DNA of 64,000 nt from Bifidobacterium polysaccharolyticum. GTDB taxonomy: Bacteria; Actinomycetota; Actinomycetes; Actinomycetales; Bifidobacteriaceae. A program made the translations under genes and the position numbers. Each line of letters opens with the position of its first letter. Within the stretch, counting starts at the first letter, position 1. The stretch is from assembly GCF_016101585.1 (NCBI RefSeq), contig NZ_JACFQG010000001.1, forward strand, positions 186,001 through 250,000, read 5' to 3'. Positions 1-64,000 of this stretch are shown one piece after another. The notes beneath the pieces were generated by a model. It was not told where the DNA came from and did not search any database. It was given only the letters and a program-made list of their open reading frames with translations.

Positions 1-74
1 TGAAGGCCTCGGTAGCCCAAGCCCTGTCAGCTGGACGTGAGGGCAGCGAAGGTGAGAAGGAGGAGCAGGTATGA
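1..74 (+). CDS. sufU: C-terminal tail of a SufU/NifU-like Fe-S scaffold protein (partial)
   Basis: An open frame enters from the left edge (codons in phase from base 3) and ends at the TGA at 72-74, overlapping the next start codon by the ATGA pattern used throughout this window. Only about 23 residues are visible, beginning KASVAQALSAGREGSEG and ending in a charged tail. SufU-type scaffolds often end in a short variable tail after their last cysteine motif, and the next gene is a SufT-like protein, so SufU is the likely identity. This rests mainly on context, because no diagnostic motif lies inside the window. Confidence 0.45.
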   Translation, partial: KASVAQALSAGREGSEGEKEEQV

Positions 75-793
75 GCGGCAATACGAATCTGGTTCCCGAG
101 CCACAGGACTCCATTCTGGCCTCGGTTGGCAGAGCCATCAGTGATCCTGGCACGGCGCAGGCGCTGGCCAGCAATCCCTTGGGCGCGGAGACAGTCCTGA
201 AATCGGCCGAGGGCACTTCCATGCGTAAGGTCGATGGCCGGGAGGATAAGAAGTCCGATTCGGCCAAGTCTGACGATAAGCCTGTTGACACAGCTACCCC
301 TGAAGCTTCCACTGAAGGTGCGTCGGCTGGACAGGGTTCGAATGTAGAATCCGCGGAAAGTGTGTCAGCCACCAATGGTGAGAAGCCTGCGGATCAGAAT
401 GCCGCTGATGCCGAGGCTGCTGCTGAGGAGGCCATCCCTCTGAAGGCAGTTGACGACATCGGCCGGGCCACTGCAGAGGATGTCAGGGAGGCCCTGCACC
501 AGGTCATCGATCCCGAGTTGGGTATTGATGTGGTCGATCTGGGCTTGGTCTATGGCATTGAAATCGACGAACTGGGACGGGCCATCATCACCATGACCCT
601 GACCACGCCGGCCTGCCCGTTGACTGACCTGATCGAGGATCAGTGTGCCAGCGTCCTGGCGGGCCTGGTCGAGGAGTTCCGCATCGATTGGACCTGGTCG
701 CCACGTTGGACCCTGGACATGATCACCCCTGAGGGTCGTGAACAATTGGCCGCCATCGGCTTCAACTTCGAGAACATGCCCACCTATCAGTGA
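71..793 (+). CDS. sufT: SufT-like Fe-S assembly protein (MIP18/DUF59 domain) with long acidic N-terminal extension
   Basis: 240 residues. The MIP18/DUF59 domain occupies roughly residues 135-238 and carries the family signatures PELGIDVVDLGLVYG (148-162) and TTPACPLTD, with the conserved cysteine at 182. Proteins of this family assist maturation or delivery of Fe-S clusters in the cytoplasm and commonly lie at the end of suf operons, as here. Residues 1-130 are unusual: Ala/Glu/Ser/Asp-rich, low in hydrophobics and probably disordered, whereas typical bacterial homologues are about 100-120 residues in total. The ATG overlaps the upstream stop, with AAGGAGGAG just before it. The domain call is secure; the function of the extension is unknown. 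Confidence 0.85.
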   Translation: MSGNTNLVPEPQDSILASVGRAISDPGTAQALASNPLGAETVLKSAEGTSMRKVDGREDKKSDSAKSDDKPVDTATPEASTEGASAGQGSNVESAESVSATNGEKPADQNAADAEAAAEEAIPLKAVDDIGRATAEDVREALHQVIDPELGIDVVDLGLVYGIEIDELGRAIITMTLTTPACPLTDLIEDQCASVLAGLVEEFRIDWTWSPRWTLDMITPEGREQLAAIGFNFENMPTYQ

Positions 794-894
794 GACCATC
801 CGCCCGGTAGATGGTTTCGGGTCCTCCCATGTGAATATACTGATGATTCCGGTCCGCCGTGACCGGCACGGCGCACGAGAGAAAGCACAGTGAA

Positions 895-2211
895 ATGGCA
901 TTGTCCATGGGCTGGAAACTGCACGGCGACGGGAAAACATTAGCTCCGGGCGAAGTGGTGGAACCCGATGAGCGACTCACATGGCCACGTACGGCTGGCA
1001 TCGGTGCGCAGCATGTCATTGCCATGTTCGGCTCCACTTTCCTGGTTCCCATTCTGACTGGATTCGACCCCTCCACCACCCTCTTCTTCACGGCCATGTC
1101 CACGGCCCTCTTCCTGCTGATCAACCGCAACCGTCTGCCCTCCTACCTGGGCAGCTCCTTCGGCTTCATCGCCCCGGTCCTGGCAGTGACCACCGCCCAC
1201 AAGGGTCTGGCTGTGGCCTCCTTCGGGATCATGGTCACCGGCGCCCTGCTCTTCCTGATTGGTCTGATCGTCCACTTCGCAGGTTCGCGATGGATCGATA
1301 TGATTATGCCCCCGGTGGTCAACGGTGCCATCGTCGCCATCATCGGCTTCAACCTGGCCCCCTCGGCCTGGAAGAACTTCAAGTCGGCCCCGCTGACCGC
1401 CCTGATCACCCTGGTGGCTGTTATGCTGATAGCCGTCCTCTTCAAGGGCCTGATCGGCCGTCTCAACATCCTTTTGGGCGTCATTGTCGGCTACATCTTC
1501 GCAGTCACCCAGGGCCAGGTGGACTTCGCTGCTGTGGAAAAGGCTGCCTGGTTCGGTCTACCTCACTTCCACACTCCTCAGGCCGACCCATCTGTCTTGG
1601 CCATGTTCATCCCCGTGGTGCTGGTCCTGGTGGCCGAGAACATCGGTCACGTCAAGTCGGTGGCCCTGATGACCGGCCGAGATTATGACGATCAGATCGG
1701 AACCGCCCTGATGGCCGACGGACTGGGCACTACGCTTGCCGGGCTGGGTGGAGGCTCGGGCACCACTACTTACGCAGAGAACATCGGCGTCATGGCCGCC
1801 ACCAAGGTCTACTCCACGGCCGCCTACTGGTGTGCCGCCATCTTTGCCTTCCTGCTCTCCCTGTGCCCCAAGTTCGGGGCCATTATCAACACCATTCCCA
1901 CCGGCGTTCTGGGCGGGGTCACCACCATGCTCTATGGCATGATCGGCATGCTGGGCATCCGTATCTGGGTGGAGAACAAGGTGGACTTCGGCAAGTCCGT
2001 CAACATGACTGTGGGTGCCGTCGTCATGATCGTGGGCATCGCGGACTTCACCTTCGCGGTGGCCGGAGTCAGCTTCAACGGCATCGCCATCGGCTCGGTT
2101 GCCACCCTCATCATGTACCACGGTTTGAAGGCCATCGGCCGCTGGCGGGGGACCATCGACCCTGACGACTACATCCATGAGGATTCGCAGGCTGTCTCAA
2201 AAGAGGGCTGA
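895..2211 (+). CDS. uraA: NCS2-family nucleobase (uracil/xanthine) permease
   Basis: About 438 residues with a dozen or so hydrophobic segments, consistent with the 14-TM NCS2 fold. Family hallmarks are the N-terminal GAQHVIAMFGSTFLVP stretch, the VLVAENIGHVKSVALMTGRD region (the glutamate of this ENIGH motif binds nucleobase in UraA) and the GGGSGTTTYAENIGV loop. It should import uracil with protons at the cytoplasmic membrane, feeding pyrimidine salvage. Xanthine or another base is possible from sequence alone. The frame opens at a GTG at 859, but the ATG at 895 has a purine-rich GAGAGAAAG upstream and gives the normal MALSMGWKLHG-type N-terminus. It is probably monocistronic. Confidence 0.85.
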   Translation: MALSMGWKLHGDGKTLAPGEVVEPDERLTWPRTAGIGAQHVIAMFGSTFLVPILTGFDPSTTLFFTAMSTALFLLINRNRLPSYLGSSFGFIAPVLAVTTAHKGLAVASFGIMVTGALLFLIGLIVHFAGSRWIDMIMPPVVNGAIVAIIGFNLAPSAWKNFKSAPLTALITLVAVMLIAVLFKGLIGRLNILLGVIVGYIFAVTQGQVDFAAVEKAAWFGLPHFHTPQADPSVLAMFIPVVLVLVAENIGHVKSVALMTGRDYDDQIGTALMADGLGTTLAGLGGGSGTTTYAENIGVMAATKVYSTAAYWCAAIFAFLLSLCPKFGAIINTIPTGVLGGVTTMLYGMIGMLGIRIWVENKVDFGKSVNMTVGAVVMIVGIADFTFAVAGVSFNGIAIGSVATLIMYHGLKAIGRWRGTIDPDDYIHEDSQAVSKEG

Positions 2212-2524
2212 TTGCGTAGGGTCATCCGTTTTCCTTGGTCGCCTCATGTTCGGATGTTGTCTGTGATCAGGCATCGCCTGATGCCAAGGGTCGTCTGATG
2301 TCAAAGATTGTCTGGTACTAAGTGCTCGACCCGGCCATGGAGTGAAGCGACTGAGGCACCATGAATCTGCTATGTAGTACGGGCTCGATTTACAAGCTCA
2401 GTCAGTCGCTTAGTGGGTTCAGTTGGTTGCCAGACATCAGTTGGCTGCCAGAGATCAGTTGGTCGGCTCGGTCAGTTTGTTAACGAGCTCAACTGGCTGG
2501 CTGGGCTTAGTTGCCAGACTTGGT
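2212..2524. repeat. Gene-free spacer with hairpin and degenerate 18-bp tandem repeats
   Basis: No credible gene lies in this 313-bp gap between two 3' ends (permease on plus, methylase on minus). It contains a perfect 7-bp stem/3-nt loop hairpin (ATCAGGC/GCCTGAT, 2266-2282) without a T-run. It also holds a run of imperfect 18-bp direct repeats, CAGTTGGTTGCCAGACAT (2420-2437), CAGTTGGCTGCCAGAGAT (2438-2455), and decayed copies starting at 2456 and 2473, with a further related TTGCCAGACTTGG at about 2511. The repeats are seen directly; their role is unknown. Confidence 0.6.
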
Positions 2525-3391
2525 TCAGCCAGCATGCTTGGGTCTGGTCGCGTAAAAGGCCACGGCACTTGAGGCTGCTACATTCAGGCTGTCCACCTCG
2601 TGGCTCATGGGGATGCGCACGGTCAGGTCCGCCCGGGCGATGGTCCTGTGGCTCAGCCCGTCGCCTTCGGTACCGAATATCAGGGCCAGGCGATCGATCT
2701 GGTCAGTCCCTGGTCCTAGGCGTTCAGCCAATTCATCCAGGCTGATGGCATCCCGGTTCAGGGCCATGGCCGCCGTGGTGAAGCCGAGATCATGGAGTTG
2801 GCGCATGCCTTGGTTGGGCCAGGCGTGGACGTCGTCGCCGCCAATCCTGGTCCAGGGAACCTGAAAGACCGTGCCCATTGAGACCCGTGCGGCCCTGCGG
2901 TAAAGGGGATCGGAGCAGGAGGGGGTGACCAGGACCGCATCCACCTGCAGGGCTGCCGCAGAACGCATCAGGGCGCCGATGTTGGTGTGATCAACGATGT
3001 TCTCCATGACGGCCACCCGCTTTGCCGAGCGGCAGATCTGCTCTACTGTAGGCAGAGGCCAGCGTCGCATGGCGGCCAGCGCGCCCCGATGCAGCCGGTA
3101 CCCGGTTATGGTCTTGAGCTGAGCAGGACTGGCCACGTAGATGGGAACGTTGGGTCCAAAGGCTGCGTCCACCTGGTCGAACATGGAGCTCATTCCCTCA
3201 AGCCAAGGCTCCTCGACCAGGAAGGAAATGGGCTCAACCCCGGCATCCAGGGCACGGGCGATGACCTTGGGGGACTCGGCGATGAACAGACCCTTGGCTG
3301 GTTCCAGACGATTGCGCAACTGCGGCTCGGTCAGCCTGGTGTAGGCCTCGATTCTGTCGTCCTCGATGGAGTCGATTCTCACCTTCAGCAC
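2525..3391 (-). CDS. TrmH/SpoU-family RNA 2'-O-methyltransferase
   Basis: About 288 residues. The C-terminal half has the SPOUT methyltransferase signatures: MENIVDHTNIGALMRSAAAL (motif 1), LALIFGTEGDGLS (motif 2) and IPMSHEVDSLNVAASSAVA (motif 3), which form the knotted SAM site. The N-terminal part resembles the RNA-binding domain found in 23S rRNA or tRNA ribose methylases. The exact nucleotide modified cannot be read from sequence. Start choice: the ATG at 3400 directly abuts a strong AGAAGGAGGT and would be too close for initiation, whereas the GTG at 3391, giving MLKVRIDSIEDDRI, sits about 10 nt downstream. The gene is convergent with the permease. Confidence 0.82.
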   Translation of the reverse strand: MLKVRIDSIEDDRIEAYTRLTEPQLRNRLEPAKGLFIAESPKVIARALDAGVEPISFLVEEPWLEGMSSMFDQVDAAFGPNVPIYVASPAQLKTITGYRLHRGALAAMRRWPLPTVEQICRSAKRVAVMENIVDHTNIGALMRSAAALQVDAVLVTPSCSDPLYRRAARVSMGTVFQVPWTRIGGDDVHAWPNQGMRQLHDLGFTTAAMALNRDAISLDELAERLGPGTDQIDRLALIFGTEGDGLSHRTIARADLTVRIPMSHEVDSLNVAASSAVAFYATRPKHAG

Positions 3392-3638
3392 GCCTGCCAT
3401 ACCTCCTTCTGGTTCTGACAACAGCATAGGCGGCGCGACCGAAAACCAAGTCTTGATCATTTCGGTGAAGAAGTCAGACGACAAGTCAAAAAGAGCCGTA
3501 TGGATCAGCTGCCTGAATCAAAGCCACGATTCCAGCCATACATGGATTTACGAATTCTATATGTGACACTGATTCTCAGCAAATATATAAATTAGAAAAG
3601 ATACGAACCTCAGCAGTCACCAACGACGTGGAATCGAG

Positions 3639-3727
3639 TGTCCGGAACGGGAGTTGAACCCGTACGCCTGTATATATATAGGCACTAGCACCTCAAGCTA
3701 GCGCGTCTACCATTCCGCCACCCGGAC
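3639..3727 (-). tRNA. tRNA-Leu (anticodon GAG)
   Basis: Read on the minus strand, the 7-bp acceptor stem GTCCGGG pairs with TCCGGAC (one G-T wobble), followed by discriminator A. The D-arm is GGCGGAATGGTAGAC, the anticodon stem CTAGC/GCTAG encloses loop TTGAGGT (anticodon GAG, Leu codons CUC/CUU), and the T-arm contains GGTTCAACTCC. The long class II variable arm is a GCCT/AGGC stem with an all-A/T-type loop. CCA is not encoded. The length of 89 nt fits a class II tRNA. Confidence 0.95.
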
Positions 3728-3751
3728 AGGTGCGTAATCGCAACGGAAATA

Positions 3752-3779
3752 ATCATAGCATCTCAGGCGGCATTGCGCA
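3752..3779 (-). promoter_or_regulatory. Candidate promoter for tRNA-Leu
   Basis: On the minus strand a TATGAT -10 box (3752-3757) lies about 25 nt before the mature tRNA 5' end. A weak -35 (TGCGCA, 3774-3779) lies at a 16-nt spacing. This was judged by eye against the sigma-70 consensus. Confidence 0.35.
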
Positions 3780-3846
3780 CTGGTCGATTGGGGGAGCGTG
3801 TCGTCGTAGGCGAGTGCTTTTCGGCAGCGGGCTGTAGCCTAACACC

Positions 3847-4647
3847 ATGACCGCACCCCTCTTCCTGCTGGATCCCGACCATGATGATTCCCCATTGGCC
3901 AGTGATGAGCTCCATACAGGCTGGCGCCTGACCCTGCCCGAGCACATCCGTCGCCATGCCCTGGGCTCCATGAGGCTGAAGAACGGGGACCAGCTGGATC
4001 TTTCAGACGGAGATGGACTGCGCATCAGCGCCCTGGTCAGGGATGCATCGACCGGCTTGGTGGAGGTCACCACTGTAGGACGCCAGGCACCTCCCGAGAA
4101 GGAATTGATTCTTGTTCAGGCTCTGGCTAAGGGCGGTAGGGACGAGCAGGCCATCGACATGGCTACCCAGATCGGGGTGGATCAGGTCATGCCCTGGCAG
4201 GCTGACCGGTCCATAGCCAAATGGCGGCCCGGCCGCAACGACCGGCACTGGCAGACCACCTTGGACGCGGCTACCGAACAGAGCCGAAGGTCCTACCGTC
4301 CTCGACTGCTGGACAAGGTGGACAGTCATGGTCTCGCATCTTGGTGCCGGAAGGCGACCGATCAGGGACGTCTGGTCCTGGTACTGCACCAGGATGCCGA
4401 CCTTGGATGGGATGCGGTCCGCAAACGCGTAAATAAGCTGCCGTCGGGCTCGTCGGTTGCCATAGTTGTGGGGCCCGAAGGAGGCATTGCCGATCAGGAG
4501 ATTCAGGGCATGATGAGGCAGGGGGCCCTACCGGTCCGGCTGGGGGGCAACATCCTCCGTGCCGCTTTGGCCGGACCTGTGGCCTTGACCCTTCTGGCGG
4601 ACATGCTGGGTCGTTGGCAGTCAGAAGCCCCTGAGCTCAGCGCATGA
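3847..4647 (+). CDS. rsmE: 16S rRNA m3U1498 methyltransferase RsmE
   Basis: 266 residues, the usual RsmE length. The N-terminal PUA-like region includes HIRRHALGSMRLKNGDQLDL. The SPOUT domain has the EQSRRSYRP segment, the SAM-binding motif IVVGPEGGIADQEI and the C-terminal RLGGNILRAALAGPVAL. It methylates N3 of U1498 in 16S rRNA on the assembled 30S subunit. It heads the run rsmE-HIT-phoH-ybeY-CBS-era, which is rich in ribosome maturation genes. The start is the ATG at 3847. Confidence 0.92.
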   Translation: MTAPLFLLDPDHDDSPLASDELHTGWRLTLPEHIRRHALGSMRLKNGDQLDLSDGDGLRISALVRDASTGLVEVTTVGRQAPPEKELILVQALAKGGRDEQAIDMATQIGVDQVMPWQADRSIAKWRPGRNDRHWQTTLDAATEQSRRSYRPRLLDKVDSHGLASWCRKATDQGRLVLVLHQDADLGWDAVRKRVNKLPSGSSVAIVVGPEGGIADQEIQGMMRQGALPVRLGGNILRAALAGPVALTLLADMLGRWQSEAPELSA

Positions 4648-4734
4648 AGTCGCGCGCAATATACGACCTCGACAATAAGATGGGTAACAGCGAAAACGCC
4701 AAAAAGCCATGTCGGCAAACGGTAAGGAGTGGTC

Positions 4735-5082
4735 ATGAGCGATGACGATCGACAGGAGGACTGCATTTTCTGCAAAATCGTGGCAGGGGAGGTCCCCAGT
4801 GAAAAGGTCTATGAGGATGAGACCGTCTACGCTTTCAAGGATGCCAACCCCAAGGCCGCCGTCCATGTCCTGATCGTCCCGCGTCACCACTACGCGTCCG
4901 TGGCTGAATTGGCCAAGGCCGATCCCAACACCCTGGCCCACATCGTCCAGGTGGCGCAGCAGATCGCCGACCAGGATTTCCACGGAGCCTACCGGCTGAT
5001 CTTCAACACGGGGGAGGATGCCGGCCAATCGGTCTTTCATGTCCACGCCCACGTCCTGACCGGACAGGTGCTGCCCGAGTGA
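4735..5082 (+). CDS. HIT-family nucleotide hydrolase (HinT-like)
   Basis: 115 residues. It starts [13 protein letters not shown], with a CxxC typical of HinT-branch proteins, and carries the histidine triad [10 protein letters not shown] near the C-terminus. HinT-like proteins hydrolyse nucleoside phosphoramidates and aminoacyl-adenylates; the true substrate here is unknown. AAGGAG at 4724-4729 lies 5 nt before the ATG at 4735, which favours it over the in-frame GTG at 4729. It is followed closely by phoH. Confidence 0.9.
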
Positions 5083-5122
5083 AGCCCATGTTCACCATCG
5101 TCATCGTGCAGGAAGGGAATCC

Positions 5123-6277
5123 GTGGCGGTAACTACGCGAACCCTGGAGATTCCGGAGGGAATCGACCCGGTTCAGGTGTTGGGGCCGGAAGACGCAGTC
5201 ATTGACAGGATCGAGCATGCCTTCCCGGCAGTGTCTATCCTGGTTCGTGGCAACCGGATTATGCTGCGGGCTCAGGACCGGCAGGGCGACGTTGAGGCGG
5301 CACAGATCAGGGATCTACTGACCGAACTCATGCAGAACGCCGATCAGGTTCCCGTGGATGCCGATCAGGTGGGGCGAATACTGGACCACCGTCGTTTGGG
5401 GAACGCCGACGCAGCCGATTACTCCCATCCGGAAGAGCAGAAAATTACAGACCGCAATACTCAGGATCGCAATACGATAAACCATACTTCTGTAGACCGC
5501 GATTATGGGCAGACAGCTATGGCAGAGTCGGAGCGGAACAACGCTCTGGAAGGCATTGACCAACCACGTCAGGCAGCCCCAGCTGCAGTTCGCCGCCGCC
5601 CTCTGACCCAGGCTTCCAAGGGTCCGATCAGGCCCAAGACCGCTGGCCAGTCCGCCTATGTGGCCGCCATTGAAACGCATACCATCACTTTCGGCATTGG
5701 TCCGGCCGGCACCGGCAAGACCTATTTGGCAGTGGCCAAGGCCGTTCAGGAATTCCGGGCCGGCCGCATCGGCCGCATCATCCTGACCCGGCCTGCTGTG
5801 GAGGCGGGAGAGAGCCTGGGCTTTCTGCCTGGCACCCTCAATGAGAAGGTCGACCCCTATCTGCGGCCCCTCTACGATGCCCTGGCCGACATGCTGGGCA
5901 CTTCGCGGCTCCACCGCCTTCTGGCCGATGAGACCATTGAAGTGGCCCCGCTGGCCTACATGCGGGGGCGCACCCTGAACGATGCCTTCGTCATCCTGGA
6001 CGAAGCGCAGAACACCACCCGCAGGCAGATGAAGATGTTCTTGACCCGCCTGGGTTTCAACACCAAGATGGTCATCACCGGCGACGTCACCCAGGTGGAT
6101 TTGGGTGGGCCTGCATCTGGTCTGGCCACTATCGAACAGGTTCTGCACGGCATCGACGATATTGCCTTCGTGCACCTGCAGGCGGCCGATGTGGTGCGCA
6201 ATCGGCTGGTCGGGCAGATTGTCCGGGCCTACGACCGCGCCGATCAAGCCCGCAGCCGGAGACGGGAGCAGGCATGA
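5123..6277 (+). CDS. phoH: PhoH-like ATPase
   Basis: 384 residues. The C-terminal two-thirds is a P-loop ATPase with Walker A GPAGTGKT (193-200), an [17 protein letters not shown] segment typical of PhoH, and Walker [13 protein letters not shown] (DE at 293-294). PhoH proteins next to ybeY are associated with RNA metabolism and helicase/ribonuclease activity, but their precise role is unsettled. Residues about 98-158 form a polar, low-complexity Asn/Asp/Thr-rich linker less GC-rich than the flanks and longer than usual. It starts at GTG 5123 with AGGAAGGGA upstream. Its stop overlaps the ybeY start (ATGA), so translation is probably coupled. Confidence 0.9.
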
Positions 6278-6828
6278 GCGTTGAAGTGACCAACGAGACC
6301 CAATGGCTGATCGATGCCAAAACCTTCTCCGATCTGGGAGTGTGGGTGCTGGACCAGATGCGGGTGAGCACCCAGTCTGACATGACTATCATCTTCAACG
6401 ATCCCGAGCCCATGGCGGTGCTGCACGAGCGCTGGATGAACCTGGTCGGCCCTACTGATGTCATGAGCTTCCCTATGGACGAGCTGCGTCCCGGCGACGA
6501 GAACCATCGGCAGGAGGGCATCCTGGGCGACATCGTCATCTGCCCCTGGGTGGCGGCACAGCAGGCTCTGGCTGCCGGTCATTCCACCATGGAGGAGATG
6601 CTGCTGCTGGCGATTCACGGCACCCTGCATCTGCTTGGATACGACCACGCCAGCAGGGAGCAGGAGGCGCAGATGTTCGGACTGCAGCGCCAGCTGCTGC
6701 TGACCTTCCTGGCCTTGCGCCAGGGGCCCATTGCGAATGCCGCGCTGCCGGCCGGAGCCACCAATGCTTTGGAGATCTATGAGCGGTACGGCCGTGGTGC
6801 CTCTCAGAGAGGCAAATCTCATGAATGA
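6274..6828 (+). CDS. ybeY: Endoribonuclease / rRNA maturation factor YbeY
   Basis: 184 residues. The zinc-binding signature [11 protein letters not shown] lies at 115-125 (His115, His119, His125), preceded by the family block [10 protein letters not shown] and LGDIVICP. YbeY acts as a metal-dependent single-strand RNase in 16S rRNA 3' maturation and 70S quality control. It overlaps phoH by 4 bp and the following CBS-domain gene by 8 bp. A C-terminal tail of about 45 residues beyond the usual end of the domain is present and looks flexible. Confidence 0.95.
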
Positions 6829-8239
6829 GCGGACCATAGCCGCCATGGTGGTCATGGCTTTGGCCATCATCGCCTTGGTCATACTCTCCCTGGCGCTGGC
6901 CGAGGCCCAGGGGGCGCTCAACAGAGTGACCCGATCCAGTCTCAACAATTTGATTTTGGGCCTGCAGACCGACCAGGAACTCAGCCAGTTCTCCAGGATG
7001 AAGCGAATCGACCGCATTCATCGGGCCCAGAACCTAATCTCCCAGCGGCAGGTGACTGGAAGCGCCTGTGCCTTTTTCCGCATCATCTGTGACATCATGG
7101 TCGGCGTCCTGGTGGCCTGCATGGCTGCTCTTGGTGGCATGCCTCTCTGGGAGCAGCTGCTGTGCGGAGTGGTCATGGCCATCCTGGTGGCTGCCATCTC
7201 CGTCACCCTGGGCCCTCGTGGTCGTTCCCGTCAGCCCATGGAAGCGTTGCTCAAACACGTGCGCCTGGTCGGGATGGCTGTTCTGTTGACCCCCTTCAAG
7301 CGTCGACGGCAGGCTGAAGCCAGTGCCCGCAAAAACCTTCGCGGCGAACTTTCCGACGACGAGGAACTGGAGAAGATCCAGATCGAACAGGGTCGGGCCA
7401 TGGTCGACCAGCTGGTGGAGGCCGGTGCCTTTGATCCCGAGATCTCCGAGATGTTGAAGAATGTGCTGACACTATCGACTACGCTGACACGCGAAATCAT
7501 GGTTCCTCGCACCGACATGATCTGCATCTCCAAGGATGCCAGTTTGGATTCGGCTCTGAAGCTCTTCTCCCGGTCGGGATTCTCCCGTATTCCCGCCATT
7601 GGTGAAGACGTGGATGACCTGGTCGGTATCGTCTATTTGAAGGACGTGGTCCGTGCCCTGGCCTTCAACCGCAAGGGTGACAGATCAGTTGCCTCCATCA
7701 TCCGTCGTCCCGTTCTGGTGCCAGAGTCCAAGCCCGTGGACGACCTCTTCCACTACATGCAACGCTCACGCCACCACCTGGCTGTGGTTGTGGACGAGTA
7801 CGGGGGCATAGCCGGTTTGGTCACCATTGAGGATGCCATCGAGCAGATCGTGGGCGAGCTGGAGGATGAGCACGACCGGGTCCAGCACGACGAGCCCAAG
7901 CAGATCGGCCCGCATACTTGGCAGCTGCCGGTCCGCACGCCTATCGCCGACCTGGAGGAGCTCTACGAGATCACCATTGATGAAGATGACGTAGATACGG
8001 TCTACGGTTTGTTGACCAAGCTGCTGGGCTCCGTGCCAGTTTCAGGCTCATCGGCGGTGACCCGAGGAATAAGATTGACCGCCGGCGAGGCGGTCGGCCG
8101 TCGCAAGAAGATCGCCACCATCGTGGTCGAGCCAGCCAACGGATCCAACATCGCCCTGGACCTGGAAGACGGTGCTGAGCAAGGAGACGAACAGGCCGAC
8201 AGGGATCAATCCGAGCAGGACAGTCAGGAGAATTCATGA
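6821..8239 (+). CDS. CNNM/CorC-type membrane protein with CBS pair and transporter-associated domain
   Basis: About 472 residues from the ATG at 6821, which overlaps the ybeY stop; the open frame extends upstream but that part is shadow. An N-terminal hydrophobic helix ([18 protein letters not shown]) and further membrane segments up to about residue 130 form a DUF21-like region. Then follow the motif [10 protein letters not shown] (about 223), a CBS pair containing [10 protein letters not shown] and [21 protein letters not shown], and a C-terminal CorC_HlyC domain ([11 protein letters not shown]). Such proteins, often labelled hemolysin-like, are linked to Mg2+/Co2+ efflux or resistance rather than hemolysis. 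The tail is acidic ([15 protein letters not shown]). Confidence 0.85.
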
Positions 8240-9189
8240 CCAAGGAAGAACAGAGCGAGGGCAAGGCACCGGTCCACCGATCGGGTTTCGTGGCGGTAGT
8301 GGGCCGACCCAATGTGGGCAAGTCCACGCTCATGAACGCCCTGGTAGGCAGGCCCATCGCCATAGCTTCCTCAAGGCCAGAGACTACCCGCAAGGCCATT
8401 CGGGGGATAATGACCCGCCCAGAGGCCCAGGTGGTCTTGGTGGACACCCCAGGCATCCATCGCCCGCGTACCTTGTTGGGCCAACGGCTCAACGACGTGG
8501 TGGAGGCATCCCTGTCGGACGTGGATGCCATTGCGTTCCTGCTGCCCGCAGACCAGGCCATCGGTCCAGGCGACCGTCGCATTCTCAGCCGGTTGCGGTC
8601 CGATTTCGCCCATAAGGACAAGGACGGCAAGTGGATTTGGCGAAAGCCTCTGATCGCCGTAGTGACGAAGATCGACCAGCTGAGCAAAAGCCAGCTGGTG
8701 GACAAGCTCCTGCAGATCGGGGCCTTCGCCGACTTCTCCCAGATTGTTCCGGTCAGCGCCCTGGAGGCTGACAACGTGGACGAGGTGGCCAAGGTTCTAA
8801 TGGATGTCATGCCCGAAGGCCCTCAGCTCTACCCTGACGACCAGCTGACCGAGGAGCGTCCCGAGGACATGATTGCTGAGCTGGTTCGCGGAGCCTACCT
8901 GGAGGAGCTCAACGACGAGCTGCCCCACTCCCTGGCAGTTCGTGTGGAGTCAATCGATCCGGATCCAGAGGGCGGGCGCGACACGGTCCATATAGGCATT
9001 TATGTAGAGCGTGACTCCCAGAAGCCCATCGTCATCGGGCGGGGGGCTGAGCACCTGGTGCGCGTGAAGAAGAAGTTGCGCACCGCCGTCAACCGGACCA
9101 TGGGTCGCAAGGTCCGGTTGGATTTGCACGTCAAGGTCGCCCGCAACTGGCAGACTGACCCCAAGCAGTTGGAGCGCCTGGGGTTCTGA
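8236..9189 (+). CDS. era: GTPase Era
   Basis: 317 residues. The GTPase domain has G1 GRPNVGKS (23-30), the effector region SRPETTRKAIRG, G3 DTPG (70-73) and G4 TKID (144-147). The C-terminal KH domain includes PIVIGRGAEHLVRVKKK and ends LDLHVKVARNW. Era binds the 3' end of 16S rRNA during 30S assembly, matching the neighbours YbeY, RsmE and PhoH. Its ATG overlaps the CBS gene stop (ATGA). Confidence 0.96.
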   Translation: MTKEEQSEGKAPVHRSGFVAVVGRPNVGKSTLMNALVGRPIAIASSRPETTRKAIRGIMTRPEAQVVLVDTPGIHRPRTLLGQRLNDVVEASLSDVDAIAFLLPADQAIGPGDRRILSRLRSDFAHKDKDGKWIWRKPLIAVVTKIDQLSKSQLVDKLLQIGAFADFSQIVPVSALEADNVDEVAKVLMDVMPEGPQLYPDDQLTEERPEDMIAELVRGAYLEELNDELPHSLAVRVESIDPDPEGGRDTVHIGIYVERDSQKPIVIGRGAEHLVRVKKKLRTAVNRTMGRKVRLDLHVKVARNWQTDPKQLERLGF

Positions 9190-9195
9190 TCGTGT

Positions 9196-11205
9196 TCAGC
9201 GGCGGGGTGCCGGGGTGCGCTTGGCCGTATACATCCGGGTGTTCAGCAGGTCAGCGTAGCGCTCGATGACCTTGGGCCGAATCACCTTCATGGATGGTGT
9301 CATCAGACCATTGTCCTGGGTGAACTCCTCGGGCAGGATGATAAACTTGCGCACCGACTCGGCCCGGGAGACGCCCTCGTTGGCCCGGTCCACATACTCC
9401 TGGACCTCGGCCCGGACCACAGCGTTCTGTGCTGCCTCCTGAAGGGACATGTTGCGATCCAGACCCTTGGAGGCCAGCCAGGGACGCAGGGCTGTTTCGT
9501 TCAGGGTGACCAGGGCTGAGATGAAGGGGCGCTTGTCGCCCAGAACCAGGGCCTGGGAGACAATTTCGGAGCGCTCGATGACCTCCTCGATGGGCCTGGG
9601 GGAGACGTTCTTGCCGCCGGCCGTGATGATCAGGTCCTTCTTGCGCCCGGTCAGGAAGAGGAACCCGTCTCGGGAGAGCCGTCCCAGGTCGCCGGTGGCG
9701 TACCAGCCGTCCTCTGTGAAGGAATCGCGGGTGGCCTCCTCATTCTTGTGGTAGCGGTGGAATACACAGATGCCCTTGATCTGCACCTCGCTGTCCGAGG
9801 CGATGCGGATGGTGAATCCTGGGAAGGGGATGCCCACCGAGCCCCGGTGGTAGGGGGTGCCCAGGGGGTTGAAGGCGCAGGGTGCAGTGGTCTCGGTCAG
9901 GCCGTAGCCCTCATAGACCGGAACATTGGCGCCGCGGAAGAACCCCAGCAGCTCCGGGTCCAGGGGAGCTCCTCCGGAGACAATCCACTTGGCCCGCCCG
10001 CCCAGCACCTGGCGCAGAGAAGAATAGACCAGCGGGTCATATACGGCTCTCCGCAGGGCGCTGCGCCTGGTCGGCCATCCCTGACGGGAGATGTCCTCCA
10101 TGTATGTGCGTGCAGCCCGGGCCGCCCCGTTGAAGATCCTGCCCTTGATGCCGTGCCCGGCCTTCTGGGATGCGGCGTTGTAGACCTTCTCGAAGACCCT
10201 GGGCACGCCGATGATGACCGTTGGCTTGGACTCCTGCAGATCGGACAGCAGGGTAGCCAGACCAGAGGAGATGTAGACGTGCATGGTCCCGTAGACGACC
10301 CCGTAGCTGATGGCCCGAGCAAACGTGTGGGCTTGGGGCAGGAAGAGCAGGATGGATCCATCCGGGTCGTGGGTCAGATTGGGAATGAAAGCGTTCAGGT
10401 TTCTGGCCAGCTGGCAGTAGTGCTCATGGGTCATCTCCACGCCCTTGGGCGCCGCAGTGGAACCAGAGGTGTAGACGATGGAGCAGAGGTCGGTCTTGTG
10501 GATGGAGTTGATCCGCTCGTCAAGCTCGGCGTCGCTGACCGATTCCCCATAGGCCTGCAGTTCCTGCAGGGCCCCGGATTCCAGGCAGGCGATCCGATCC
10601 AGGGTGGGGCACTCCTTGTCAGCCCCCTCGGCCTTGGCGCGCATCTCTGTGGTCTGCACCACCAATAGCCTGGCATCGGAGTTGTTGACGATGAATCGGA
10701 TTTGCTCGGCCGAGTCGGTGTCGTAGATGGTGGCGATGACCCCGCCAATGGAGAGGACCGCGGCATCCACGATGTCCCACTCATAGCTTGTCCTGCACAT
10801 GAAGGCCACGGCATCGCCCTTCTTCAGCCCGTAGTGCATGAAGCCCTTAGCGGTGGTCCTGATGTCGTGCAGAATCTCTCGGCCGGTCCGGTAGGTCCAG
10901 CTGCCGTTCTCCACAAAGTGCAGAACCGGCTGGTCAGGAGTGCGGCGGGCCCGATCAGCGTAGATGTCGTAGACGGTCATGTCGTCTGGCACTGGACCCA
11001 TACCGGCGGTGGTGGCTGAAAGCAGTCCCGAGGCTGGATCCATGCGCGTGGTGGTGGCGTAGTCAGCTGACCAGAAATGCGTATTGGGCAGGGCGAGGGC
11101 TTCCTGGGCGGCACCTGATGGATCCGCGGCCTCCTCGCCGGTCGGTCCCTCCCCATGACCCACCTGGTGTGCCACAAAAGATTTGACCGATGCTAGTAAC
11201 GACAC
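9196..11205 (-). CDS. Long-chain fatty acid-CoA ligase (AMP-binding, FadD15-like)
   Basis: 669 residues, adenylate-forming superfamily. The P-loop motif CSIVYTSGSTAAPKGVEMTH is followed by GGAPLDPELLGFFRG, YEGYGLTETTAPC, the GDLGRLSRDGFLFLTGRKKD core (catalytic Asp and the A8 hinge) and the C-terminal ITAGGKNVSPRPIEE. It activates fatty acids to acyl-CoA through acyl-AMP at the membrane or in the cytoplasm. The substrate chain length is inferred from overall similarity to long-chain ligases. It starts at GTG 11205 with GGAG 5 nt upstream. It is convergent with era (6 bp apart) and divergent from the L25 gene. Confidence 0.87.
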   Translation of the reverse strand: MSLLASVKSFVAHQVGHGEGPTGEEAADPSGAAQEALALPNTHFWSADYATTTRMDPASGLLSATTAGMGPVPDDMTVYDIYADRARRTPDQPVLHFVENGSWTYRTGREILHDIRTTAKGFMHYGLKKGDAVAFMCRTSYEWDIVDAAVLSIGGVIATIYDTDSAEQIRFIVNNSDARLLVVQTTEMRAKAEGADKECPTLDRIACLESGALQELQAYGESVSDAELDERINSIHKTDLCSIVYTSGSTAAPKGVEMTHEHYCQLARNLNAFIPNLTHDPDGSILLFLPQAHTFARAISYGVVYGTMHVYISSGLATLLSDLQESKPTVIIGVPRVFEKVYNAASQKAGHGIKGRIFNGAARAARTYMEDISRQGWPTRRSALRRAVYDPLVYSSLRQVLGGRAKWIVSGGAPLDPELLGFFRGANVPVYEGYGLTETTAPCAFNPLGTPYHRGSVGIPFPGFTIRIASDSEVQIKGICVFHRYHKNEEATRDSFTEDGWYATGDLGRLSRDGFLFLTGRKKDLIITAGGKNVSPRPIEEVIERSEIVSQALVLGDKRPFISALVTLNETALRPWLASKGLDRNMSLQEAAQNAVVRAEVQEYVDRANEGVSRAESVRKFIILPEEFTQDNGLMTPSMKVIRPKVIERYADLLNTRMYTAKRTPAPRR

Positions 11206-11252
11206 GTTGTCTCCTTCAATAATCGCGGGATATGTCCAGAATAGCCGTTTAC

Positions 11253-11281
11253 TTGGAGAAGGGCGGGCCCGGTGCTAAAGT
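11253..11281 (+). promoter_or_regulatory. Candidate promoter for ribosomal protein L25 gene
   Basis: TTGGAG (11253-11258), a 17-nt spacer and TAAAGT (11276-11281) resemble a sigma-70 promoter. It would give a 5' leader of about 150 nt before the L25 start. The leader holds a perfect 6-bp hairpin, GGAGGC/GCCTCC, at 11302-11320. Confidence 0.4.
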
Positions 11282-11441
11282 AGGCACGTTGCTTTGGCGA
11301 GGGAGGCTTTCACGGCCTCCGTTATCGACTCGGCTGGATCATCGGCGGCCTTTCCTTTTGGGCGGTCCGGAATCCGACGCGGCGATGCGCCAGGACCGGC
11401 CCAGGTCGGTCTTGAGGAACCACTCAAGGAAGGAAGCCAAC

Positions 11442-12065
11442 ATGGCTAACACAATTAAGCTCGAGGGCGAAGTCCGCGACCAATTTGGCAAGGGGGCGGC
11501 ACGCCGCATGCGCGTGGCCCAGCAGATCCCCGCCACCATCTACGCCGGCGGCGCCCAGCCCGACTACATCAAGCTGCCCATGCGCGAGACAACTTTAGCC
11601 CTGCGTCGCGCCAACGCCCTCTTCTCCATCAGCTTCGGCGGGCAGACCAAGACGGCGGTGGTCAAGGACGTGCAGCGCAACCCGGTCAAGCGCCAGGTAG
11701 AGCACATCGACTTCTATGAGGTCCGCGCCGGCGAGAAGGTCACCGTGGAGGTGCCTGTCTTCGTCAGCGGCGAGACCAAGGGCGCTGCCGTGGCCTTGGT
11801 CGACACCCAGAACTTGCAGGTCCGGGCCGACGTGTCCAACCTGCCCGAGCGCATCGATATCAGTGTTGAGGGCCTGGCAGAGGGCGACAAGATCCTGGCC
11901 AAGGACATCAAGCTGCCCGAAGGCTCCGAGCTGATCATCGACGATATGGAGGAATCCATCGTCTCCGTCGAGATCCCCAAGGAGGAGAGCCTGGAGACCC
12001 CCACCGAGGAAACCGGACAGACCGAGGCGGAAGCTGCCCCGGAGGCCGACGAACAGAGCGAGTGA
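11442..12065 (+). CDS. rplY: Ribosomal protein L25/general stress protein CTC
   Basis: About 207 residues from the ATG at 11442 (MANTIKLEGEVRDQFGKGAA), preceded by AAGGAAGG. The N-terminal 5S rRNA-binding L25 domain covers residues 1-95 (GKGAARRMRVAQQIPATIYAG, HIDFYEV). The C-terminal TL5/CTC beta domain follows (95-180: VEVPVFVSGETKGAA, NLPERIDISVEGL) with an acidic tail. This is the two-domain CTC form found in Gram-positives, not the short E. coli form. It is followed directly by an intrinsic terminator. Confidence 0.93.
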   Translation: MANTIKLEGEVRDQFGKGAARRMRVAQQIPATIYAGGAQPDYIKLPMRETTLALRRANALFSISFGGQTKTAVVKDVQRNPVKRQVEHIDFYEVRAGEKVTVEVPVFVSGETKGAAVALVDTQNLQVRADVSNLPERIDISVEGLAEGDKILAKDIKLPEGSELIIDDMEESIVSVEIPKEESLETPTEETGQTEAEAAPEADEQSE

Positions 12066-12084
12066 ACTAAGAGGTTCGATCTGC

Positions 12085-12121
12085 AAGGCCGTGGGATCAT
12101 CACGATCCTGCGGCCTTTTTG
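12085..12121 (+). terminator. Intrinsic terminator after L25 gene
   Basis: The stem AAGGCCG/CGGCCTT, extended by GGATC/GATCC around a 5-nt loop, is followed by TTTTT at 12116-12120. It has the classical layout about 20 bp after the stop codon. Confidence 0.88.
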
Positions 12122-12168
12122 TCTATAACGGTCACTATGCGAAATACGCTGAACGGGTCAGGGTCTGC

Positions 12169-12209
12169 CTATGCGATAGTTCGGGTACCGGGCATCGCCA
12201 TAAGCATAG
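12169..12209 (+). promoter_or_regulatory. Structured leader upstream of ilvE
   Basis: CTATGCGAT at 12169-12177 can pair with ATCGC (12194-12198) and GCATAG (12204-12209) around a bulge, with extra CGGG/CCCG pairings inside and just after. It lies 40-80 nt before ilvE. No leader peptide rich in branched-chain codons and no T-box signature is visible. It may be a plain leader stem. Confidence 0.3.
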
Positions 12210-12251
12210 CGCCCGAGCAACCAAAACAGTAGCAAGAAGAAGTGGTAGATA

Positions 12252-13379
12252 ATGGCAGAGCAATCACATCACGACCCGAAGGCACTCAATGAGTTGGCGG
12301 ACGCTTTCAAGGTCATTCCCAACGATCATCCCGCCTCTGACGAGGAGCGTGCCCGGCTGATTGATAAGCCTGCCTTCGGCCAGCTCTTCTCAGACAACAT
12401 GGCCCACATGGGATGGACTTCAAACGACGGCTGGAAGGACCGCAGGGTTGAGCCCTACGGACCACTCAGCCTGGATCCGGGCGCCTCGGTGCTTCACTAT
12501 GCCCAGGAGGCCTTTGAGGGGCTCAAGGCCTACTACCATGACGACGGCTCCATCTGGCTCTTCCGGCCCGATGCCAATGCTCAGCGCTTCTACAATTCCG
12601 CCAAGCGTCTGGCCCTGCCTCCGCTCGAGCCCGATGACTTCCTGGGATCGGTCGCGGCCTTGGTCCGCCGTGACGCGGCCTGGGTGCCCAAGCGTCGTGA
12701 GTATACGCTCTATATGCGCCCCTATATGTTCGCCTCCGAGCCTTTCCTGGGTGTGCGCGCTCCACATGCGGTGGATTATTGCGTCATCGCCTCGCCCTCG
12801 GGACCTTACTTCGCCGGCGGTGTCAAGCCGGTCAGCATCTGGGTGGAAGACAAGTGGTTCCGCACCGGCCCCGGCGGCACCGGCTTCGCCAAGTGCGGCG
12901 GCAACTATGCGGCATCCCTGCTGGGTGAGAACCGCGGTGCTGAGCACGGTTGCGAGCAGGTCTGCTTCGTCGACGCGGCCACTAAGACCTACCTGGAAGA
13001 GCTTGGCGGCATGAACATGTTCACTGTCCACAAGGACGGACACCTGGAGACCCCCAGCCTGACCGGAACCATTCTGCCCGGCGTCACCCGCAACTCCCTG
13101 ATCACCCTGGCCCAGGACCACGGCCGTGACGTGGTTGAGACCATGATCCGTCTGGACACGCTGCTGGATGACATCCGCTCCGGCGAGGTCACCGAGGTGT
13201 TCGCCTGTGGGACCGCCGCCATCATCACACCGATCGGGCGCTTCAAGTCTGAGAACTTCGACGTTGAGGTGGCCGATGGTGGTTCAGGCAAGGTTACTAT
13301 GGACTTCCGCAACGAGCTCCTGGGCATCCAGCTGGGCGAGATCGAGGATCCGCACGACTGGATGTGGAAGGTCTGCTGA
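12252..13379 (+). CDS. ilvE: Branched-chain amino acid aminotransferase IlvE (class IV PLP)
   Basis: 375 residues. Fold-type IV aminotransferase motifs: LHYAQEAFEGLKAY near the N-terminus, YMRPYMF, the PLP-lysine region GTGFAKCGGNYAASL, LEELGGMNMF, and TGTILPGVTRNSLI with the following EVFACGTAAIITPIG. It reversibly transaminates Leu, Ile and Val with 2-oxoglutarate in the cytoplasm. The length and actinobacterial-type N-terminus (DHPASDEERARLI) match the larger IlvE group. AAGAAGAAG lies upstream of the ATG at 12252. It is probably monocistronic. Confidence 0.94.
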   Translation: MAEQSHHDPKALNELADAFKVIPNDHPASDEERARLIDKPAFGQLFSDNMAHMGWTSNDGWKDRRVEPYGPLSLDPGASVLHYAQEAFEGLKAYYHDDGSIWLFRPDANAQRFYNSAKRLALPPLEPDDFLGSVAALVRRDAAWVPKRREYTLYMRPYMFASEPFLGVRAPHAVDYCVIASPSGPYFAGGVKPVSIWVEDKWFRTGPGGTGFAKCGGNYAASLLGENRGAEHGCEQVCFVDAATKTYLEELGGMNMFTVHKDGHLETPSLTGTILPGVTRNSLITLAQDHGRDVVETMIRLDTLLDDIRSGEVTEVFACGTAAIITPIGRFKSENFDVEVADGGSGKVTMDFRNELLGIQLGEIEDPHDWMWKVC

Positions 13380-13415
13380 GCGCTGACTCCATTACTGCCT
13401 GATAGGTCTTGAAAG

Positions 13416-13456
13416 GAAAGCGGCTTCAGGGTGATATTCCGCCTTGGGTCGCTTTC
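13416..13456 (+). terminator. Possible terminator after ilvE
   Basis: A 7-bp inverted repeat, GAAAGCG/CGCTTTC, encloses a 27-nt loop and is followed by a pyrimidine-rich TCTCTC rather than a clean T-run. The signal is weak. Confidence 0.35.
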
Positions 13457-13562
13457 TCTCATGTTTGTAGCCTTGCGCACATCACCGGCCTGTTCTGCTG
13501 TGTGTTTGGCTAATCTATAGACAGACCTGAGTGCGGGACGATTCCGGGAGGAGAGGCGCAGG

Positions 13563-14369
13563 ATGAAGACGGCCTTGGAGGGGAATCTGATCTTCATGGT
13601 CATCGAGTACCTGGGCATCCTCAGTTGCGGTCTTTCAGGCGGTCTGGCTGCTGTGCGCAAGGGCTATGACATCATCGCCATTCTGCTGGTTTCGTGGATC
13701 AGCGCCCTGGGCGGCGGGGTGGTCCGTGATGTCCTGCTGGGTCAGGTGCCACCCAGCGGCATCACCGACAAGGGCTCGGTCATCGTTACCCTGGCATCCG
13801 GCTTGGTCGTAGCTGTCGCTCATCCTGAAATCAGCAGGATGACCTGGTCCATGCTGGTCACCGATGCCATGGCCCTGGGGTCTTTCGCTGTCAACGGGAC
13901 CGCCAAGGCTTTGATGTGTGGAACTGGGGGCATGACGGCCATCTTTATGGGCATGGCCACGGCCCTGGTAGGTGGTCTGCTGCGAGACATCCTTCTCAAC
14001 CAAGTGCCTGCAGTCATCCAGGACCAGCATTGGTATGCGCTGCCTTCCCTGATCGGCTGCCTGCTGACCCTAGCCTCCACGCGCGCCCAGCAGCACGGGC
14101 TCTATCCGACACGGGTCGACATGGCTCTGGACCTGGCCATCGTGGCCCTGGTGGTCGTCCTGCGCATAATCTCGGTGAAATTCGACATTCTGGTGCCTGG
14201 AGCAGTGGACCGGCGCTCGGCCCGGCTGCCGCTCAACGATGCCCAGCTGGCCAGGGCCATCCGTCATCTGATGCGCGGCCGGTCGAATATCAGCGTCACC
14301 ATCAAGCACACCGACGAGGATACCGGTGAGAATCCGGATGCGAATTCGGATACCAAAAAGGGCCGGTGA
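13563..14369 (+). CDS. TRIC-type (UPF0126) membrane protein
   Basis: 268 residues with seven predicted membrane helices in two similar halves. Each half carries the family glycine motif, SALGGGVVRDVLLGQVPP and MATALVGGLLRDILLNQVP, the hallmark of UPF0126/TRIC proteins. Prokaryotic TRIC homologues form trimeric monovalent cation channels, but the role in bacteria is unclear. The last 60 residues are cytoplasmic and polar. GGGAGGAG lies about 9 nt before the ATG. Its stop codon sits inside the strong palindrome that terminates the convergent rpsT gene. Confidence 0.87.
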   Translation: MKTALEGNLIFMVIEYLGILSCGLSGGLAAVRKGYDIIAILLVSWISALGGGVVRDVLLGQVPPSGITDKGSVIVTLASGLVVAVAHPEISRMTWSMLVTDAMALGSFAVNGTAKALMCGTGGMTAIFMGMATALVGGLLRDILLNQVPAVIQDQHWYALPSLIGCLLTLASTRAQQHGLYPTRVDMALDLAIVALVVVLRIISVKFDILVPGAVDRRSARLPLNDAQLARAIRHLMRGRSNISVTIKHTDEDTGENPDANSDTKKGR

Positions 14370-14395
14370 TCCAAGCGCTTGGATCACCGGCCCTT
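14358..14395 (-). terminator. Perfect palindromic terminator between TRIC gene and rpsT
   Basis: A 38-bp perfect inverted repeat (half-site AAGGGCCGGTGATCCAAGC) spans the end of the plus-strand gene. On the minus strand the stem is followed by a TTTTTGG run, so it is a good intrinsic terminator for rpsT. On the plus strand the following TTATGGGG is T-poor, so read-through control there is less certain. Confidence 0.85.
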
Positions 14396-14409
14396 ATGGG
14401 GCACCCGGT

Positions 14410-14670
14410 TCAGAGGGCGTTGACGGCGTTGGCCAGACCGGACTTGCGGTTGGCGGCCTGGTTGCGGTGGATTACACCCTTTCCTGCAGCCTTGTCCAGA
14501 CGGCGGGCGGCCACCTGGTAAGCAGCCTGAGCGGCCTCCTTGTCACCGGCATCCACGGCATTACGCACGGAACGCACTGAGGTCTTGATTGTGCTCTTGA
14601 CCTCCTTGTTGCGCAGGTGCGCCTTTTCGTTGGTGATGACCCGCTTCTTCTGCGACTTGATGTTTGCCAA
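14410..14670 (-). CDS. rpsT: 30S ribosomal protein S20
   Basis: 86 residues reading (M)[20 protein letters not shown] and ending [16 protein letters not shown], the full S20 family length. S20 is a helical primary 16S rRNA-binding protein of the small subunit. The start codon is TTG at 14670, with GGAG 5 nt upstream; an open frame continues 5' of it but is not family sequence. A UUG start is also known for E. coli rpsT, where it contributes to autoregulation. The gene is divergent from lepA and ends at the strong palindrome. Confidence 0.95.
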
Positions 14671-14817
14671 TGTTGCTCCAAACGATGAATGTATCTGTAC
14701 AGACAACCCACCATAATAGCACCCGACCGGGAGAAGAATCCTCTTGGAGCGGGCGCTTCGGCCCAGGGCATCGTCTAGAATCGTTAGACCAGACGTACGT
14801 GTGAGGAGAGCAGACCG

Positions 14818-16695
14818 GTGCAGGAAGCCAAGAACCAACCAGGATTCACCGACCAATCGCTGATCCGCAACTTCTGCATCATCGCCCACATCGATCACGG
14901 AAAATCCACGGTGGCCGACCGGATTCTGCAGCTGAGCGGAATCGTGCCCAAGCGCGAGATGCACGATCGGTTCCTAGACAGGATGGACATCGAGCAGGAG
15001 CGCGGGATCACCATCAAATCTCAGGCCGTTCGCCTGCCCTGGGTCAAGGACGGCATCGAATACACCCTGGGAATGATTGACACCCCCGGTCATGTGGACT
15101 TTACCTACGAGGTCTCCCGGGCCCTGGAAGCCTGCGAGGGCGCGGTTCTGCTGGTGGACGCCACCCAAGGCATTGAGGCGCAGACCCTCTCCAACCTGTA
15201 TATGGCCCTGGAGGATGACCTGACCATTATCCCTGTCCTCAACAAGATCGACCTACCCTCGGCCGAGCCGGACAAGCATGCCGAGGAGATTGCCAACCTG
15301 ATCGGTTGCTCCACGGACGAGGTGCTCCGGGTGTCGGGCAAGACCGGCCAAGGTATCCGCGAACTGGTGGACCGGATCGTGGATCAAGTGCCAGCCCCCA
15401 AGGGAGATCCCAAGGCTCCGGCCCGGGCTCTGATTTTCGATTCAGTCTATGACTCCTACCGGGGAATCGTCACCTATATCAGGATGGTGGACGGCGAACT
15501 CAAGGAGCGCCAGAAGATTCGGATGATGGGCCGGGGGACCGTGCATGACCCCATCGAGTTGGGCGTCATCAGCCCCGACATGACCCCCACCAAGGCCCTG
15601 GGCGCCGGTGAGGTCGGCTACGTCATCACCGGTGTCAAGGATGTCAGCCAGTCCAAGGTGGGCGACACAGTCACCACCGAGGCCAACCCGGCCAAGGAGC
15701 CCCTGCCCGGTTATCAGGATCCCCAGCCCATGGTCTATTCCGGGCTCTTCCCCATCGACAACGCCCAGTTCCCCGAGCTGCGCGACGCCCTGGACAAGCT
15801 CAAGCTCAACGATGCGGCCCTGGTCTACGAGCCAGAGACCTCGGTGGCCCTGGGCTTCGGCTTCCGCTGTGGCTTCCTTGGGCTGTTGCACATGGAGATC
15901 GTCACCGAGCGTCTGAGCAGGGAGTTCGGCATGGATCTGATCGCTACGGCCCCCAACGTTACCTATCAGGTCACCATGGAGGACGGCAGCGAGCACACGG
16001 TGACCAACCCCAGCGAGTTCCCCGATGGCAAGGTTCGTCAGATTCTGGAACCCGTTGTCAGCGCCGATATCATCACCCCCAAGGAGTTCATCGGACCGGT
16101 CATGGAGCTCTGCCAGGACCATCGCGGGCAGATGGGGACCATGGAGTACCTGAGCCCCGAGCGCGTCGAGATGCACTACAAGATGCCCCTGGCCGAGATA
16201 GTCTTCGACTTCTTCGACCAGCTGAAGAGCCGGACCAAGGGCTACGCCAGCTTGGACTACCAGCCCGACGGCGCGCAGTCCGCTGACCTGGTCAAGGTGG
16301 ACATCCTCATCCAGGGGGAGAAGATCGACGCTTTCTCGGCCATCGTCCACAAGGACAAGGCCTACGCCTATGGGGTGATGATGACCAAGAAGCTGCGCAA
16401 GCTGATTCCCCGCCAGCAGTTCGAGATCCCCATACAGGCGGCCATAGGATCCCGGATCATCGCCCGGGAGACCATCAGCGCCTTGCGCAAGGACGTGCTG
16501 GCCAAGTGCTACGGGGGCGACATCACCCGCAAACGCAAGCTGCTGGAGAAGCAGAAGGCCGGCAAGAAGCGCATGAAGATGCTGGGACATGTCGAAGTGC
16601 CCCAGGAGGCCTTCATCGCCGCCCTGAGCACTGGCCAGACCCAGGATCGGGACACCAAGGACAAGATCCGGGCCGCCGCCAAGAAGGAGGGCTGA
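14818..16695 (+). CDS. lepA: Elongation factor 4 (LepA)
   Basis: 625 residues, a translational GTPase. G1 is AHIDHGKS (about 23-30), with the switch region [13 protein letters not shown]3 DTPGH and G4 NKID. The LepA-specific C-terminal domain contains [20 protein letters not shown] and [23 protein letters not shown]4 acts on stalled or mistranslocated ribosomes. It starts at GTG 14818 with GAGGAGAG upstream. It is followed after 4 bp by hemW, a conserved pairing in many bacteria. Confidence 0.96.
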
Positions 16696-16699
16696 AGGG

Positions 16700-18043
16700 G
16701 TGGGATCCTACCAGGTCTACATCCATGTGCCCTTCTGCATGCGCCGCTGCGGCTATTGCGACTTCAACACCTACACAGCCCGGGACCTGGGCGAGGGCGC
16801 CAGCCGAGAGCACTACGCCGACCTGGCCATCCAGGAGATGCGCATGGTCCGCGACTGGCAGACCTCTAGGGGGCTGATAGAGCCGCCCGTGTCCACCATC
16901 TTCTTCGGTGGAGGTACCCCGACCATTCTGCCGGCCCAGGATCTAGTGCGCATGGTCGAGGCCGTAGCCGACCTCTGGGGCCTGTCCTCCGGGGCCGAGA
17001 TCACCACCGAGGCCAATCCCGACACTGTGGATCGGACCTACCTGAAGCAGTTACTCCGGGGCGGCATCAATCGCGTTTCTTTCGGTATGCAGTCAGCGGT
17101 GCCCAGCGTCCTGGCAACCCTGGATCGTACCCATACCCCGGCCAATGTGACCAATGACGTGGCCGCTGCCCAGGATTTGGGGCTTAGGGCCAGCGTGGAT
17201 CTGATCTACGGCACGCCAGGGGAGCGGCTCGAGGATTGGCGGACCAGCCTGCAGGCGGCCCTGAACCTGGGCGTGGACCATGTCTCTGCCTATGCCCTGA
17301 CCCTGGAACCGACCACCAAGATGGGCCGAGCTGTGCGCCGGGGTCAACTGCCCGCGCCCGATGACGATGACGAGGCGGCCAAGTACGAGATGGCCGACGA
17401 CATGCTCTCCAAGGCGGGCCTCTACTGGTACGAGATCTCAAACTGGGCCCGCCCCGGCCAGGAGAGCCGTCACAACCTAGGCTACTGGCACAACGTGGAC
17501 TGGGCCGGCATCGGGCCTGGCGCCCACTCCCACTATCGTGCTCTGGAAGGGGAGGGTACAGGCGTGGCACCGGTGGAAGAAGCCCGGGAACCGGAGCCCG
17601 TCTCCTCCGTTTCTCCCGGGTTCAGGGCCACTGGAAAAGCAGCAGCTCAAGAGGCCGATCCTGGGGTACGCTGGTGGCTTTCGCCGGAGCCCGGTCTGGG
17701 GGAACGGCGTGCCCGTGCCATTCGTTCCTGGGACATTGCCCACCCCAGGGACTGGGCCACCGCTATGGATGCAGGACATGTGCCCTGGCAGGATGCCGAG
17801 CTTCTGGGATGGAGGCAGGACCTGGAGGAGACAGTCATGTTGGCCTTGCGTCTGCCAGAAGGCCTAGGAATGGATCGACTGACCAAGATGGCAGGTCGTC
17901 CACCGGACCCGCAGATCCTCAAGGATCTGGTCGACCAGGGGCTCCTGCTGCCCGTGCGTGACAGAATCCAGGTGACCCGCCGGGGCCGCCTGCTCAACGA
18001 TCTGGTCATCGATCAGGTCCTGGAGGCGGTAGGAATTCGTTAG
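16700..18043 (+). CDS. hemW: HemW-like radical SAM heme chaperone (coproporphyrinogen III oxidase-like)
   Basis: 447 residues. The radical SAM cluster motif is Cys13-x3-Cys17-x2-Cys20 (PFCMRRCGYCDFN), followed by FFGGGTPT and EANPDT. The HemW hallmark SRHNLGYWHNVDWAGIGPGAHS spans about 256-277. HemW binds heme and inserts it into target proteins; true oxygen-independent coproporphyrinogen oxidases (HemN) carry different N-terminal features. Between about 281 and 335 there is an extra Glu/Pro/Gly-rich insertion before the DIAHPRDWA segment that usually follows closely. It starts at GTG 16700, 4 bp after lepA. Confidence 0.88.
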   Translation: MGSYQVYIHVPFCMRRCGYCDFNTYTARDLGEGASREHYADLAIQEMRMVRDWQTSRGLIEPPVSTIFFGGGTPTILPAQDLVRMVEAVADLWGLSSGAEITTEANPDTVDRTYLKQLLRGGINRVSFGMQSAVPSVLATLDRTHTPANVTNDVAAAQDLGLRASVDLIYGTPGERLEDWRTSLQAALNLGVDHVSAYALTLEPTTKMGRAVRRGQLPAPDDDDEAAKYEMADDMLSKAGLYWYEISNWARPGQESRHNLGYWHNVDWAGIGPGAHSHYRALEGEGTGVAPVEEAREPEPVSSVSPGFRATGKAAAQEADPGVRWWLSPEPGLGERRARAIRSWDIAHPRDWATAMDAGHVPWQDAELLGWRQDLEETVMLALRLPEGLGMDRLTKMAGRPPDPQILKDLVDQGLLLPVRDRIQVTRRGRLLNDLVIDQVLEAVGIR

Positions 18044-18166
18044 TCACTGCGGAACGTTACACGGATGTCACCTGAGGATGCATTATTCTGTTGATTCACC
18101 ATTGACAAGGCTCCTCAAAGGCGGAGCATGCCGGCCCCGCCCCCGTCCACGAATGAGGTGATTGCA

Positions 18167-21100
18167 GTGTCATTCACGGCCCCTCTCGATCTGCACGTTC
18201 ACGGCCCGCAAGGGCTCTATGACCCTGATACGGAACACGATGCCTGCGGTTTCGGCATGGTGGCCACCCTCAACCGACGGGACGAAAGACTGATCGTCGA
18301 GCAGGGCATCCGCGTACTGGTCAACCTGGACCACCGAGGGGCCGTGGGAGCCGAGCCCAACACCGGCGATGGGGCCGGCATCATGCTCTCCATGCCTGAC
18401 GAGTTCATGCGCACCCGCGTCTACCGAGATCTGCCTGAAGCCGGCCACTATCTGGCAGGCATGGCCTTCCTGGACAGGGATCCGGCTCAGGCTGCCGGCC
18501 AGGAGGAGGCCATCGCCTCCATTGCCGGCCAGGAGGGGCTGCGCGTCCTGGCCTGGCGGTCAGTACCCACCGATCCGGACGGATTGGGTCTGCAGGCTCT
18601 GGCCTCCATGCCCCGCTTCCTCATGCCCATCATGTGTGACGCCGGTCCTGAGGGCCGTGGAGATCTGGATCTGGAGCGGCTGGGCTACCGGGTTCGTAAG
18701 CGCGCCGAGCACGAGCTGGGTGTCTACTTTGCCTCCCTGTCCTGCCGAACCATCACCTACAAGGGCATGCTGACCACCAAGCAGCTACAGGGATTCTTCC
18801 CGGACCTGAGTGATCCGGCCATGAAGGCCCGCCTGGCCATCGTCCATTCCCGCTTCTCAACCAATACCTTCCCATCCTGGCCCTTGGCCCAGCCCTTCAG
18901 GATGATCGCCCACAACGGGGAGATCAACACCATTCAGGGCAACCGCAACTGGATGTCAGCCCGGGAAGGAATGCTGAGCTCAGAGTTGCTGGGCGATATG
19001 GCCCCGCTGCTGCCGGTCAACACCCCGGGAGCCTCGGACTCGGGCACCTTCGACGAGACCCTGGAACTGCTCCACCTGGCGGGTCGGTCCTTGCCCCACG
19101 CCGTCTCCATGATGATGCCTCCGGCCTGGCAGCAGGATCCGGACATGGACCCGGATCTGAAGGCCTTCTACGAGTACAACGACACCCTGATCGAGCCCTG
19201 GGACGGCCCGGCGGCCATCGTATTCACCGACGGAACCCTGGTGGGTGCCCAGCTGGACCGCAATGGCCTGCGCCCTGGCCGCTGGCAGCTGACCGATGAC
19301 GGCCACCTGGTCCTGGCCTCGGAGGCCGGTGTCCTAGAGGACACGCCCCAGGAGTCCATCGTCTCCAAGGGCAGGCTGGAGCCGGGGCGCATGTTCCTGG
19401 CCGACACCAAAGAGGGCCGGATAGTGCCCGACGGCGAGATCAAGCGCCAGCTGGCCGGTCTGCACCCCTACAGGAAGTGGATTTCCGAGCGCACCGTCCG
19501 CCTGGACGATCTGCCCGAGCGAGAGCATGTCAATTACTCGCGCATCTCGGTCCACCGTCGGCAGCAGGCCTTCGGCTACACCCGGGAGGACCTGACCATG
19601 CTGTTGGGGCCCATGGCCGAAACCGGCAGTGAGCCCATCGGCTCAATGGGCAATGACGCGCCCATCGCCGTGCTCTCACGCCGGTCCTGTATGCTCTTCG
19701 ACTACTTCACCCAGAAGTTTGCCCAGGTCACCAATCCGCCCCTGGACTGGGAGCGCGAAGAGCTGGTGACCAGCATCGCTTCAGCCATCGGGCCCGAGCC
19801 CAATCTTTTGGAAGACACCCCCGAGCACGCTTGGAAGATTCACATCGACCTGCCAGTGGTGAACTCCGTCCAGATGGCGCAGATCAAGCGTCTGGACCGG
19901 GCGCCGGTCCTGGAAGGCCGCTTCCGCCCCCGTCTGATCCGCGGCCTCTACCAGGTGGCCGGAGGCGGCAAGGCGCTTGAGGAGCGTCTGGAAGCCATCG
20001 AAAAGGAGGTGGATCAGGCCATCGAGGAGGGCTGCAACGTGCTTGTCCTGTCCGACCGGGACTCCAACCACATTTGGGGACCCATACCCTCCCTGCTGCT
20101 AACCGGGGCCGTACAGCACCACCTGCTTCGTCAGCACACGCGTACCCAGGTCTCCCTGGCGGTGGAGGCCGGCGACGTGCGCGAGGTCCACCACGTGGCC
20201 CTGCTGATTGCCTATGGCGCAGCCTGCGTCAATCCCTACCTGGCTCTGGAGTCTGTGGAGAATCTGGCCAACAGCGGGGACTTGCATGTGGATGCCAAAA
20301 AGGCCTCCAACAACCTGGTCCGGGCTTTGAGCACCGGGGTCCTCAAAATTATGAGCAAGATGGGCGTGAGCACCATCATGTCCTACCGCGGCTCCCAGCT
20401 CTTCGAGGCCGTCGGACTCAGTCGGGAGGTCATCGACCGCTGGTTCACGGGCACTACCTCCCTGGTGGGCGGCATAGGCCTGGATGAGATCGCTGCCGAG
20501 GTGGCCCAGCGCCATCGGGTGGCCTATCCCATTGAGTGGACCGCTGGCTCCGGGCATGATCTGGAAACAGGCGGCAACTACCACTGGCGCCGCACCGGCG
20601 AGGACCACCTGAACGACCCAGAGTCCATCTTCCTGCTTCAGCAGTCCACCAAACGAGGGGACTACGGGCTCTTCAGGGCCTACACCGACCATGTGAACGC
20701 GGCGGTCAAGCAGGGCATGACCCTGCGCGGCCTCATGGAGCTGCACTCCGACAGGGCGCCCATACCGCTGGACCAGGTGGAGGCCGCCGAGTCCATCGTC
20801 ACCCGCTTCTCCACTGGAGCCATGAGCTACGGGTCCATCTCCCAAGAAGCCCATGAGACCATGGCAGTGGCCATGAATCGGCTCGGGGCCAGGTCCAACT
20901 CGGGCGAAGGTGGCGAGTCCCCGGATCGAATCGCAGACCCGGCCCGAACCAGCCGCATCAAGCAGGTGGCCTCGGCCCGATTCGGGGTCACCAGCGACTA
21001 TCTGGTTTCGGCCACCGACCTGCAGATCAAGTTGGCCCAGGGAGCCAAGCCGGGGGAGGGTGGCCACCTTCCCGGCGCCAAGGTTCCCCCCTGGATCGCC

Positions 21101-22741
21101 CAGGTCAGGCGCTCCACACCTGGGGTCGAGCTCATCTCCCCTCCGCCCCACCATGACATCTATTCCATCGAGGATCTCAAACAGCTCATCCATGACCTGA
21201 AGATGGCCAACCCGCGGGCTCGCATCCACGTCAAGCTGGTCTCCGAGCACGGGGTGGGAACCGTGGCCGCAGGCGTGGCCAAATGCCATGCCGACGTGGT
21301 CCTCATCTCCGGCCAGGACGGTGGAACGGGAGCGGCGCCCCTCAATGCCATCAAGCACGCGGGCACCCCCTGGGAGCTGGGCCTGGCCGAGACCCAGCAG
21401 ACCCTGGTCATGAACGACCTGCGCTCGCGGATTGTGGTCCAGTGCGACGGGGAGCTCAAAACCGGCCGCGACGTTGTCATAGCCGCTCTGCTGGGTGCCG
21501 AGGAGTTCGGTTTCGCCACCACGGCGCTCCAGGTGGAGGGCTGCGTCATGATGCGGGCCTGCCATAAGAACACCTGCCCCCAGGGCATAGCCACCCAGGA
21601 TCCGGAGCTGCGCTCCCGCTTCACCGGTCGGCCCGAGGATCTGATCAACTTCTTCATGTTCATGGCTCGCCAGGTGCGGGAAATTCTGGCCTCCTTGGGC
21701 TTCGCCAGCCTGGAGGAGGCAGTCGGTCACGTGGAGTGCCTGCGCCGGGACCCCTCTGTGCAGACCTGGAAGAGCCAGGGCATCGACCTAAATGCCATTC
21801 TGCGCAAGCCGGGCCCCACTCCGGGCACTGTGCTGCACCACACTCAGGCCCAGGACCACGAGCTGGACAAGTCACTGGATGTGGATCTGATCAATCAGGC
21901 CATCGACGCCTTGGACGAGGGTCGGCCGGTGGCCATCAGGGGAACCGTGCGCAACGTCAACCGGAGCGTAGGTACCATGCTGGGCTACAGAATCACCCGC
22001 AAATACGGTGCGGCCGGCCTGCCCCCGAACACCGTGGACATCACGCTGACAGGTTCTGCCGGACAGTCCCTGGGTGCCTTCATTCCTAGAGGCGAGACCA
22101 TTCGGGTGATCGGTGAGGCCAACGACTATGCAGGCAAGGGCCTGTCCGGCGGCCGTCTGGTCCTCCACGCTGCCCAGGGAGTTCGCTTCGATCCTCACGA
22201 GACCGTCATCTGCGGCAACGTGGCAGGATTCGGTGCCACCTCAGGCGATATGTTCGTGGCTGGACGGGCCGGGGAGCGCTTTGCCGTGCGCAACGGTGGC
22301 GGCCGCTTCGTGGTCGAGGGTCTGGGCGACCACGGTTGCGAGTACATGACCGGTGGCCTGGTGGTGGTTCTGGGTTCCACTGGACGCAACTTCGGCGCTG
22401 GCTTCTCGGGAGGGGATGTCTACCTGCTGGATATGGATACCTCCCGTCTCAATCCTGAAGCCTGGAATGACGGCTCCCTGCTGGCCCTGGAGCCCGACCA
22501 GGACCAGGCAGCCATGCTCAAGGAACTGATAGCGGAGCATGTCCGGCTGACTGGCTCAAAGGCTGCAGCCACCCTGCTCGCGGACTGGCCAAACGCGCTG
22601 GCCCGGTTCACCCATCTGGTACCCCGTCGTTATTTGGCCATGAAGCAGGCCATGGAAGAGGCCGAACGTGAGCAGGTGGACTTCAACGAGCCCGGCGTCT
22701 GGGATGCCACCTACGCCCAGGTCATGGAAGGAGCGCACTAA
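18167..22741 (+). CDS. gltB: Glutamate synthase large subunit GltB
   Basis: About 1524 residues. It starts at GTG 18167 with GAGGTG 7 nt upstream; the frame opens 13 codons earlier without a good site. Order of domains: an N-terminal Ntn glutamine amidotransferase whose nucleophile is Cys27 (EHDACGFG, exposed after propeptide removal), a central domain, an FMN/3Fe-4S synthase barrel (GAMSYGSISQEAHE, GQDGGTGAAP, cluster cysteines in GCVMMRACHKNTCPQG) and a C-terminal GXGXG beta-helix (GGDVYLLD region). With GltD it makes two glutamates from glutamine and 2-oxoglutarate. gltD follows after 1 bp. Confidence 0.96.
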   Translation: MSFTAPLDLHVHGPQGLYDPDTEHDACGFGMVATLNRRDERLIVEQGIRVLVNLDHRGAVGAEPNTGDGAGIMLSMPDEFMRTRVYRDLPEAGHYLAGMAFLDRDPAQAAGQEEAIASIAGQEGLRVLAWRSVPTDPDGLGLQALASMPRFLMPIMCDAGPEGRGDLDLERLGYRVRKRAEHELGVYFASLSCRTITYKGMLTTKQLQGFFPDLSDPAMKARLAIVHSRFSTNTFPSWPLAQPFRMIAHNGEINTIQGNRNWMSAREGMLSSELLGDMAPLLPVNTPGASDSGTFDETLELLHLAGRSLPHAVSMMMPPAWQQDPDMDPDLKAFYEYNDTLIEPWDGPAAIVFTDGTLVGAQLDRNGLRPGRWQLTDDGHLVLASEAGVLEDTPQESIVSKGRLEPGRMFLADTKEGRIVPDGEIKRQLAGLHPYRKWISERTVRLDDLPEREHVNYSRISVHRRQQAFGYTREDLTMLLGPMAETGSEPIGSMGNDAPIAVLSRRSCMLFDYFTQKFAQVTNPPLDWEREELVTSIASAIGPEPNLLEDTPEHAWKIHIDLPVVNSVQMAQIKRLDRAPVLEGRFRPRLIRGLYQVAGGGKALEERLEAIEKEVDQAIEEGCNVLVLSDRDSNHIWGPIPSLLLTGAVQHHLLRQHTRTQVSLAVEAGDVREVHHVALLIAYGAACVNPYLALESVENLANSGDLHVDAKKASNNLVRALSTGVLKIMSKMGVSTIMSYRGSQLFEAVGLSREVIDRWFTGTTSLVGGIGLDEIAAEVAQRHRVAYPIEWTAGSGHDLETGGNYHWRRTGEDHLNDPESIFLLQQSTKRGDYGLFRAYTDHVNAAVKQGMTLRGLMELHSDRAPIPLDQVEAAESIVTRFSTGAMSYGSISQEAHETMAVAMNRLGARSNSGEGGESPDRIADPARTSRIKQVASARFGVTSDYLVSATDLQIKLAQGAKPGEGGHLPGAKVPPWIAQVRRSTPGVELISPPPHHDIYSIEDLKQLIHDLKMANPRARIHVKLVSEHGVGTVAAGVAKCHADVVLISGQDGGTGAAPLNAIKHAGTPWELGLAETQQTLVMNDLRSRIVVQCDGELKTGRDVVIAALLGAEEFGFATTALQVEGCVMMRACHKNTCPQGIATQDPELRSRFTGRPEDLINFFMFMARQVREILASLGFASLEEAVGHVECLRRDPSVQTWKSQGIDLNAILRKPGPTPGTVLHHTQAQDHELDKSLDVDLINQAIDALDEGRPVAIRGTVRNVNRSVGTMLGYRITRKYGAAGLPPNTVDITLTGSAGQSLGAFIPRGETIRVIGEANDYAGKGLSGGRLVLHAAQGVRFDPHETVICGNVAGFGATSGDMFVAGRAGERFAVRNGGGRFVVEGLGDHGCEYMTGGLVVVLGSTGRNFGAGFSGGDVYLLDMDTSRLNPEAWNDGSLLALEPDQDQAAMLKELIAEHVRLTGSKAAATLLADWPNALARFTHLVPRRYLAMKQAMEEAEREQVDFNEPGVWDATYAQVMEGAH

Positions 22742-22742
22742 T

Positions 22743-24290
22743 ATGGTCGACCCCAAGGGATTTCTCAAGGTACGTACCCGGCACGAGCTGGCCGAGCGCC
22801 CGGTCGCTGAACGTCTGAAGGACTGGCGGGATGTGCACCAGTCCACCGGCCCCGGGCCCTGGACCGCCGAGCAGGCCGCCCGCTGCATGGACTGCGGCAC
22901 CCCCTTCTGCATGACCGGCTGCCCTCTGGGCAACCTGATCCCCGAGTTCAACGACCTGCTGTCCCGGGGCCGCTGGGAGGAGGCCTACGAGCGGCTGAGC
23001 CTAACCAACAACTTCCCGGAGTTCACCGGACGAATCTGCCCTGCTCCCTGCGAGTCCTCCTGCGTGCTCTCGATTCACCAACCGGCCACCACCATCAAGC
23101 TTGACGAGCAGACCATCATTGACCAGGCCTGGTCCCTAGGCCTGGTCAAGCCCCGGCCTCCGCAGCGGTTGACCGACATGACTGTGGCTGTGGTCGGGTC
23201 GGGTCCAGCAGGGTTGGCCTGCGCCCAGCAGTTGACCAGGGCCGGACACACGGTAGTTGTCTATGAGCGCGCCGATGCCATAGGCGGCCTCTTGCGTTAC
23301 GGCATTCCCGCCTTCAAGCTGGAGAAGTCCCTGCTGGATCGCCGGTTGGAGCAGATGGAGGCTGAGGGGACCCGATTCCGCACTGGCATCGAAATCGGCC
23401 GAGAACTGGGTTGGGACCAGCTGCGTGCCCGATACGATGCCCTGGTGGTGGCCATCGGTTCAACTGAACCCAGGCGTGTGGACCTGCCCGGACGGGAGCT
23501 GAAGGGTATCCACTACGCCATGGACTTTCTGCCTGACCCCACCCGTAAACTCATGGGCCGCGAGCCCATCAACGACATCGATGCATCCGACAAGAACGTC
23601 ATCATCATCGGCGGCGGCGACACCGGGTCGGACTGCTTGGGCACGGCTCTTCGAGAGGGCGCCAAGTCGGTTACCGTCCTGCAGATCCGGCCTCGGGAAC
23701 CCACATCCAGGCCTGATAACCGGCCCTGGCCAACTTACGCCAGGCTTTACAATCCCACCTCCTCCATGGAGGAGGGCGGCCACTACGAATACGCGGTGGA
23801 CAGCCTGGAATACCTGGGTGCCGGGGCTGATGACCGAATCAACCTGGACCAGACCAGCGCCCCCACCGGCTTCGACAGGGACGATGAGGGACGAGTGTGC
23901 GGAGTTCGCGTGGTGGATGTCAGTCGTGACGACCAGGACCGAATCATTCCCCATCCCGACACCGAGCGAGTCCTGCCGGCAGACCTGGTGCTGATCAGCA
24001 TTGGCTTTGCCCATCCGGAGACGGTCACCCTAACAGGACAGACCGGCGTAGGACTGGACCCTCGCGGCAACGTGGCCCGTGATGCCGACTATGCCACCGA
24101 CCGTGACGGGATCTTCGTGTGCGGTGATGCCGGACGCGGCCAGTCCCTGGTGGTCTGGGCGCTGGCCGAGGGTCGTTCCTGCGCGGCGGCAGTGGACCGG
24201 TATCTGACCGGCGCCACCGAACTGCCTGCTCCCATTCGAGCCGATGAGCGCGCCATGACTCTGCCTGCGGCCGACCGGTACCCACGCTAA
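22743..24290 (+). CDS. gltD: Glutamate synthase small subunit GltD
   Basis: 515 residues from the ATG at 22743 (MVDPKGFLKVRTRHELAERP). The N-terminal Fe-S region has CMDCGTPFCMTGCPLGN and RICPAPCESSC. The FAD dinucleotide-binding motif is VVGSGPAGLACAQQL, the NAD(P)H motif is IIGGGDTGSDCLGT, and the C-terminal FAD contact is DGIFVCGDAGRGQSLVVWA. It passes electrons from NADPH to GltB. It is translationally close to gltB (1 bp). Together with glnE in this window it marks ammonium assimilation by the GS-GOGAT route. Confidence 0.96.
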   Translation: MVDPKGFLKVRTRHELAERPVAERLKDWRDVHQSTGPGPWTAEQAARCMDCGTPFCMTGCPLGNLIPEFNDLLSRGRWEEAYERLSLTNNFPEFTGRICPAPCESSCVLSIHQPATTIKLDEQTIIDQAWSLGLVKPRPPQRLTDMTVAVVGSGPAGLACAQQLTRAGHTVVVYERADAIGGLLRYGIPAFKLEKSLLDRRLEQMEAEGTRFRTGIEIGRELGWDQLRARYDALVVAIGSTEPRRVDLPGRELKGIHYAMDFLPDPTRKLMGREPINDIDASDKNVIIIGGGDTGSDCLGTALREGAKSVTVLQIRPREPTSRPDNRPWPTYARLYNPTSSMEEGGHYEYAVDSLEYLGAGADDRINLDQTSAPTGFDRDDEGRVCGVRVVDVSRDDQDRIIPHPDTERVLPADLVLISIGFAHPETVTLTGQTGVGLDPRGNVARDADYATDRDGIFVCGDAGRGQSLVVWALAEGRSCAAAVDRYLTGATELPAPIRADERAMTLPAADRYPR

Positions 24291-24335
24291 TATGAAAAGG
24301 TATGGTGCCGATCGAAGGGATGGAGGCAGTGGGAT

Positions 24336-24788
24336 ATGACCAACCGCGCTGAACGTAGGGCGCAGGCCAAGCGGAGCCGCCGTAGCGGCAGCGACGACCG
24401 GAGGATGGCGGCCAAGGGCAGGGCCGGAGTGATGGACGAACGGGCCTTGCAGGAGCGTTCCCGTCGGCTGGAGGCTGGCCAGGGCGCCGAGTGGAAGCCC
24501 ACCGGGCACACCGATGACCTGGTGCAGAAGGACTCCGTGGACCCCAACAATCGCAACCCCCGTCTGTTGAAGGCTCCTAGTGGTGTGCGTGAGTGGCTGC
24601 GAATCCTGGTCTGGGCCCTGATCATTTGCTCCGGCCTGGCCTTCCTGGTCTGCATGTGGTTGCCCCACGTTCCAATCTGGGCCACCATCGCCATCGCGGT
24701 GGTCTTCTGCCTGGGCGTACTGGGGCTCTTCCTGGTCGGCGGCAACCGGGACAATCCCCGACTGGACTCCTACGGAACGGCCCTGTGA
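24336..24788 (+). CDS. Small two-helix membrane protein of unknown function
   Basis: 150 residues. The N-terminal half is highly basic and polar (RAERRAQAKRSRRSGSDDRR). Two hydrophobic helices span about 88-108 (ILVWALIICSGLAFLVCMWL) and 112-132 (WATIAIAVVFCLGVLGLFLV). GGAGG lies 10 nt before the ATG. It overlaps the following ABC ATPase start by 4 bp (GTGA), suggesting co-translation. I do not recognise a family. It could be the membrane partner of that ATPase, though it is small for a permease. Confidence 0.7.
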   Translation: MTNRAERRAQAKRSRRSGSDDRRMAAKGRAGVMDERALQERSRRLEAGQGAEWKPTGHTDDLVQKDSVDPNNRNPRLLKAPSGVREWLRILVWALIICSGLAFLVCMWLPHVPIWATIAIAVVFCLGVLGLFLVGGNRDNPRLDSYGTAL

Positions 24789-25630
24789 CCATGACCGAAA
24801 GCGTGGCAGAAAAGCAGGCTGTGCTCATGCAGCATGTGGGATTCCGCCGTCAGGGCCGGGTCATTCTTGACGATGTCAATCTTGAGGTGGACCGCGGGCA
24901 GAAGTGGGTACTCTTCGGACCCAACGGTGTGGGCAAATCCACCCTGGTGGCCATGATGAGCACCAGAGGCTTCCCCAGCACCGGCAGCGTAGAGATCCTG
25001 GGCAACCGGCTGGGCAAGGTGAACGTCTTCTCCTACCGGCATCGGATTGGTCTGGCCTCGGCTGGCCTGGCTAAGACCATCAGCCCCCAGGAGGATCCCT
25101 ACGACGTGGTGCTGACCGCCTTCAGCGACACTACCGGCCGCTGGAGGGAGACCTTCACGGCCGAGCAGGAGGAGGCCACCCTGGCCTTGATGGATCGGTT
25201 CGGCATCGCCTACCTCAAGGGCAAGCGCATGTACCGGCTCTCCGAGGGTGAGCGCGGCCGGGTGCTGATATGCCGGGCGCTGATGGCCAATCCCGACCTG
25301 CTCATTCTGGACGAGCCGACCACAGGACTGGACCTGGGTGGCCGTGAGCTGGTGCTCAGGGCCTTGAGCGACATAGGCAGGGAGGACAGGGACAGGACGG
25401 TCATCCTGGTCACCCACCGGCTTGAGGAGATTCCTCTGGGCTTCGATCGGATAGCCATGATGGGACGACGTCCTGTGGACACTGCAGACACAGGCGATCC
25501 GGATCCTGGCACCATCGTCTACCAGGGGCCCCTGGAGGGTGGACTGACCGGTCCACGCCTGAGCGAGCTCTTCGGTCTGGATCTGACCGTGGTCCACCGC
25601 GACGGACGTTGGGGTGCCTTCGCCGTCTGA
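24785..25630 (+). CDS. Stand-alone ABC transporter ATPase (YlmA/ModF-like)
   Basis: About 281 residues (GTG 24785, coupled to the upstream stop; an ATG at 24791 is the alternative). One nucleotide-binding domain: Walker A GPNGVGKST, signature YRLSEGERGRVLICRALM, Walker B LLILDEPTTGLDLGG, and switch His in ILVTHRLEEIPLGFDRI. The layout matches orphan ATPases of the YlmA type, whose transport partner is generally unknown. No large permease is adjacent. The exporter genes downstream have their own ATPase domains. Confidence 0.78.
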   Translation: MTMTESVAEKQAVLMQHVGFRRQGRVILDDVNLEVDRGQKWVLFGPNGVGKSTLVAMMSTRGFPSTGSVEILGNRLGKVNVFSYRHRIGLASAGLAKTISPQEDPYDVVLTAFSDTTGRWRETFTAEQEEATLALMDRFGIAYLKGKRMYRLSEGERGRVLICRALMANPDLLILDEPTTGLDLGGRELVLRALSDIGREDRDRTVILVTHRLEEIPLGFDRIAMMGRRPVDTADTGDPDPGTIVYQGPLEGGLTGPRLSELFGLDLTVVHRDGRWGAFAV

Positions 25631-25770
25631 AGACCACTTGCCGCCGAAGTTCTGACATGCCCGTATCAGCTCAAGGAATAGCAAATTCGTTCACCGAGGC
25701 GCGGGTATAGACTGTGGTGGTTTGTCTGCCCAGGGACCGCGGCAGACCTGTATGCGTGAAGGATGTTGAC

Positions 25771-27534
25771 GTGATCAAGATATGGACCCGCTACCTGCGG
25801 CCTTACTGGCTCCAGGTGGCCGTTCTGGTGCTCTTCCAGGTGGCGCAGACGGCCTTGAACCTCTACCTGCCCAACCTGCAGGCGGACATCATCGACAAGG
25901 GCGTGGCCGTAGGCGACCAGGATGCCATCTACAGGATCGGCTGGGAGATGATGGGGATCACCGCCATCCAGATCGTTGCCAATGTGGTCGCCGTCTACTG
26001 CGCCACACGTCTGTCCATGAGGATGGGCTACGAGCTGCGCAGGGACCTGTTCGCCTCGGTGGAGGGCTTCAGCCTCAACGAGATCGAGCGCTTCTCGGCA
26101 GGATCCCTGATCACCCGCACAACCAATGATGTTCAACAGATGCAGATGACCACCATGCAGACACTGATGATCATCCTGCAGGCCCCGGTCATGCTGATCG
26201 GCGGTCTGGTTTTGGCCTTGCGCCAAGACGGCCCCCTGACCTGGTCGTTGGCGGTCATCGTTCCCCTTATCCTCTTGGTGGCCCTGGTACTCATGGGCAG
26301 GATGGGACCCCTGTTCACCCGCTTGCAGAACATGCTGGACTCCGTCAACCGTCTGGTCCGTGAGCAGATCTCAGGCGTGCGGGTCATCCGCGCCTTCGTT
26401 CGTGAGAAGACCGAGGCAGCACGTTTCGACAAAGCAAACCGCGACGTCTATGGTGTTCTGATCTCCACCGGCCGGCTGATGAGCATGATGGTGCCGCTCA
26501 TGTGGTTCCTGCTGAATATGTCCAATGTGGCCATCATGTGGTTCGGCGGCCGCCGCATCGACTCCGGGGCTATGCAGATCGGCGCCCTGCAGGCCTTCAT
26601 CCAGTACCTGATGATCATTCTGTCAGGCCTGATGATGGCCGCCATGATGTCAGTCATGCTGCCAAGGGCCGCTGTGGCCGCCCGAAGGATCAACGAGGTC
26701 CTGGAGGCCACCAGCGAGATCGCAGCACCCGAGCATCCCTACCGCATCGAGCACCCCCAGGGTCTGCTGGAGTTCAAGCACGTGGACTTCAGCTACCCGG
26801 GCGCTCAGGACCCGGTCCTTTCGGACATCTCCTTCACCGCACGGCCGGGGACAACCACGGCAATTATCGGGGCCACGGGATCCGGCAAGTCCACCATCAT
26901 CAGACTTTCCAACCGCATGTTCGATGTCACCGACGGCCAGGTCCTGGTGGACGGGCACGACGTGCGTGAGTACGACCCCGACCAGCTGGCTCTGATATTC
27001 GGGCCAGTCCCGCAAAAGGCCACCCTCTTCACCGGAACCATCCGCGACAACATGCACTATGGGGACCCCGACGCCGACGACGACCGCATTTGGGAAGCCT
27101 TGCGCATCGCCCAGGCCGAGGACTTTGTGCGTGAGATCCCCGAGGGCCTGGATGCCCGCGTGGCCGAGGGTGGTACCAACTTCTCTGGCGGGCAGAAGCA
27201 GCGGCTTTGCATGGCCAGGGCCATCCTGCGCAATCCCCGCATCTACACCTTCGATGACTCCTTCTCCGCACTGGACATGACCACCGACCGGGCCCTGCAC
27301 GAGGCCCTGGTGCCGGTCACCCGAGAGGCCACCCAGATCGTCGTGGCCCAGCGGGCGGCCTCCATCCGCGAGGCCGACCAGATTCTGGTCCTGGACCGTG
27401 GCCGTATCGTCGGCCGGGGGACCCATGACCAGCTCATGGAGGACTGCCCAACCTACCAGGAGATCGTCCAATCCCAGGGCGGTCAGGGTCCCGACGTGGA
27501 AGAGCTCAGCATTGACGAGGGGAGGGCCGAGTAG
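25771..27534 (+). CDS. Heterodimeric ABC exporter half-transporter with degenerate ATP site
   Basis: About 587 residues, starting at GTG 25771 (GAAGGA 7 nt upstream). An N-terminal six-helix type IV exporter membrane domain (about 1-300; RFSAGSLITRTTNDVQQ intracellular loop) is followed by a nucleotide-binding domain: Walker A GATGSGKST (about 367), signature NFSGGQKQR (about 470), Walker B YTFDDSFSALD (about 491) and H-loop VAQRAAS (about 524). The catalytic Glu after Walker B is Asp and the switch His is Gln, as in degenerate-site subunits such as TM287. The next gene, starting at the following base, is the partner. The substrate (drug, peptide or lipid) is unknown. Confidence 0.87.
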   Translation: MIKIWTRYLRPYWLQVAVLVLFQVAQTALNLYLPNLQADIIDKGVAVGDQDAIYRIGWEMMGITAIQIVANVVAVYCATRLSMRMGYELRRDLFASVEGFSLNEIERFSAGSLITRTTNDVQQMQMTTMQTLMIILQAPVMLIGGLVLALRQDGPLTWSLAVIVPLILLVALVLMGRMGPLFTRLQNMLDSVNRLVREQISGVRVIRAFVREKTEAARFDKANRDVYGVLISTGRLMSMMVPLMWFLLNMSNVAIMWFGGRRIDSGAMQIGALQAFIQYLMIILSGLMMAAMMSVMLPRAAVAARRINEVLEATSEIAAPEHPYRIEHPQGLLEFKHVDFSYPGAQDPVLSDISFTARPGTTTAIIGATGSGKSTIIRLSNRMFDVTDGQVLVDGHDVREYDPDQLALIFGPVPQKATLFTGTIRDNMHYGDPDADDDRIWEALRIAQAEDFVREIPEGLDARVAEGGTNFSGGQKQRLCMARAILRNPRIYTFDDSFSALDMTTDRALHEALVPVTREATQIVVAQRAASIREADQILVLDRGRIVGRGTHDQLMEDCPTYQEIVQSQGGQGPDVEELSIDEGRAE

Positions 27535-29481
27535 ATGGCTAAGAACTTGAGCGTAAATACAGGCTCACAGGCCGTGGGCGGCCGCCGTCACACTGTGGGC
27601 CGGCTGGTCCATTATCTGTTGGCCAGCCCCTGGAGGGTCATCGTCATGGTCCTCGCCGGCATGACCGCCGTGGCCATGATTGTCATCGGTCCCAAGGTAA
27701 TGGGCGAGGCCACCAACGTCCTCTTCGAGGGGCTATTGGGGTCCATGCTGGTCAAGATGGGCGCCAAGCCCGGCAGTCCTAAGCAGGCTGTGGTCACCTA
27801 TCTGCAGTCTCGTGGTCAGGACAAGTTCGCCCGGATGATCGACTCCATGAACGTCCAGGTGGGCGTGGGGATCGATTGGGGGCGCTTCGGCACCATCCTC
27901 ATGTTCGTCATCGGCATCTACCTGGTCTCCATCCTGGTCAGGCTGGTGCAGAACTTCCTGATGACCCGGCTGGTCTCAGACGCGGTCTATACCATGCGCA
28001 GACAGATTGAGGACAAGCTGGACCGGCTGCCCCTGCAGTACTTCGATCGGACCCCGCGCGGCGAGGTCATGAGCCGGACCACCAACGACATCGACAACAT
28101 CTCGGGCACCCTGCAGCAGATCCTGGGCGAGCTGATCTTCTCGGTCTTCTCCATCATTGGTGCCTTCATCATGATGCTGACCATCTCGCCCCTACTGACC
28201 TTGATAGCATTCATCATCATCCCGGTCATGGCCCTGTGCGCCGGCGTCATCCTTAAGAAGACCCAGCCACAGTTCACCCGGCAGTGGATTCGCACCGGCC
28301 AGGTCAACAGCCACGTGGAGGAGATGTTCTCCGGCCACATGGTGGTCCGGGCCTTTGGCCACCAGCGCAAGGCTGAAGAGGAGTTCGAGGAGCGCAACCA
28401 GGAGCTCTACCAGGCCAGCTTCAAGGCCTCCTTCTTCTCGGCTCTGGTCACGCCCATGTCTACCTTCTTCGGCAACCTGAGCTTCGTGATAGTAGTCATC
28501 ATCGGCGGCGTGCATGTGCTCAACGGCAGCATGAGTCTAGGCGGTCTGCAGGCCTTCACCCAGTACACCCGTCAGGCCTCACAACCTATCGGTCAGCTGG
28601 CCTCCATGGGCACCATGCTCCAGTCCTCCCTGGCCTCCTGCCGCAGGGTCTTCGACTTTCTGGACGAGGCCGAGGAGGTGCCGGACATCGAGCATCCCGA
28701 CCATCTGGGCCAGGAGACCGGAGGCAAGGTCGAGGGCCATGTCCGCTTCGATCATGTCCGCTTCTCCTACGATCCGGCCGAGCCGCTGATCAAGGATCTG
28801 TCCATCGAGGCCAAACCTGGACAGACCATAGCCATCGTCGGGCCCACCGGGGCGGGCAAGACGACCCTGGTCAACCTGCTCATGCGCTTCTACGAGATCC
28901 AGGGCGGGCGCATCACCATCGACGGCGTGGACACCTCCAGGGTGACCCGTCACGACCTGCGCAGCCACTTTGGCATGGTCCTGCAGGACACATGGCTCTT
29001 TGACGGAACAGTTCGTGACAACCTGCTCTACGGGCTGGACGAGGGGCAGACCATCTCAGAGCAGACCATGATCGACGGTGCCAAGGCCACCCACGTGGAT
29101 GAGTTCATCCGCAAGCTGCCCCAGGGCTACGACACCGTTCTTAACGAGGACAGCAGCGAGCTCAGCCAGGGCGAACGCCAGCTGATGACCATCTGCCGGG
29201 CCTTCCTGTCTGATCCCGACATCCTGATCCTGGACGAGGCTACATCCTCGGTGGACACCAGGACCGAGCTGCTGGTCCAGCAGGCTATGAACACTCTGCG
29301 CAAGGGCAGGACCTCCTTCGTCATAGCGCACCGGCTGTCCACCATCCGCGACGCCGATCTGATTCTGGTCGTCAACCACGGCTCGGTGGTTGAGCAGGGC
29401 ACCCATGACCAGCTGCTGGAGCGCGGCGGCGCCTATGCATCCCTCTACAACTCTCAGTTCACCAAGGGCGAGGAGGGCTGA
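27535..29481 (+). CDS. Heterodimeric ABC exporter half-transporter with canonical Walker B
   Basis: 648 residues, ATG directly after the previous stop. The membrane domain covers about 20-380, with an extra loop between the first helices (LFEGLLGSMLVKMGAKPG and on to about 110), typical of the larger LmrD/TM288-type partner. The nucleotide-binding domain has Walker A GPTGAGKTT (about 436), Walker B LILDEATSSVD with catalytic Glu, and switch His in VIAHRLSTI. The signature is LSQGE rather than LSGGQ. Its intact Walker motifs therefore face the intact FSGGQ of the partner, giving one consensus and one degenerate ATP site. Confidence 0.88.
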   Translation: MAKNLSVNTGSQAVGGRRHTVGRLVHYLLASPWRVIVMVLAGMTAVAMIVIGPKVMGEATNVLFEGLLGSMLVKMGAKPGSPKQAVVTYLQSRGQDKFARMIDSMNVQVGVGIDWGRFGTILMFVIGIYLVSILVRLVQNFLMTRLVSDAVYTMRRQIEDKLDRLPLQYFDRTPRGEVMSRTTNDIDNISGTLQQILGELIFSVFSIIGAFIMMLTISPLLTLIAFIIIPVMALCAGVILKKTQPQFTRQWIRTGQVNSHVEEMFSGHMVVRAFGHQRKAEEEFEERNQELYQASFKASFFSALVTPMSTFFGNLSFVIVVIIGGVHVLNGSMSLGGLQAFTQYTRQASQPIGQLASMGTMLQSSLASCRRVFDFLDEAEEVPDIEHPDHLGQETGGKVEGHVRFDHVRFSYDPAEPLIKDLSIEAKPGQTIAIVGPTGAGKTTLVNLLMRFYEIQGGRITIDGVDTSRVTRHDLRSHFGMVLQDTWLFDGTVRDNLLYGLDEGQTISEQTMIDGAKATHVDEFIRKLPQGYDTVLNEDSSELSQGERQLMTICRAFLSDPDILILDEATSSVDTRTELLVQQAMNTLRKGRTSFVIAHRLSTIRDADLILVVNHGSVVEQGTHDQLLERGGAYASLYNSQFTKGEEG

Positions 29482-29487
29482 GGAGGC

Positions 29488-30621
29488 ATGAGCCTTAGAC
29501 GCGGTCCGCTGAGCGTAGGTGAGCGGGTCCAGCTGACCGACCGGCGTGGCCGCAAGCTGACGGTCATGCTGGAACCTGGCGGTTTGACCCAGACCGACCA
29601 TGGCCTCCTGCCGCACGAGGCCATGATTGGCCTGCCGGAGGGATCCGTGGTAGTGACCATCTCAGCCGACAAGTGGCGGCAGATGCGCCACAAACAGGAT
29701 GCCAGCACTGAAACGGAAGTGCCTGACAGGGCCAAGCCCTGGAAGTCCTCACGAGGCATCGGGGGATGGGCTTTCACCGTTATGCGTCCACGGCTTGAGG
29801 ACTACATTCTCTCCATGCCTCGGGGCGCTCAGATCATGTACCCCAAGGATGTGGCCCGAGTCATCCTTCTGGGCGACATCCGTCCCGGCATGAGGGTCCT
29901 GGAGTCGGGAGCCGGCTCAGGGGCCATGAGCCTGGGTCTTCTGGATGCCATTGGCACAGAGGGGAAGCTGACCAGCATTGAACGGCGGGAGGAGTTCGCC
30001 CGGGTGGCAATGGGCAACGCCACCGTCTTCTTTGGGCAGCGCCCAGCCCAGTGGGATCTGCGTACCGGCGACTTTGATGCCATTGCTGCCGACCTGCCGG
30101 AGGACGGATTCGACCGTATCGTTCTGGACATGCTGGACCCATGGAACCGTCTGGAACAGGCCTATCGTGTCATGGCAGCCGGAGGCGTGCTGACCGCCTA
30201 CGTTACCACCACCACACAGCTCAGCCGATTGGCCGAGGCTCTGCGTGCAGACGGACGGTGGACCGAGCCAGAAATCATGGAGAGCCTGGAGCGCTCTTGG
30301 AAGGCCGACGGTCTGGCGGTCCGGCCGGAGCATGAGATGATCGGACACACCGGCTTCCTCTTGATTAGCAGAGCCATGGCTCCGGGCCAACAGGCTCTTC
30401 GCAAGCATGTCCGGGCCACCAAGGACTACCAAACCGATGTAGATCAGAGCCGGCGGCCTGACACGAGCAGTAAATTCAGTCAGGAGCGTGAGATGCAGGA
30501 CGTGGAGGATCTTGAGGATCTGGAGCTGCGCCGGGTCTCCGATCGTAAGCTGCGCAAGGTGTTGCGCGACCTGGACCATCAGGTGCGCACCTTGCAGGGA
30601 GGCCAGGGTCAGGAAGGCTGA
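29488..30621 (+). CDS. trmI: tRNA (adenine-58-N1)-methyltransferase TrmI
   Basis: 377 residues. An N-terminal beta domain (about 1-90) precedes the TrmI motif MPRGAQIMYPKDVARVILLG and the SAM-binding motif VLESGAGSGAMSLGLL. Then come DRIVLDMLDPWNR (catalytic Asp region) and GGVLTAYVTTTTQLSRL. TrmI forms m1A58 in the T-loop of tRNAs. The last 75 residues are an extra charged, partly helical extension (DVEDLEDLELRRVSDRKL) beyond the usual end near 290-300. The ATG at 29488 lies 6 bp after the exporter, with GAGGAGG upstream. Confidence 0.9.
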   Translation: MSLRRGPLSVGERVQLTDRRGRKLTVMLEPGGLTQTDHGLLPHEAMIGLPEGSVVVTISADKWRQMRHKQDASTETEVPDRAKPWKSSRGIGGWAFTVMRPRLEDYILSMPRGAQIMYPKDVARVILLGDIRPGMRVLESGAGSGAMSLGLLDAIGTEGKLTSIERREEFARVAMGNATVFFGQRPAQWDLRTGDFDAIAADLPEDGFDRIVLDMLDPWNRLEQAYRVMAAGGVLTAYVTTTTQLSRLAEALRADGRWTEPEIMESLERSWKADGLAVRPEHEMIGHTGFLLISRAMAPGQQALRKHVRATKDYQTDVDQSRRPDTSSKFSQEREMQDVEDLEDLELRRVSDRKLRKVLRDLDHQVRTLQGGQGQEG

Positions 30622-30701
30622 TCGCCCATGACCCGCACCTTCAGTCAGCTCTGCCATAATGGAAAAGATGCCTGATATGAACTTCGGGAAAGGAAGCATG
30701 C

Positions 30702-31262
30702 ATGGGTTTACGAAAAGGTCTGAAGGCCGAGGATCTGCGCAGGTGTAGCCGAACTCTTATGCTCATGCGTCACGCCAAGACCGATCGCCAGGGGTCACAG
30801 GGCGATCGCAGCCGTCAGCTGACCGACCGTGGCCAGAAACAGGCCCGGATCATGGGCCGTGGATTGACTGCTTTGGGTCTGGTTCCCGACCGCATCATCT
30901 GCTCGGGTGCGCCCCGAGCCCGTCAGACCCTGGACGGCATGCTCAAACCTCTGGGCGACGGACCCCGTGTCGATTACCGGGAATCCCTCTACGAATCGGG
31001 CATGCAGGCAGTCTTCGACGAGCTGGCGCAGACCGAGGACCGTGACCGCCGGGTCCTGATCCTAGGGCACGAGCCCACCATGTCTATCTGCTCACAGTGG
31101 CTGGCCGAGGACAACTCCGATCCCGATCTTTTGGACCTGCTCAATCTTGGACTGCCGCCGGCCACCATGGTTCTTCTGGGCTCTGAGCGGCCCTTGACCG
31201 ACTGGGGAACCCATCAGGCCTGTTTGCTTGGCATTCTCGGCCCCCAGGACCTGGAGGACTGA
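30702..31262 (+). CDS. SixA-like histidine phosphatase (phosphoglycerate mutase superfamily)
   Basis: 186 residues. It has the superfamily motif LMLMRHAKTDRQ (phospho-His acceptor in RHA) and a second histidine in LILGHEPTMS, plus ICSGAPRARQTLDGML. The RHAK form and size match the SixA branch, which dephosphorylates phosphohistidine on signalling proteins or acts on small phosphate esters. The target here is unknown. GGAAAGG is upstream of the ATG. Confidence 0.8.
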   Translation: MGLRKGLKAEDLRRCSRTLMLMRHAKTDRQGSQGDRSRQLTDRGQKQARIMGRGLTALGLVPDRIICSGAPRARQTLDGMLKPLGDGPRVDYRESLYESGMQAVFDELAQTEDRDRRVLILGHEPTMSICSQWLAEDNSDPDLLDLLNLGLPPATMVLLGSERPLTDWGTHQACLLGILGPQDLED

Positions 31263-31440
31263 CTGGCGGAACCAGCTATAGGCAACCCTTCAGAGGCAGT
31301 CTTAGTGACCAACAGTCCCCTGCCCGTAGTCCTGTCGTTATCGATTCAAGTTATGGCGACACCTTATTTGCACCAATTACCCGCCGCCCTCCGCCGCTGA
31401 TAGGCTGACCGAAGACATCAGGACGAAACTGGGAGGTTTC

Positions 31441-33777
31441 ATGGCAGCGATTACATCCGTGTCCGGGTTCCCGCGCATCGGTGCGCATCGTGAACTCAAG
31501 AGGGCCATCGAAGGCTACTGGAAGGGCGAACGGAATCTGGACGAGGTCCGGCGCACGGCCGCGGACCTGCGTGCCAGGCATTGGCAGCTTCAGCAGGAGG
31601 CCGGCGTCGACCAGATTCCCGTCAATGATTTCAGCTACTATGACCAGGTCTTGGACACTTCTATCCTCTTGGGCGTCGTGCCTAAGCGCTATCGGAAGCT
31701 GGGCCTGGGCCCCGAGGACACCCTCTTCGCCATGGGCCGCGGCTACCAGGGGGAGCAGGGTGACGTGACCGCCCTGCCTATGAAGAAGTGGTTCACCACC
31801 AATTACCACTACCTGGTTCCCGAAATCGACCAGGACACCAAAATCGTTCTTGAAGGCGACAAACCCTTCAAAGAGTTCCAGGAGGCGCGCGAGCAAGGCA
31901 TCGCCGCCAAGCCGGTGCTGATAGGCCCATACACCTTCCTCAAGCTGGCACGCGGTCCCCAGGGCGAGCTGCTGGATCCCGACCCGGCACTGGTCCAGGA
32001 CCTGGCCAAGGCCTACGCGACCATACTAGAGCGGTTCATCGGCCTTAAGGCCGACTGGGTGCAGCTGGACGAACCCTACCTGGTCCTGGACAAGGAACAG
32101 GGCGACCGGGATCTCTTCGAAACCCTCTACCAGCCCATTCTCAAAGCCCGTGAGAGCGACAAAGGCAAGGTCCGTATCCTCCTCAACACCTACTTCGGCC
32201 ATGTGGGCGACTGTTACGACCAGCTGGCTGACCTGGGCTTCGATGGCATCGGCCTGGATCTGGTCGAGGGCAGGGATGAGAACCTGGCGGCCCTGAAGGA
32301 GCACGGCGTGCCGGATGGAACCACCATCTTCGCTGGCCTGGTCAACGGTCGCAACATCTGGCGCAACGACTACGCAGTCAGCCTTGGCCTGCTGGATGCC
32401 CTGCACCAGGTGACCTCGAACGTGGTGGTGTCCACCGCATGCTCCCTCCTGCATGTGCCCTACACCGTGGCCGACGAGGATGGGCTGGATGCCGACACCG
32501 TGCGGCCTCACTTCGCTTTCGCCCTGGAGAAGCTGGGCGAGCTGCATGACCTGGCTCAGTTGGCTGATGCCGACGAGGACCAGCGTCGCTCCAGCAAGGC
32601 TCTTGCCGATAACCAGCAGCTCTTCGACGGCAGCCGCGTACAGCCCGACACCCAGGTGCAGCAACGCCTGGCCGGCCTTAAGGACGAGGACTTTGTACGC
32701 ACCCCGGCCCGGCCCGAGCGCCAGAGGATCCAGGCCCAGGAGCTGGATCTGCCCCTGCTGCCAACCACCACCATCGGTTCCTTCCCCCAGACTGCCGAGG
32801 TCCGCGCCGGGCGGGCCCGCCTGCGCAAGAAGGAGATCAGCCAGGAGGACTACGACAGCTTCATCGCCCGCAAAATCGACCAGGTCATCGACCACCAGGA
32901 GCAGATTGGCCTGGACGTTCTGGTCCATGGCGAGTTCGAGCGCAACGACATGGTCGAATACTTCGGCCAGAACCTCAAGGGCTACCTGTTCACCCGGAAT
33001 GCCTGGGTCCAGTCCTATGGCACCCGCTGCGTCAAGCCTCCGATCGTCTGGGGGGACATCTCCCGCGCCCGGCCCATCACCGTGCGCTGGTCCTCATACG
33101 CCCAGTCCCGTACCAACCATGTGGTCAAGGGGATGCTGACCGGTCCGGTGACCATTCTCAACTGGTCCTGGCCCCGCGAGGACATCGATCACAAGCAGCA
33201 GACCCGCCAGCTGGCCCTGGCCATCCGTGATGAGGTCCTGGACCTGGAGGCCGCTGGCATCCGCATCATCCAGATCGACGAGGCCGCCCTGCGCGAGAAG
33301 CTGCCGCTGCGGCGCTCCTACTGGCACAGCCGATACCTGGACTGGGCCATTCCCGCCTTCCGTCTGGTTCATTCCGGGGTTAAACCCACTACCCAAATTC
33401 ACACCCACATGTGCTACTCGGAGTTCAACGACATCATCAAGGACATTGATGCCATGGACGCCGATGTGATCTCCTTCGAAGCCTCCCGCTCCGATCTGAC
33501 CGTTCTTGATGCCATTCAGGAGGCCAAGTTCGAGACCGAGGCAGGCCCTGGAGTCTACGACATCCACTCGCCGCGCATCCCCTCCACCGAGGAGATCGTG
33601 GACCGGATCCACGCCATACTGAAGAAGCTCGATGCGGCCAAGGTATGGATCAATCCCGACTGCGGACTCAAGACCCGAGGCGATAAGGAGACCTGGCCCA
33701 GCCTGGAGCACATGGTGGCCGCCGCCCATCAGGTGCGCGCGGAGCTATCGTCCAGTCAGGAGTCGGATCATGCATGA
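31441..33777 (+). CDS. metE: Cobalamin-independent methionine synthase MetE
   Basis: 778 residues, normal MetE length. The N-terminal half ([20 protein letters not shown]) and catalytic C-terminal barrel are both present. Zinc ligands appear as [12 protein letters not shown] (His, Cys), a Glu in [13 protein letters not shown], and Cys in [10 protein letters not shown]. It transfers a methyl group from methyltetrahydropteroyl-glutamate to homocysteine. GGGAGG lies about 5 nt before the ATG. The 3' end overlaps metF, the enzyme supplying its methyl donor. I saw no S-box, cobalamin riboswitch or T-box in the 178-bp upstream gap. Confidence 0.96.
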
Positions 33778-34642
33778 GCCTATCTTTTCCCTGGAGGTCT
33801 TTCCCCCCAAGCGCGATGCCCCGGTGGGCACCATCTATGACACCTTGGATGGACTGGAAGGGTTGATGCCTGACTTCATCTCGGTGACCTACGGGACCGG
33901 CCGGCGTTCGGACCGCACGGCCACGGCCCGCATAGCCAAGACCATCCATACCGAGTACGGCATCCCTGCCGTGGCGCATTTGACCGCCCAGTATGCGGAC
34001 CGCGAGGTGATCGACCAGGCACTGGACATGTTTGATGACGCAGGGGTGGCAGCGGTGCTGGCCCTACGCGGCGACAGCGTGGAGGGCCGTGAGCCCGCCG
34101 GAGTATTCGACCATGCCAGCGACCTTGCCGCCTACATCCGCTCCCGTCGGCCCAACCTGTCGATTTACGGAGCTTGTTATCCGGAGACCCACCCGGAGGC
34201 CGCCTCGCCCGAGGAGGACATGGAGCATCTGCGAATCAAAGTGGATGCAGGAGTGGACCATCTGGTTTCGCAACTCTTCTACGACAACGCTGATTTTCTG
34301 GACTTCCTGGACCGGGCAAGGGCTGCTGGCATCCAGGTGCCCATTGAGGCCGGCATCATGCCCATCACCAACGAGGGCCAGGTTCGGCACATGAGCGAGG
34401 TCTGCAAGGCGCGGATCCCCGCGGCCGTTGAGTCCATCCTGGGACGTTGGGGCGACGACCGGGCCAGCCTGCGCGAGGCGGGCATCATCTACGCCTCACA
34501 GCAGATCGCCGACCTGGTGGCCCACGGGGTGGACGGCATCCACCTTTACTCCATGAACCATTCTGGCGTCACCAGGCGCATCTGGCACAACGTCCGTCAC
34601 CTTTTCCGGCAGGTGGATGCCGGAGGGACTGTCAGACTCTAA
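33770..34642 (+). CDS. metF: 5,10-methylenetetrahydrofolate reductase MetF
   Basis: 290 residues from the ATG at 33770, overlapping the metE stop by 8 bp. It starts [17 protein letters not shown] (the conserved catalytic Glu in the SLEVFPPK block). Other family blocks are [43 protein letters not shown] and [12 protein letters not shown]. This FAD enzyme makes 5-methyl-THF for MetE. The overlap implies coupled translation. The gene marks the left boundary of the A+T-rich accessory locus. Confidence 0.95.
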
Positions 34643-34679
34643 TCGGTAGCAAAATTCCTTTTACTGAAGTCGCCCTTGT

Positions 34680-36473
34680 CTATTTATCATCTCTCGATAT
34701 TGCCTTGAAAAAAGGTGGAGCAGGAAGGCCGGCATCATTCATCAGTGGTGCCGGCCCCCATCCGTGCCAGGCGTAACGAATCCAACGCGGATTTCTGACA
34801 TTGTTCAGTGACAATATAATGATTCTGCAATCGTCTTGTCTGCCAACCGCTTGATGTAGATGTTCCAATGGATGGCAAGAAATCTTTCTTGAAGATAGCA
34901 TAATCTTGGCCGCTACTGGATAAAAGTGGCCATCTCGCCCTGCTACTTCAAAACCAGATTTCCCTGCTTCACTAAAATCAGTGGTATGAGCAATCTCTGC
35001 ATGCGGCAAACCTGGCATCTTCGCGCTGAAGTGCATGCCAGCAGCATAAACCATGGGCAGTGAAAGATGGACTGGGTCGATTTGACTTGGCGTGAGTGGA
35101 CTTGGTCCATTGATCGGCAGTGCATGTTGACCGTACACCCTATGAAGCACATGAACCGCCGAACGCTCACCTGGGGTGCGCTTGTCCTTCGGATGCAAGT
35201 TATGTTCTTCTCCGCAATCAATCAGACAAATTATGTACACATCACTCCTTGTCTGACTCGTTGCCCACTGTGCTTTTCTGATACGAGGCCAATCGGAGTC
35301 GGTTACCATGTCGTTTTCACCTTGTGAGGGAGACCACTGAGGCAATTGAACGACAAAAAAAGGCAGCTTTGTCTGCGCAACACCATCAGAGGCGTTTAGC
35401 ATATTATCCGGTAGCCGCCATAACGACCTCCACCGGTCTATAAGCAATCCAAGCAAAGTTTGGTAAGTTGAGCTAAACGGACCATCTTCTTCTCCTTGAT
35501 ACCATAGAATACCTGCTATAGCATAGGGCGCTATCCGTTCGAGCATAGAGGCGAAAGCACCCGTTGGACGATATTTAGAGTGCCGGGTAATCGGAGGCGG
35601 CCACGGGCATTGGCCGCATGCTGAGTTAATTTCTTCGTCAGATATCTCGGGATATGCTTGCCGCAGTTTCGATACCCTGTTGTTCCACGAATCAAAGCTT
35701 GATTGCCATGATTCTGCTTGGGCTTCCAGCTCTTCATCAGTGTGACCCGATACTGTCTTACTGAAACGATCCAGATAACCCTGTCCTTCCGGACAAGATT
35801 GCAATGTTTCTTGATCAAGCCAGACAGCTATTGATGTACCGCCTATATAGCAATCGATGATTCCCACTGCGGTCTTTGGAGAGAGATTCTTGCGAAGCTT
35901 ATGGGCAAAGTAGTAGGCCACTGCCGACATTTGTCCGCTTGTCTTCGGATCGCAGCAATTCCAGCGTGCATGAGCTTCTGCTTGCTTGTCTATACGACCA
36001 GTCTGAGGAACCTGGTAAAACCTCATCAATGGGTCTTGGCTTCCAGCCACAACAGTTGCGCCATCGGCGCTGTCCACTAAGTCCAATGCCATATTGCTTT
36101 GACCTGAACACATCCATACTTCACCAATCATCAGATTTTGCAGATTAACGCATTCATTTTTAGTGCGAACAGAAAGGCTGTATGGCCCCCCAGGTTGGCA
36201 TGGCGGAAGAACGCCAAGCCATTTTCCACTGTCGTCAACCTTACAAGTTGTGCTGATCGGTCCGGTCACTCGATGAGCATTAGTCGGGGTTAATTCAATG
36301 TGGACTATACCTTCCGGTTGAGACCAGCCAAAGATAGGGATTGGTTTGGAACTTTGCAGGACTGCACCATCAGCGAAGATGGCAGCTAGCTGTAATTTAT
36401 GATGGTCAAAGTCGGTAACAGTCTTTTTTCTTTTCTGCAAACCACTTGCATATTGGTAATCCTCGTCTGTCAT
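34680..36473 (-). CDS. Sialate O-acetylesterase-like SGNH carbohydrate acetylesterase
   Basis: About 597 residues from the ATG at 36473 (AGGAAAGG 5 nt upstream). Nucleophile motif GEVWMCSGQSNM (Ser126), then GILWYQGEEDG (about 322-332), and the acid/base pair in IDCGEEHNLHPKDKR (Asp419, His427). The C-terminal VRYAW-type ending is present as IRYAWHGWGPAPLMND. All fit the SASA/DUF303 acetylesterase group, which removes O-acetyl groups from sugars; despite the family name, sialic acid need not be the substrate. No signal peptide, so intracellular. It lies 14 bp after the CE2-like gene and probably shares its transcript. It likely deacetylates imported manno-oligosaccharides (inference from the locus). 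Confidence 0.82.
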   Translation of the reverse strand: MTDEDYQYASGLQKRKKTVTDFDHHKLQLAAIFADGAVLQSSKPIPIFGWSQPEGIVHIELTPTNAHRVTGPISTTCKVDDSGKWLGVLPPCQPGGPYSLSVRTKNECVNLQNLMIGEVWMCSGQSNMALDLVDSADGATVVAGSQDPLMRFYQVPQTGRIDKQAEAHARWNCCDPKTSGQMSAVAYYFAHKLRKNLSPKTAVGIIDCYIGGTSIAVWLDQETLQSCPEGQGYLDRFSKTVSGHTDEELEAQAESWQSSFDSWNNRVSKLRQAYPEISDEEINSACGQCPWPPPITRHSKYRPTGAFASMLERIAPYAIAGILWYQGEEDGPFSSTYQTLLGLLIDRWRSLWRLPDNMLNASDGVAQTKLPFFVVQLPQWSPSQGENDMVTDSDWPRIRKAQWATSQTRSDVYIICLIDCGEEHNLHPKDKRTPGERSAVHVLHRVYGQHALPINGPSPLTPSQIDPVHLSLPMVYAAGMHFSAKMPGLPHAEIAHTTDFSEAGKSGFEVAGRDGHFYPVAAKIMLSSRKISCHPLEHLHQAVGRQDDCRIIILSLNNVRNPRWIRYAWHGWGPAPLMNDAGLPAPPFFKAISRDDK

Positions 36474-36487
36474 CAGAACCTTTCCTG

Positions 36488-37642
36488 TCACCAAATCTCG
36501 CTACCTAGCGCACGAATGAAAGCAACAACTTCATCAGCCATTTCCTGCTGTTCGCTTATACGTGGATGGCCTCTCGTGGCAATGCCATTGCGGCGATATA
36601 CAAGATGGTGAATACAAGACCGGCCCAACTCTCGGCACACATCCTCAATGGCCCGGTCCCAATGTTCATCGTGGGCCAGAACGGAAGTAGCGGTTATGAT
36701 TTGTGCTTGAGGATAAGTCTCCATGAGAGTCTGAAGAAACTTTGCATAGCTCAGTCGCCAATGCTCAGCCTGCGAACCTGAGTAGTCGTGAGCCATGAAA
36801 TCCCTTGGATGCGCATCATTCTGTCCGAGGGCAACAATAACCACTTGCGGTTGGTATTGTGAAAAATCCCAGGTTTTGCAGGGACCTATAGACGAATTGT
36901 ATTCGATTTTATTCCAAATACTCTCCATACCTATGGGCCGTGGTTCCTGGAACCAGCCAAGACCGTCAAGCAGAGCGGCCCCGCCCTGTGAAACGTCATG
37001 GAGTTGCGCCCCCAGCGATCTTGCTGCAATAGCTGCAAAGGAGTACCAAGAATTACTATATGAACTAAGGTCTGCCGCTGGATCCTCACAGCTTGCATAC
37101 AAGCTGGCTTCATTGCGCTCTCCACAGGAAATGGAGTCTCCGAAGACCTCCATTCGTCGTTGTGATGGCTGTTCTCTATCGGGATACAGTTTGGCAGATT
37201 CTTCAAGCATTATGCCGGTTAACTTGAGATAATGCTGCCCATCCTGACGTTTGAATATTATTGCTTCATGCTCGATGTCAGGCAGATTGTCAGCTATAGT
37301 CACTTCTACCGAATATGGAGATACTGCTGAATCAGGCCACACAAATTCCTGATTCTTCGCCGGCGTGTTCCTTCGTGAAGAGCAGTGAACGAGGTCTATT
37401 CGATATTCAAATCCGTCTATAAATGCACCTAGACAGCTGGTTCCATATTGGCGTGCGTTTATTAGCCGGACACCCAGGTAATTTCCGGTGAATCTAAATC
37501 TCACCTGAGTATAGGGAAAGACCCATAATGGGCATTGATCGGTGTTCCAGTCCATCCTGCCCATGTACGTAAAAGCCTTGTTCGCTGGCTTTATGAGTCG
37601 ACGTGTTTTCGTCTCGTTTGGCTTCGCATAGCTGTCACTCAA
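36488..37642 (-). CDS. CE2-like carbohydrate acetylesterase (SGNH/GDSL)
   Basis: About 384 residues. An N-terminal jelly-roll-like region (FTYMGRMDWN, VRFRFTGNYLGVRL) precedes an SGNH hydrolase domain: block I VFGDSISCG (Ser about 170), block II SQGGAAL, block III VALGQNDAHP, and catalytic His in TRGHPRISEQ. This two-domain order is typical of family CE2. No Asp sits three residues before the His, so it may use a Ser-His dyad. No signal peptide. The start is uncertain: GTG at 37651, or TTG at 37642 with GAGAGG at proper spacing (used here). First gene of the minus-strand unit. Confidence 0.82.
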   Translation of the reverse strand: MSDSYAKPNETKTRRLIKPANKAFTYMGRMDWNTDQCPLWVFPYTQVRFRFTGNYLGVRLINARQYGTSCLGAFIDGFEYRIDLVHCSSRRNTPAKNQEFVWPDSAVSPYSVEVTIADNLPDIEHEAIIFKRQDGQHYLKLTGIMLEESAKLYPDREQPSQRRMEVFGDSISCGERNEASLYASCEDPAADLSSYSNSWYSFAAIAARSLGAQLHDVSQGGAALLDGLGWFQEPRPIGMESIWNKIEYNSSIGPCKTWDFSQYQPQVVIVALGQNDAHPRDFMAHDYSGSQAEHWRLSYAKFLQTLMETYPQAQIITATSVLAHDEHWDRAIEDVCRELGRSCIHHLVYRRNGIATRGHPRISEQQEMADEVVAFIRALGSEIW

Positions 37643-37749
37643 TGACGACACCTCTCATCGCGACACCATTCGGCGACAATAAATAGTATTCGTCGTGTTC
37701 ATGTCAAGTCAAATGGCATGCAGCATTACTGTTTGTAGTTATCAATCTC

Positions 37750-37778
37750 ATAGTAGCTGAACCGATTCATTAATGCAA
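37750..37778 (-). promoter_or_regulatory. Promoter of the acetylesterase unit with LacI-type operator in the spacer
   Basis: On the minus strand TTGCAT (37773-37778), a 17-nt spacer and TACTAT (37750-37755) form a plausible promoter about 100 nt upstream of the CE2 start. The operator TGAACCGATTCA (37758-37769) sits inside the spacer, where a bound repressor would block RNA polymerase. Confidence 0.6.
37758..37769. promoter_or_regulatory. LacI-family operator site 1
   Basis: TGAACCGATTCA, 10 of 12 positions symmetric around a CG centre, the usual LacI-family layout. The extended 14-mer CTGAACCGATTCAT is repeated exactly at the GH26 promoter (47056-47069), 9.3 kb away. Confidence 0.7.
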
Positions 37779-37911
37779 AAAAGAATGGCACGCCATCATG
37801 CTGCTTGCTTTTGAATGCTCGATATTAGAATAGATTTGCTCTTTCGACGACTGGCATTCATAGCTCGGCACGATGCTCTATATAATTTGCGAGCACATAA
37901 TATCCAAAATA

Positions 37912-37924
37912 TTAATCGGTTTAA
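37912..37924. promoter_or_regulatory. LacI-family operator site 2
   Basis: TTAATCGGTTTAA, matching the AAYCGRTT core of the other sites. Its centre lies about 22-23 bp from site 3, roughly two helical turns, which would suit side-by-side or cooperative binding upstream of the transporter promoter. Confidence 0.6.
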
Positions 37925-37934
37925 AGGAATAAAC

Positions 37935-37946
37935 TTAACCGGTTGA
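37935..37946. promoter_or_regulatory. LacI-family operator site 3 overlapping the -35 box
   Basis: TTAACCGGTTGA contains the perfect palindrome AACCGGTT and overlaps the first bases of the TTGACA -35 element at 37943-37948. This is the position expected for direct repression of the transporter operon. Confidence 0.7.
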
Positions 37947-37971
37947 CAAAACGTGCATAGGTTGCTATTTT
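37943..37971 (+). promoter_or_regulatory. Promoter of the sugar transporter operon
   Basis: Consensus TTGACA (37943-37948), a 17-nt spacer and TATTTT (37966-37971). Transcription would start near 37978, giving a leader of about 135 nt. The leader begins with an imperfect inverted repeat at 37979-38014 (ATCGAATCCATTC versus GAATGAATCGAT). The rest of the 470-bp divergent gap is A+T-rich and holds no gene. Confidence 0.75.
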
Positions 37972-38112
37972 GTCAAGTATCGAATCCATTCATGTGATTC
38001 AGGAATGAATCGATGCTGAACTATTTCCAATAATGCCAATGAATGTGCTTTATCGGAACCGCTCAATATGTTGCATAAATGAAGATCAATGGATTTCAAC
38101 GAGGAGATTTCA

Positions 38113-39516
38113 ATGAAGAATGCACGCAAATTGATTGCAGTAGCTTTGGCTGGCTTATGTTTTTGGCCCTTGTCTGGATGTGGAGGAAACGGAGCTGCTG
38201 ATTCAAATGGACAAGCGACAAAACTGAATTATCCATCTATCAAACTCGGTACGACCGGAAAGGATATTCACACCAAAATAAAGCTTTTTAATCACAAGAC
38301 CGACATGTCCGTTGATACTTATCCTGGCAAAAACTGGAAGCAGTATGTCGCTGATTTCAACAAGCTGTATCCAGGCATCTCCATTGAGATAGAAACCGAT
38401 ACCAATTATGCCGGCGATGCCTTAACGAGGCTGCAGGGCAAGGATTGGGGCGACATGATGATGATACCTGCGGTGGATCGTTCTGATCTCAGTACATATT
38501 TTTTGCCTTTTGGCACCAAAGAGGAAATGTCAAAGGTGATTCGTTGGTCCAATGCTTCTGAATATGGCGGAAAAGTATATGGCGTGCCGAGCAACGGAAA
38601 CGGTCTGGGGATCGTCTACAACAAACGAATCTTCAAGGAGGCCGGGATTAATGAGAATCCGAAAACGCCTCAGGAATTCATACAGGCCTTGAAAGCCATA
38701 AAAGAAAAGACAAAAGCTATACCGCTATATACAAATTATGCAGCAGGTTGGACAATGGCAGCTTGGGACGGATATATTGGCGTCAACGCCACCGGGGATG
38801 GGCGTTATATGAACCAAAAACTGTTGCACACAAAAAATCCTTTCTCTGATCCAGGAGATGACACCCACGCTTACAATGTCTACAAGATTCTCTATGACGC
38901 TGTTTCAGACGGTTTGACTGAAGACGATTATTCGACGACTGATTGGGAGTCAAGCAAAGCCAGAATCAACCGAGGTGAGATAGCCACAATGGTTCTAGGT
39001 GCCTGGGCAGTCTCACAATGCAAAAATGCTGCAGACCATCCGGACGATATCGGTTATATGCCATTCCCGATTAGTGTCAAAAACAAGCAATACACGGTTT
39101 CTGCTGGGGATTATGCATATGGCATAAATAGTCATGTGTCAAAGACTCGTCAAGAGGCGTCAATGATCTTTATCAAATGGATGACGGAGCGTTCCGGTTT
39201 CGCCAAGAATGAGGGAGGTATACCCACAGCGCAGTCTGACAAGAGCATGCCTGACGCCTACAAGGAATTCGCTGATGTTCATTTTGTCGAGGACCAGCCA
39301 TCCGTCAAAGGTGAAGAAGATCTGTTTAATACTTTGAATTCTGACTCGGAGCTTGCAGTAAATTCAGGCGGCAATGCGCGAATTCAAGCCATTGTAGAGC
39401 ATGCTTCCAAGCATGACAAACCATACAATGACCTGGTCAAGGATTGGAATTCCAAGTGGAATGATGCTCTGAAAACCGAGGGCATCGAAGCGCAGTATGA
39501 CACAGCCAGTAAGTAA
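38113..39516 (+). CDS. Sugar ABC transporter solute-binding lipoprotein (CUT1 family)
   Basis: About 467 residues. It starts at ATG 38113 with GAGGAG 6 nt upstream, not at the ATG 24 bp earlier. The signal peptide MKNARKLIAVALAGLCFWPL ends in lipobox LSGC (Cys23), so the protein is a membrane-anchored lipoprotein. The mature part is a type I extracellular binding protein (GVPSNGNGLGIVYNKRIFKEAG, ALKAIKEKTKAIPLY, INRGEIATMVLGAWAV, EASMIFIKWMTE). It captures the oligosaccharide outside the cell and delivers it to the two permeases that follow. The substrate, inferred from neighbours, is beta-manno-oligosaccharide. Confidence 0.9.
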   Translation: MKNARKLIAVALAGLCFWPLSGCGGNGAADSNGQATKLNYPSIKLGTTGKDIHTKIKLFNHKTDMSVDTYPGKNWKQYVADFNKLYPGISIEIETDTNYAGDALTRLQGKDWGDMMMIPAVDRSDLSTYFLPFGTKEEMSKVIRWSNASEYGGKVYGVPSNGNGLGIVYNKRIFKEAGINENPKTPQEFIQALKAIKEKTKAIPLYTNYAAGWTMAAWDGYIGVNATGDGRYMNQKLLHTKNPFSDPGDDTHAYNVYKILYDAVSDGLTEDDYSTTDWESSKARINRGEIATMVLGAWAVSQCKNAADHPDDIGYMPFPISVKNKQYTVSAGDYAYGINSHVSKTRQEASMIFIKWMTERSGFAKNEGGIPTAQSDKSMPDAYKEFADVHFVEDQPSVKGEEDLFNTLNSDSELAVNSGGNARIQAIVEHASKHDKPYNDLVKDWNSKWNDALKTEGIEAQYDTASK

Positions 39517-39534
39517 ATATCCAAGCTGATCAAG

Positions 39535-39567
39535 AGGCTGCCGACGGCGCTTTACCGTCGGCAGCCT
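39535..39567 (+). promoter_or_regulatory. Intercistronic hairpin between binding protein and permease genes
   Basis: A perfect 13-bp stem (AGGCTGCCGACGG/CCGTCGGCAGCCT) with a 7-nt loop and no following T-run. Hairpins in this position commonly protect the binding-protein mRNA from 3' decay or cause partial termination, so that the binding protein outnumbers the permeases. Confidence 0.75.
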
Positions 39568-39591
39568 GGACAAACCAAGGAAGAAGGAGTT

Positions 39592-40650
39592 ATGACAGCA
39601 ACAACGGTTGAGTCTTCGCTGCCTCCTGATGTTCCGGACAACAAGCGACCCTTTGATTGGAGAAAGGGCATCATTATTGTGGCCTTTTGTTTCATTCCTT
39701 TGACGCTTCTTGTTGTTTTTACTTATGTTCCGTTTGGGCAAATGGTTGGATTCAGCTTCTACCGCATGAAATATATCGGTGTTCCCCATTGGGTAGGTTT
39801 GCAGAATTATCGCCAGATTGTGACAAGGCCGGACATACTGCCCTCTCTGAAACTTAGTTTATATTACATGGCGGGGTCAGTACTTCATATTTCGTTGGCG
39901 TTGTATCTTGCAACCATACTGAGTTTCCGGGTAAGATGCGGCAATCTTTTTAAGGGTTTGTTCTTCTTTCCCTATCTCATCAATGGCATAGCTGTCGGTT
40001 TTATATTTAAATTCTTCTATACCAGGGGTTTCATATTTGACAGCGTTCTCCAATGGTGCGGTTTCAGTTTAAACAGCCTGCCGTATTGGCTGAAGGATCA
40101 GTCCATCAACAACTGGTCATTGGTGGGCGCCTCCGTCTGGCGATATATGGGCCAAACCATGATTCTATTCATAGGAGCCATCATGTCTATCGATCAATCA
40201 CTCTATGAAGCTGCCGAAATAGATGGGGCCAATAAGTTCCAGCAATTTCTACATATAATTCTTCCGAGCATCAAAACGATCCTGGTTCTGAATGTCGTGT
40301 TGTCGGTTACTGGAGCCTTAAGCGTTTTTGAGATTCCATTTGTAATAACTACCGGGGCCAACGGCACAGGAAGTTATTTCGTTCTTATGGACCGCATAGC
40401 ACATACAAATCAAAAAGTAGGTTTGGCTTCGGCTATGGCTGTAGTCTTGTTGATTGTTATTTTGATATTCGCACTTTTGCAGCAAATTCTGTTCAAATTC
40501 CTTTTCCGAAATCAGGACGATGGAGTTAAAGCAGCAAAAAGGCGTGACCGTCGTGCCAAGCGTCAAAGGAATCGCATCGCTGCGGGTAAGGCACCGCTAC
40601 TTGCAAATGGTAGACGACAGAAGGCTTACAGCATGGAGCGGGGGCAGTGA
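39592..40650 (+). CDS. Sugar ABC transporter permease 1 (LplB/MalF-like)
   Basis: 352 residues. Six hydrophobic segments (GIIIVAFCFIPLTLLVVFTY first), with the coupling EAA loop SLYEAAEIDGANKFQQFLHI facing the ATPase. It forms the translocation pore with the next permease. GAAGGAG is upstream of the ATG at 39592. The basic C-terminal tail (KRRDRRAKRQRN) is cytoplasmic. No ATPase gene accompanies it. Confidence 0.9.
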   Translation: MTATTVESSLPPDVPDNKRPFDWRKGIIIVAFCFIPLTLLVVFTYVPFGQMVGFSFYRMKYIGVPHWVGLQNYRQIVTRPDILPSLKLSLYYMAGSVLHISLALYLATILSFRVRCGNLFKGLFFFPYLINGIAVGFIFKFFYTRGFIFDSVLQWCGFSLNSLPYWLKDQSINNWSLVGASVWRYMGQTMILFIGAIMSIDQSLYEAAEIDGANKFQQFLHIILPSIKTILVLNVVLSVTGALSVFEIPFVITTGANGTGSYFVLMDRIAHTNQKVGLASAMAVVLLIVILIFALLQQILFKFLFRNQDDGVKAAKRRDRRAKRQRNRIAAGKAPLLANGRRQKAYSMERGQ

Positions 40651-41543
40651 TGCAAGCGAAAAAGATGACAGCGACAATCGATAGTTTAGGTCGATTCCGA
40701 GCGAATCGATTGCCTCTTAAGGATATCATTTTCAACATACTCAAATATGCAGTACTGATATTCCTGGCTTTCTGGTTTATGCTGCCCTTGATAAGCTGTG
40801 TGATCACTGCGGCCAAAACTGATAAGGAATACGCCACAACCACAGTTACGCAGTTGCCAAAGAACTGGTTCAATATACAAAGCTATATCAATGCTTTTAC
40901 CCTCTCCAATATGGGTAACGCCTTCAAGAACTCGATTATTATTCTTGTAGTCGTTTTAGTCTGTACTACCTTAATTGGCACGCAGCTTGCCTACGTTCTA
41001 AGCAGATTCACGTTTCCGGGCAATACTCTTATCAGAGGGTTGTTTACTGTTGCTGCTCTCTTGCCCGGCATTGCAATGCAAGTTGCCTTGTATAAAATGA
41101 TGGTTGGCATGCATGCGGTCAATTCGCTGTGGGGATACATTATCATGTCGATGGGCACTGATGTGATTTCCATATATGTTTTCATACAGTATTTTGAGAA
41201 TATTCCAATTTCCTTGGATGAATCCGCTATAGTGGATGGTGCTTCATATTTTACTGTCTACTCAAAGATCTTGTTGCCGTTGCTTAAGCCAGCAATCGTC
41301 ACCTGCGTCATTCTGAAAGGTGTCGGTGTTTATAACGAGTATTATGCCGCAAACCTGTATCTGCAAAGTGCGAATTTGAAGACCGTTGCTATAGCGCTGT
41401 ATACTTTCACCGGCCCGCAGGGAAGCAAATACAATCTTATTTGCGCGGGAGTGATTCTGACTCTGCTTCCGATGCTCGTGCTGTTCCTGCTTTTCCAAAA
41501 GCAGATATACACCGGTATAGCAGCCGGAGCAGTAAAGGAGTAA
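40650..41543 (+). CDS. Sugar ABC transporter permease 2 (MalG-like)
   Basis: About 297 residues. The ATG at 40650 overlaps the previous stop (TGATG), implying coupled translation. Six membrane helices begin with YAVLIFLAFWFMLPLISCVI. The EAA-type loop is PISLDESAIVDGASYFTVY, followed by ILLPLLKPAIVT, typical of MalG-type partners. The permease must borrow a shared ATPase encoded elsewhere, as is usual for CUT1 systems in bifidobacteria (family knowledge). Confidence 0.9.
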   Translation: MQAKKMTATIDSLGRFRANRLPLKDIIFNILKYAVLIFLAFWFMLPLISCVITAAKTDKEYATTTVTQLPKNWFNIQSYINAFTLSNMGNAFKNSIIILVVVLVCTTLIGTQLAYVLSRFTFPGNTLIRGLFTVAALLPGIAMQVALYKMMVGMHAVNSLWGYIIMSMGTDVISIYVFIQYFENIPISLDESAIVDGASYFTVYSKILLPLLKPAIVTCVILKGVGVYNEYYAANLYLQSANLKTVAIALYTFTGPQGSKYNLICAGVILTLLPMLVLFLLFQKQIYTGIAAGAVKE

Positions 41544-41666
41544 ATCACTCTTCCTAACAAAGCAAAGGTGTTGATGCAGAGGCTACAAGATCAATCTACT
41601 TGTGTCTCGGTTAAGAGAATTTCATTGGACAGGTATAAACCGATCAGCTGTGGAGAAGGAATAAGA

Positions 41667-44378
41667 ATGACGTCTGGACAGTTGCACTCAACAAGTGATT
41701 CTGTGTGTTTCCTATCACTCAACAAAGAATGGAATGTGCGGGCTCTCAACCCTGAAAAGGCACCAACCAATCTTCGAGAAAGTCTGCGTGAGGGCTTTCC
41801 TGCTGAAGTACCGGGCGAAGTTACCCTGGACCTTCTGAGGGCAGGGCTGATATCCGATCCATTTGATGGCGACAATGAGCGGATGCAACAGTGGATCGGC
41901 GACATTGATTGGCAATACACATGTCATTTTGCATGGCATGAAGATGATCAGCAATGTCATGATTTGGTGGCTTGCGGGTTAGACACCGTGGCCTTGGTGC
42001 AACTCAATGGCCGTGTGCTGGGAACCGGCAAGAATTTTTATTGCATGTACCGGTGGAATATTGACGGTTTTCTGCAACAAGGCATAAATACGTTGGTTGT
42101 TACTCTGAATTCACCTGTTCGAGAATCTGAAAAGTGCGAAAAGCTTATTGGGTATTATCCGCATACTGAGCATCATGCATTCAACCAACTGCGCAAGCCG
42201 GCCTACCAATTTGGATGGGATTGGGGCATTGATGTGGCCGGAGTTGGCATATGGAGGCCTATTGGCATTGATTCTTGGTCACAGACAAGAATCCGAGCCG
42301 TGCGACCGTTCATTCAGGTGCAGGATGATGGCACAGGCGTTGCTGAGGTTCACGTCGATCTCGACTGGGCTCGACTTTCTACGTCTCTGCCAGGCAAACA
42401 ACCCCCTTCGGAGATTGCTCCGGTGGAATATCAACTGACGGTTGAAGGCCATGGGACGAGAAAGGCTGTGGAGGGAACCATTGCTTATGGAGTCTCTGAA
42501 CTGGTTTCGACTGTGAAGGTTCCTGAAGCTATGCTGTGGTGGCCACGCGGGTACGGGGAACAGCCCTTATACGATTTGTCTATGCGTGTCGGAACGGCCG
42601 AATGGAAGGGACGGATTGGCTTTCGTACGGTAACGGTGGATACCAGGGCAGATAAGGATGGACGTCCTTTTCGTCTATATATCAACGGGCTTCCAATTCA
42701 TGCAAGAGGGTTCAATTGGGTGCCTCTGGATGCGTTCATTTCCAGGGCGGATTCAGCGACGTATCGAGCTCGATTCCAAGATCTTGTCGAATCAAATGCC
42801 AACATGGTCAGAGCATGGGGAGGTGGCATTTACGAAACAGATGAATTTTATGATCTAGCTGATGAGTATGGGATCATGGTCTGGCAGGATTTCGCTTTTG
42901 CATGCGCCGCATATCCAGAAACAGCCGAAATGCGCCAAGAAGTCGAGTCTGAGGCAATACAGCAGATCAGTAGATTATGCCCGCATCCGAGTCTGGTTGT
43001 ATGGAATGGTTCGAATGAAAATTATGTTGCTTACGCACAGTGGGACGGTTTTAAGCAGGCGTTGAACGACGATCAAGAACCGAATAACGCTTACGGTTAT
43101 GGCGAAAGGGGATGGGGAGATTATTATTATTCTTTGCTATTGCCCAAATTGCTGAAGCGACTTGATAATACTCGTGTTTATATACCAAGTTCTCCCATGA
43201 GTTTCACTCCATTCGTGGACGCTAATGCCGATACGGATGGCACCATGCACATCTGGGATGTATGGAACAATGCTGATTACCATCGATACCGCGCCTATCG
43301 CCCTCGTTTCGCTGACGAATTTGGATACCAAGCCCCTCCAGCCTGGAGCACTTTGATGAGAGTGATCCACGATCCTCAGCCTGGACCGTCTTCTCCTCAG
43401 ATGTTGGTTCATCAAAAGGCTTCGTCAGGCAATGAAAAACTGGCAAAAGGCATGCGGTCCCATTTGACTCCAGGACAATTTGAAGACATCGCTTACGGTC
43501 TGGATGGTTCACGAAATTGGTTAATCCCCAGTGATCGTTGGCGTGATTTGGAGGATTGGCACTGGGCCTGCCAGCTGCAACAAGGGCAGGCAATTCGCTT
43601 CGGGCTGGAACACATGAGATCATTGGAACCGCTCAACGCTGGAACATTGATTTGGCAGCTCAACGATGATTGGCCGGTTATTTCCTGGTCGGCGATAGAC
43701 TATGACGGGCACAAAAAGCCGCTTTGGTTTGTGGCACGCACATGCTTCGCGCCCTGCTTTGCAACAATTCAGCCATGGACTTCCAATCAGAGGATACAGG
43801 ATCGGAGCTGGGAGGGTTCCCAGGTGGATCCAGACAGCCTCGCTCTTGTGCTAATCAACGACAGCATCTGTGACCAGCATGTGACTTGGAAGGTTGAACG
43901 ACGTACCTTAGGGGGAGCTGTATTAGCTCAGCAGGTTTTCCACGTCGATATAGAGCGGCTGAGTAAAAGGACTCTCTTACTGAATGACGATGTGGCAGCC
44001 TGCTCCGATCCATATAATGAGCTGCTTGTGGCTACGCCGAATGGGCAAGCAATCAGTAATCCGACATTTGCCAGAACCGTTTACGACTTTGCTGAAGTGA
44101 TCGATCAACATTTGAATCCCAATCCTCTATCAGTACAAGCAAAAACGTGTACAGATGGGTATCTTTTGGAAATTACTGCCAATGCGTACGCTCGCGATAT
44201 CTTCTGCATGGTTGACAAAATTGATTCTTCAGCCTCCATCGATGGCGGAATGGTTTCTCTGCTTCCGGGAGAAAGTCTGCGTTGGCATATAGCTTCGCGA
44301 AAGAAGGTGGATCCCCAGGGTTTTGCCCAAAAACGTGTGTTGCGTTGCGCCAATGATTTGCGAGAATGCCATCAGTGA
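41667..44378 (+). CDS. GH2 beta-mannosidase
   Basis: About 903 residues from ATG 41667 (GGAGAAGGA 6 nt upstream). An N-terminal sugar-binding beta-sandwich (SLNKEWNVRALN, VPGEVTLDLL, KPAYQFGWDWGIDVAGVGIW) precedes an immunoglobulin-like domain and the barrel (RGFNWVPLDAFI, MVRAWGGGIYETDEFYDLAD). Acid/base Glu451 lies in LVVWNGSNENY and nucleophile Glu551 in PRFADEFGYQ. The WDWG and AWGGGIYE blocks are characteristic of beta-mannosidases rather than beta-galactosidases in GH2. No signal peptide, so it should release mannose from the non-reducing end of imported oligosaccharides in the cytoplasm. Last structural gene of the transporter operon. Confidence 0.9.
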   Translation: MTSGQLHSTSDSVCFLSLNKEWNVRALNPEKAPTNLRESLREGFPAEVPGEVTLDLLRAGLISDPFDGDNERMQQWIGDIDWQYTCHFAWHEDDQQCHDLVACGLDTVALVQLNGRVLGTGKNFYCMYRWNIDGFLQQGINTLVVTLNSPVRESEKCEKLIGYYPHTEHHAFNQLRKPAYQFGWDWGIDVAGVGIWRPIGIDSWSQTRIRAVRPFIQVQDDGTGVAEVHVDLDWARLSTSLPGKQPPSEIAPVEYQLTVEGHGTRKAVEGTIAYGVSELVSTVKVPEAMLWWPRGYGEQPLYDLSMRVGTAEWKGRIGFRTVTVDTRADKDGRPFRLYINGLPIHARGFNWVPLDAFISRADSATYRARFQDLVESNANMVRAWGGGIYETDEFYDLADEYGIMVWQDFAFACAAYPETAEMRQEVESEAIQQISRLCPHPSLVVWNGSNENYVAYAQWDGFKQALNDDQEPNNAYGYGERGWGDYYYSLLLPKLLKRLDNTRVYIPSSPMSFTPFVDANADTDGTMHIWDVWNNADYHRYRAYRPRFADEFGYQAPPAWSTLMRVIHDPQPGPSSPQMLVHQKASSGNEKLAKGMRSHLTPGQFEDIAYGLDGSRNWLIPSDRWRDLEDWHWACQLQQGQAIRFGLEHMRSLEPLNAGTLIWQLNDDWPVISWSAIDYDGHKKPLWFVARTCFAPCFATIQPWTSNQRIQDRSWEGSQVDPDSLALVLINDSICDQHVTWKVERRTLGGAVLAQQVFHVDIERLSKRTLLLNDDVAACSDPYNELLVATPNGQAISNPTFARTVYDFAEVIDQHLNPNPLSVQAKTCTDGYLLEITANAYARDIFCMVDKIDSSASIDGGMVSLLPGESLRWHIASRKKVDPQGFAQKRVLRCANDLRECHQ

Positions 44379-44474
44379 ATCTTAGGCTACTACAATAGCT
44401 TGGTACGTGCTGTAAAGTGCACGGGTCTGCATTCGCCCTCGTTTTCAAGCTATGCATTGACGGGAGAACAGAGC

Positions 44475-45506
44475 ATGGTATTGCCGAAGTCGAAAGTGAC
44501 TATTTCTGATGTGGCCCAAGAGGCTGGTGTCTCCAACAGTGCTGTCTCTTATGCTCTTAATGGTAAACCTGGTGTTTCAAGTAAAACACGGCGAAAGGTA
44601 TTGGACGTAGCTGAACATCTTGGATGGCGGCCTAATAGCGCGGCCAAGGCGCTTTCCGATGCCAAGACCCACAATGTGGGACTGGTGCTTACGTACGACA
44701 CCGGTATCCTGTCAGTCGAGTCCTACACGATGGAGCTTATTGCCGGGTTGACGACAGAGCTGGAGAAAAAGGGTTATTCGCTATTATTGCGATCCTCGCA
44801 AAGTCGGCAACAGGAGGTGGCAATTCTCAAAGAATGGATCAGTGCCGGTGCAGTTGACGCCACGTTGATCATGAATCTAGAGCTGGGCGATCCACGGATG
44901 GCTCTATTCAAACGTCACCCTGATATGCCTGTGCTGGCTTTGTGCGATGTCTCAATTGCTGATGGGTTGCCGTCTTTGTCTGATAATGCTCAGAGCGCGG
45001 CTCATCTTATTGTTGATTATTTGCATGAAATAGGTCATCACAAGATTGCAAGAATAGCTGGACCCGAGACTTTGGAGCATACTTTCGTCAGAGATAATGC
45101 CTTTGTTGAGGAAGTGGCGGAATTAGGCTTACAGTACAGTTGTTTTCACACTGATTATTCGCCTGACGAAGCACGAGCAAGTACGAAACGATTTTTGCAA
45201 TTGCCTGAAAGACCAACGGCTATTGTTTATGACAGCGATGTGATGGCGCTCTCTTCGCTCAAGACGATTGCGGACATGGGGCTGCGGATTCCTGAGGACC
45301 TCTCGGTTATTTCGTGGAACAATTCTTTTATGTGCGAGGTCGGACGGCCAAGTATAACAGCATTGGACCGTGATGTTGTGGCGAGAGGTCGGAAAGCAGC
45401 TCAAATGATGCTGGCCTTGATTGCAGGAGACAGGGTCAGTTCTCAAAGCGAGGATGACAGCAGTCTCATTTTCCGCCAGTCGAGTGGTCCCCTGGAAACC
45501 CATTGA
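44475..45506 (+). CDS. LacI-family transcriptional regulator of the mannan locus
   Basis: 343 residues from ATG 44475 (GGGAGAA upstream). HTH residues 8-60 read VTISDVAQEAGVSNSAVSYA, then LNGKPGVSSKTRRKVL and the hinge helix WRPNSAAKALSD. A periplasmic-binding-protein-like effector domain follows (GLVLTYDTGIL, HEIGHHKIARIAGPE, PTAIVYDSDVMALSSLK, VISWNNSFM). It most likely represses the locus by binding the AAYCGRTT operators at 37758, 37912, 37935 and 47057, and is released by an imported or processed sugar. It lies 96 bp after the beta-mannosidase, so it may be read from the same transcript. No operator was found in front of it. Confidence 0.9.
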   Translation: MVLPKSKVTISDVAQEAGVSNSAVSYALNGKPGVSSKTRRKVLDVAEHLGWRPNSAAKALSDAKTHNVGLVLTYDTGILSVESYTMELIAGLTTELEKKGYSLLLRSSQSRQQEVAILKEWISAGAVDATLIMNLELGDPRMALFKRHPDMPVLALCDVSIADGLPSLSDNAQSAAHLIVDYLHEIGHHKIARIAGPETLEHTFVRDNAFVEEVAELGLQYSCFHTDYSPDEARASTKRFLQLPERPTAIVYDSDVMALSSLKTIADMGLRIPEDLSVISWNNSFMCEVGRPSITALDRDVVARGRKAAQMMLALIAGDRVSSQSEDDSSLIFRQSSGPLETH

Positions 45507-45543
45507 CTCTTTAGACACGAAACTCGTCATTCAATCACCTGCT

Positions 45544-46179
45544 CTATGATCGCGGTGCAGGTGGAGGAGCAATCCGACGCAAAAATGCATTCGCGATATA
45601 TGCCGTGACACCCGTTCCCAAAATGCTCCATATAAGCAAAATGGCAGGAATCGAGGCCGGTGTGACGATTACGAGTATCAGGGGCAATAGCTTTAAAGCG
45701 GCTATGGTGCATGCATATAGGGGATGCAGCAGGGCTAGCCGAGCTGAGGCCGTTATCAGTTGCGCAGCCTTTGCATCGCTGCGAGCAGCGAGCGGGAATA
45801 CAAATGAACCAGCTGCTATTAATACAAAAGAAGTTGTTGCTACTATCCCGTAAGCCAGTGAAGACAAATCAGAGCCCATCATCCCGTTGGAAAAATACCA
45901 AAGGTCAAAGCCAGCCAAAGAGACTAGAGATGCCATCACGATTGTCAATTTGAATGACCGTAGTATATTTTTAAGCAGTCCACGGAAGAAGTGTCTGATC
46001 ATATGGCTTCCGCGGCCAGTTTGAAGTTGTTCAATCTGAATGTACAAGGCAGTGTCGGCTGCACCTATGGTAACCAGGGGAATACAGGATATAATCCAAC
46101 AAATACTGAGTACTGATAAGTCTCCGATGGCTGACATGACGGTATTATATGGGCTATCCTGCCGAAACATAGATGTCAT
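45544..46179 (-). CDS. DUF624/YesL-like membrane protein
   Basis: About 211 residues (ATG 46179, GGAAGG 7 nt upstream). Five to six hydrophobic helices. The N-terminal pattern NTVMSAIGDLSVLSICWIIS followed by CIPLVTIGAADTALY is the signature of the DUF624 (YesL) family. Members occur next to sugar ABC transporter and glycosidase genes in Firmicutes and Actinobacteria, but their biochemical role is not established. It starts 4 bp after the preceding minus-strand gene and forms a two-gene unit with it. Confidence 0.83.
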   Translation of the reverse strand: MTSMFRQDSPYNTVMSAIGDLSVLSICWIISCIPLVTIGAADTALYIQIEQLQTGRGSHMIRHFFRGLLKNILRSFKLTIVMASLVSLAGFDLWYFSNGMMGSDLSSLAYGIVATTSFVLIAAGSFVFPLAARSDAKAAQLITASARLALLHPLYACTIAALKLLPLILVIVTPASIPAILLIWSILGTGVTAYIANAFLRRIAPPPAPRS

Positions 46180-46183
46180 CAGC

Positions 46184-46954
46184 TCACCTTCCACACGCAA
46201 ACTTCGTGAATCGTACAGCCTCCTGCATGTGAGGACTGTTTACTGCCAATCCAATTACCGCTTGATCAGTCGATGCGCTCTTGGCCTTTGCTAATCCATG
46301 TTTGCCACTCTCTTTGTTCTGGTGTGGCCGCCAGCGCTGATTTTGTACGGAATCACACATTAATCCGTAAGGCCTTATCGGGCTTTTACCTATTGAGGAT
46401 CCTGCTTTGTCGTCTTGGTTGTCGTCTGCTGGACCGGGTAACAGCACTTGTTCACCAAACTGCTTATCCGGAAAAAGGCGGCTCAAATCAGTCATATATC
46501 CATAGCTGGTCAACCGAGTAAAGGTGCTCTTAGGTGCGATGATCACATCGACTGTACCGGCGCTAAGCATTGTCTGGAGTTTAGGAAGACCGTCACGTGA
46601 ACAATCAAAACCGTCGTCGACAACCAAACCGGAATTATCATCTGCCTTCATATGCAGGGCAATTGCCGCTTGCTTGTTCATTTCACCTGCTTGTTCACTT
46701 CCTATAGGATGATCGACAAGAGCCACGAAAAGCCTGGGACCGGTAGTAGGGTTCATAATGTGCAAGGTTAGCCAGATTAACAGGCAGCAAATGGTGATAA
46801 TCGTGATGATTGAAACCAAAAAATGATCGATGAAATAGGACCAGCGTTTTTTCCCAGAAAGCGATCGCCAAATGGCCAACCGTCCTCCAGTTCTCACCGG
46901 AGACGATGCCAGGACATCTACTGCTTCGGGGCGATGCTCGTTCGGCATTGTCAA
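46184..46954 (-). CDS. Single-pass membrane protein with extracytoplasmic domain, unknown function, partner of DUF624 protein
   Basis: 256 residues. A cytoplasmic N-terminus of about 42 residues is followed by one strong membrane helix (about 43-66, VSIITIITICCLLIWLTLHI) and an outside domain of about 190 residues. Residues 124-163 (LPKLQTMLSAGTVDVIIAPK, then FTRLTSYGYMTDLSRLF) resemble the lobe of a substrate-binding protein, suggesting a tethered ligand-sensing or docking domain; this is inference. TTG at 46954 has AAAGGAG 7 nt upstream and is the likely start; ATG two codons later is the alternative. It is transcribed away from the GH26 gene and toward the DUF624 gene. I do not recognise a named family. 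Confidence 0.72.
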   Translation of the reverse strand: MTMPNEHRPEAVDVLASSPVRTGGRLAIWRSLSGKKRWSYFIDHFLVSIITIITICCLLIWLTLHIMNPTTGPRLFVALVDHPIGSEQAGEMNKQAAIALHMKADDNSGLVVDDGFDCSRDGLPKLQTMLSAGTVDVIIAPKSTFTRLTSYGYMTDLSRLFPDKQFGEQVLLPGPADDNQDDKAGSSIGKSPIRPYGLMCDSVQNQRWRPHQNKESGKHGLAKAKSASTDQAVIGLAVNSPHMQEAVRFTKFACGR

Positions 46955-47027
46955 GGCGATTCTCCTTTCTGCAGCTTCTTCGCAGCCACGGCAAACTCAG
47001 TGATAAGACAGCCGAATGGGCAAGTCA

Positions 47028-47056
47028 TTGGTCATGATGCTATATTCCAGTATAAC
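47028..47056 (+). promoter_or_regulatory. Promoter of the GH26 mannanase gene
   Basis: TTGGTC (47028-47033), a 17-nt spacer and TATAAC (47051-47056, 5 of 6 to consensus). The LacI-type operator follows immediately, over the expected start site. No equally clear promoter was found for the divergent minus-strand pair. Confidence 0.65.
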
Positions 47057-47068
47057 TGAACCGATTCA
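47057..47068. promoter_or_regulatory. LacI-family operator site 4
   Basis: TGAACCGATTCA, identical to site 1 including one flanking base on each side (CTGAACCGATTCAT). It lies just downstream of the GH26 -10 box, about where transcription would begin. It may also affect the divergent minus-strand pair. Confidence 0.7.
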
Positions 47069-47176
47069 TATACGCGACTTTGCCATACATAGCTGCTTTT
47101 TGCTGGCATGGCCTTAGTCACGGCATCGTTTCAGTGGTTCTGGTCGATAAAGCAACTGCCAGGAGAGAGGAGAGAC

Positions 47177-48346
47177 ATGCATCGTATAGAATCACCCGTC
47201 GATAGTCACCCAACAGACCAACTACTAAGTTTATACTCGCATTTGAGGGGGTTGACCGGGAAGAAAACAATGTTCGGTCATCAAGATACAACACTATGCA
47301 GACTCATGCACGAATGCGACAGTGATGTTGTGACTCTTACAGGAGCATACCCAGCCGTTTGGGGATTCGATTTGGGGCGTATTGAATTGGGCTGGAAAAA
47401 GAATATTGATGATGTTTCTTTTGATCAAATTCGTCAACAGGTCTTGCGCGCACATGATATTGGCGCAATCCCCACCCTCACGTGGCATTCGGTAAATCCA
47501 ATCACCAGTGGTGGATACGGCAGCAATATGGCTCCAGGCTCCGTTCGTGCGGTTCTGCCGGGAGGGGATCGCCACGGGCGCTTTCTTGACTGGCTTGACC
47601 GTGTGGCTATAGTGCTCAGCTCTTTGACTGATGAAGATAACTTACCGATTCCAGTGATTTTTAGACCTTTTCATGAGCACAATGGCACCTGGTTCTGGTG
47701 GTCACTTGGTTCCCCCATAGAAGCAATTGATACTTCAGAAGATGAGTTCAGGCAATTATGGCGCATGAGTGTTGATTATTTAAGAAATAGCTGCGGTATT
47801 CACCATGTCCTTTATGCCTATTCTCCGGACCGCAGCAGAATAGACCTAACCGATGAAACTACTATGACAGGTGGATATCTATATGGGTATCCAGGAGACG
47901 ACTATGTCGATGTGCTCGGAATCGACGATTATTGGGACATGGATCAGCAACCTTTAGACAAAAGTCCATCAAAGCAACATAAGGATCTTATTACTATGCT
48001 CACCCTGGTCGGATATCTCGCCGAAGAGCGGGGAAAGCTGGCAGCTGCTACGGAAATCGGTTCGCCAGGAGCCTTCGCCTCAAGACTCAACAATGGAAGA
48101 GACGGGGAAAAAGTATGCGTTCCTCGTCCTTGGACAGGCTATTTGCTTTCTGCTTTGGAAGCGAACCAGTTCACTACTCGAATGCTATGGTGCCTCCCAT
48201 GGCGTAATTCCTTGGAAGCGGAGGGAACAGGCGCTTATGGAACCCCTTCTGCTGATTCTCCCTACGCACAAGATTTTATTGATTTTGCACAAAACAAGCG
48301 CATCGTTCTTATTAAAAAGTTAGCAAAATCGCCAGTTGACGAATAA
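47177..48346 (+). CDS. GH26 beta-mannanase, intracellular
   Basis: About 389 residues from ATG 47177 (AGGAGAGAGGAGAG upstream). GH26 blocks: TMFGHQDTTLCRL, PAVWGFDLGRIELG, acid/base Glu167 in IFRPFHEHNGTWFWW, the GYPGDDYVDVLGIDDYWD block, and probable nucleophile Glu293 in AATEIGSPGAF. There is no signal peptide, anchor or carbohydrate-binding module, so it works in the cytoplasm on imported oligosaccharides, perhaps releasing mannobiose for the GH2 beta-mannosidase. GH26 also contains a few other beta-glycanases, but the neighbouring beta-mannosidase supports mannan. It has its own promoter with operator site 4. Rightmost gene of the A+T-rich locus. Confidence 0.87.
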   Translation: MHRIESPVDSHPTDQLLSLYSHLRGLTGKKTMFGHQDTTLCRLMHECDSDVVTLTGAYPAVWGFDLGRIELGWKKNIDDVSFDQIRQQVLRAHDIGAIPTLTWHSVNPITSGGYGSNMAPGSVRAVLPGGDRHGRFLDWLDRVAIVLSSLTDEDNLPIPVIFRPFHEHNGTWFWWSLGSPIEAIDTSEDEFRQLWRMSVDYLRNSCGIHHVLYAYSPDRSRIDLTDETTMTGGYLYGYPGDDYVDVLGIDDYWDMDQQPLDKSPSKQHKDLITMLTLVGYLAEERGKLAAATEIGSPGAFASRLNNGRDGEKVCVPRPWTGYLLSALEANQFTTRMLWCLPWRNSLEAEGTGAYGTPSADSPYAQDFIDFAQNKRIVLIKKLAKSPVDE

Positions 48347-48389
48347 GCCGGCATTCACACAAAACTCTGTATTGCCCAGACAATCCAAC

Positions 48390-48418
48390 TGAGGCTGACG
48401 ACCTGTCACCCCTATAAT
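48390..48418 (+). promoter_or_regulatory. Candidate promoter of glnE
   Basis: A perfect TATAAT at 48413-48418 lies 65 bp before the glnE start. The -35 region at a 17-nt spacing (TGAGGC) is poor. Confidence 0.4.
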
Positions 48419-48482
48419 GCCTGTACCGGTTCCGCTGACACCAGAGTTCTCGCGGAGCTTGAGGAAAGGCAGGTGACAAGTC

Positions 48483-51400
48483 ATGGAAGATCCGGCACAA
48501 CCGACAACTTCGACCCTGATCCACCTTGGGCTGCACGACCTGGACAAGGCACGGGTTCGGCTGAATCGGCTTATCCGTCTGGTGGACGACCAGGCTCTGG
48601 CACAAACCCTGGTCCAAGCCCTGGGACAGGCCTGCGATCCGGACGAAGCCCTTGCTGGGCTGATACGAATTCTAGAGCAGTATCCACAGGGAGCCCGGCC
48701 GGACTTTCTTGCCGGATCCCCAATGGAAAACCAAGAGGCCGCCCAGTCGCTGATCAGGGTGTTGGGGGCCTCGGAGGCCATGGGCCGACTGATGCGCTCG
48801 CGGCCGGAGTTGGTAGAGGCGGCCACCTTCGACCCCGACCATCTGGCTGACTGCACGGCGGAAACCAGACAGAAGCGGGTTCTTGACGCCTTGGATAAGG
48901 CGGAGGCAAATTCGGACTCCGTGCCCTCGCTGGCGGCCTACGCCGATGCGCTGCGGTTCGAATACCGGCTGCAGCTAGCTGCCGTCATGGCCCGGGATCT
49001 GGCAGTAGAGGATCCTCAAGAGCTGGAGCCGGAAATCAGCCGCGCTTTGTCGGACATGGCCGACGCTGCAATACAAGGGGCTCTGAGCATCGCCAGTCGT
49101 CAGGTTCCCAATGCGGATTCATGCCGTCTGACGGTCATTGGCATGGGCAAGCTGGGTGCCCAGGAACTCAACTACGTGTCCGATGTGGATCTCATGTACT
49201 TGGTGGAGCCGGCCTCGGGGGCGGACACAAGCGTGACTGATCCCATCGCAGTGGGCACTGCCATGGCCGTCCTCCTGCAGCGGGTCTGCCAGTCGGTCAT
49301 CCCCGGTTCGACAGAGCCGCCGCTCTGGAAGGTCGATACTGCCCTGAGGCCCGAGGGACGTGACGGCCCTCTAGTGCGCCGTCTGGCATCCTACGCTGAC
49401 TACTACGCCCAATGGGCTGAGAATTGGGAGTTCCAGGCCCTTCTCAAGGCCCGTCCGGTTGCGGGCGACAAGGACCTGGGTGAGGACTATTCGGCCATGG
49501 TCGAGCCCCTGGTCTGGGGAGCATGCCAGCGACCCAACTTCGTATACGATTGCCAGCGGATGCGCCAGCGTGTGGAGCGGCTGATACCAGAGGACCGCAA
49601 GGAGCGCGAGATTAAGTTGGGCCAGGGCGGACTGCGGGACGTGGAATTTACCGTCCAAATGCTCCAGCTGGTCCATGGCTCCAGCGACGAGGATCTGCGA
49701 TGTCCGGCCACCCTGGATGCCCTGCAGGCCCTGTCGCGCGGCGGTTACATTTCACGCAAGCACGGCGACCAGCTGGATCATGACTACCGGTTCGAGAGGG
49801 TCGTGGAGCATCGTCTGCAGATGTGGCAGCTGCGTCGCACTCATCTTTTTCCAAAAATCAACCGTTCAGGCGCCCCTGGCCATCGGCCACCCAGCCTGGA
49901 AGAGCTGGAGAACAACCGTGATCTTCGGCGACTGGCCCGGGCCTTCGGACTGCATGCCGACCAGATGCTGGCCCAATACCAAGCCACCAGGATCGAGGTC
50001 CGCAACCTTCACCAGGCCATCTATTTCCGTCCCATGCTGCCCATCAACGCCCAGGTGGACGAGGATGAGGTCAGCCTGCGCCCCCAGGCGGCACGTGCCA
50101 GATTTGCATCTATTGGCTTCGCGGACCCTGATGCAGCCATTCGCCATGTCACGGCCCTGACCACAGGGGTCACTCGATCGGCGCGTATCAACCGGATTCT
50201 CATGCCCGCCGTCCTCCAGTGGCTGGGGGAGGGGCAAGACCCTGACATGGGACTCCTGGGCTGGCGAACCCTGGAGGAGCACTTCGGCGGCAAGAGCACC
50301 TATCTGGGCTTTCTACGGGACTCCACCTCGGCAGCCCGCCGCCTGTGCCATATCCTGTCCAACTCGCGTTACCTGTCCGGCGCCCTGGCTCGATCCGTCC
50401 AGTCGGTGACCTGGCTGGGTCACGACCAGGATATGATCCCCCGTGATCGAGTCACCTTGGACAAGCGCGCTGTAGCTTATCGAACCCGGCATGCGGACTC
50501 GCTGGAGGATTTCGCCACTGCAGTGCGGGCCATGCGCCGCCAGGAAATCGAGCGGATCGGGTTGGGTTGGATGAGCGGTGTGGACGATCAGCAGGCCTGC
50601 CTAGCGGGCATGTCCGATGTTTACGATGCAGCTATCGATGCCGCCCTGGACTGGGCCGTGGACCACCGTCTGGGTCAGACAGGTTCGAGTGATGAAGAAC
50701 TACGTCAAGCGCCGGCAGAAATGGCCCTGATCGCTATGGGCCGCTACGGAGGCAGGGAGGTCAACTTCAACTCGGACGCCGACATCATGCTGGTATACCG
50801 TCCCGCATCAGGCGCCGACCAGGATCAGGCGGCTGAATTCGCACGTGGCGTGACTGCCGATCTGCGGGCCGTCCTGGCTGGATCGGCCAGCCTGGAGCCC
50901 GGCATCGACCTGGACTTCGACCTGCGTCCCGAAGGACGTCAGGGGCCTCTGGTGCGTTCCCTGGACTCCTACCAGCGCTACTACCGCGACTGGTCAGAAA
51001 CCTGGGAACATCAGGCCCTGATCCGTGCCAGATTCGCAGCTGGGAATGCTGCTCTGGCCAAGGATTTTCTGGAGGGTATAGCCAATCCGCTTCGCTACCC
51101 CGAGCAGCCGCCAAATGAGGAGGAGCTAGGGCAGATCCGCCGTCTTAAAGCCCGAATGGAGGCGGAGCGACTTCCGCGCGGCGTGCGTCGGGATCGGCAT
51201 CTGAAGCTGGGCCGGGGAGGGCTGTCTGACGTGGAATGGACGGTTCAGCTCCTCCAGCTGCGTCACGCCCATGATCTGCCTGAGCTACAGGTCACCGGGA
51301 CGCTGACCGCCTTGGATGCCTTGGAGTCTGCGGGACTCATAGAGGCCAAGGATGCCAAGGCCCTGCGCCGCAGCTGGGTGCTCTGCACCGCAGCCCGGAA

Positions 51401-51587
51401 CGCCAACTTCCTCTGGTCCGGACGTGTCTCCCAGGCGGACATCCTGCCCGACGACGGGCAGGTTCTGGGGGGCATCGCGGTCTGCCTGGGCTACCCGGCC
51501 CACCGGGGCCAGCACTTCGTCAACGAGCTGCTGGCGGCCATGCGCCGCTGTAGGCAGGTCATGGAACGACTCTTTTACGGCCGATGA
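48483..51587 (+). CDS. glnE: Bifunctional glutamine synthetase adenylyltransferase/adenylyl-removing enzyme GlnE
   Basis: 1034 residues. Two nucleotidyltransferase domains: the N-terminal deadenylylating one with GMGKLGAQELNYVSDVDLMY (about 220-239) and the C-terminal adenylylating one with AMGRYGGREVNFNSDADIM (about 751-769). Each is followed by a helical domain containing an IKLGQGGLRDVEFTVQ or LKLGRGGLSDVEWTVQ motif. It adjusts glutamine synthetase activity to nitrogen status. Gene context with gltBD in the same window fits nitrogen assimilation. GAGGAAAGG is upstream of the ATG. Confidence 0.95.
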   Translation: MEDPAQPTTSTLIHLGLHDLDKARVRLNRLIRLVDDQALAQTLVQALGQACDPDEALAGLIRILEQYPQGARPDFLAGSPMENQEAAQSLIRVLGASEAMGRLMRSRPELVEAATFDPDHLADCTAETRQKRVLDALDKAEANSDSVPSLAAYADALRFEYRLQLAAVMARDLAVEDPQELEPEISRALSDMADAAIQGALSIASRQVPNADSCRLTVIGMGKLGAQELNYVSDVDLMYLVEPASGADTSVTDPIAVGTAMAVLLQRVCQSVIPGSTEPPLWKVDTALRPEGRDGPLVRRLASYADYYAQWAENWEFQALLKARPVAGDKDLGEDYSAMVEPLVWGACQRPNFVYDCQRMRQRVERLIPEDRKEREIKLGQGGLRDVEFTVQMLQLVHGSSDEDLRCPATLDALQALSRGGYISRKHGDQLDHDYRFERVVEHRLQMWQLRRTHLFPKINRSGAPGHRPPSLEELENNRDLRRLARAFGLHADQMLAQYQATRIEVRNLHQAIYFRPMLPINAQVDEDEVSLRPQAARARFASIGFADPDAAIRHVTALTTGVTRSARINRILMPAVLQWLGEGQDPDMGLLGWRTLEEHFGGKSTYLGFLRDSTSAARRLCHILSNSRYLSGALARSVQSVTWLGHDQDMIPRDRVTLDKRAVAYRTRHADSLEDFATAVRAMRRQEIERIGLGWMSGVDDQQACLAGMSDVYDAAIDAALDWAVDHRLGQTGSSDEELRQAPAEMALIAMGRYGGREVNFNSDADIMLVYRPASGADQDQAAEFARGVTADLRAVLAGSASLEPGIDLDFDLRPEGRQGPLVRSLDSYQRYYRDWSETWEHQALIRARFAAGNAALAKDFLEGIANPLRYPEQPPNEEELGQIRRLKARMEAERLPRGVRRDRHLKLGRGGLSDVEWTVQLLQLRHAHDLPELQVTGTLTALDALESAGLIEAKDAKALRRSWVLCTAARNANFLWSGRVSQADILPDDGQVLGGIAVCLGYPAHRGQHFVNELLAAMRRCRQVMERLFYGR

Positions 51588-51628
51588 CTCTGGGTCCATC
51601 CGGGGTCGTATGCTTGTTCAGGTCACAT

Positions 51629-51652
51629 AAGGTGGCCACCTTGAGGAAGGTG
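51629..51652 (+). promoter_or_regulatory. Competing hairpins over the pyrB ribosome-binding site
   Basis: The segment AAGGTGGCCACCTT (51629-51642) is a perfect 14-bp palindrome. Its second half can instead pair as CACCTT (51637-51642) with AAGGTG (51647-51652) across a GAGG loop, which buries the Shine-Dalgarno GGAAGG. The two foldings are mutually exclusive, as in a translational switch. The palindrome could alternatively be a DNA operator. Confidence 0.45.
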
Positions 51653-51657
51653 AGCCG

Positions 51658-52665
51658 TTGTCCCAACAAGTTGATCACGCATCCAACACCTCTTCCGCCG
51701 TCGTTCCGCTTCGTGGGCGAAGTGTGGTTACCCTCGACGACATTCCCATGACCCAGATCCTGGACCTGCTGGATCGTGCGGCCTACATAGACACCCATCG
51801 CCGTCAGGTGGCCCATACCTGCGACGGCCGGGTTCTGGCCACGCTCTTCTATGAACCCAGCACCCGCACACGGCTCAGCTTCGAGACGGCCATGCTCCGT
51901 CTGGGAGGCCAGGTCATAGGATTCGCCGGCGCCCAGCTGGCCAGCGTCTCCAAGGGGGAGTCCATCAGCGACACTCTGAAGACGGTCTCCAACTACGCTG
52001 ACATCGTGGCTATTCGCCACCCTAAGGAGGGTGCTGCCTTGGTGGCCTCCCAGGCGGCTACGGTCCCAGTCATCAACGCCGGTGACGGTGGGCACATGCA
52101 CCCGACCCAAACCCTGACCGACCTGGCCACCATCCGCGCCCGCAAGGGTCGGCTGAACCATCTGACCATCGGTCTGTGCGGAGACCTGACCTTCGGTCGT
52201 ACCGTCCACTCACTGATCACTACCCTCTGCCGACTGGGCCACGTGGACTTCGTCCTGATCAGCCCCGACGAGCTGCGCACTCCCGAATACGTTCTGGAAA
52301 GGATCCGCTCTTCGGCCGATTGCACCTACCGTGAGACCGGGGATCTGAACGGTGTCATCGGCGACTTGGACGTGCTCTATATGACCCGCGTCCAGCAGGA
52401 GCGATTCTTCAACGAAGACGACTACCTGCGTCTGCGTGACACCTACATTCTGGATGTCGACAAGCTTCGGGCTGCGCGCCCCGACATGGCCATCCTCCAT
52501 CCGTTGCCCAGGGTCAACGAAATTGCCGTGGAGGTGGACGATGATCCGCGTGCGGCCTACTTCCAGCAGGTTCGCAACGGCATGCTGGTCAGAATGGCCC
52601 TGGAGAGCGCCTTGCTGGGCGACGAGTTGCCCGGTTACCGCAAGCAGAAGGAGGTGGCGGCATGA
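51658..52665 (+). CDS. pyrB: Aspartate carbamoyltransferase catalytic subunit PyrB
   Basis: 335 residues. The carbamoyl-phosphate loop FYEPSTRTRLSFETAM, the HPTQTLTDLATI block and the HPLPRVNEIAVEVD motif are all intact. It condenses carbamoyl phosphate and aspartate, the first committed pyrimidine step. The start is TTG 51658, preceded by AGGAAGG within a small hairpin. It overlaps pyrI by 4 bp, the partner regulatory chain, so the enzyme should be a class B type holoenzyme. It heads the seven-gene pyr operon; carAB is not in the window. Confidence 0.95.
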   Translation: MSQQVDHASNTSSAVVPLRGRSVVTLDDIPMTQILDLLDRAAYIDTHRRQVAHTCDGRVLATLFYEPSTRTRLSFETAMLRLGGQVIGFAGAQLASVSKGESISDTLKTVSNYADIVAIRHPKEGAALVASQAATVPVINAGDGGHMHPTQTLTDLATIRARKGRLNHLTIGLCGDLTFGRTVHSLITTLCRLGHVDFVLISPDELRTPEYVLERIRSSADCTYRETGDLNGVIGDLDVLYMTRVQQERFFNEDDYLRLRDTYILDVDKLRAARPDMAILHPLPRVNEIAVEVDDDPRAAYFQQVRNGMLVRMALESALLGDELPGYRKQKEVAA

Positions 52666-53075
52666 AGGTCACCAGCATTGTTGACGGCATCATCATCGAC
52701 CACGTTCGTGCGGGCACAGCCCTGAAGGTCTTGCACTATCTGCGTGTGGACCCGGCGAAGACCCGGCTGGCCCTGATCATGAATACGGACAGCCGCAAGT
52801 ACGGTTCCAAGGACATCATCAAGATCGAGCAGACCGGTGATCTGGACTTGACCGCCCTTGGGTTCATCGCCCCCGAGGCCACCGTCGATGTAGTCAGGCA
52901 GGGCCGGATCGTCAGCAAGCATCAGCCTGACCGGCCAAACCATTTGGTCAACGTCATCACCTGCGTCAACCCTCGTTGCGTCACCACGGTGGAGACTGGC
53001 GTGGACCAGCGCTTCCACTTGGACGCTGCCGGGGTCTACCGCTGCGACTACTGCGACGAGAAGGCAGAAGACTGA
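52662..53075 (+). CDS. pyrI: Aspartate carbamoyltransferase regulatory subunit PyrI
   Basis: 137 residues. The N-terminal allosteric domain begins MKVTSIVDGIIIDHVRAGTA (nucleotide-binding effector site in this family). The C-terminal zinc domain has CVNPRC...CDYC cysteines (C-x4-C, C-x2-C). It imposes CTP/ATP control on PyrB. It overlaps pyrB by 4 bp (ATGA), and pyrC begins 2 bp after its last base. PyrI is typical of enterobacteria and archaea and is absent from many Gram-positives. Confidence 0.95.
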   Translation: MKVTSIVDGIIIDHVRAGTALKVLHYLRVDPAKTRLALIMNTDSRKYGSKDIIKIEQTGDLDLTALGFIAPEATVDVVRQGRIVSKHQPDRPNHLVNVITCVNPRCVTTVETGVDQRFHLDAAGVYRCDYCDEKAED

Positions 53076-53076
53076 C

Positions 53077-54510
53077 ATGCGGCTGCTGGGGTTGACTGAT
53101 TGGCGCACCGGCAGGGCGGTCGATCTGATGCTTCCCCAGACGGTTGGCAGCACGCTGATTGACGAGACCGGCGCCATGTCGGCAGAGGTGGATCAGATAG
53201 ATGCCTCGGGGCTGGTACTGGCTCCGGCCCTGGTAGACCCGCACGTCCACCTGCGCGACCCTGGTCAGACTGACAAAGAGGACATGGTCACCGGCACAGC
53301 TGCCGCAGCTGCCGGAGGCTACGGGCTGATACTGCTCATGCCCAATACCCAGCCAGCCATGGACGGCCGTGCGAGGATGGCCGATGGGCGTACGATCATC
53401 GACTACCTGGAATCCTACGAGCAGGACCATGGGCTGAGCCTGCCGGTGGACTACGACCTCTGCGTGGCGGCCACTCTGGACCGGGCGGGCAGGCAGGCCT
53501 CAAACCCAGACCAGTGGTCGAGTCACCTGTCTGGCCACGGATACGACCATCCTGTAGTGGCCATCAGCGATGACGGCTCGGCAGTGACCGATCAGACCCT
53601 GGAGGCTGTTGCTGCCAATGCCCGAGAATTCGACCTGCCCATCCTGGATCACTGTGAACATCACGAGCATGGTCAGGTCAACCTGGGGACCGTCAGCCGC
53701 AGGCTGGGGCTGGAAGGGATTCCCGCCTCCACCGAGACCGCCATTATCAATCGGGACATCGAACTGGCAGAACGTACCGGCACCCGGGTGCATCTGCAGC
53801 ATGTCAGCACTGCCGGGGGATTCGAGGCTGTTCGCCGGGCCAAGACCCGTGGGTTGCCGGTCACCTGCGAGACCGCACCCCACTATCTGGCCCTCTGCGA
53901 CGAGGACCTGCTGCGTTGCGGCAGCATGGCCAAGATGAACCCTCCACTGCGCTCCCGCGCTGACCAGCAGGCTGCACTTGAGGCCGTAGCCGACGGCACC
54001 GTGGACATGATTGCCACCGACCATGCCCCCCACACCGCTGCTGAGAAGGCACAGGGGCTCAAGGATGCCCCCAACGGCATCATCGGTCTGGAGACTGCCT
54101 ATGCAGTCTGCAACCAGGTCCTGGTCAAGAGCGGGCTCGTCAGCCATGACCGCCTGATCGAACTCATGTCCCTGGCTCCAGCCGAGCTCATGGGCATGCG
54201 TCGGCTCCTGCCTGAAGACCTGCCTTCGCACCGGGCGAACAAGGTCAATAAAGCCGGTCACCTGCAGCTGGAGGCCGACCGTCACAACGATGCCGGTCTG
54301 CCACCCGTTGACCTGGTCATCTTGGACCCCGAGGCCAAGTGGGAGGTAGATCCCAGCCGCTTCCATTCCAAGGCACGGAACACCCCCTTCGCCGGAACAG
54401 AGCTGGCCGGACGGGTCATGGCCACCATAAAGGATGGGCGTCTGGTATTCTCCCGCCTGCCCACAAGCCGCGTCATCGCCAGGGAAAGGATCCGAGTATG
54501 GACCGACTGA
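53077..54510 (+). CDS. pyrC: Dihydroorotase PyrC
   Basis: 477 residues, class I amidohydrolase. Metal-binding HVHLRDPGQTDKEDMVTGT near residue 52, then DHCEHHEHGQVN, HLQHVSTAGGFEAV, CETAPHYLALCDEDLL and MIATDHAPHTAAEK (catalytic Asp). It cyclises carbamoyl-aspartate to dihydroorotate. It is longer than the usual 425-430 residues because of short polar insertions (for example VNKAGHLQLEADRHNDAGLP). It overlaps pyrF by 13 bp. Confidence 0.93.
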   Translation: MRLLGLTDWRTGRAVDLMLPQTVGSTLIDETGAMSAEVDQIDASGLVLAPALVDPHVHLRDPGQTDKEDMVTGTAAAAAGGYGLILLMPNTQPAMDGRARMADGRTIIDYLESYEQDHGLSLPVDYDLCVAATLDRAGRQASNPDQWSSHLSGHGYDHPVVAISDDGSAVTDQTLEAVAANAREFDLPILDHCEHHEHGQVNLGTVSRRLGLEGIPASTETAIINRDIELAERTGTRVHLQHVSTAGGFEAVRRAKTRGLPVTCETAPHYLALCDEDLLRCGSMAKMNPPLRSRADQQAALEAVADGTVDMIATDHAPHTAAEKAQGLKDAPNGIIGLETAYAVCNQVLVKSGLVSHDRLIELMSLAPAELMGMRRLLPEDLPSHRANKVNKAGHLQLEADRHNDAGLPPVDLVILDPEAKWEVDPSRFHSKARNTPFAGTELAGRVMATIKDGRLVFSRLPTSRVIARERIRVWTD

Positions 54511-55559
54511 CTGCGCTCGTCCAAGACAAGAACAATCCGACCGTGGTCGGTCTGGATCCGCGACCGGAACTGCTGCCCAGCCAGCTGATCGAACAGGCCA
54601 GACAGCGCGCAGCCGGGAGCATGGCTCAGATGGGCCTGGACCCCAAGGACCTGCAGCAGACCCAGGGCGAACAGGCTCAGGCTGTCTGGGCGGACCACCT
54701 GGCCAGGGCTTATCTGCGCTTTAACCTGGCCATCCTGGAAGGCGTGGCCGACCTGGTGCCTGCAGTCAAGCCTCAGATTGCCATGTACGAGGCACTGGGA
54801 CCTTGGGGTATCAGAGCCTACACCGGCACCTGCCGAGCCGCAGCCGACCGTGGCCTCTATGTCATCGGGGATGTCAAGCGTGGTGACATCGGCTCCACGG
54901 CTGAGGCCTACGCCGCCCACCTGGACGGGCTCCCTCTACCCTTCACTCCAGGGCAGACGATCGACGGGCCGGCCCACAGTGGCGGGAGATTCCCCTGGTA
55001 CGAGGATGCCCTGACCATCAATGTCTACCTGGGCTCCGACGGGGTGGAACCCTTCATGCAGGCTGCCGAGCACATCCAGGGCGACTTATTCGCCCTGGTG
55101 CGCACCTCCAATCCCTCGGGCAGCCAAATCCAGGAACTGGGACTGGACCCGGCCTCAGGCGGCGGAACCATCTATCAGCGCCTGGGCGATCTGGTGGAAT
55201 CATGGGGGCAATCCTCAATCGGAGAATCGGGTTACTCCAGGCTTGGTGCTGTGGTCGGCGGTACCCATCCTGAGGATGGCGCCCTTCTGCGGCAGGCCAT
55301 GCCCCACACCTTTTTCCTGGTCCCCGGTTACGGAGCGCAAGGCGGTTCAGCGGCCGACGTGGCGCCCATGTTCGACCAGTCCGGCGGCGGCGCTGTGGTC
55401 AACTCCTCTCGGGGAATCATCGCAGCCTGGCGGAAGGATCCGGACTACAGCCCGCGGCTCAGCATTCAGGCGGCCCTGGGCATGGTCACCCGCGATGCCC
55501 GCCAAGCTGCGCAGGCTATGAAGGACGATCTCAATCAGGCGATCAAGGAGGCCCGATGA
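54498..55559 (+). CDS. pyrF: Orotidine 5'-phosphate decarboxylase PyrF (long actinobacterial type)
   Basis: About 353 residues from the ATG at 54498 inside the pyrC end. Motifs: PTVVGLDPRPELLP, AVKPQIAMYEALG and the catalytic Lys/Asp block VIGDVKRGDIGSTAEAYAA. Then LFALVRTSNPSG and FLVPGYGAQGG for the phosphate site. This is the larger subfamily found in actinobacteria, here with an expanded N-terminal segment (AAGSMAQMGLDPKDLQQTQG). It makes UMP from OMP. It overlaps pyrK by 4 bp. Confidence 0.93.
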   Translation: MDRLTALVQDKNNPTVVGLDPRPELLPSQLIEQARQRAAGSMAQMGLDPKDLQQTQGEQAQAVWADHLARAYLRFNLAILEGVADLVPAVKPQIAMYEALGPWGIRAYTGTCRAAADRGLYVIGDVKRGDIGSTAEAYAAHLDGLPLPFTPGQTIDGPAHSGGRFPWYEDALTINVYLGSDGVEPFMQAAEHIQGDLFALVRTSNPSGSQIQELGLDPASGGGTIYQRLGDLVESWGQSSIGESGYSRLGAVVGGTHPEDGALLRQAMPHTFFLVPGYGAQGGSAADVAPMFDQSGGGAVVNSSRGIIAAWRKDPDYSPRLSIQAALGMVTRDARQAAQAMKDDLNQAIKEAR

Positions 55560-56401
55560 AAACCAACCTCTTTATATCCACCAGTCGGGTGGAAGAACAG
55601 GCCGAACGGGCAGGTCGGCTGCCTGGACGGCGTACTGCCCAGGTCACCGGCATGGAGCCCCTGGACCGGCAGGTCTGGCGAATGACCATCCGCGACCCTT
55701 ACCTGGCCGCCCACGCCCCTGCAGGAGCCTTCATCAACCTTTACTCTGCAGACCGCATGACCATGATGCCCAGACCCTTCGGCATCAGCCGGGTTCTGGC
55801 GGGCGAGCAGATCGAGATTATCTTCGCCGTAGTCGGCCAGGGGACCAATGAATTCTCCCGCCTGCAACCGGGCATGGCTGTGGATCTGCTGGGGCCCCTG
55901 GGCCATGGCTTCGACCTGGAGAAGCCCGCAGACTATCTGTTGGTAGGCGGCGGCTTGGGTGTTCCTCCGCTGATCCGCGCAGCCCAATGCCTCCACGGCC
56001 GGTCCGGTGTGCGCACCACCGCCCTGCTGGGCTACCGGGACCATCGGTTCGCTGATGCCATCATGGGCTCGCTGACCGACCGGCTGGAGTCCATCGACAA
56101 TGCTTCCGGGGATGTCATAACCCTCTTGGATCGGGTTCGCGGCGACATCGATACCGAACGGACCATGATCCTGACCTGCGGACCCTTGCCCATGATGCGG
56201 GCCGTGGCCGCCTGGGCCCGCAAGACCGGCCTGCCCGCCCAGTGCTGCATGGAGTCCCGGATGGGTTGTGGCTATGGTACCTGTGTGGCCTGCGTGGTCG
56301 ATACCGTTGACGGCAGGCTCAAGGTCTGCAAGGACGGCCCGGTCTTCGCTGCCGATCGTCTTATCTGGGATGCAGAAGGAAGCAAGGAGATGCCGCGATG
56401 A
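55556..56401 (+). CDS. pyrK: Dihydroorotate dehydrogenase electron-transfer subunit PyrK
   Basis: 281 residues. An FAD domain of the ferredoxin-reductase type (MMPRPFGISRVL, YLLVGGGLGVPPLIRAA) and an NAD region with MILTCGPLPMMRAVA. The C-terminal 2Fe-2S cysteines lie in CCMESRMGCGYGTCVACVV and VCKDGPVF. It couples class 1B PyrD to NAD+. It overlaps both pyrF and pyrD by 4 bp. Confidence 0.94.
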   Translation: MKTNLFISTSRVEEQAERAGRLPGRRTAQVTGMEPLDRQVWRMTIRDPYLAAHAPAGAFINLYSADRMTMMPRPFGISRVLAGEQIEIIFAVVGQGTNEFSRLQPGMAVDLLGPLGHGFDLEKPADYLLVGGGLGVPPLIRAAQCLHGRSGVRTTALLGYRDHRFADAIMGSLTDRLESIDNASGDVITLLDRVRGDIDTERTMILTCGPLPMMRAVAAWARKTGLPAQCCMESRMGCGYGTCVACVVDTVDGRLKVCKDGPVFAADRLIWDAEGSKEMPR

Positions 56402-57369
56402 GCCAGCAGATAATCGCAGAGATGCAGACGGCCATAGCCATGGATCCTCTGGAACCGCACGTCTGGCGGCATGGCACTGTTGTGGCCGGCACGCCTTGGA
56501 AGAACCCGGTGGGTACCGCCTCGGGCACCTTCAACCTGGATGCCTGCGGGGGTTATTACGACGTCTCCCAGATGGGCGCCATTTCCACCAAGGGGGTTTC
56601 GCCGGTTCCCTGGGAAGGCAACCCAACGCCCAGGACCGCCGAAAGCCCAGCCGGCATGGTCAACTCTGTGGGACTGCAGAACCCGGGCGTGGACCATTAC
56701 CTGGTGGACGAACTGCCCAGGCTCAAGGCCCTGGGAGCCACCGTGGTCACCAACGTGGCCGGCCACAGCGATGAGGACTACGCCATCGTTGTGCAACGGC
56801 TGGCAGACTCCCCGGCGGATATGTTGGAGATCAACGTCTCCTGCCCCAACGTCTCACATGGAGGGATGTCCGTAGGCACTGATGCCAAGGCTCTGAATCG
56901 GTTGATCACCCGGCTGCGGGGTCTGACCGACAAGCCCATGGTGGTCAAGCTGACCCCCAACGTCACGGACATTGTGGAGGTGGCCCGAGCGGCCGTTGAT
57001 GGGGGAGCAGATGCCCTCAGCCTGATTAATACCCTGGTGGGCATGCGCATCGACATCAATACGGGCAAACCCATCCTGGCCCAAGGCACCGGTGGTGTCT
57101 CAGGCCCCTGCATCCTGCCAATCGCTTTGTCCTTCGTCTGGCGGGTGCGCCAGGCTTTGCCCGACATTCCCATCATCGGCATCGGAGGAATCGACTCGGG
57201 ACGCACGGCCTTGGAATTCCTCTATGCGGGGGCCAACGCCGTGGAGGTGGGGGCTGCGGCCCTGGTGGACCCTGTGGCGCCCATGAGGGTGGCCCGCGAA
57301 CTGGATGATCTTTTAGACGAGCGGCCCGATCTGGCCGAATTGCTCAAGAAAGGGAAGTGCTGGCGATGA
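56398..57369 (+). CDS. pyrD: Dihydroorotate dehydrogenase PyrD, class 1B catalytic subunit
   Basis: 323 residues. FMN barrel with [39 protein letters not shown], the catalytic-cysteine loop [22 protein letters not shown], and the FMN phosphate motif [19 protein letters not shown]. The Cys base and adjacent pyrK identify the cytosolic NAD-linked 1B class, not the membrane-bound class 2 enzyme of mycobacteria. It overlaps pyrE by 4 bp. Confidence 0.95.
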
Positions 57370-58112
57370 GCGCAACCGCTGCGGAAAACAACGACCATGA
57401 CGGGGATGCCCTGGAACAGACCCGCCGCATCCAGGAGGGTTTCACCAGCTTCCTGCTGCAGAGCGGAGCGCTCAAGTTTGGTGACTTCACCCTGAAGTCA
57501 GGGCGGCGCTCGCCCTACTTCATCAACGCCGGGGCCTTCAATGACGGACGGCTGATTGCCCTACTGGGGGAGTTTTACGCCCGGACCATTGTGCAGGCTG
57601 TGAAGCAGGGGACACTGCCCGCAGACATCGATACGGTATTCGGCCCGGCCTACAAGGGAATTCCCCTGGCCGTCTCCACCGCCATAGCGCTGAGCGGGGC
57701 GCACGGCATGCCGGTCGGCTACACCTTTGACCGCAAGGAGGTCAAGGACCATGGCGATGGAGGCCTCATGGTCGGCACCCAGCTCAGGGATGGCATGAGG
57801 GTGCTGCTGGTGGATGATGTCATGACCGCCGGGACCGCGGTCCGACAGGTGGTGCCCAAGATCATGTCCCAGGCCAAGGTGACCATCGTCGGTCTAGTGC
57901 TCTCCGTGGACCGAATGGAGCGCACCGGACAGGGCCAAGGCTCGGCCGTGGAGTCAATCATGGACGAGTTCCACTTCCCGGTCATCAGCATCGTCAACGT
58001 CCGCCAGATCTTTGGCGCGGCCGCCTCTATGAAGGGTCCGGACGGGTCGCCCATTCTGGACCAGCGCACGGCTGATGCCGCCAGGAACTATCTGGCGCGC
58101 TACGGTGCTTGA
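57366..58112 (+). CDS. pyrE: Orotate phosphoribosyltransferase PyrE
   Basis: About 248 residues from the ATG at 57366, overlapping the pyrD stop. Motifs: [19 protein letters not shown] (orotate site), [27 protein letters not shown] (flexible catalytic loop) and the PRPP motif [14 protein letters not shown]. It joins orotate to PRPP. Last gene of the operon. An N-terminal stretch of about 20 polar residues precedes the domain. Confidence 0.95.
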
Positions 58113-58143
58113 GCAAATGCCTGGCTCATGTCGATATGTTGAT

Positions 58144-58170
58144 TGTGCGTGCAGGCCACATTGACGCACA
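58144..58170 (+). terminator. Possible terminator of the pyr operon
   Basis: A 7-bp inverted repeat, TGTGCGT/ACGCACA, with a 13-nt loop is followed by TTCTTC. A second small hairpin (GGTCAT/ATGACC, 58181-58200) follows. Neither has a clean T-run. Confidence 0.4.
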
Positions 58171-58268
58171 TTCTTCGAATGGTCATTCTGTCGGATGACC
58201 CTCGTGTAGATTGGTAAAGGTCCGACGGGCACGCCGACGGATCATCATCGCAAGGAAGGCCATGGATC

Positions 58269-59384
58269 ATGACGAAACCGCTGGAGCAGAATGGTCATGA
58301 GGAACCGGACCAGACTGAGGTCGACGAAGTGAATGCCGCTCCTCAGGCGAATTCAGAGGAGACGGCCAAGCCTGCCGTTTCTGACACAGCAACTAGTGCA
58401 GAGAAATCTTCGGATGAGGCAGAACCTGCTGATGAGCGTCCTTCGACTGTTGAGGAACCGGAAGAGACAGGCCGGCCTGCGCAGCGGTCTCGGAGGCTAC
58501 CGCTAATACTGGTTGCGATTGCTCTTGTGCTGGTGCTTGTAGCCGGCTTCTACATGCTGTGGACTAACCGTTCAGGAGACGACCAGTCAGCCCAAAAGCC
58601 TTCCTCGAAGGTATCGACCACCCAAGTCAGCAAGGGCCCCACTGGGGATGCCAAGGCCTACAAGGCACTGCAAGCGGTCACCGTCAAGCCGTCAGTTGCC
58701 GACGACCAGGGAGGGCTGACCGTTTCAGCTAAGGGAGTCGGCAGCAAGAAGAAGGTTGCTGATGTGCCTACCCTTGAGATCTTCATGGATCCCATGTGTC
58801 CATGGTGCGGCAAGGTGGGCCGGGTCATCGATCCCCAGCTGCAGCGCATGATCAGCGCAGGCCAGATCAACGTCACCTACAACTTTTTGAACTTCCTTGA
58901 TTCGGCCTCCAGTGACCAGTACTCCAGCCGCGTGGACAACGCCTTGGCTATGGTGGCCCAGGAGGATCCGGATCATCTGCCGGCCTTCGCCGCCGCCATC
59001 TTTGCTGCCGACTTCCAGCCCAATGAAAGCTCCTATCAGGCCGTCTCCGACGCGCGCCTGGCCGACCAGGCCGTAGGGGCGGGCGTGCCCAGGTCCCTGG
59101 CAGACCGTTTTGCCCAGGGCACCTACAGACCATGGGTGGACAAGGTCAACGCCTATGCCATCACCCGCAAGGACGCCAAGGATGCCAAAGGAGAGTTCTC
59201 GACCCCCACCATCATGATCAACGGCAAAGTCTGGGACCTGACCGCAGCTGCAAAGAGCCAGGGAGGCCTGGAACATCTGGACCGGGCCCTGCTCAAAGCC
59301 CTGGGACTGAAATCGCAGGATGTGGGTCACCAAGGGAAGATGCCATCCATCGGAGCCCAAGGAACAGCGATGAAAGCAGAATAA
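58269..59384 (+). CDS. Membrane-anchored DsbA-like thioredoxin-fold protein
   Basis: 371 residues. A long acidic cytoplasmic N-terminus (about 1-72) ends in RSRR, then one membrane helix (about 78-98, LILVAIALVLVLVAGFYMLW) and an extracytoplasmic DsbA/DSBA-like domain. Its active site is MCPWCGK (Cys177, Cys180), and the cis-Pro loop is STPTIMINGK. It would act as a thiol-disulfide oxidoreductase on secreted proteins; a cytoplasmic-membrane partner such as VKOR or DsbB is not in the window. The Glu/Asp/Ala-rich tail inside the cell is unusual. GGAAGG is upstream of the ATG. Confidence 0.83.
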   Translation: MTKPLEQNGHEEPDQTEVDEVNAAPQANSEETAKPAVSDTATSAEKSSDEAEPADERPSTVEEPEETGRPAQRSRRLPLILVAIALVLVLVAGFYMLWTNRSGDDQSAQKPSSKVSTTQVSKGPTGDAKAYKALQAVTVKPSVADDQGGLTVSAKGVGSKKKVADVPTLEIFMDPMCPWCGKVGRVIDPQLQRMISAGQINVTYNFLNFLDSASSDQYSSRVDNALAMVAQEDPDHLPAFAAAIFAADFQPNESSYQAVSDARLADQAVGAGVPRSLADRFAQGTYRPWVDKVNAYAITRKDAKDAKGEFSTPTIMINGKVWDLTAAAKSQGGLEHLDRALLKALGLKSQDVGHQGKMPSIGAQGTAMKAE

Positions 59385-59493
59385 GCGGCAACTGCTAAGC
59401 GCCTATGATCTGTGGCAAAAATTAAGGATCGCCATTATTCGATCAGTCGTTTGCGTTTAGCCTTTGTCGGTTCGGCTGTTGCTCGCTTGACTG

Positions 59494-60432
59494 TTACTTG
59501 CCTGACTCCTGCTCGATCAGCGAATATCCGTGGTTGGACACCACCTGGCGTAGCTTGTCCAAGTAGAGTTCGGCGGCATGGGACAGCTTGGTCCGGCTAT
59601 TGACGATCCAGCCCAAAAGCATGGATTCATCCGACTCCAGGGGGACACTGACGATCTTCTCGTTGTTCAGGTCCTCGTTGTCGATGCCAGTGCAGACCGT
59701 GTAGGCGTTGAGCCCGACGATGAAGTTGAGCATTGTGGCCCGGTCGCTCACGGTGATTTGCTTGGGGGAGTAGTCGGGCCAGACTGCCTCCTCTGCAAAA
59801 TAGAAGGAACCCTCCTCGCCCTGCTCATACTGCAGGAAGGGGTAGGGCTCCAAGTCCTTCATGGTCACCATGGCCCGATCAGCCAAGGGGTTGGTCCGGG
59901 CGATAAAGACATGCAGATCTGCACGGAAGAGGGGATGGAAGTCCAGGTGTTTCTCACGAAGCATCTTGGACAGGACCCGTTTGTTGAAGTCGGACTCGTA
60001 GATGATGCCTATCTCGGACTGAAGAGTGGCCACCTGGTCAATGATGTCCCTGGTGCGCGTCTCTCGTATGGTGAATTCGTACTCATCCGAATCGATGGAG
60101 TTGATCATCTCCACGAAAGCTTCCACAGCGAACATGTAGTGCTGGGTTGAAACCCGGCAGAGCTGCTTGCGGGGCCTGACCTGCCGGTAGCGGGCCTCCA
60201 GCAGGTCGGTCTGATCCAGAATCTGCCTGGCATAGGTAAGGAATTCCGCCCCGTCTACTGTCAGAGCAATCCCCTGGGAGTGGCGGGTGAAGATTTCGAT
60301 GCCCAACTCGTTTTCCAGCTCCTTGACCGATGAGCTCAGAGCCGGCTGGGAGATGTAGAGCTCGTGCGAGGCCTCGTTCATGGAGCCGCATTCGACAATC
60401 TTGACGATGTAGCGCAGTTGGAGCAGTGTCAT
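59494..60432 (-). CDS. LysR-family transcriptional regulator
   Basis: 312 residues. The HTH spans about 3-62 (LRYIVKIVECGSMNEASHEL, YISQPALSSSVKELENELG). The effector domain follows, with IGIIYESDFNKRVLSKML and YPFLQYEQGEEGSFYF. It lies 24 bp after the phosphoglycerate mutase on the same strand, so it may be cotranscribed. Neither its ligand nor its targets can be read from the sequence. The adjacent DsbA-like gene is convergent, so it is not the usual divergent LysR target. Confidence 0.87.
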   Translation of the reverse strand: MTLLQLRYIVKIVECGSMNEASHELYISQPALSSSVKELENELGIEIFTRHSQGIALTVDGAEFLTYARQILDQTDLLEARYRQVRPRKQLCRVSTQHYMFAVEAFVEMINSIDSDEYEFTIRETRTRDIIDQVATLQSEIGIIYESDFNKRVLSKMLREKHLDFHPLFRADLHVFIARTNPLADRAMVTMKDLEPYPFLQYEQGEEGSFYFAEEAVWPDYSPKQITVSDRATMLNFIVGLNAYTVCTGIDNEDLNNEKIVSVPLESDESMLLGWIVNSRTKLSHAAELYLDKLRQVVSNHGYSLIEQESGK

Positions 60433-60456
60433 GTAAGCAAATCTATACCCAAGTCT

Positions 60457-61239
60457 CTATCGGCCCAGGGCCGCGGTTTCAGCTATGCCCCGGTTCGCAG
60501 CCTTCTGATCAAGATAGCGACCCGGACCCATGACTTGAAGATTGCCATCTTCGTCGGTCTTGAAGTTGTAGACCATAGGAACGCCCGTGGGCACGTTGAT
60601 GGACCGGATGTCCTTGTCGTCAACGTCTTCAAGGACCTTGATCAGGCTCCGAACTACGGAACCATGGGTGACGATGAGCACAGTCCGACCTTGGGCCAGG
60701 TTGGGGGCTATCCGGCTTCGCCAGTAGGGATGCAGACGGAGCAGCAGATCCTTGAGGCACTCGGCGCGGATCTCGGCCGGATTCTGGCCGTCCAGCCCGT
60801 CGCCCATGGCAGGGTAATAGCGTGGATCCGGTCCCTGAAAGTATGGTGAATCGGTTTCGATGGCAGGCGGCCTAACATCGTAGGAACGTCGGTAAATGTC
60901 GAATTGCTGCTGACCATAGCGTTCCAGCATGGCCGGTCGCGTCTGTCCCTGGAATGCACCATAGTGGCGCTCGTTCAGCCGCCAGGTGCGCTCTACCGGA
61001 ATCCAGGCCCGATCAACCAGATCCAGCACCGTGTTGGCAGTGACGATGCTGCGGGTCAGCAGAGAGGTGAAGACCAGGTCGGGCAACAGGCCTGATTCCT
61101 TGAGCAGCTGTCCGGCATGACGGGCCTGTTGCAGTCCGCGATCCGTCAGGGGCACGTCCACCCAACCGGCGAAACGGTTGACCGACTTCTGAGTCCAGAC
61201 GCTTTCTCCGTGACGCATGACGATGAGCTGCGAGGTCAT
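60457..61239 (-). CDS. gpmA: 2,3-bisphosphoglycerate-dependent phosphoglycerate mutase
   Basis: About 260 residues from ATG 61239 (AAGGAG about 8 nt upstream). Motifs: VMRHGESVWTQKSVNRFAGW (phospho-His), DLVFTSLLTRSIVTA, RTWRLNERHYGAFQG (the ERHYG block specific to dPGM), and the second His in LIVTHGSVVRSLIK. It interconverts 3- and 2-phosphoglycerate in glycolysis. It lies 30 bp after the NAD(P)HX repair gene on the same strand. Confidence 0.95.
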   Translation of the reverse strand: MTSQLIVMRHGESVWTQKSVNRFAGWVDVPLTDRGLQQARHAGQLLKESGLLPDLVFTSLLTRSIVTANTVLDLVDRAWIPVERTWRLNERHYGAFQGQTRPAMLERYGQQQFDIYRRSYDVRPPAIETDSPYFQGPDPRYYPAMGDGLDGQNPAEIRAECLKDLLLRLHPYWRSRIAPNLAQGRTVLIVTHGSVVRSLIKVLEDVDDKDIRSINVPTGVPMVYNFKTDEDGNLQVMGPGRYLDQKAANRGIAETAALGR

Positions 61240-61269
61240 CAAATCAACTCCTTTTCTGATGACGTGTTT

Positions 61270-63177
61270 TTAGAACCAGAGCGAGCTGTTTTCGAAGAAG
61301 AGGGAAGCATCGTCCACTTCCTGGGCGGATTGGTCGATTTGATCAGCAGACTCTGCGGCTCTTGACATGACCAGACCTATAGCCCTGGGCAGAGCATCGG
61401 CCACCTGGCCGGCACGAATCGGCTGCCCCATAAGCCCTAAAGCTATCCCGCGGCCCTCCTGCTGGCTGTCCTGGGCTACCAGATCCGCAAAATCCTGAGG
61501 CTTACGCGGGTCGAAGATCAGCGGTTGCTCCCAGCCGGTCTGTCTGCCCCCGCTGGCCAGAGAACCGGCAAGCCCGTGCACGAAGGCCGCAACAGCTGTT
61601 AGATCCACCATCAGCGTGGCATCATCCTGGATTGGTCCGGCATTTTGTGCCAGCATGGCCCCGATGGTTCCGGAGAGCACGTCTCCTGATCCGGCTGTAG
61701 ACAGCCATGCTGGGCCGAAGCCGGTGGTCATGACGCGGGGACGGTCGGTGCCGTCCTCGCCGACGACCAATGTGATGGCCCCCTTGAGCAGAATGGTGGC
61801 CCCGGTCAGCTGACAGGCTCGGATTGCCCAATGCAGGGGTTCGGCCATGACCTGGTCGCCGTCCACGTTCTCGCCATGCGAGTTGAGTAAGGCTGCCATT
61901 TCGCCAGCATGTGGGGTAAGCACCGTGCGTGGGCCCAGCCGGTCCGGCAGCAGATCCAAAGCACCCGCATCGGCTACTACCGGCGGGTCAGCTGCTGCTT
62001 CATCCTCGTCCAGGTCGGCGGCCTGACGGCTGAGTATATCGGCAATCAGATCACGCTGATCGTCCTGGCCTTGAGGTCCAGATGCCTCCTGTGCTTGCCT
62101 GGCGGGTACACCCGAGCCCAGAACCCAGGATTCAACCCTTCCGCGGCCTAGGACGGTCTCGGGCAGCTCCTGCAGGATCAGGTCGCCCACCTGCTCGGGG
62201 CCGCAGTAACGGATCATGCCCACGTTGCCGTTGGCAGCAGCCTTGCTGGAGAGCAGCCCGGCGCCATGGTAGAGGGCGGATCCGGTGACCAGGCCGACCA
62301 CGCCCCGACTGTACTTGGTGTCATTTACCCGAGGCACTCTCAGGAGACTGGCGCAGTCCTCAGCGCTCATGCAGGAGACGCTGGGGACCAGGGCCGAGGT
62401 GTCAAAACCGAAGTCAACCAGGACGATTCTGCCGCAGACATAGGCGGCCGGGGGCAGCATCAGGCAGGGTTTCATGGCTCCCATGGTCACGGTCACATCT
62501 GCCGGAATGTAGGCACCGGGAAGTGTGCCCTCGTCCACGTCCAAACCGGAGGGGGTATCCACGGCCAGAACCAAGGGCCTATCCTGGCCGGCGGGGTCGT
62601 GCCAGGCTGGTCTGTCGGGCAGACCGCTCTCCACGCCCAGTTCTGCGGCCAGAGCAGCGGGAATGCCGCGCAACGCCCCCTTGAGGCCGATACCCGTCAT
62701 GGCATCGATAATCAGATCCGCCTGTCGGCACAGTTCCAAGGCCTGGTCCATCTCCTCGGATGCTTGGTCCGGTCCGGAGGGGGCCTCGCAACCGGGGATG
62801 GCTGCCTGGGGATCCAGGGCCGTGACCACTCCGCCGGCACGTAGAAGAGCATCCAGCCCACCCTGGTGCAGGCTGCGTCCGGTGGCCACCACAGTCACGT
62901 CGGCCCCGTGCCCGGCCAGGTCAGCTGAGGCATAGAGCCCGTCGCCGCCATTGTTGCCGGCCCCTGCCAGCAGGACGATCCTGGCGCCTGCCGGCTCCAG
63001 TCCAGCCTGGGTCAGCATGACATCGGCCACGGAGGCCAGGGATCCGGCGGCAATGCGCATCAGAGGCACTCCGTCATCCAAAAACGGCTGCTCCAGGGAT
63101 CGGATCATGTCGGCGGAATAGGCGCTGGTGGCCAGGGTCCGCCGGGCTTCGTGGCGTTCATCTGGTGACGGCTTCAT
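61270..63177 (-). CDS. nnr: Bifunctional NAD(P)H-hydrate epimerase / ADP-dependent dehydratase
   Basis: About 635 residues from ATG 63177 (GAGGGG upstream; 15 codons of open frame precede it without a site). The N-terminal YjeF_N epimerase domain (about 15-265) has LLAGAGNNGGDGLYAS and a VLAVDTPSGLDVDEG block. The C-terminal ribokinase-like dehydratase (about 275-600) has VTGSALYHGAGLL, VLTPHAGEMAALLN and the anion-hole/catalytic GSGDVLSGTIGAML. It repairs hydrated NADH and NADPH. An inserted acidic stretch (SGPQGQDDQRD) interrupts the dehydratase half. The tail is Asp/Gln/Glu-rich. Confidence 0.93.
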   Translation of the reverse strand: MKPSPDERHEARRTLATSAYSADMIRSLEQPFLDDGVPLMRIAAGSLASVADVMLTQAGLEPAGARIVLLAGAGNNGGDGLYASADLAGHGADVTVVATGRSLHQGGLDALLRAGGVVTALDPQAAIPGCEAPSGPDQASEEMDQALELCRQADLIIDAMTGIGLKGALRGIPAALAAELGVESGLPDRPAWHDPAGQDRPLVLAVDTPSGLDVDEGTLPGAYIPADVTVTMGAMKPCLMLPPAAYVCGRIVLVDFGFDTSALVPSVSCMSAEDCASLLRVPRVNDTKYSRGVVGLVTGSALYHGAGLLSSKAAANGNVGMIRYCGPEQVGDLILQELPETVLGRGRVESWVLGSGVPARQAQEASGPQGQDDQRDLIADILSRQAADLDEDEAAADPPVVADAGALDLLPDRLGPRTVLTPHAGEMAALLNSHGENVDGDQVMAEPLHWAIRACQLTGATILLKGAITLVVGEDGTDRPRVMTTGFGPAWLSTAGSGDVLSGTIGAMLAQNAGPIQDDATLMVDLTAVAAFVHGLAGSLASGGRQTGWEQPLIFDPRKPQDFADLVAQDSQQEGRGIALGLMGQPIRAGQVADALPRAIGLVMSRAAESADQIDQSAQEVDDASLFFENSSLWF

Positions 63178-63314
63178 GGCATTACACCCCTCATTCAAAA
63201 GGTCCACGTGCGACGGCGGCACGGCCGGCCACGTGCTGGCTCCACTCTATCCGATGGCCATGTCCTGAAAGCGTTATAAGGTCTGCCTATTTACGAGGGC
63301 AGGAAAGGAAATTC

Positions 63315-64000
63315 ATGCAGGGATTCGCAATGCCGAACCAGGGCCAGATTATGGCAGTGGTCCTGACGGTGGCCCTATGTGGCCTGATCGGTTTCGAGCG
63401 CGAGTTCCTCAAACATGACGCTGGCATCCGCACCCATATTCTGGTGGGTCTGGGCAGCTGCCTGTTCACCATGGTCTCCCTTTACGGCATCCAAGCCGCT
63501 GTAGGCAACTACTCTTGGGATGCCTCCCGAATTGCGGCCGGAGTGGCCTCGGGCATCGGCTTCATCGGCGCCGGGGTCATCTTCTTCAACCACGATTCCG
63601 TCAAGGGTCTGACGACGGCCAGTGCCATCTGGGTGGCCGCTGCTGTGGGCATGGCCTGCGGGGTCCAGCTCTTCGCCATAGCCATCCTGGCTGTCGTCTT
63701 CTACTTCCTGGCCGTTCTGGTCATCGCACCCATCCTCAAGTGGTTCCTGCGCAACCGTCAGAACACAGTTCTGCGCATCGTATATCAAGACGGCCACGGC
63801 TGCCTGCGTGAATCCCTGCTGCTGGCCACCCGCATGGGCTTCGAGTCCCGGGTGCTGACCATCCACGAGCTGCACCGGGATGCCTGGAAGGGCGCCGATG
63901 TCACTGTCAACCTGTTGGGCAAGGGGGACGTGACCGAGCTGGTCGAATCCATAGGCCAGACTCCAGGGGTCAAAGGGGTTGAGGTCCTGGGGGAGGACGA
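63315..64000 (+). CDS. MgtC/SapB-family membrane protein (3' end outside window)
   Basis: An open frame from ATG 63315 (AGGAAAGGAA upstream) continues past the window end; about 228 residues are visible. The MgtC/SapB signatures are ALCGLIGFEREF, GIRTHILVGLGSCLFTMVSLYG, GIGFIGAGVIF and GLTTASAIWVAAAVGMACG, within four to five membrane helices. A cytoplasmic ACT-like domain follows (RIVYQDGHGCLRESLLLATR onward). Family members are linked to growth at low Mg2+ and to ATP-synthase inhibition, but chromosomal actinobacterial members are mostly uncharacterised. Confidence 0.88.
   Translation, partial: MQGFAMPNQGQIMAVVLTVALCGLIGFEREFLKHDAGIRTHILVGLGSCLFTMVSLYGIQAAVGNYSWDASRIAAGVASGIGFIGAGVIFFNHDSVKGLTTASAIWVAAAVGMACGVQLFAIAILAVVFYFLAVLVIAPILKWFLRNRQNTVLRIVYQDGHGCLRESLLLATRMGFESRVLTIHELHRDAWKGADVTVNLLGKGDVTELVESIGQTPGVKGVEVLGED

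Follow-up and report, generated by a model that had tools for sequence, protein, structure and literature searches.

Gene content of the island and its putative operators

The window (the whole stretch of DNA analysed, 64 kb of a 2.23-Mb Bifidobacteriaceae genome; G000:C5:186001-250000) contains an island at 34680-48346 with a GC content of 44-50%, against 61-63% in the flanking regions, one with metE/MTHFR and the opposite one with glnE. Those relatives of the locus that have names are Bifidobacterium species. The island was probably acquired. A low-GC island with the esterase pair was present in three members of the window's genus. The features assigned to the island, which include two adjacent esterase genes and genes for an importer, mannan hydrolases and a regulator, are listed in Table 1.

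Table 1. Features of the island, with positions in the window
Feature	Position	Strand	Basis and remarks
SASA-type (CE20-like) acetylesterase, without ancillary domain	34680..36473	-	Pfam, motifs, fold match; complete
CE2-SASA gap, 14 bp, with ribosome-binding site AGGAAAGG for the SASA gene	36474..36487	-	Sequence
CE2 acetylesterase	36488..37651	-	Pfam, conserved residues, fold match; 387 aa, complete
Probable LacI operator TGAACCGATTCA, upstream of CE2-SASA	37758..37769		Genome search
Operator-like AATCGGTT, divergent promoter region	37914..37921		Sequence
Operator-like AACCGGTT, overlapping the -35 box of the binding-protein (SBP) promoter (TTGACA 37943, 17 nt, TATTTT)	37937..37944		Sequence
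ABC importer solute-binding lipoprotein	38089..39516	+	Homology
ABC permease A	39592..40650	+	Pfam
ABC permease B	40647..41543	+	Pfam
GH2 beta-mannosidase	41568..44378	+	Best solved relatives are beta-mannosidases
LacI-family regulator	44400..45506	+	Pfam
DUF624 membrane protein	45544..46200	-	Antisense inside the cassette; kept with the cassette in several genera
Membrane protein without Pfam family	46184..46954	-	Antisense inside the cassette; kept with the cassette in several genera
Second exact copy of TGAACCGATTCA, upstream of GH26	47057..47068		Genome search
GH26, closest to CjMan26C	47177..48346	+	Start moved to ATG behind GGAGAGAGGAGAGAC

The exact 12-bp sequence TGAACCGATTCA was found in two copies in the genome and nowhere else, and the operator sites were conserved in two congeners. 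The first-pass annotation had placed both esterase genes under one operator; the sites point instead to one probable LacI regulon, with TGAACCGATTCA at 37758 and 47057 and AACCGGTT at 37937. A second GH2 beta-mannosidase paralog (58% identity) was located elsewhere in the genome, at G000:C7:416245-419025. The genome also encodes two further GDSL proteins, and no CE7-type enzyme was found in it over the cut-off.

No hydrophobic N-terminal signal was seen by inspection in either esterase, and by eye no signal peptide was evident in the GH26 protein. An assignment of both esterases as intracellular-type acetylesterases, within an island for the import and degradation of mannan oligosaccharides, is supported by these sequence features.

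Two esterases of separate families

Both esterase genes were intact and their products showed no detectable sequence relatedness (BLASTP E 1.1; profile-profile probability 0.3%), which bears out the original description of two unrelated acetylesterases in tandem, 14 bp apart. In fold searches each protein matched a separate structural family. The end first quoted for the pair, 37642, falls a little before the CE2 start, which is at 37651. The SASA open reading frame read from a TTG covers 36494-34680 (-), and a start at this TTG would give a 7 bp overlap with CE2; the start is likely to be the ATG at 36473, behind AGGAAAGG and 14 bp past the CE2 stop at 36488. SASA residue numbers given here are counted from the TTG open reading frame (P0001).

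The CE2 protein matched the Pfam families CE2_N (3.4e-14) and Lipase_GDSL_2 (7.4e-08), with a CE2_N jelly roll at the N terminus followed by the SGNH domain, the domain order by which CE2 is recognized. S173 of GDSI, N278 of GQND and H362 of GHPRI were invariant in 19 homologs, as was G224, and blocks I, II, III and V are consequently Ser, Gly, Asn and His, as required of a CE2 member. The homolog alignment placed Thr359 at His-3, a position where CE2 enzymes often lack Asp, and catalysis is therefore probably by a Ser-His dyad. The best matches of the AlphaFold model (pLDDT 71) were the CE2 structures 2wao, 2wab and 2waa. The CE2 member of the pair is ordinary for its family, which includes enzymes active on xylan too (PMC9487903).

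The SASA protein is CE20-like and has no ancillary domain

The second protein matched the Pfam family SASA (1.2e-12). Residues Q132-S133 of GQSN, Q333-G334-E335 of YQGE and N432/H434 of NxH were invariant in 18 homologs, and so, in the same alignment, was GGT at 218-220. Block I (GQSNM), block III (QGE) and block V (NxH) are those of CE20. A fold search with the predicted structure (pLDDT 86.6) returned 7kmm, 9ega and 9h4u as top matches, followed by animal SIAE, and in the model N- and C-terminal beta-sandwiches flank the SGNH core, as CE20 membership demands. The beta-sandwich ancillary domain inserted in CE20 enzymes, an optional criterion since eukaryotic members are without it, is absent from the SASA protein, which has a short segment of constant length (68 residues, counted from 244 to 311; the part with the CPWPPP loop is listed as 244-301) in its place. 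Helices were predicted at 235-248, 253-280 and 286-293, followed by a loop that reads CPWPPP in all aligned members from Bifidobacteriaceae. In mannan-linked relatives the loop is PW followed by a Pro-rich stretch, and in a side group without mannan markers it is RYPGP. The PWPPP loop presumably lines the active site. On sequence, motifs and predicted fold, the SASA protein is CE20-like, minus the ancillary domain.

In CE20 the catalytic His is paired with Asp or Asn at His-2 via a coordinated water, which is also in contact with the ancillary domain, and Asn at this position is an allowed variant (PMC12313940). The view that His431 (His-3) marks a lost catalytic Asp was rejected, as the third residue of CE20 lies at His-2 (PMC12313940), here the invariant Asn432. 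At residue 431 of P0001 (window 35202-35204) Asp predominates across the clade (DNIHP); the window's genus has His there (HNLHP), and a few other members have Asn. Assignment to CE17, defined by an SGNH domain with a C-terminal CBM35, was also rejected, there being no sequence match to 6hfz and no CE17 enzyme among the fold matches listed. CE6, defined by a single SASA domain without flanking sandwiches, was rejected for a protein of ~600 aa with flanking domains and a weak fold match to 1zmb and 2apj.

CE20-like paralogs with a longer inserted domain were observed in Bifidobacteriaceae (L161-L168), namely in G135, G132 and G143 of the window's genus and in G074, G020, G033 and G117. In the tree the insert-bearing bifidobacterial paralogs formed a clade separate from the SASA clade.

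Conservation of the pair in Bifidobacteriaceae

A CE2 homolog was present in 50 of 189 Bifidobacteriaceae genomes, and in 45 of these 50 it was adjoined by a SASA homolog. The pairing is conserved far beyond chance, the co-occurrence p-values being descriptive only, as they ignore shared ancestry. Three arrangements were found among the 45 pairs: CE2 followed by SASA (36), convergent genes (7) and the reverse order (2). Adjacency has thus been kept through rearrangement, which argues for a functional link between the two enzymes.

Neighbours were counted from homology searches, as the view by longest open reading frame gave spurious antisense frames in regions of high GC. An ortholog of the GH2 gene lay within 25 kb of 35 of the 42 pairs tested and an ortholog of the binding-protein gene within 25 kb of 25 of the 42; 16 genomes had a GH26 gene no more than 35 kb from the SASA gene. 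The divergent layout, with the esterases facing away from the importer and GH2 genes, recurs in other genera. Mannan as the substrate is well supported by this gene context.

In two genomes of the window's genus (L174 and L175) the mannan cassette was present and both esterases were absent, and the pair therefore behaves as an optional module. Beside the binding-protein gene of these two loci an AraC-like regulator, a second GH2-like gene and an isomerase-like gene were noted by eye. Three genomes carried a C-terminal remnant of CE2 beside an intact SASA gene (G032:C1:90179-90334, G054:C1:126230-126612 and G074:C1:101436-101816). In G054 and G074 a C-terminal GH2 remnant directly followed that of CE2, as if one deletion had taken the importer and most of CE2 and GH2. 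As SASA survives beside such remnants in G032, G054 and G074, it may serve some purpose where the mannan cassette is missing.

SASA relatives outside the family

Outside Bifidobacteriaceae, the SASA relatives with the highest scores grouped with the bifidobacterial clade in the tree (37 rows, SH-aLRT 95) and were encoded in mannan loci: with GH130_2, mannobiose-epimerase-like, GH130_1 and PMM genes and a related importer in Anaeromicropila populeti (L063); with GH130_2, GH36 and CE2 in a rumen Eubacterium (L071); with GH1, an importer and GH113 in Clostridium akagii (L067); with GH36 and GH113 on a Spirochaetaceae contig (L065); and with GH130_1/GH130_2 in a Clostridia MAG (L073). No mannan marker lay in the available sequence around 11 of the 16 non-family rows of the group, partly owing to short contigs, and a GH130, GH113 or GH26 marker was found near none of 59 other, remoter non-family homologs. 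Because the mannan-linked rows outside Bifidobacteriaceae are not one clade in the tree, we do not propose that the mannan role arose once.

The proposal in the first-pass annotation that the SASA protein may be an uncharacterized mannan esterase is well backed by these independent loci of Clostridia and Spirochaetes. For CE6, the CAZy family taking in many SASA proteins (PMC9487903), an enzyme is reported that deacetylates galactoglucomannan and prefers 2-O positions (PMC10492685, after Mai-Gisondi 2017); activity of SASA-type enzymes on mannan would thus have a precedent.

The same neighbourhoods bear on two other functions. The Pfam name would make the SASA protein a sialate 9-O-acetylesterase unrelated to mannan, and animal SIAE have the same fold and are also without the ancillary domain. 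We rejected this reading as very improbable by context, as the gene lies among mannan genes in several phyla, no sialic-acid genes were seen in the island, and the family label spans the plant-glycan esterases of CE6 and CE20 (PMC9487903). The pair might otherwise serve another acetylated hemicellulose, xylan or xyloglucan, that enters through the same importer or a different one, with the mannan neighbourhood being secondary; xyloglucan or xylan is the substrate of characterized CE20 enzymes (PMC8245568, PMC12313940), and a distant CE2 and SASA pair lies with GH10 in Salinimicrobium (L115). However, mannan genes are the neighbours in Bifidobacteriaceae and in the closest relatives, and the island in the window showed no gene specific to xylan, which makes this alternative improbable. 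A further distant CE2 and SASA neighbourhood in Flavobacteriaceae (L136) lies before GH3, and the pairing of the two families may be wider than mannan.

A proposed route for acetylated manno-oligosaccharides

Gene context and protein families make it very probable that the two enzymes deacetylate fragments of plant mannan within the cell. Acetylated (gluco/galacto)manno-oligosaccharides that other organisms set free would be bound and imported by the ABC transporter and deacetylated in the cytoplasm, by CE2 through its Ser-His dyad and by the SASA enzyme through a CE20-like Ser-His pair with Asn at His-2 and Gln in the oxyanion hole, as the conserved residues suggest. Deacetylation would let GH26 and GH2 cut the backbone to mannose. 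The shared sites suggest that the LacI protein keeps the importer, esterase and GH26 genes under joint repression, and that an oligosaccharide releases it.

In such a route CE2 would take 3-, 4- and 6-O-acetyls and SASA the axial 2-O-acetyl of mannose, filling the slot of CE17 in Bacillota and of CE25 in Bacteroides. This division is plausible by analogy only, drawn from the parallel pairs CE2/CE17 and CE7/CE25 and from the reported 2-O preference of one CE6 enzyme as cited above. RiCE2 and FpCE2 remove 3-, 4- and 6-O-acetyls from mannan (PMC8262883); counting against the division, the CE20 enzyme XacXaeA did not favour any position when acting on acetylated mono- and disaccharides (PMC8245568). 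On balance, we consider it fairly probable that the pair supplies the deacetylation step of an intracellular beta-manno-oligosaccharide pathway, with CE2 on 3-, 4- and 6-O and SASA on 2-O as the likeliest split.

XacXaeA is equally an argument that both esterases act on acetylated manno-oligosaccharides at broad, overlapping positions, the gain being speed and tolerance of dense acetylation or side chains, not strict regiospecificity. BcCE7 and BcCE25 partly overlap (PMC13276840), CE2-only loci exist, and some mannan loci (L063, L067 and G094) have SASA but no CE2, from which SASA may be broad rather than 2-O-specific. Against overlap, the strong joint retention of CE2 and SASA suggests non-redundant tasks, and the CE2/CE17 pair is strictly divided (PMC8262883); we judge overlapping action to be rather unlikely.

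If the positional split is followed further, the SASA clade, with its fixed-length helical segment and PW-P loop, could have been recruited, independently of CE17 and CE25, as a third type of 2-O-acetyl-mannose esterase, spread across Bifidobacteriaceae, Clostridia and Spirochaetes, in which the PWPPP loop replaces the CE20 ancillary domain as specificity element. This extension is tentative, and we hold it to be possible rather than probable.

Comparison with known systems and significance

That esterase pairs can divide 2-O from 3-, 4- and 6-O acetyls, as was put forward at the outset, is correct and is an established mannan strategy, hence not new (PMC8262883, PMC13276840). RiCE2 and RiCE17 of Roseburia intestinalis and FpCE2 and FpCE17 of Faecalibacterium prausnitzii are, like the window pair, two intracellular SGNH esterases, one of them CE2, in a mannan locus with LacI and an ABC importer, and each pair jointly removes all acetyls (PMC8262883, PMC6385246). 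The second enzyme there is CE17, with a C-terminal CBM35, whereas in the window it is the CE20-like SASA protein, and those loci are phosphorolytic (GH130) whereas the window is hydrolytic (GH2/GH26). BcCE7 and BcCE25 of Bacteroides cellulosilyticus form a complementary beta-mannan pair with one enzyme specialized for the axial 2-O-acetyl, but neither belongs to the esterase families of the window and the mannan locus itself lists only CE7 (PMC13276840).

The SASA protein shares flanking beta-sandwiches, an SGNH core and the GQSNM, QGE and D/NxH motifs with the CE20 enzymes XacXaeA, Fl8CE20_II and PpCE20_II (7KMM, 9H4U, 9EGA), which it matched best both in sequence and in fold. It differs from them in having the fixed-length helical stretch and PWPPP loop where they have the inserted domain, and in a context of mannan rather than xyloglucan, xylan or pectin. 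An intracellular CE20 acetylesterase whose gene adjoins that of another esterase, in an operon with an importer, is also known from Ruminiclostridium cellulolyticum (XuaJ), but in an arabinoxylan system, with a feruloyl esterase as partner and with the inserted domain present (PMC11127375).

The island, with two esterases co-encoded with a mannan importer and hydrolases, has the gene content of a two-esterase mannan deacetylation system. Two complementary mannan esterases are of a known kind; the SASA-type second enzyme is what differs. A review and papers of 2025-2026 on mannan esterases name CE2, CE7, CE17 and CE25, plus some activity in CE1, CE6 and CE16, and an ancillary-less CE20-like enzyme for mannan is not named in them. 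CE17 is said to be described from Bacillota only.

These data provide an activity hypothesis for a widespread group of proteins named after sialic acid. Should the SASA enzyme take the 2-O role, the axial 2-O problem would have been solved by a third SGNH family, and this would explain how acetylated glucomannans might be used by bifidobacteria in the absence of CE17. With cassettes that carry the pair and cassettes that lack it in one genus, the gene would also be a genomic marker for acetylated glucomannan use.
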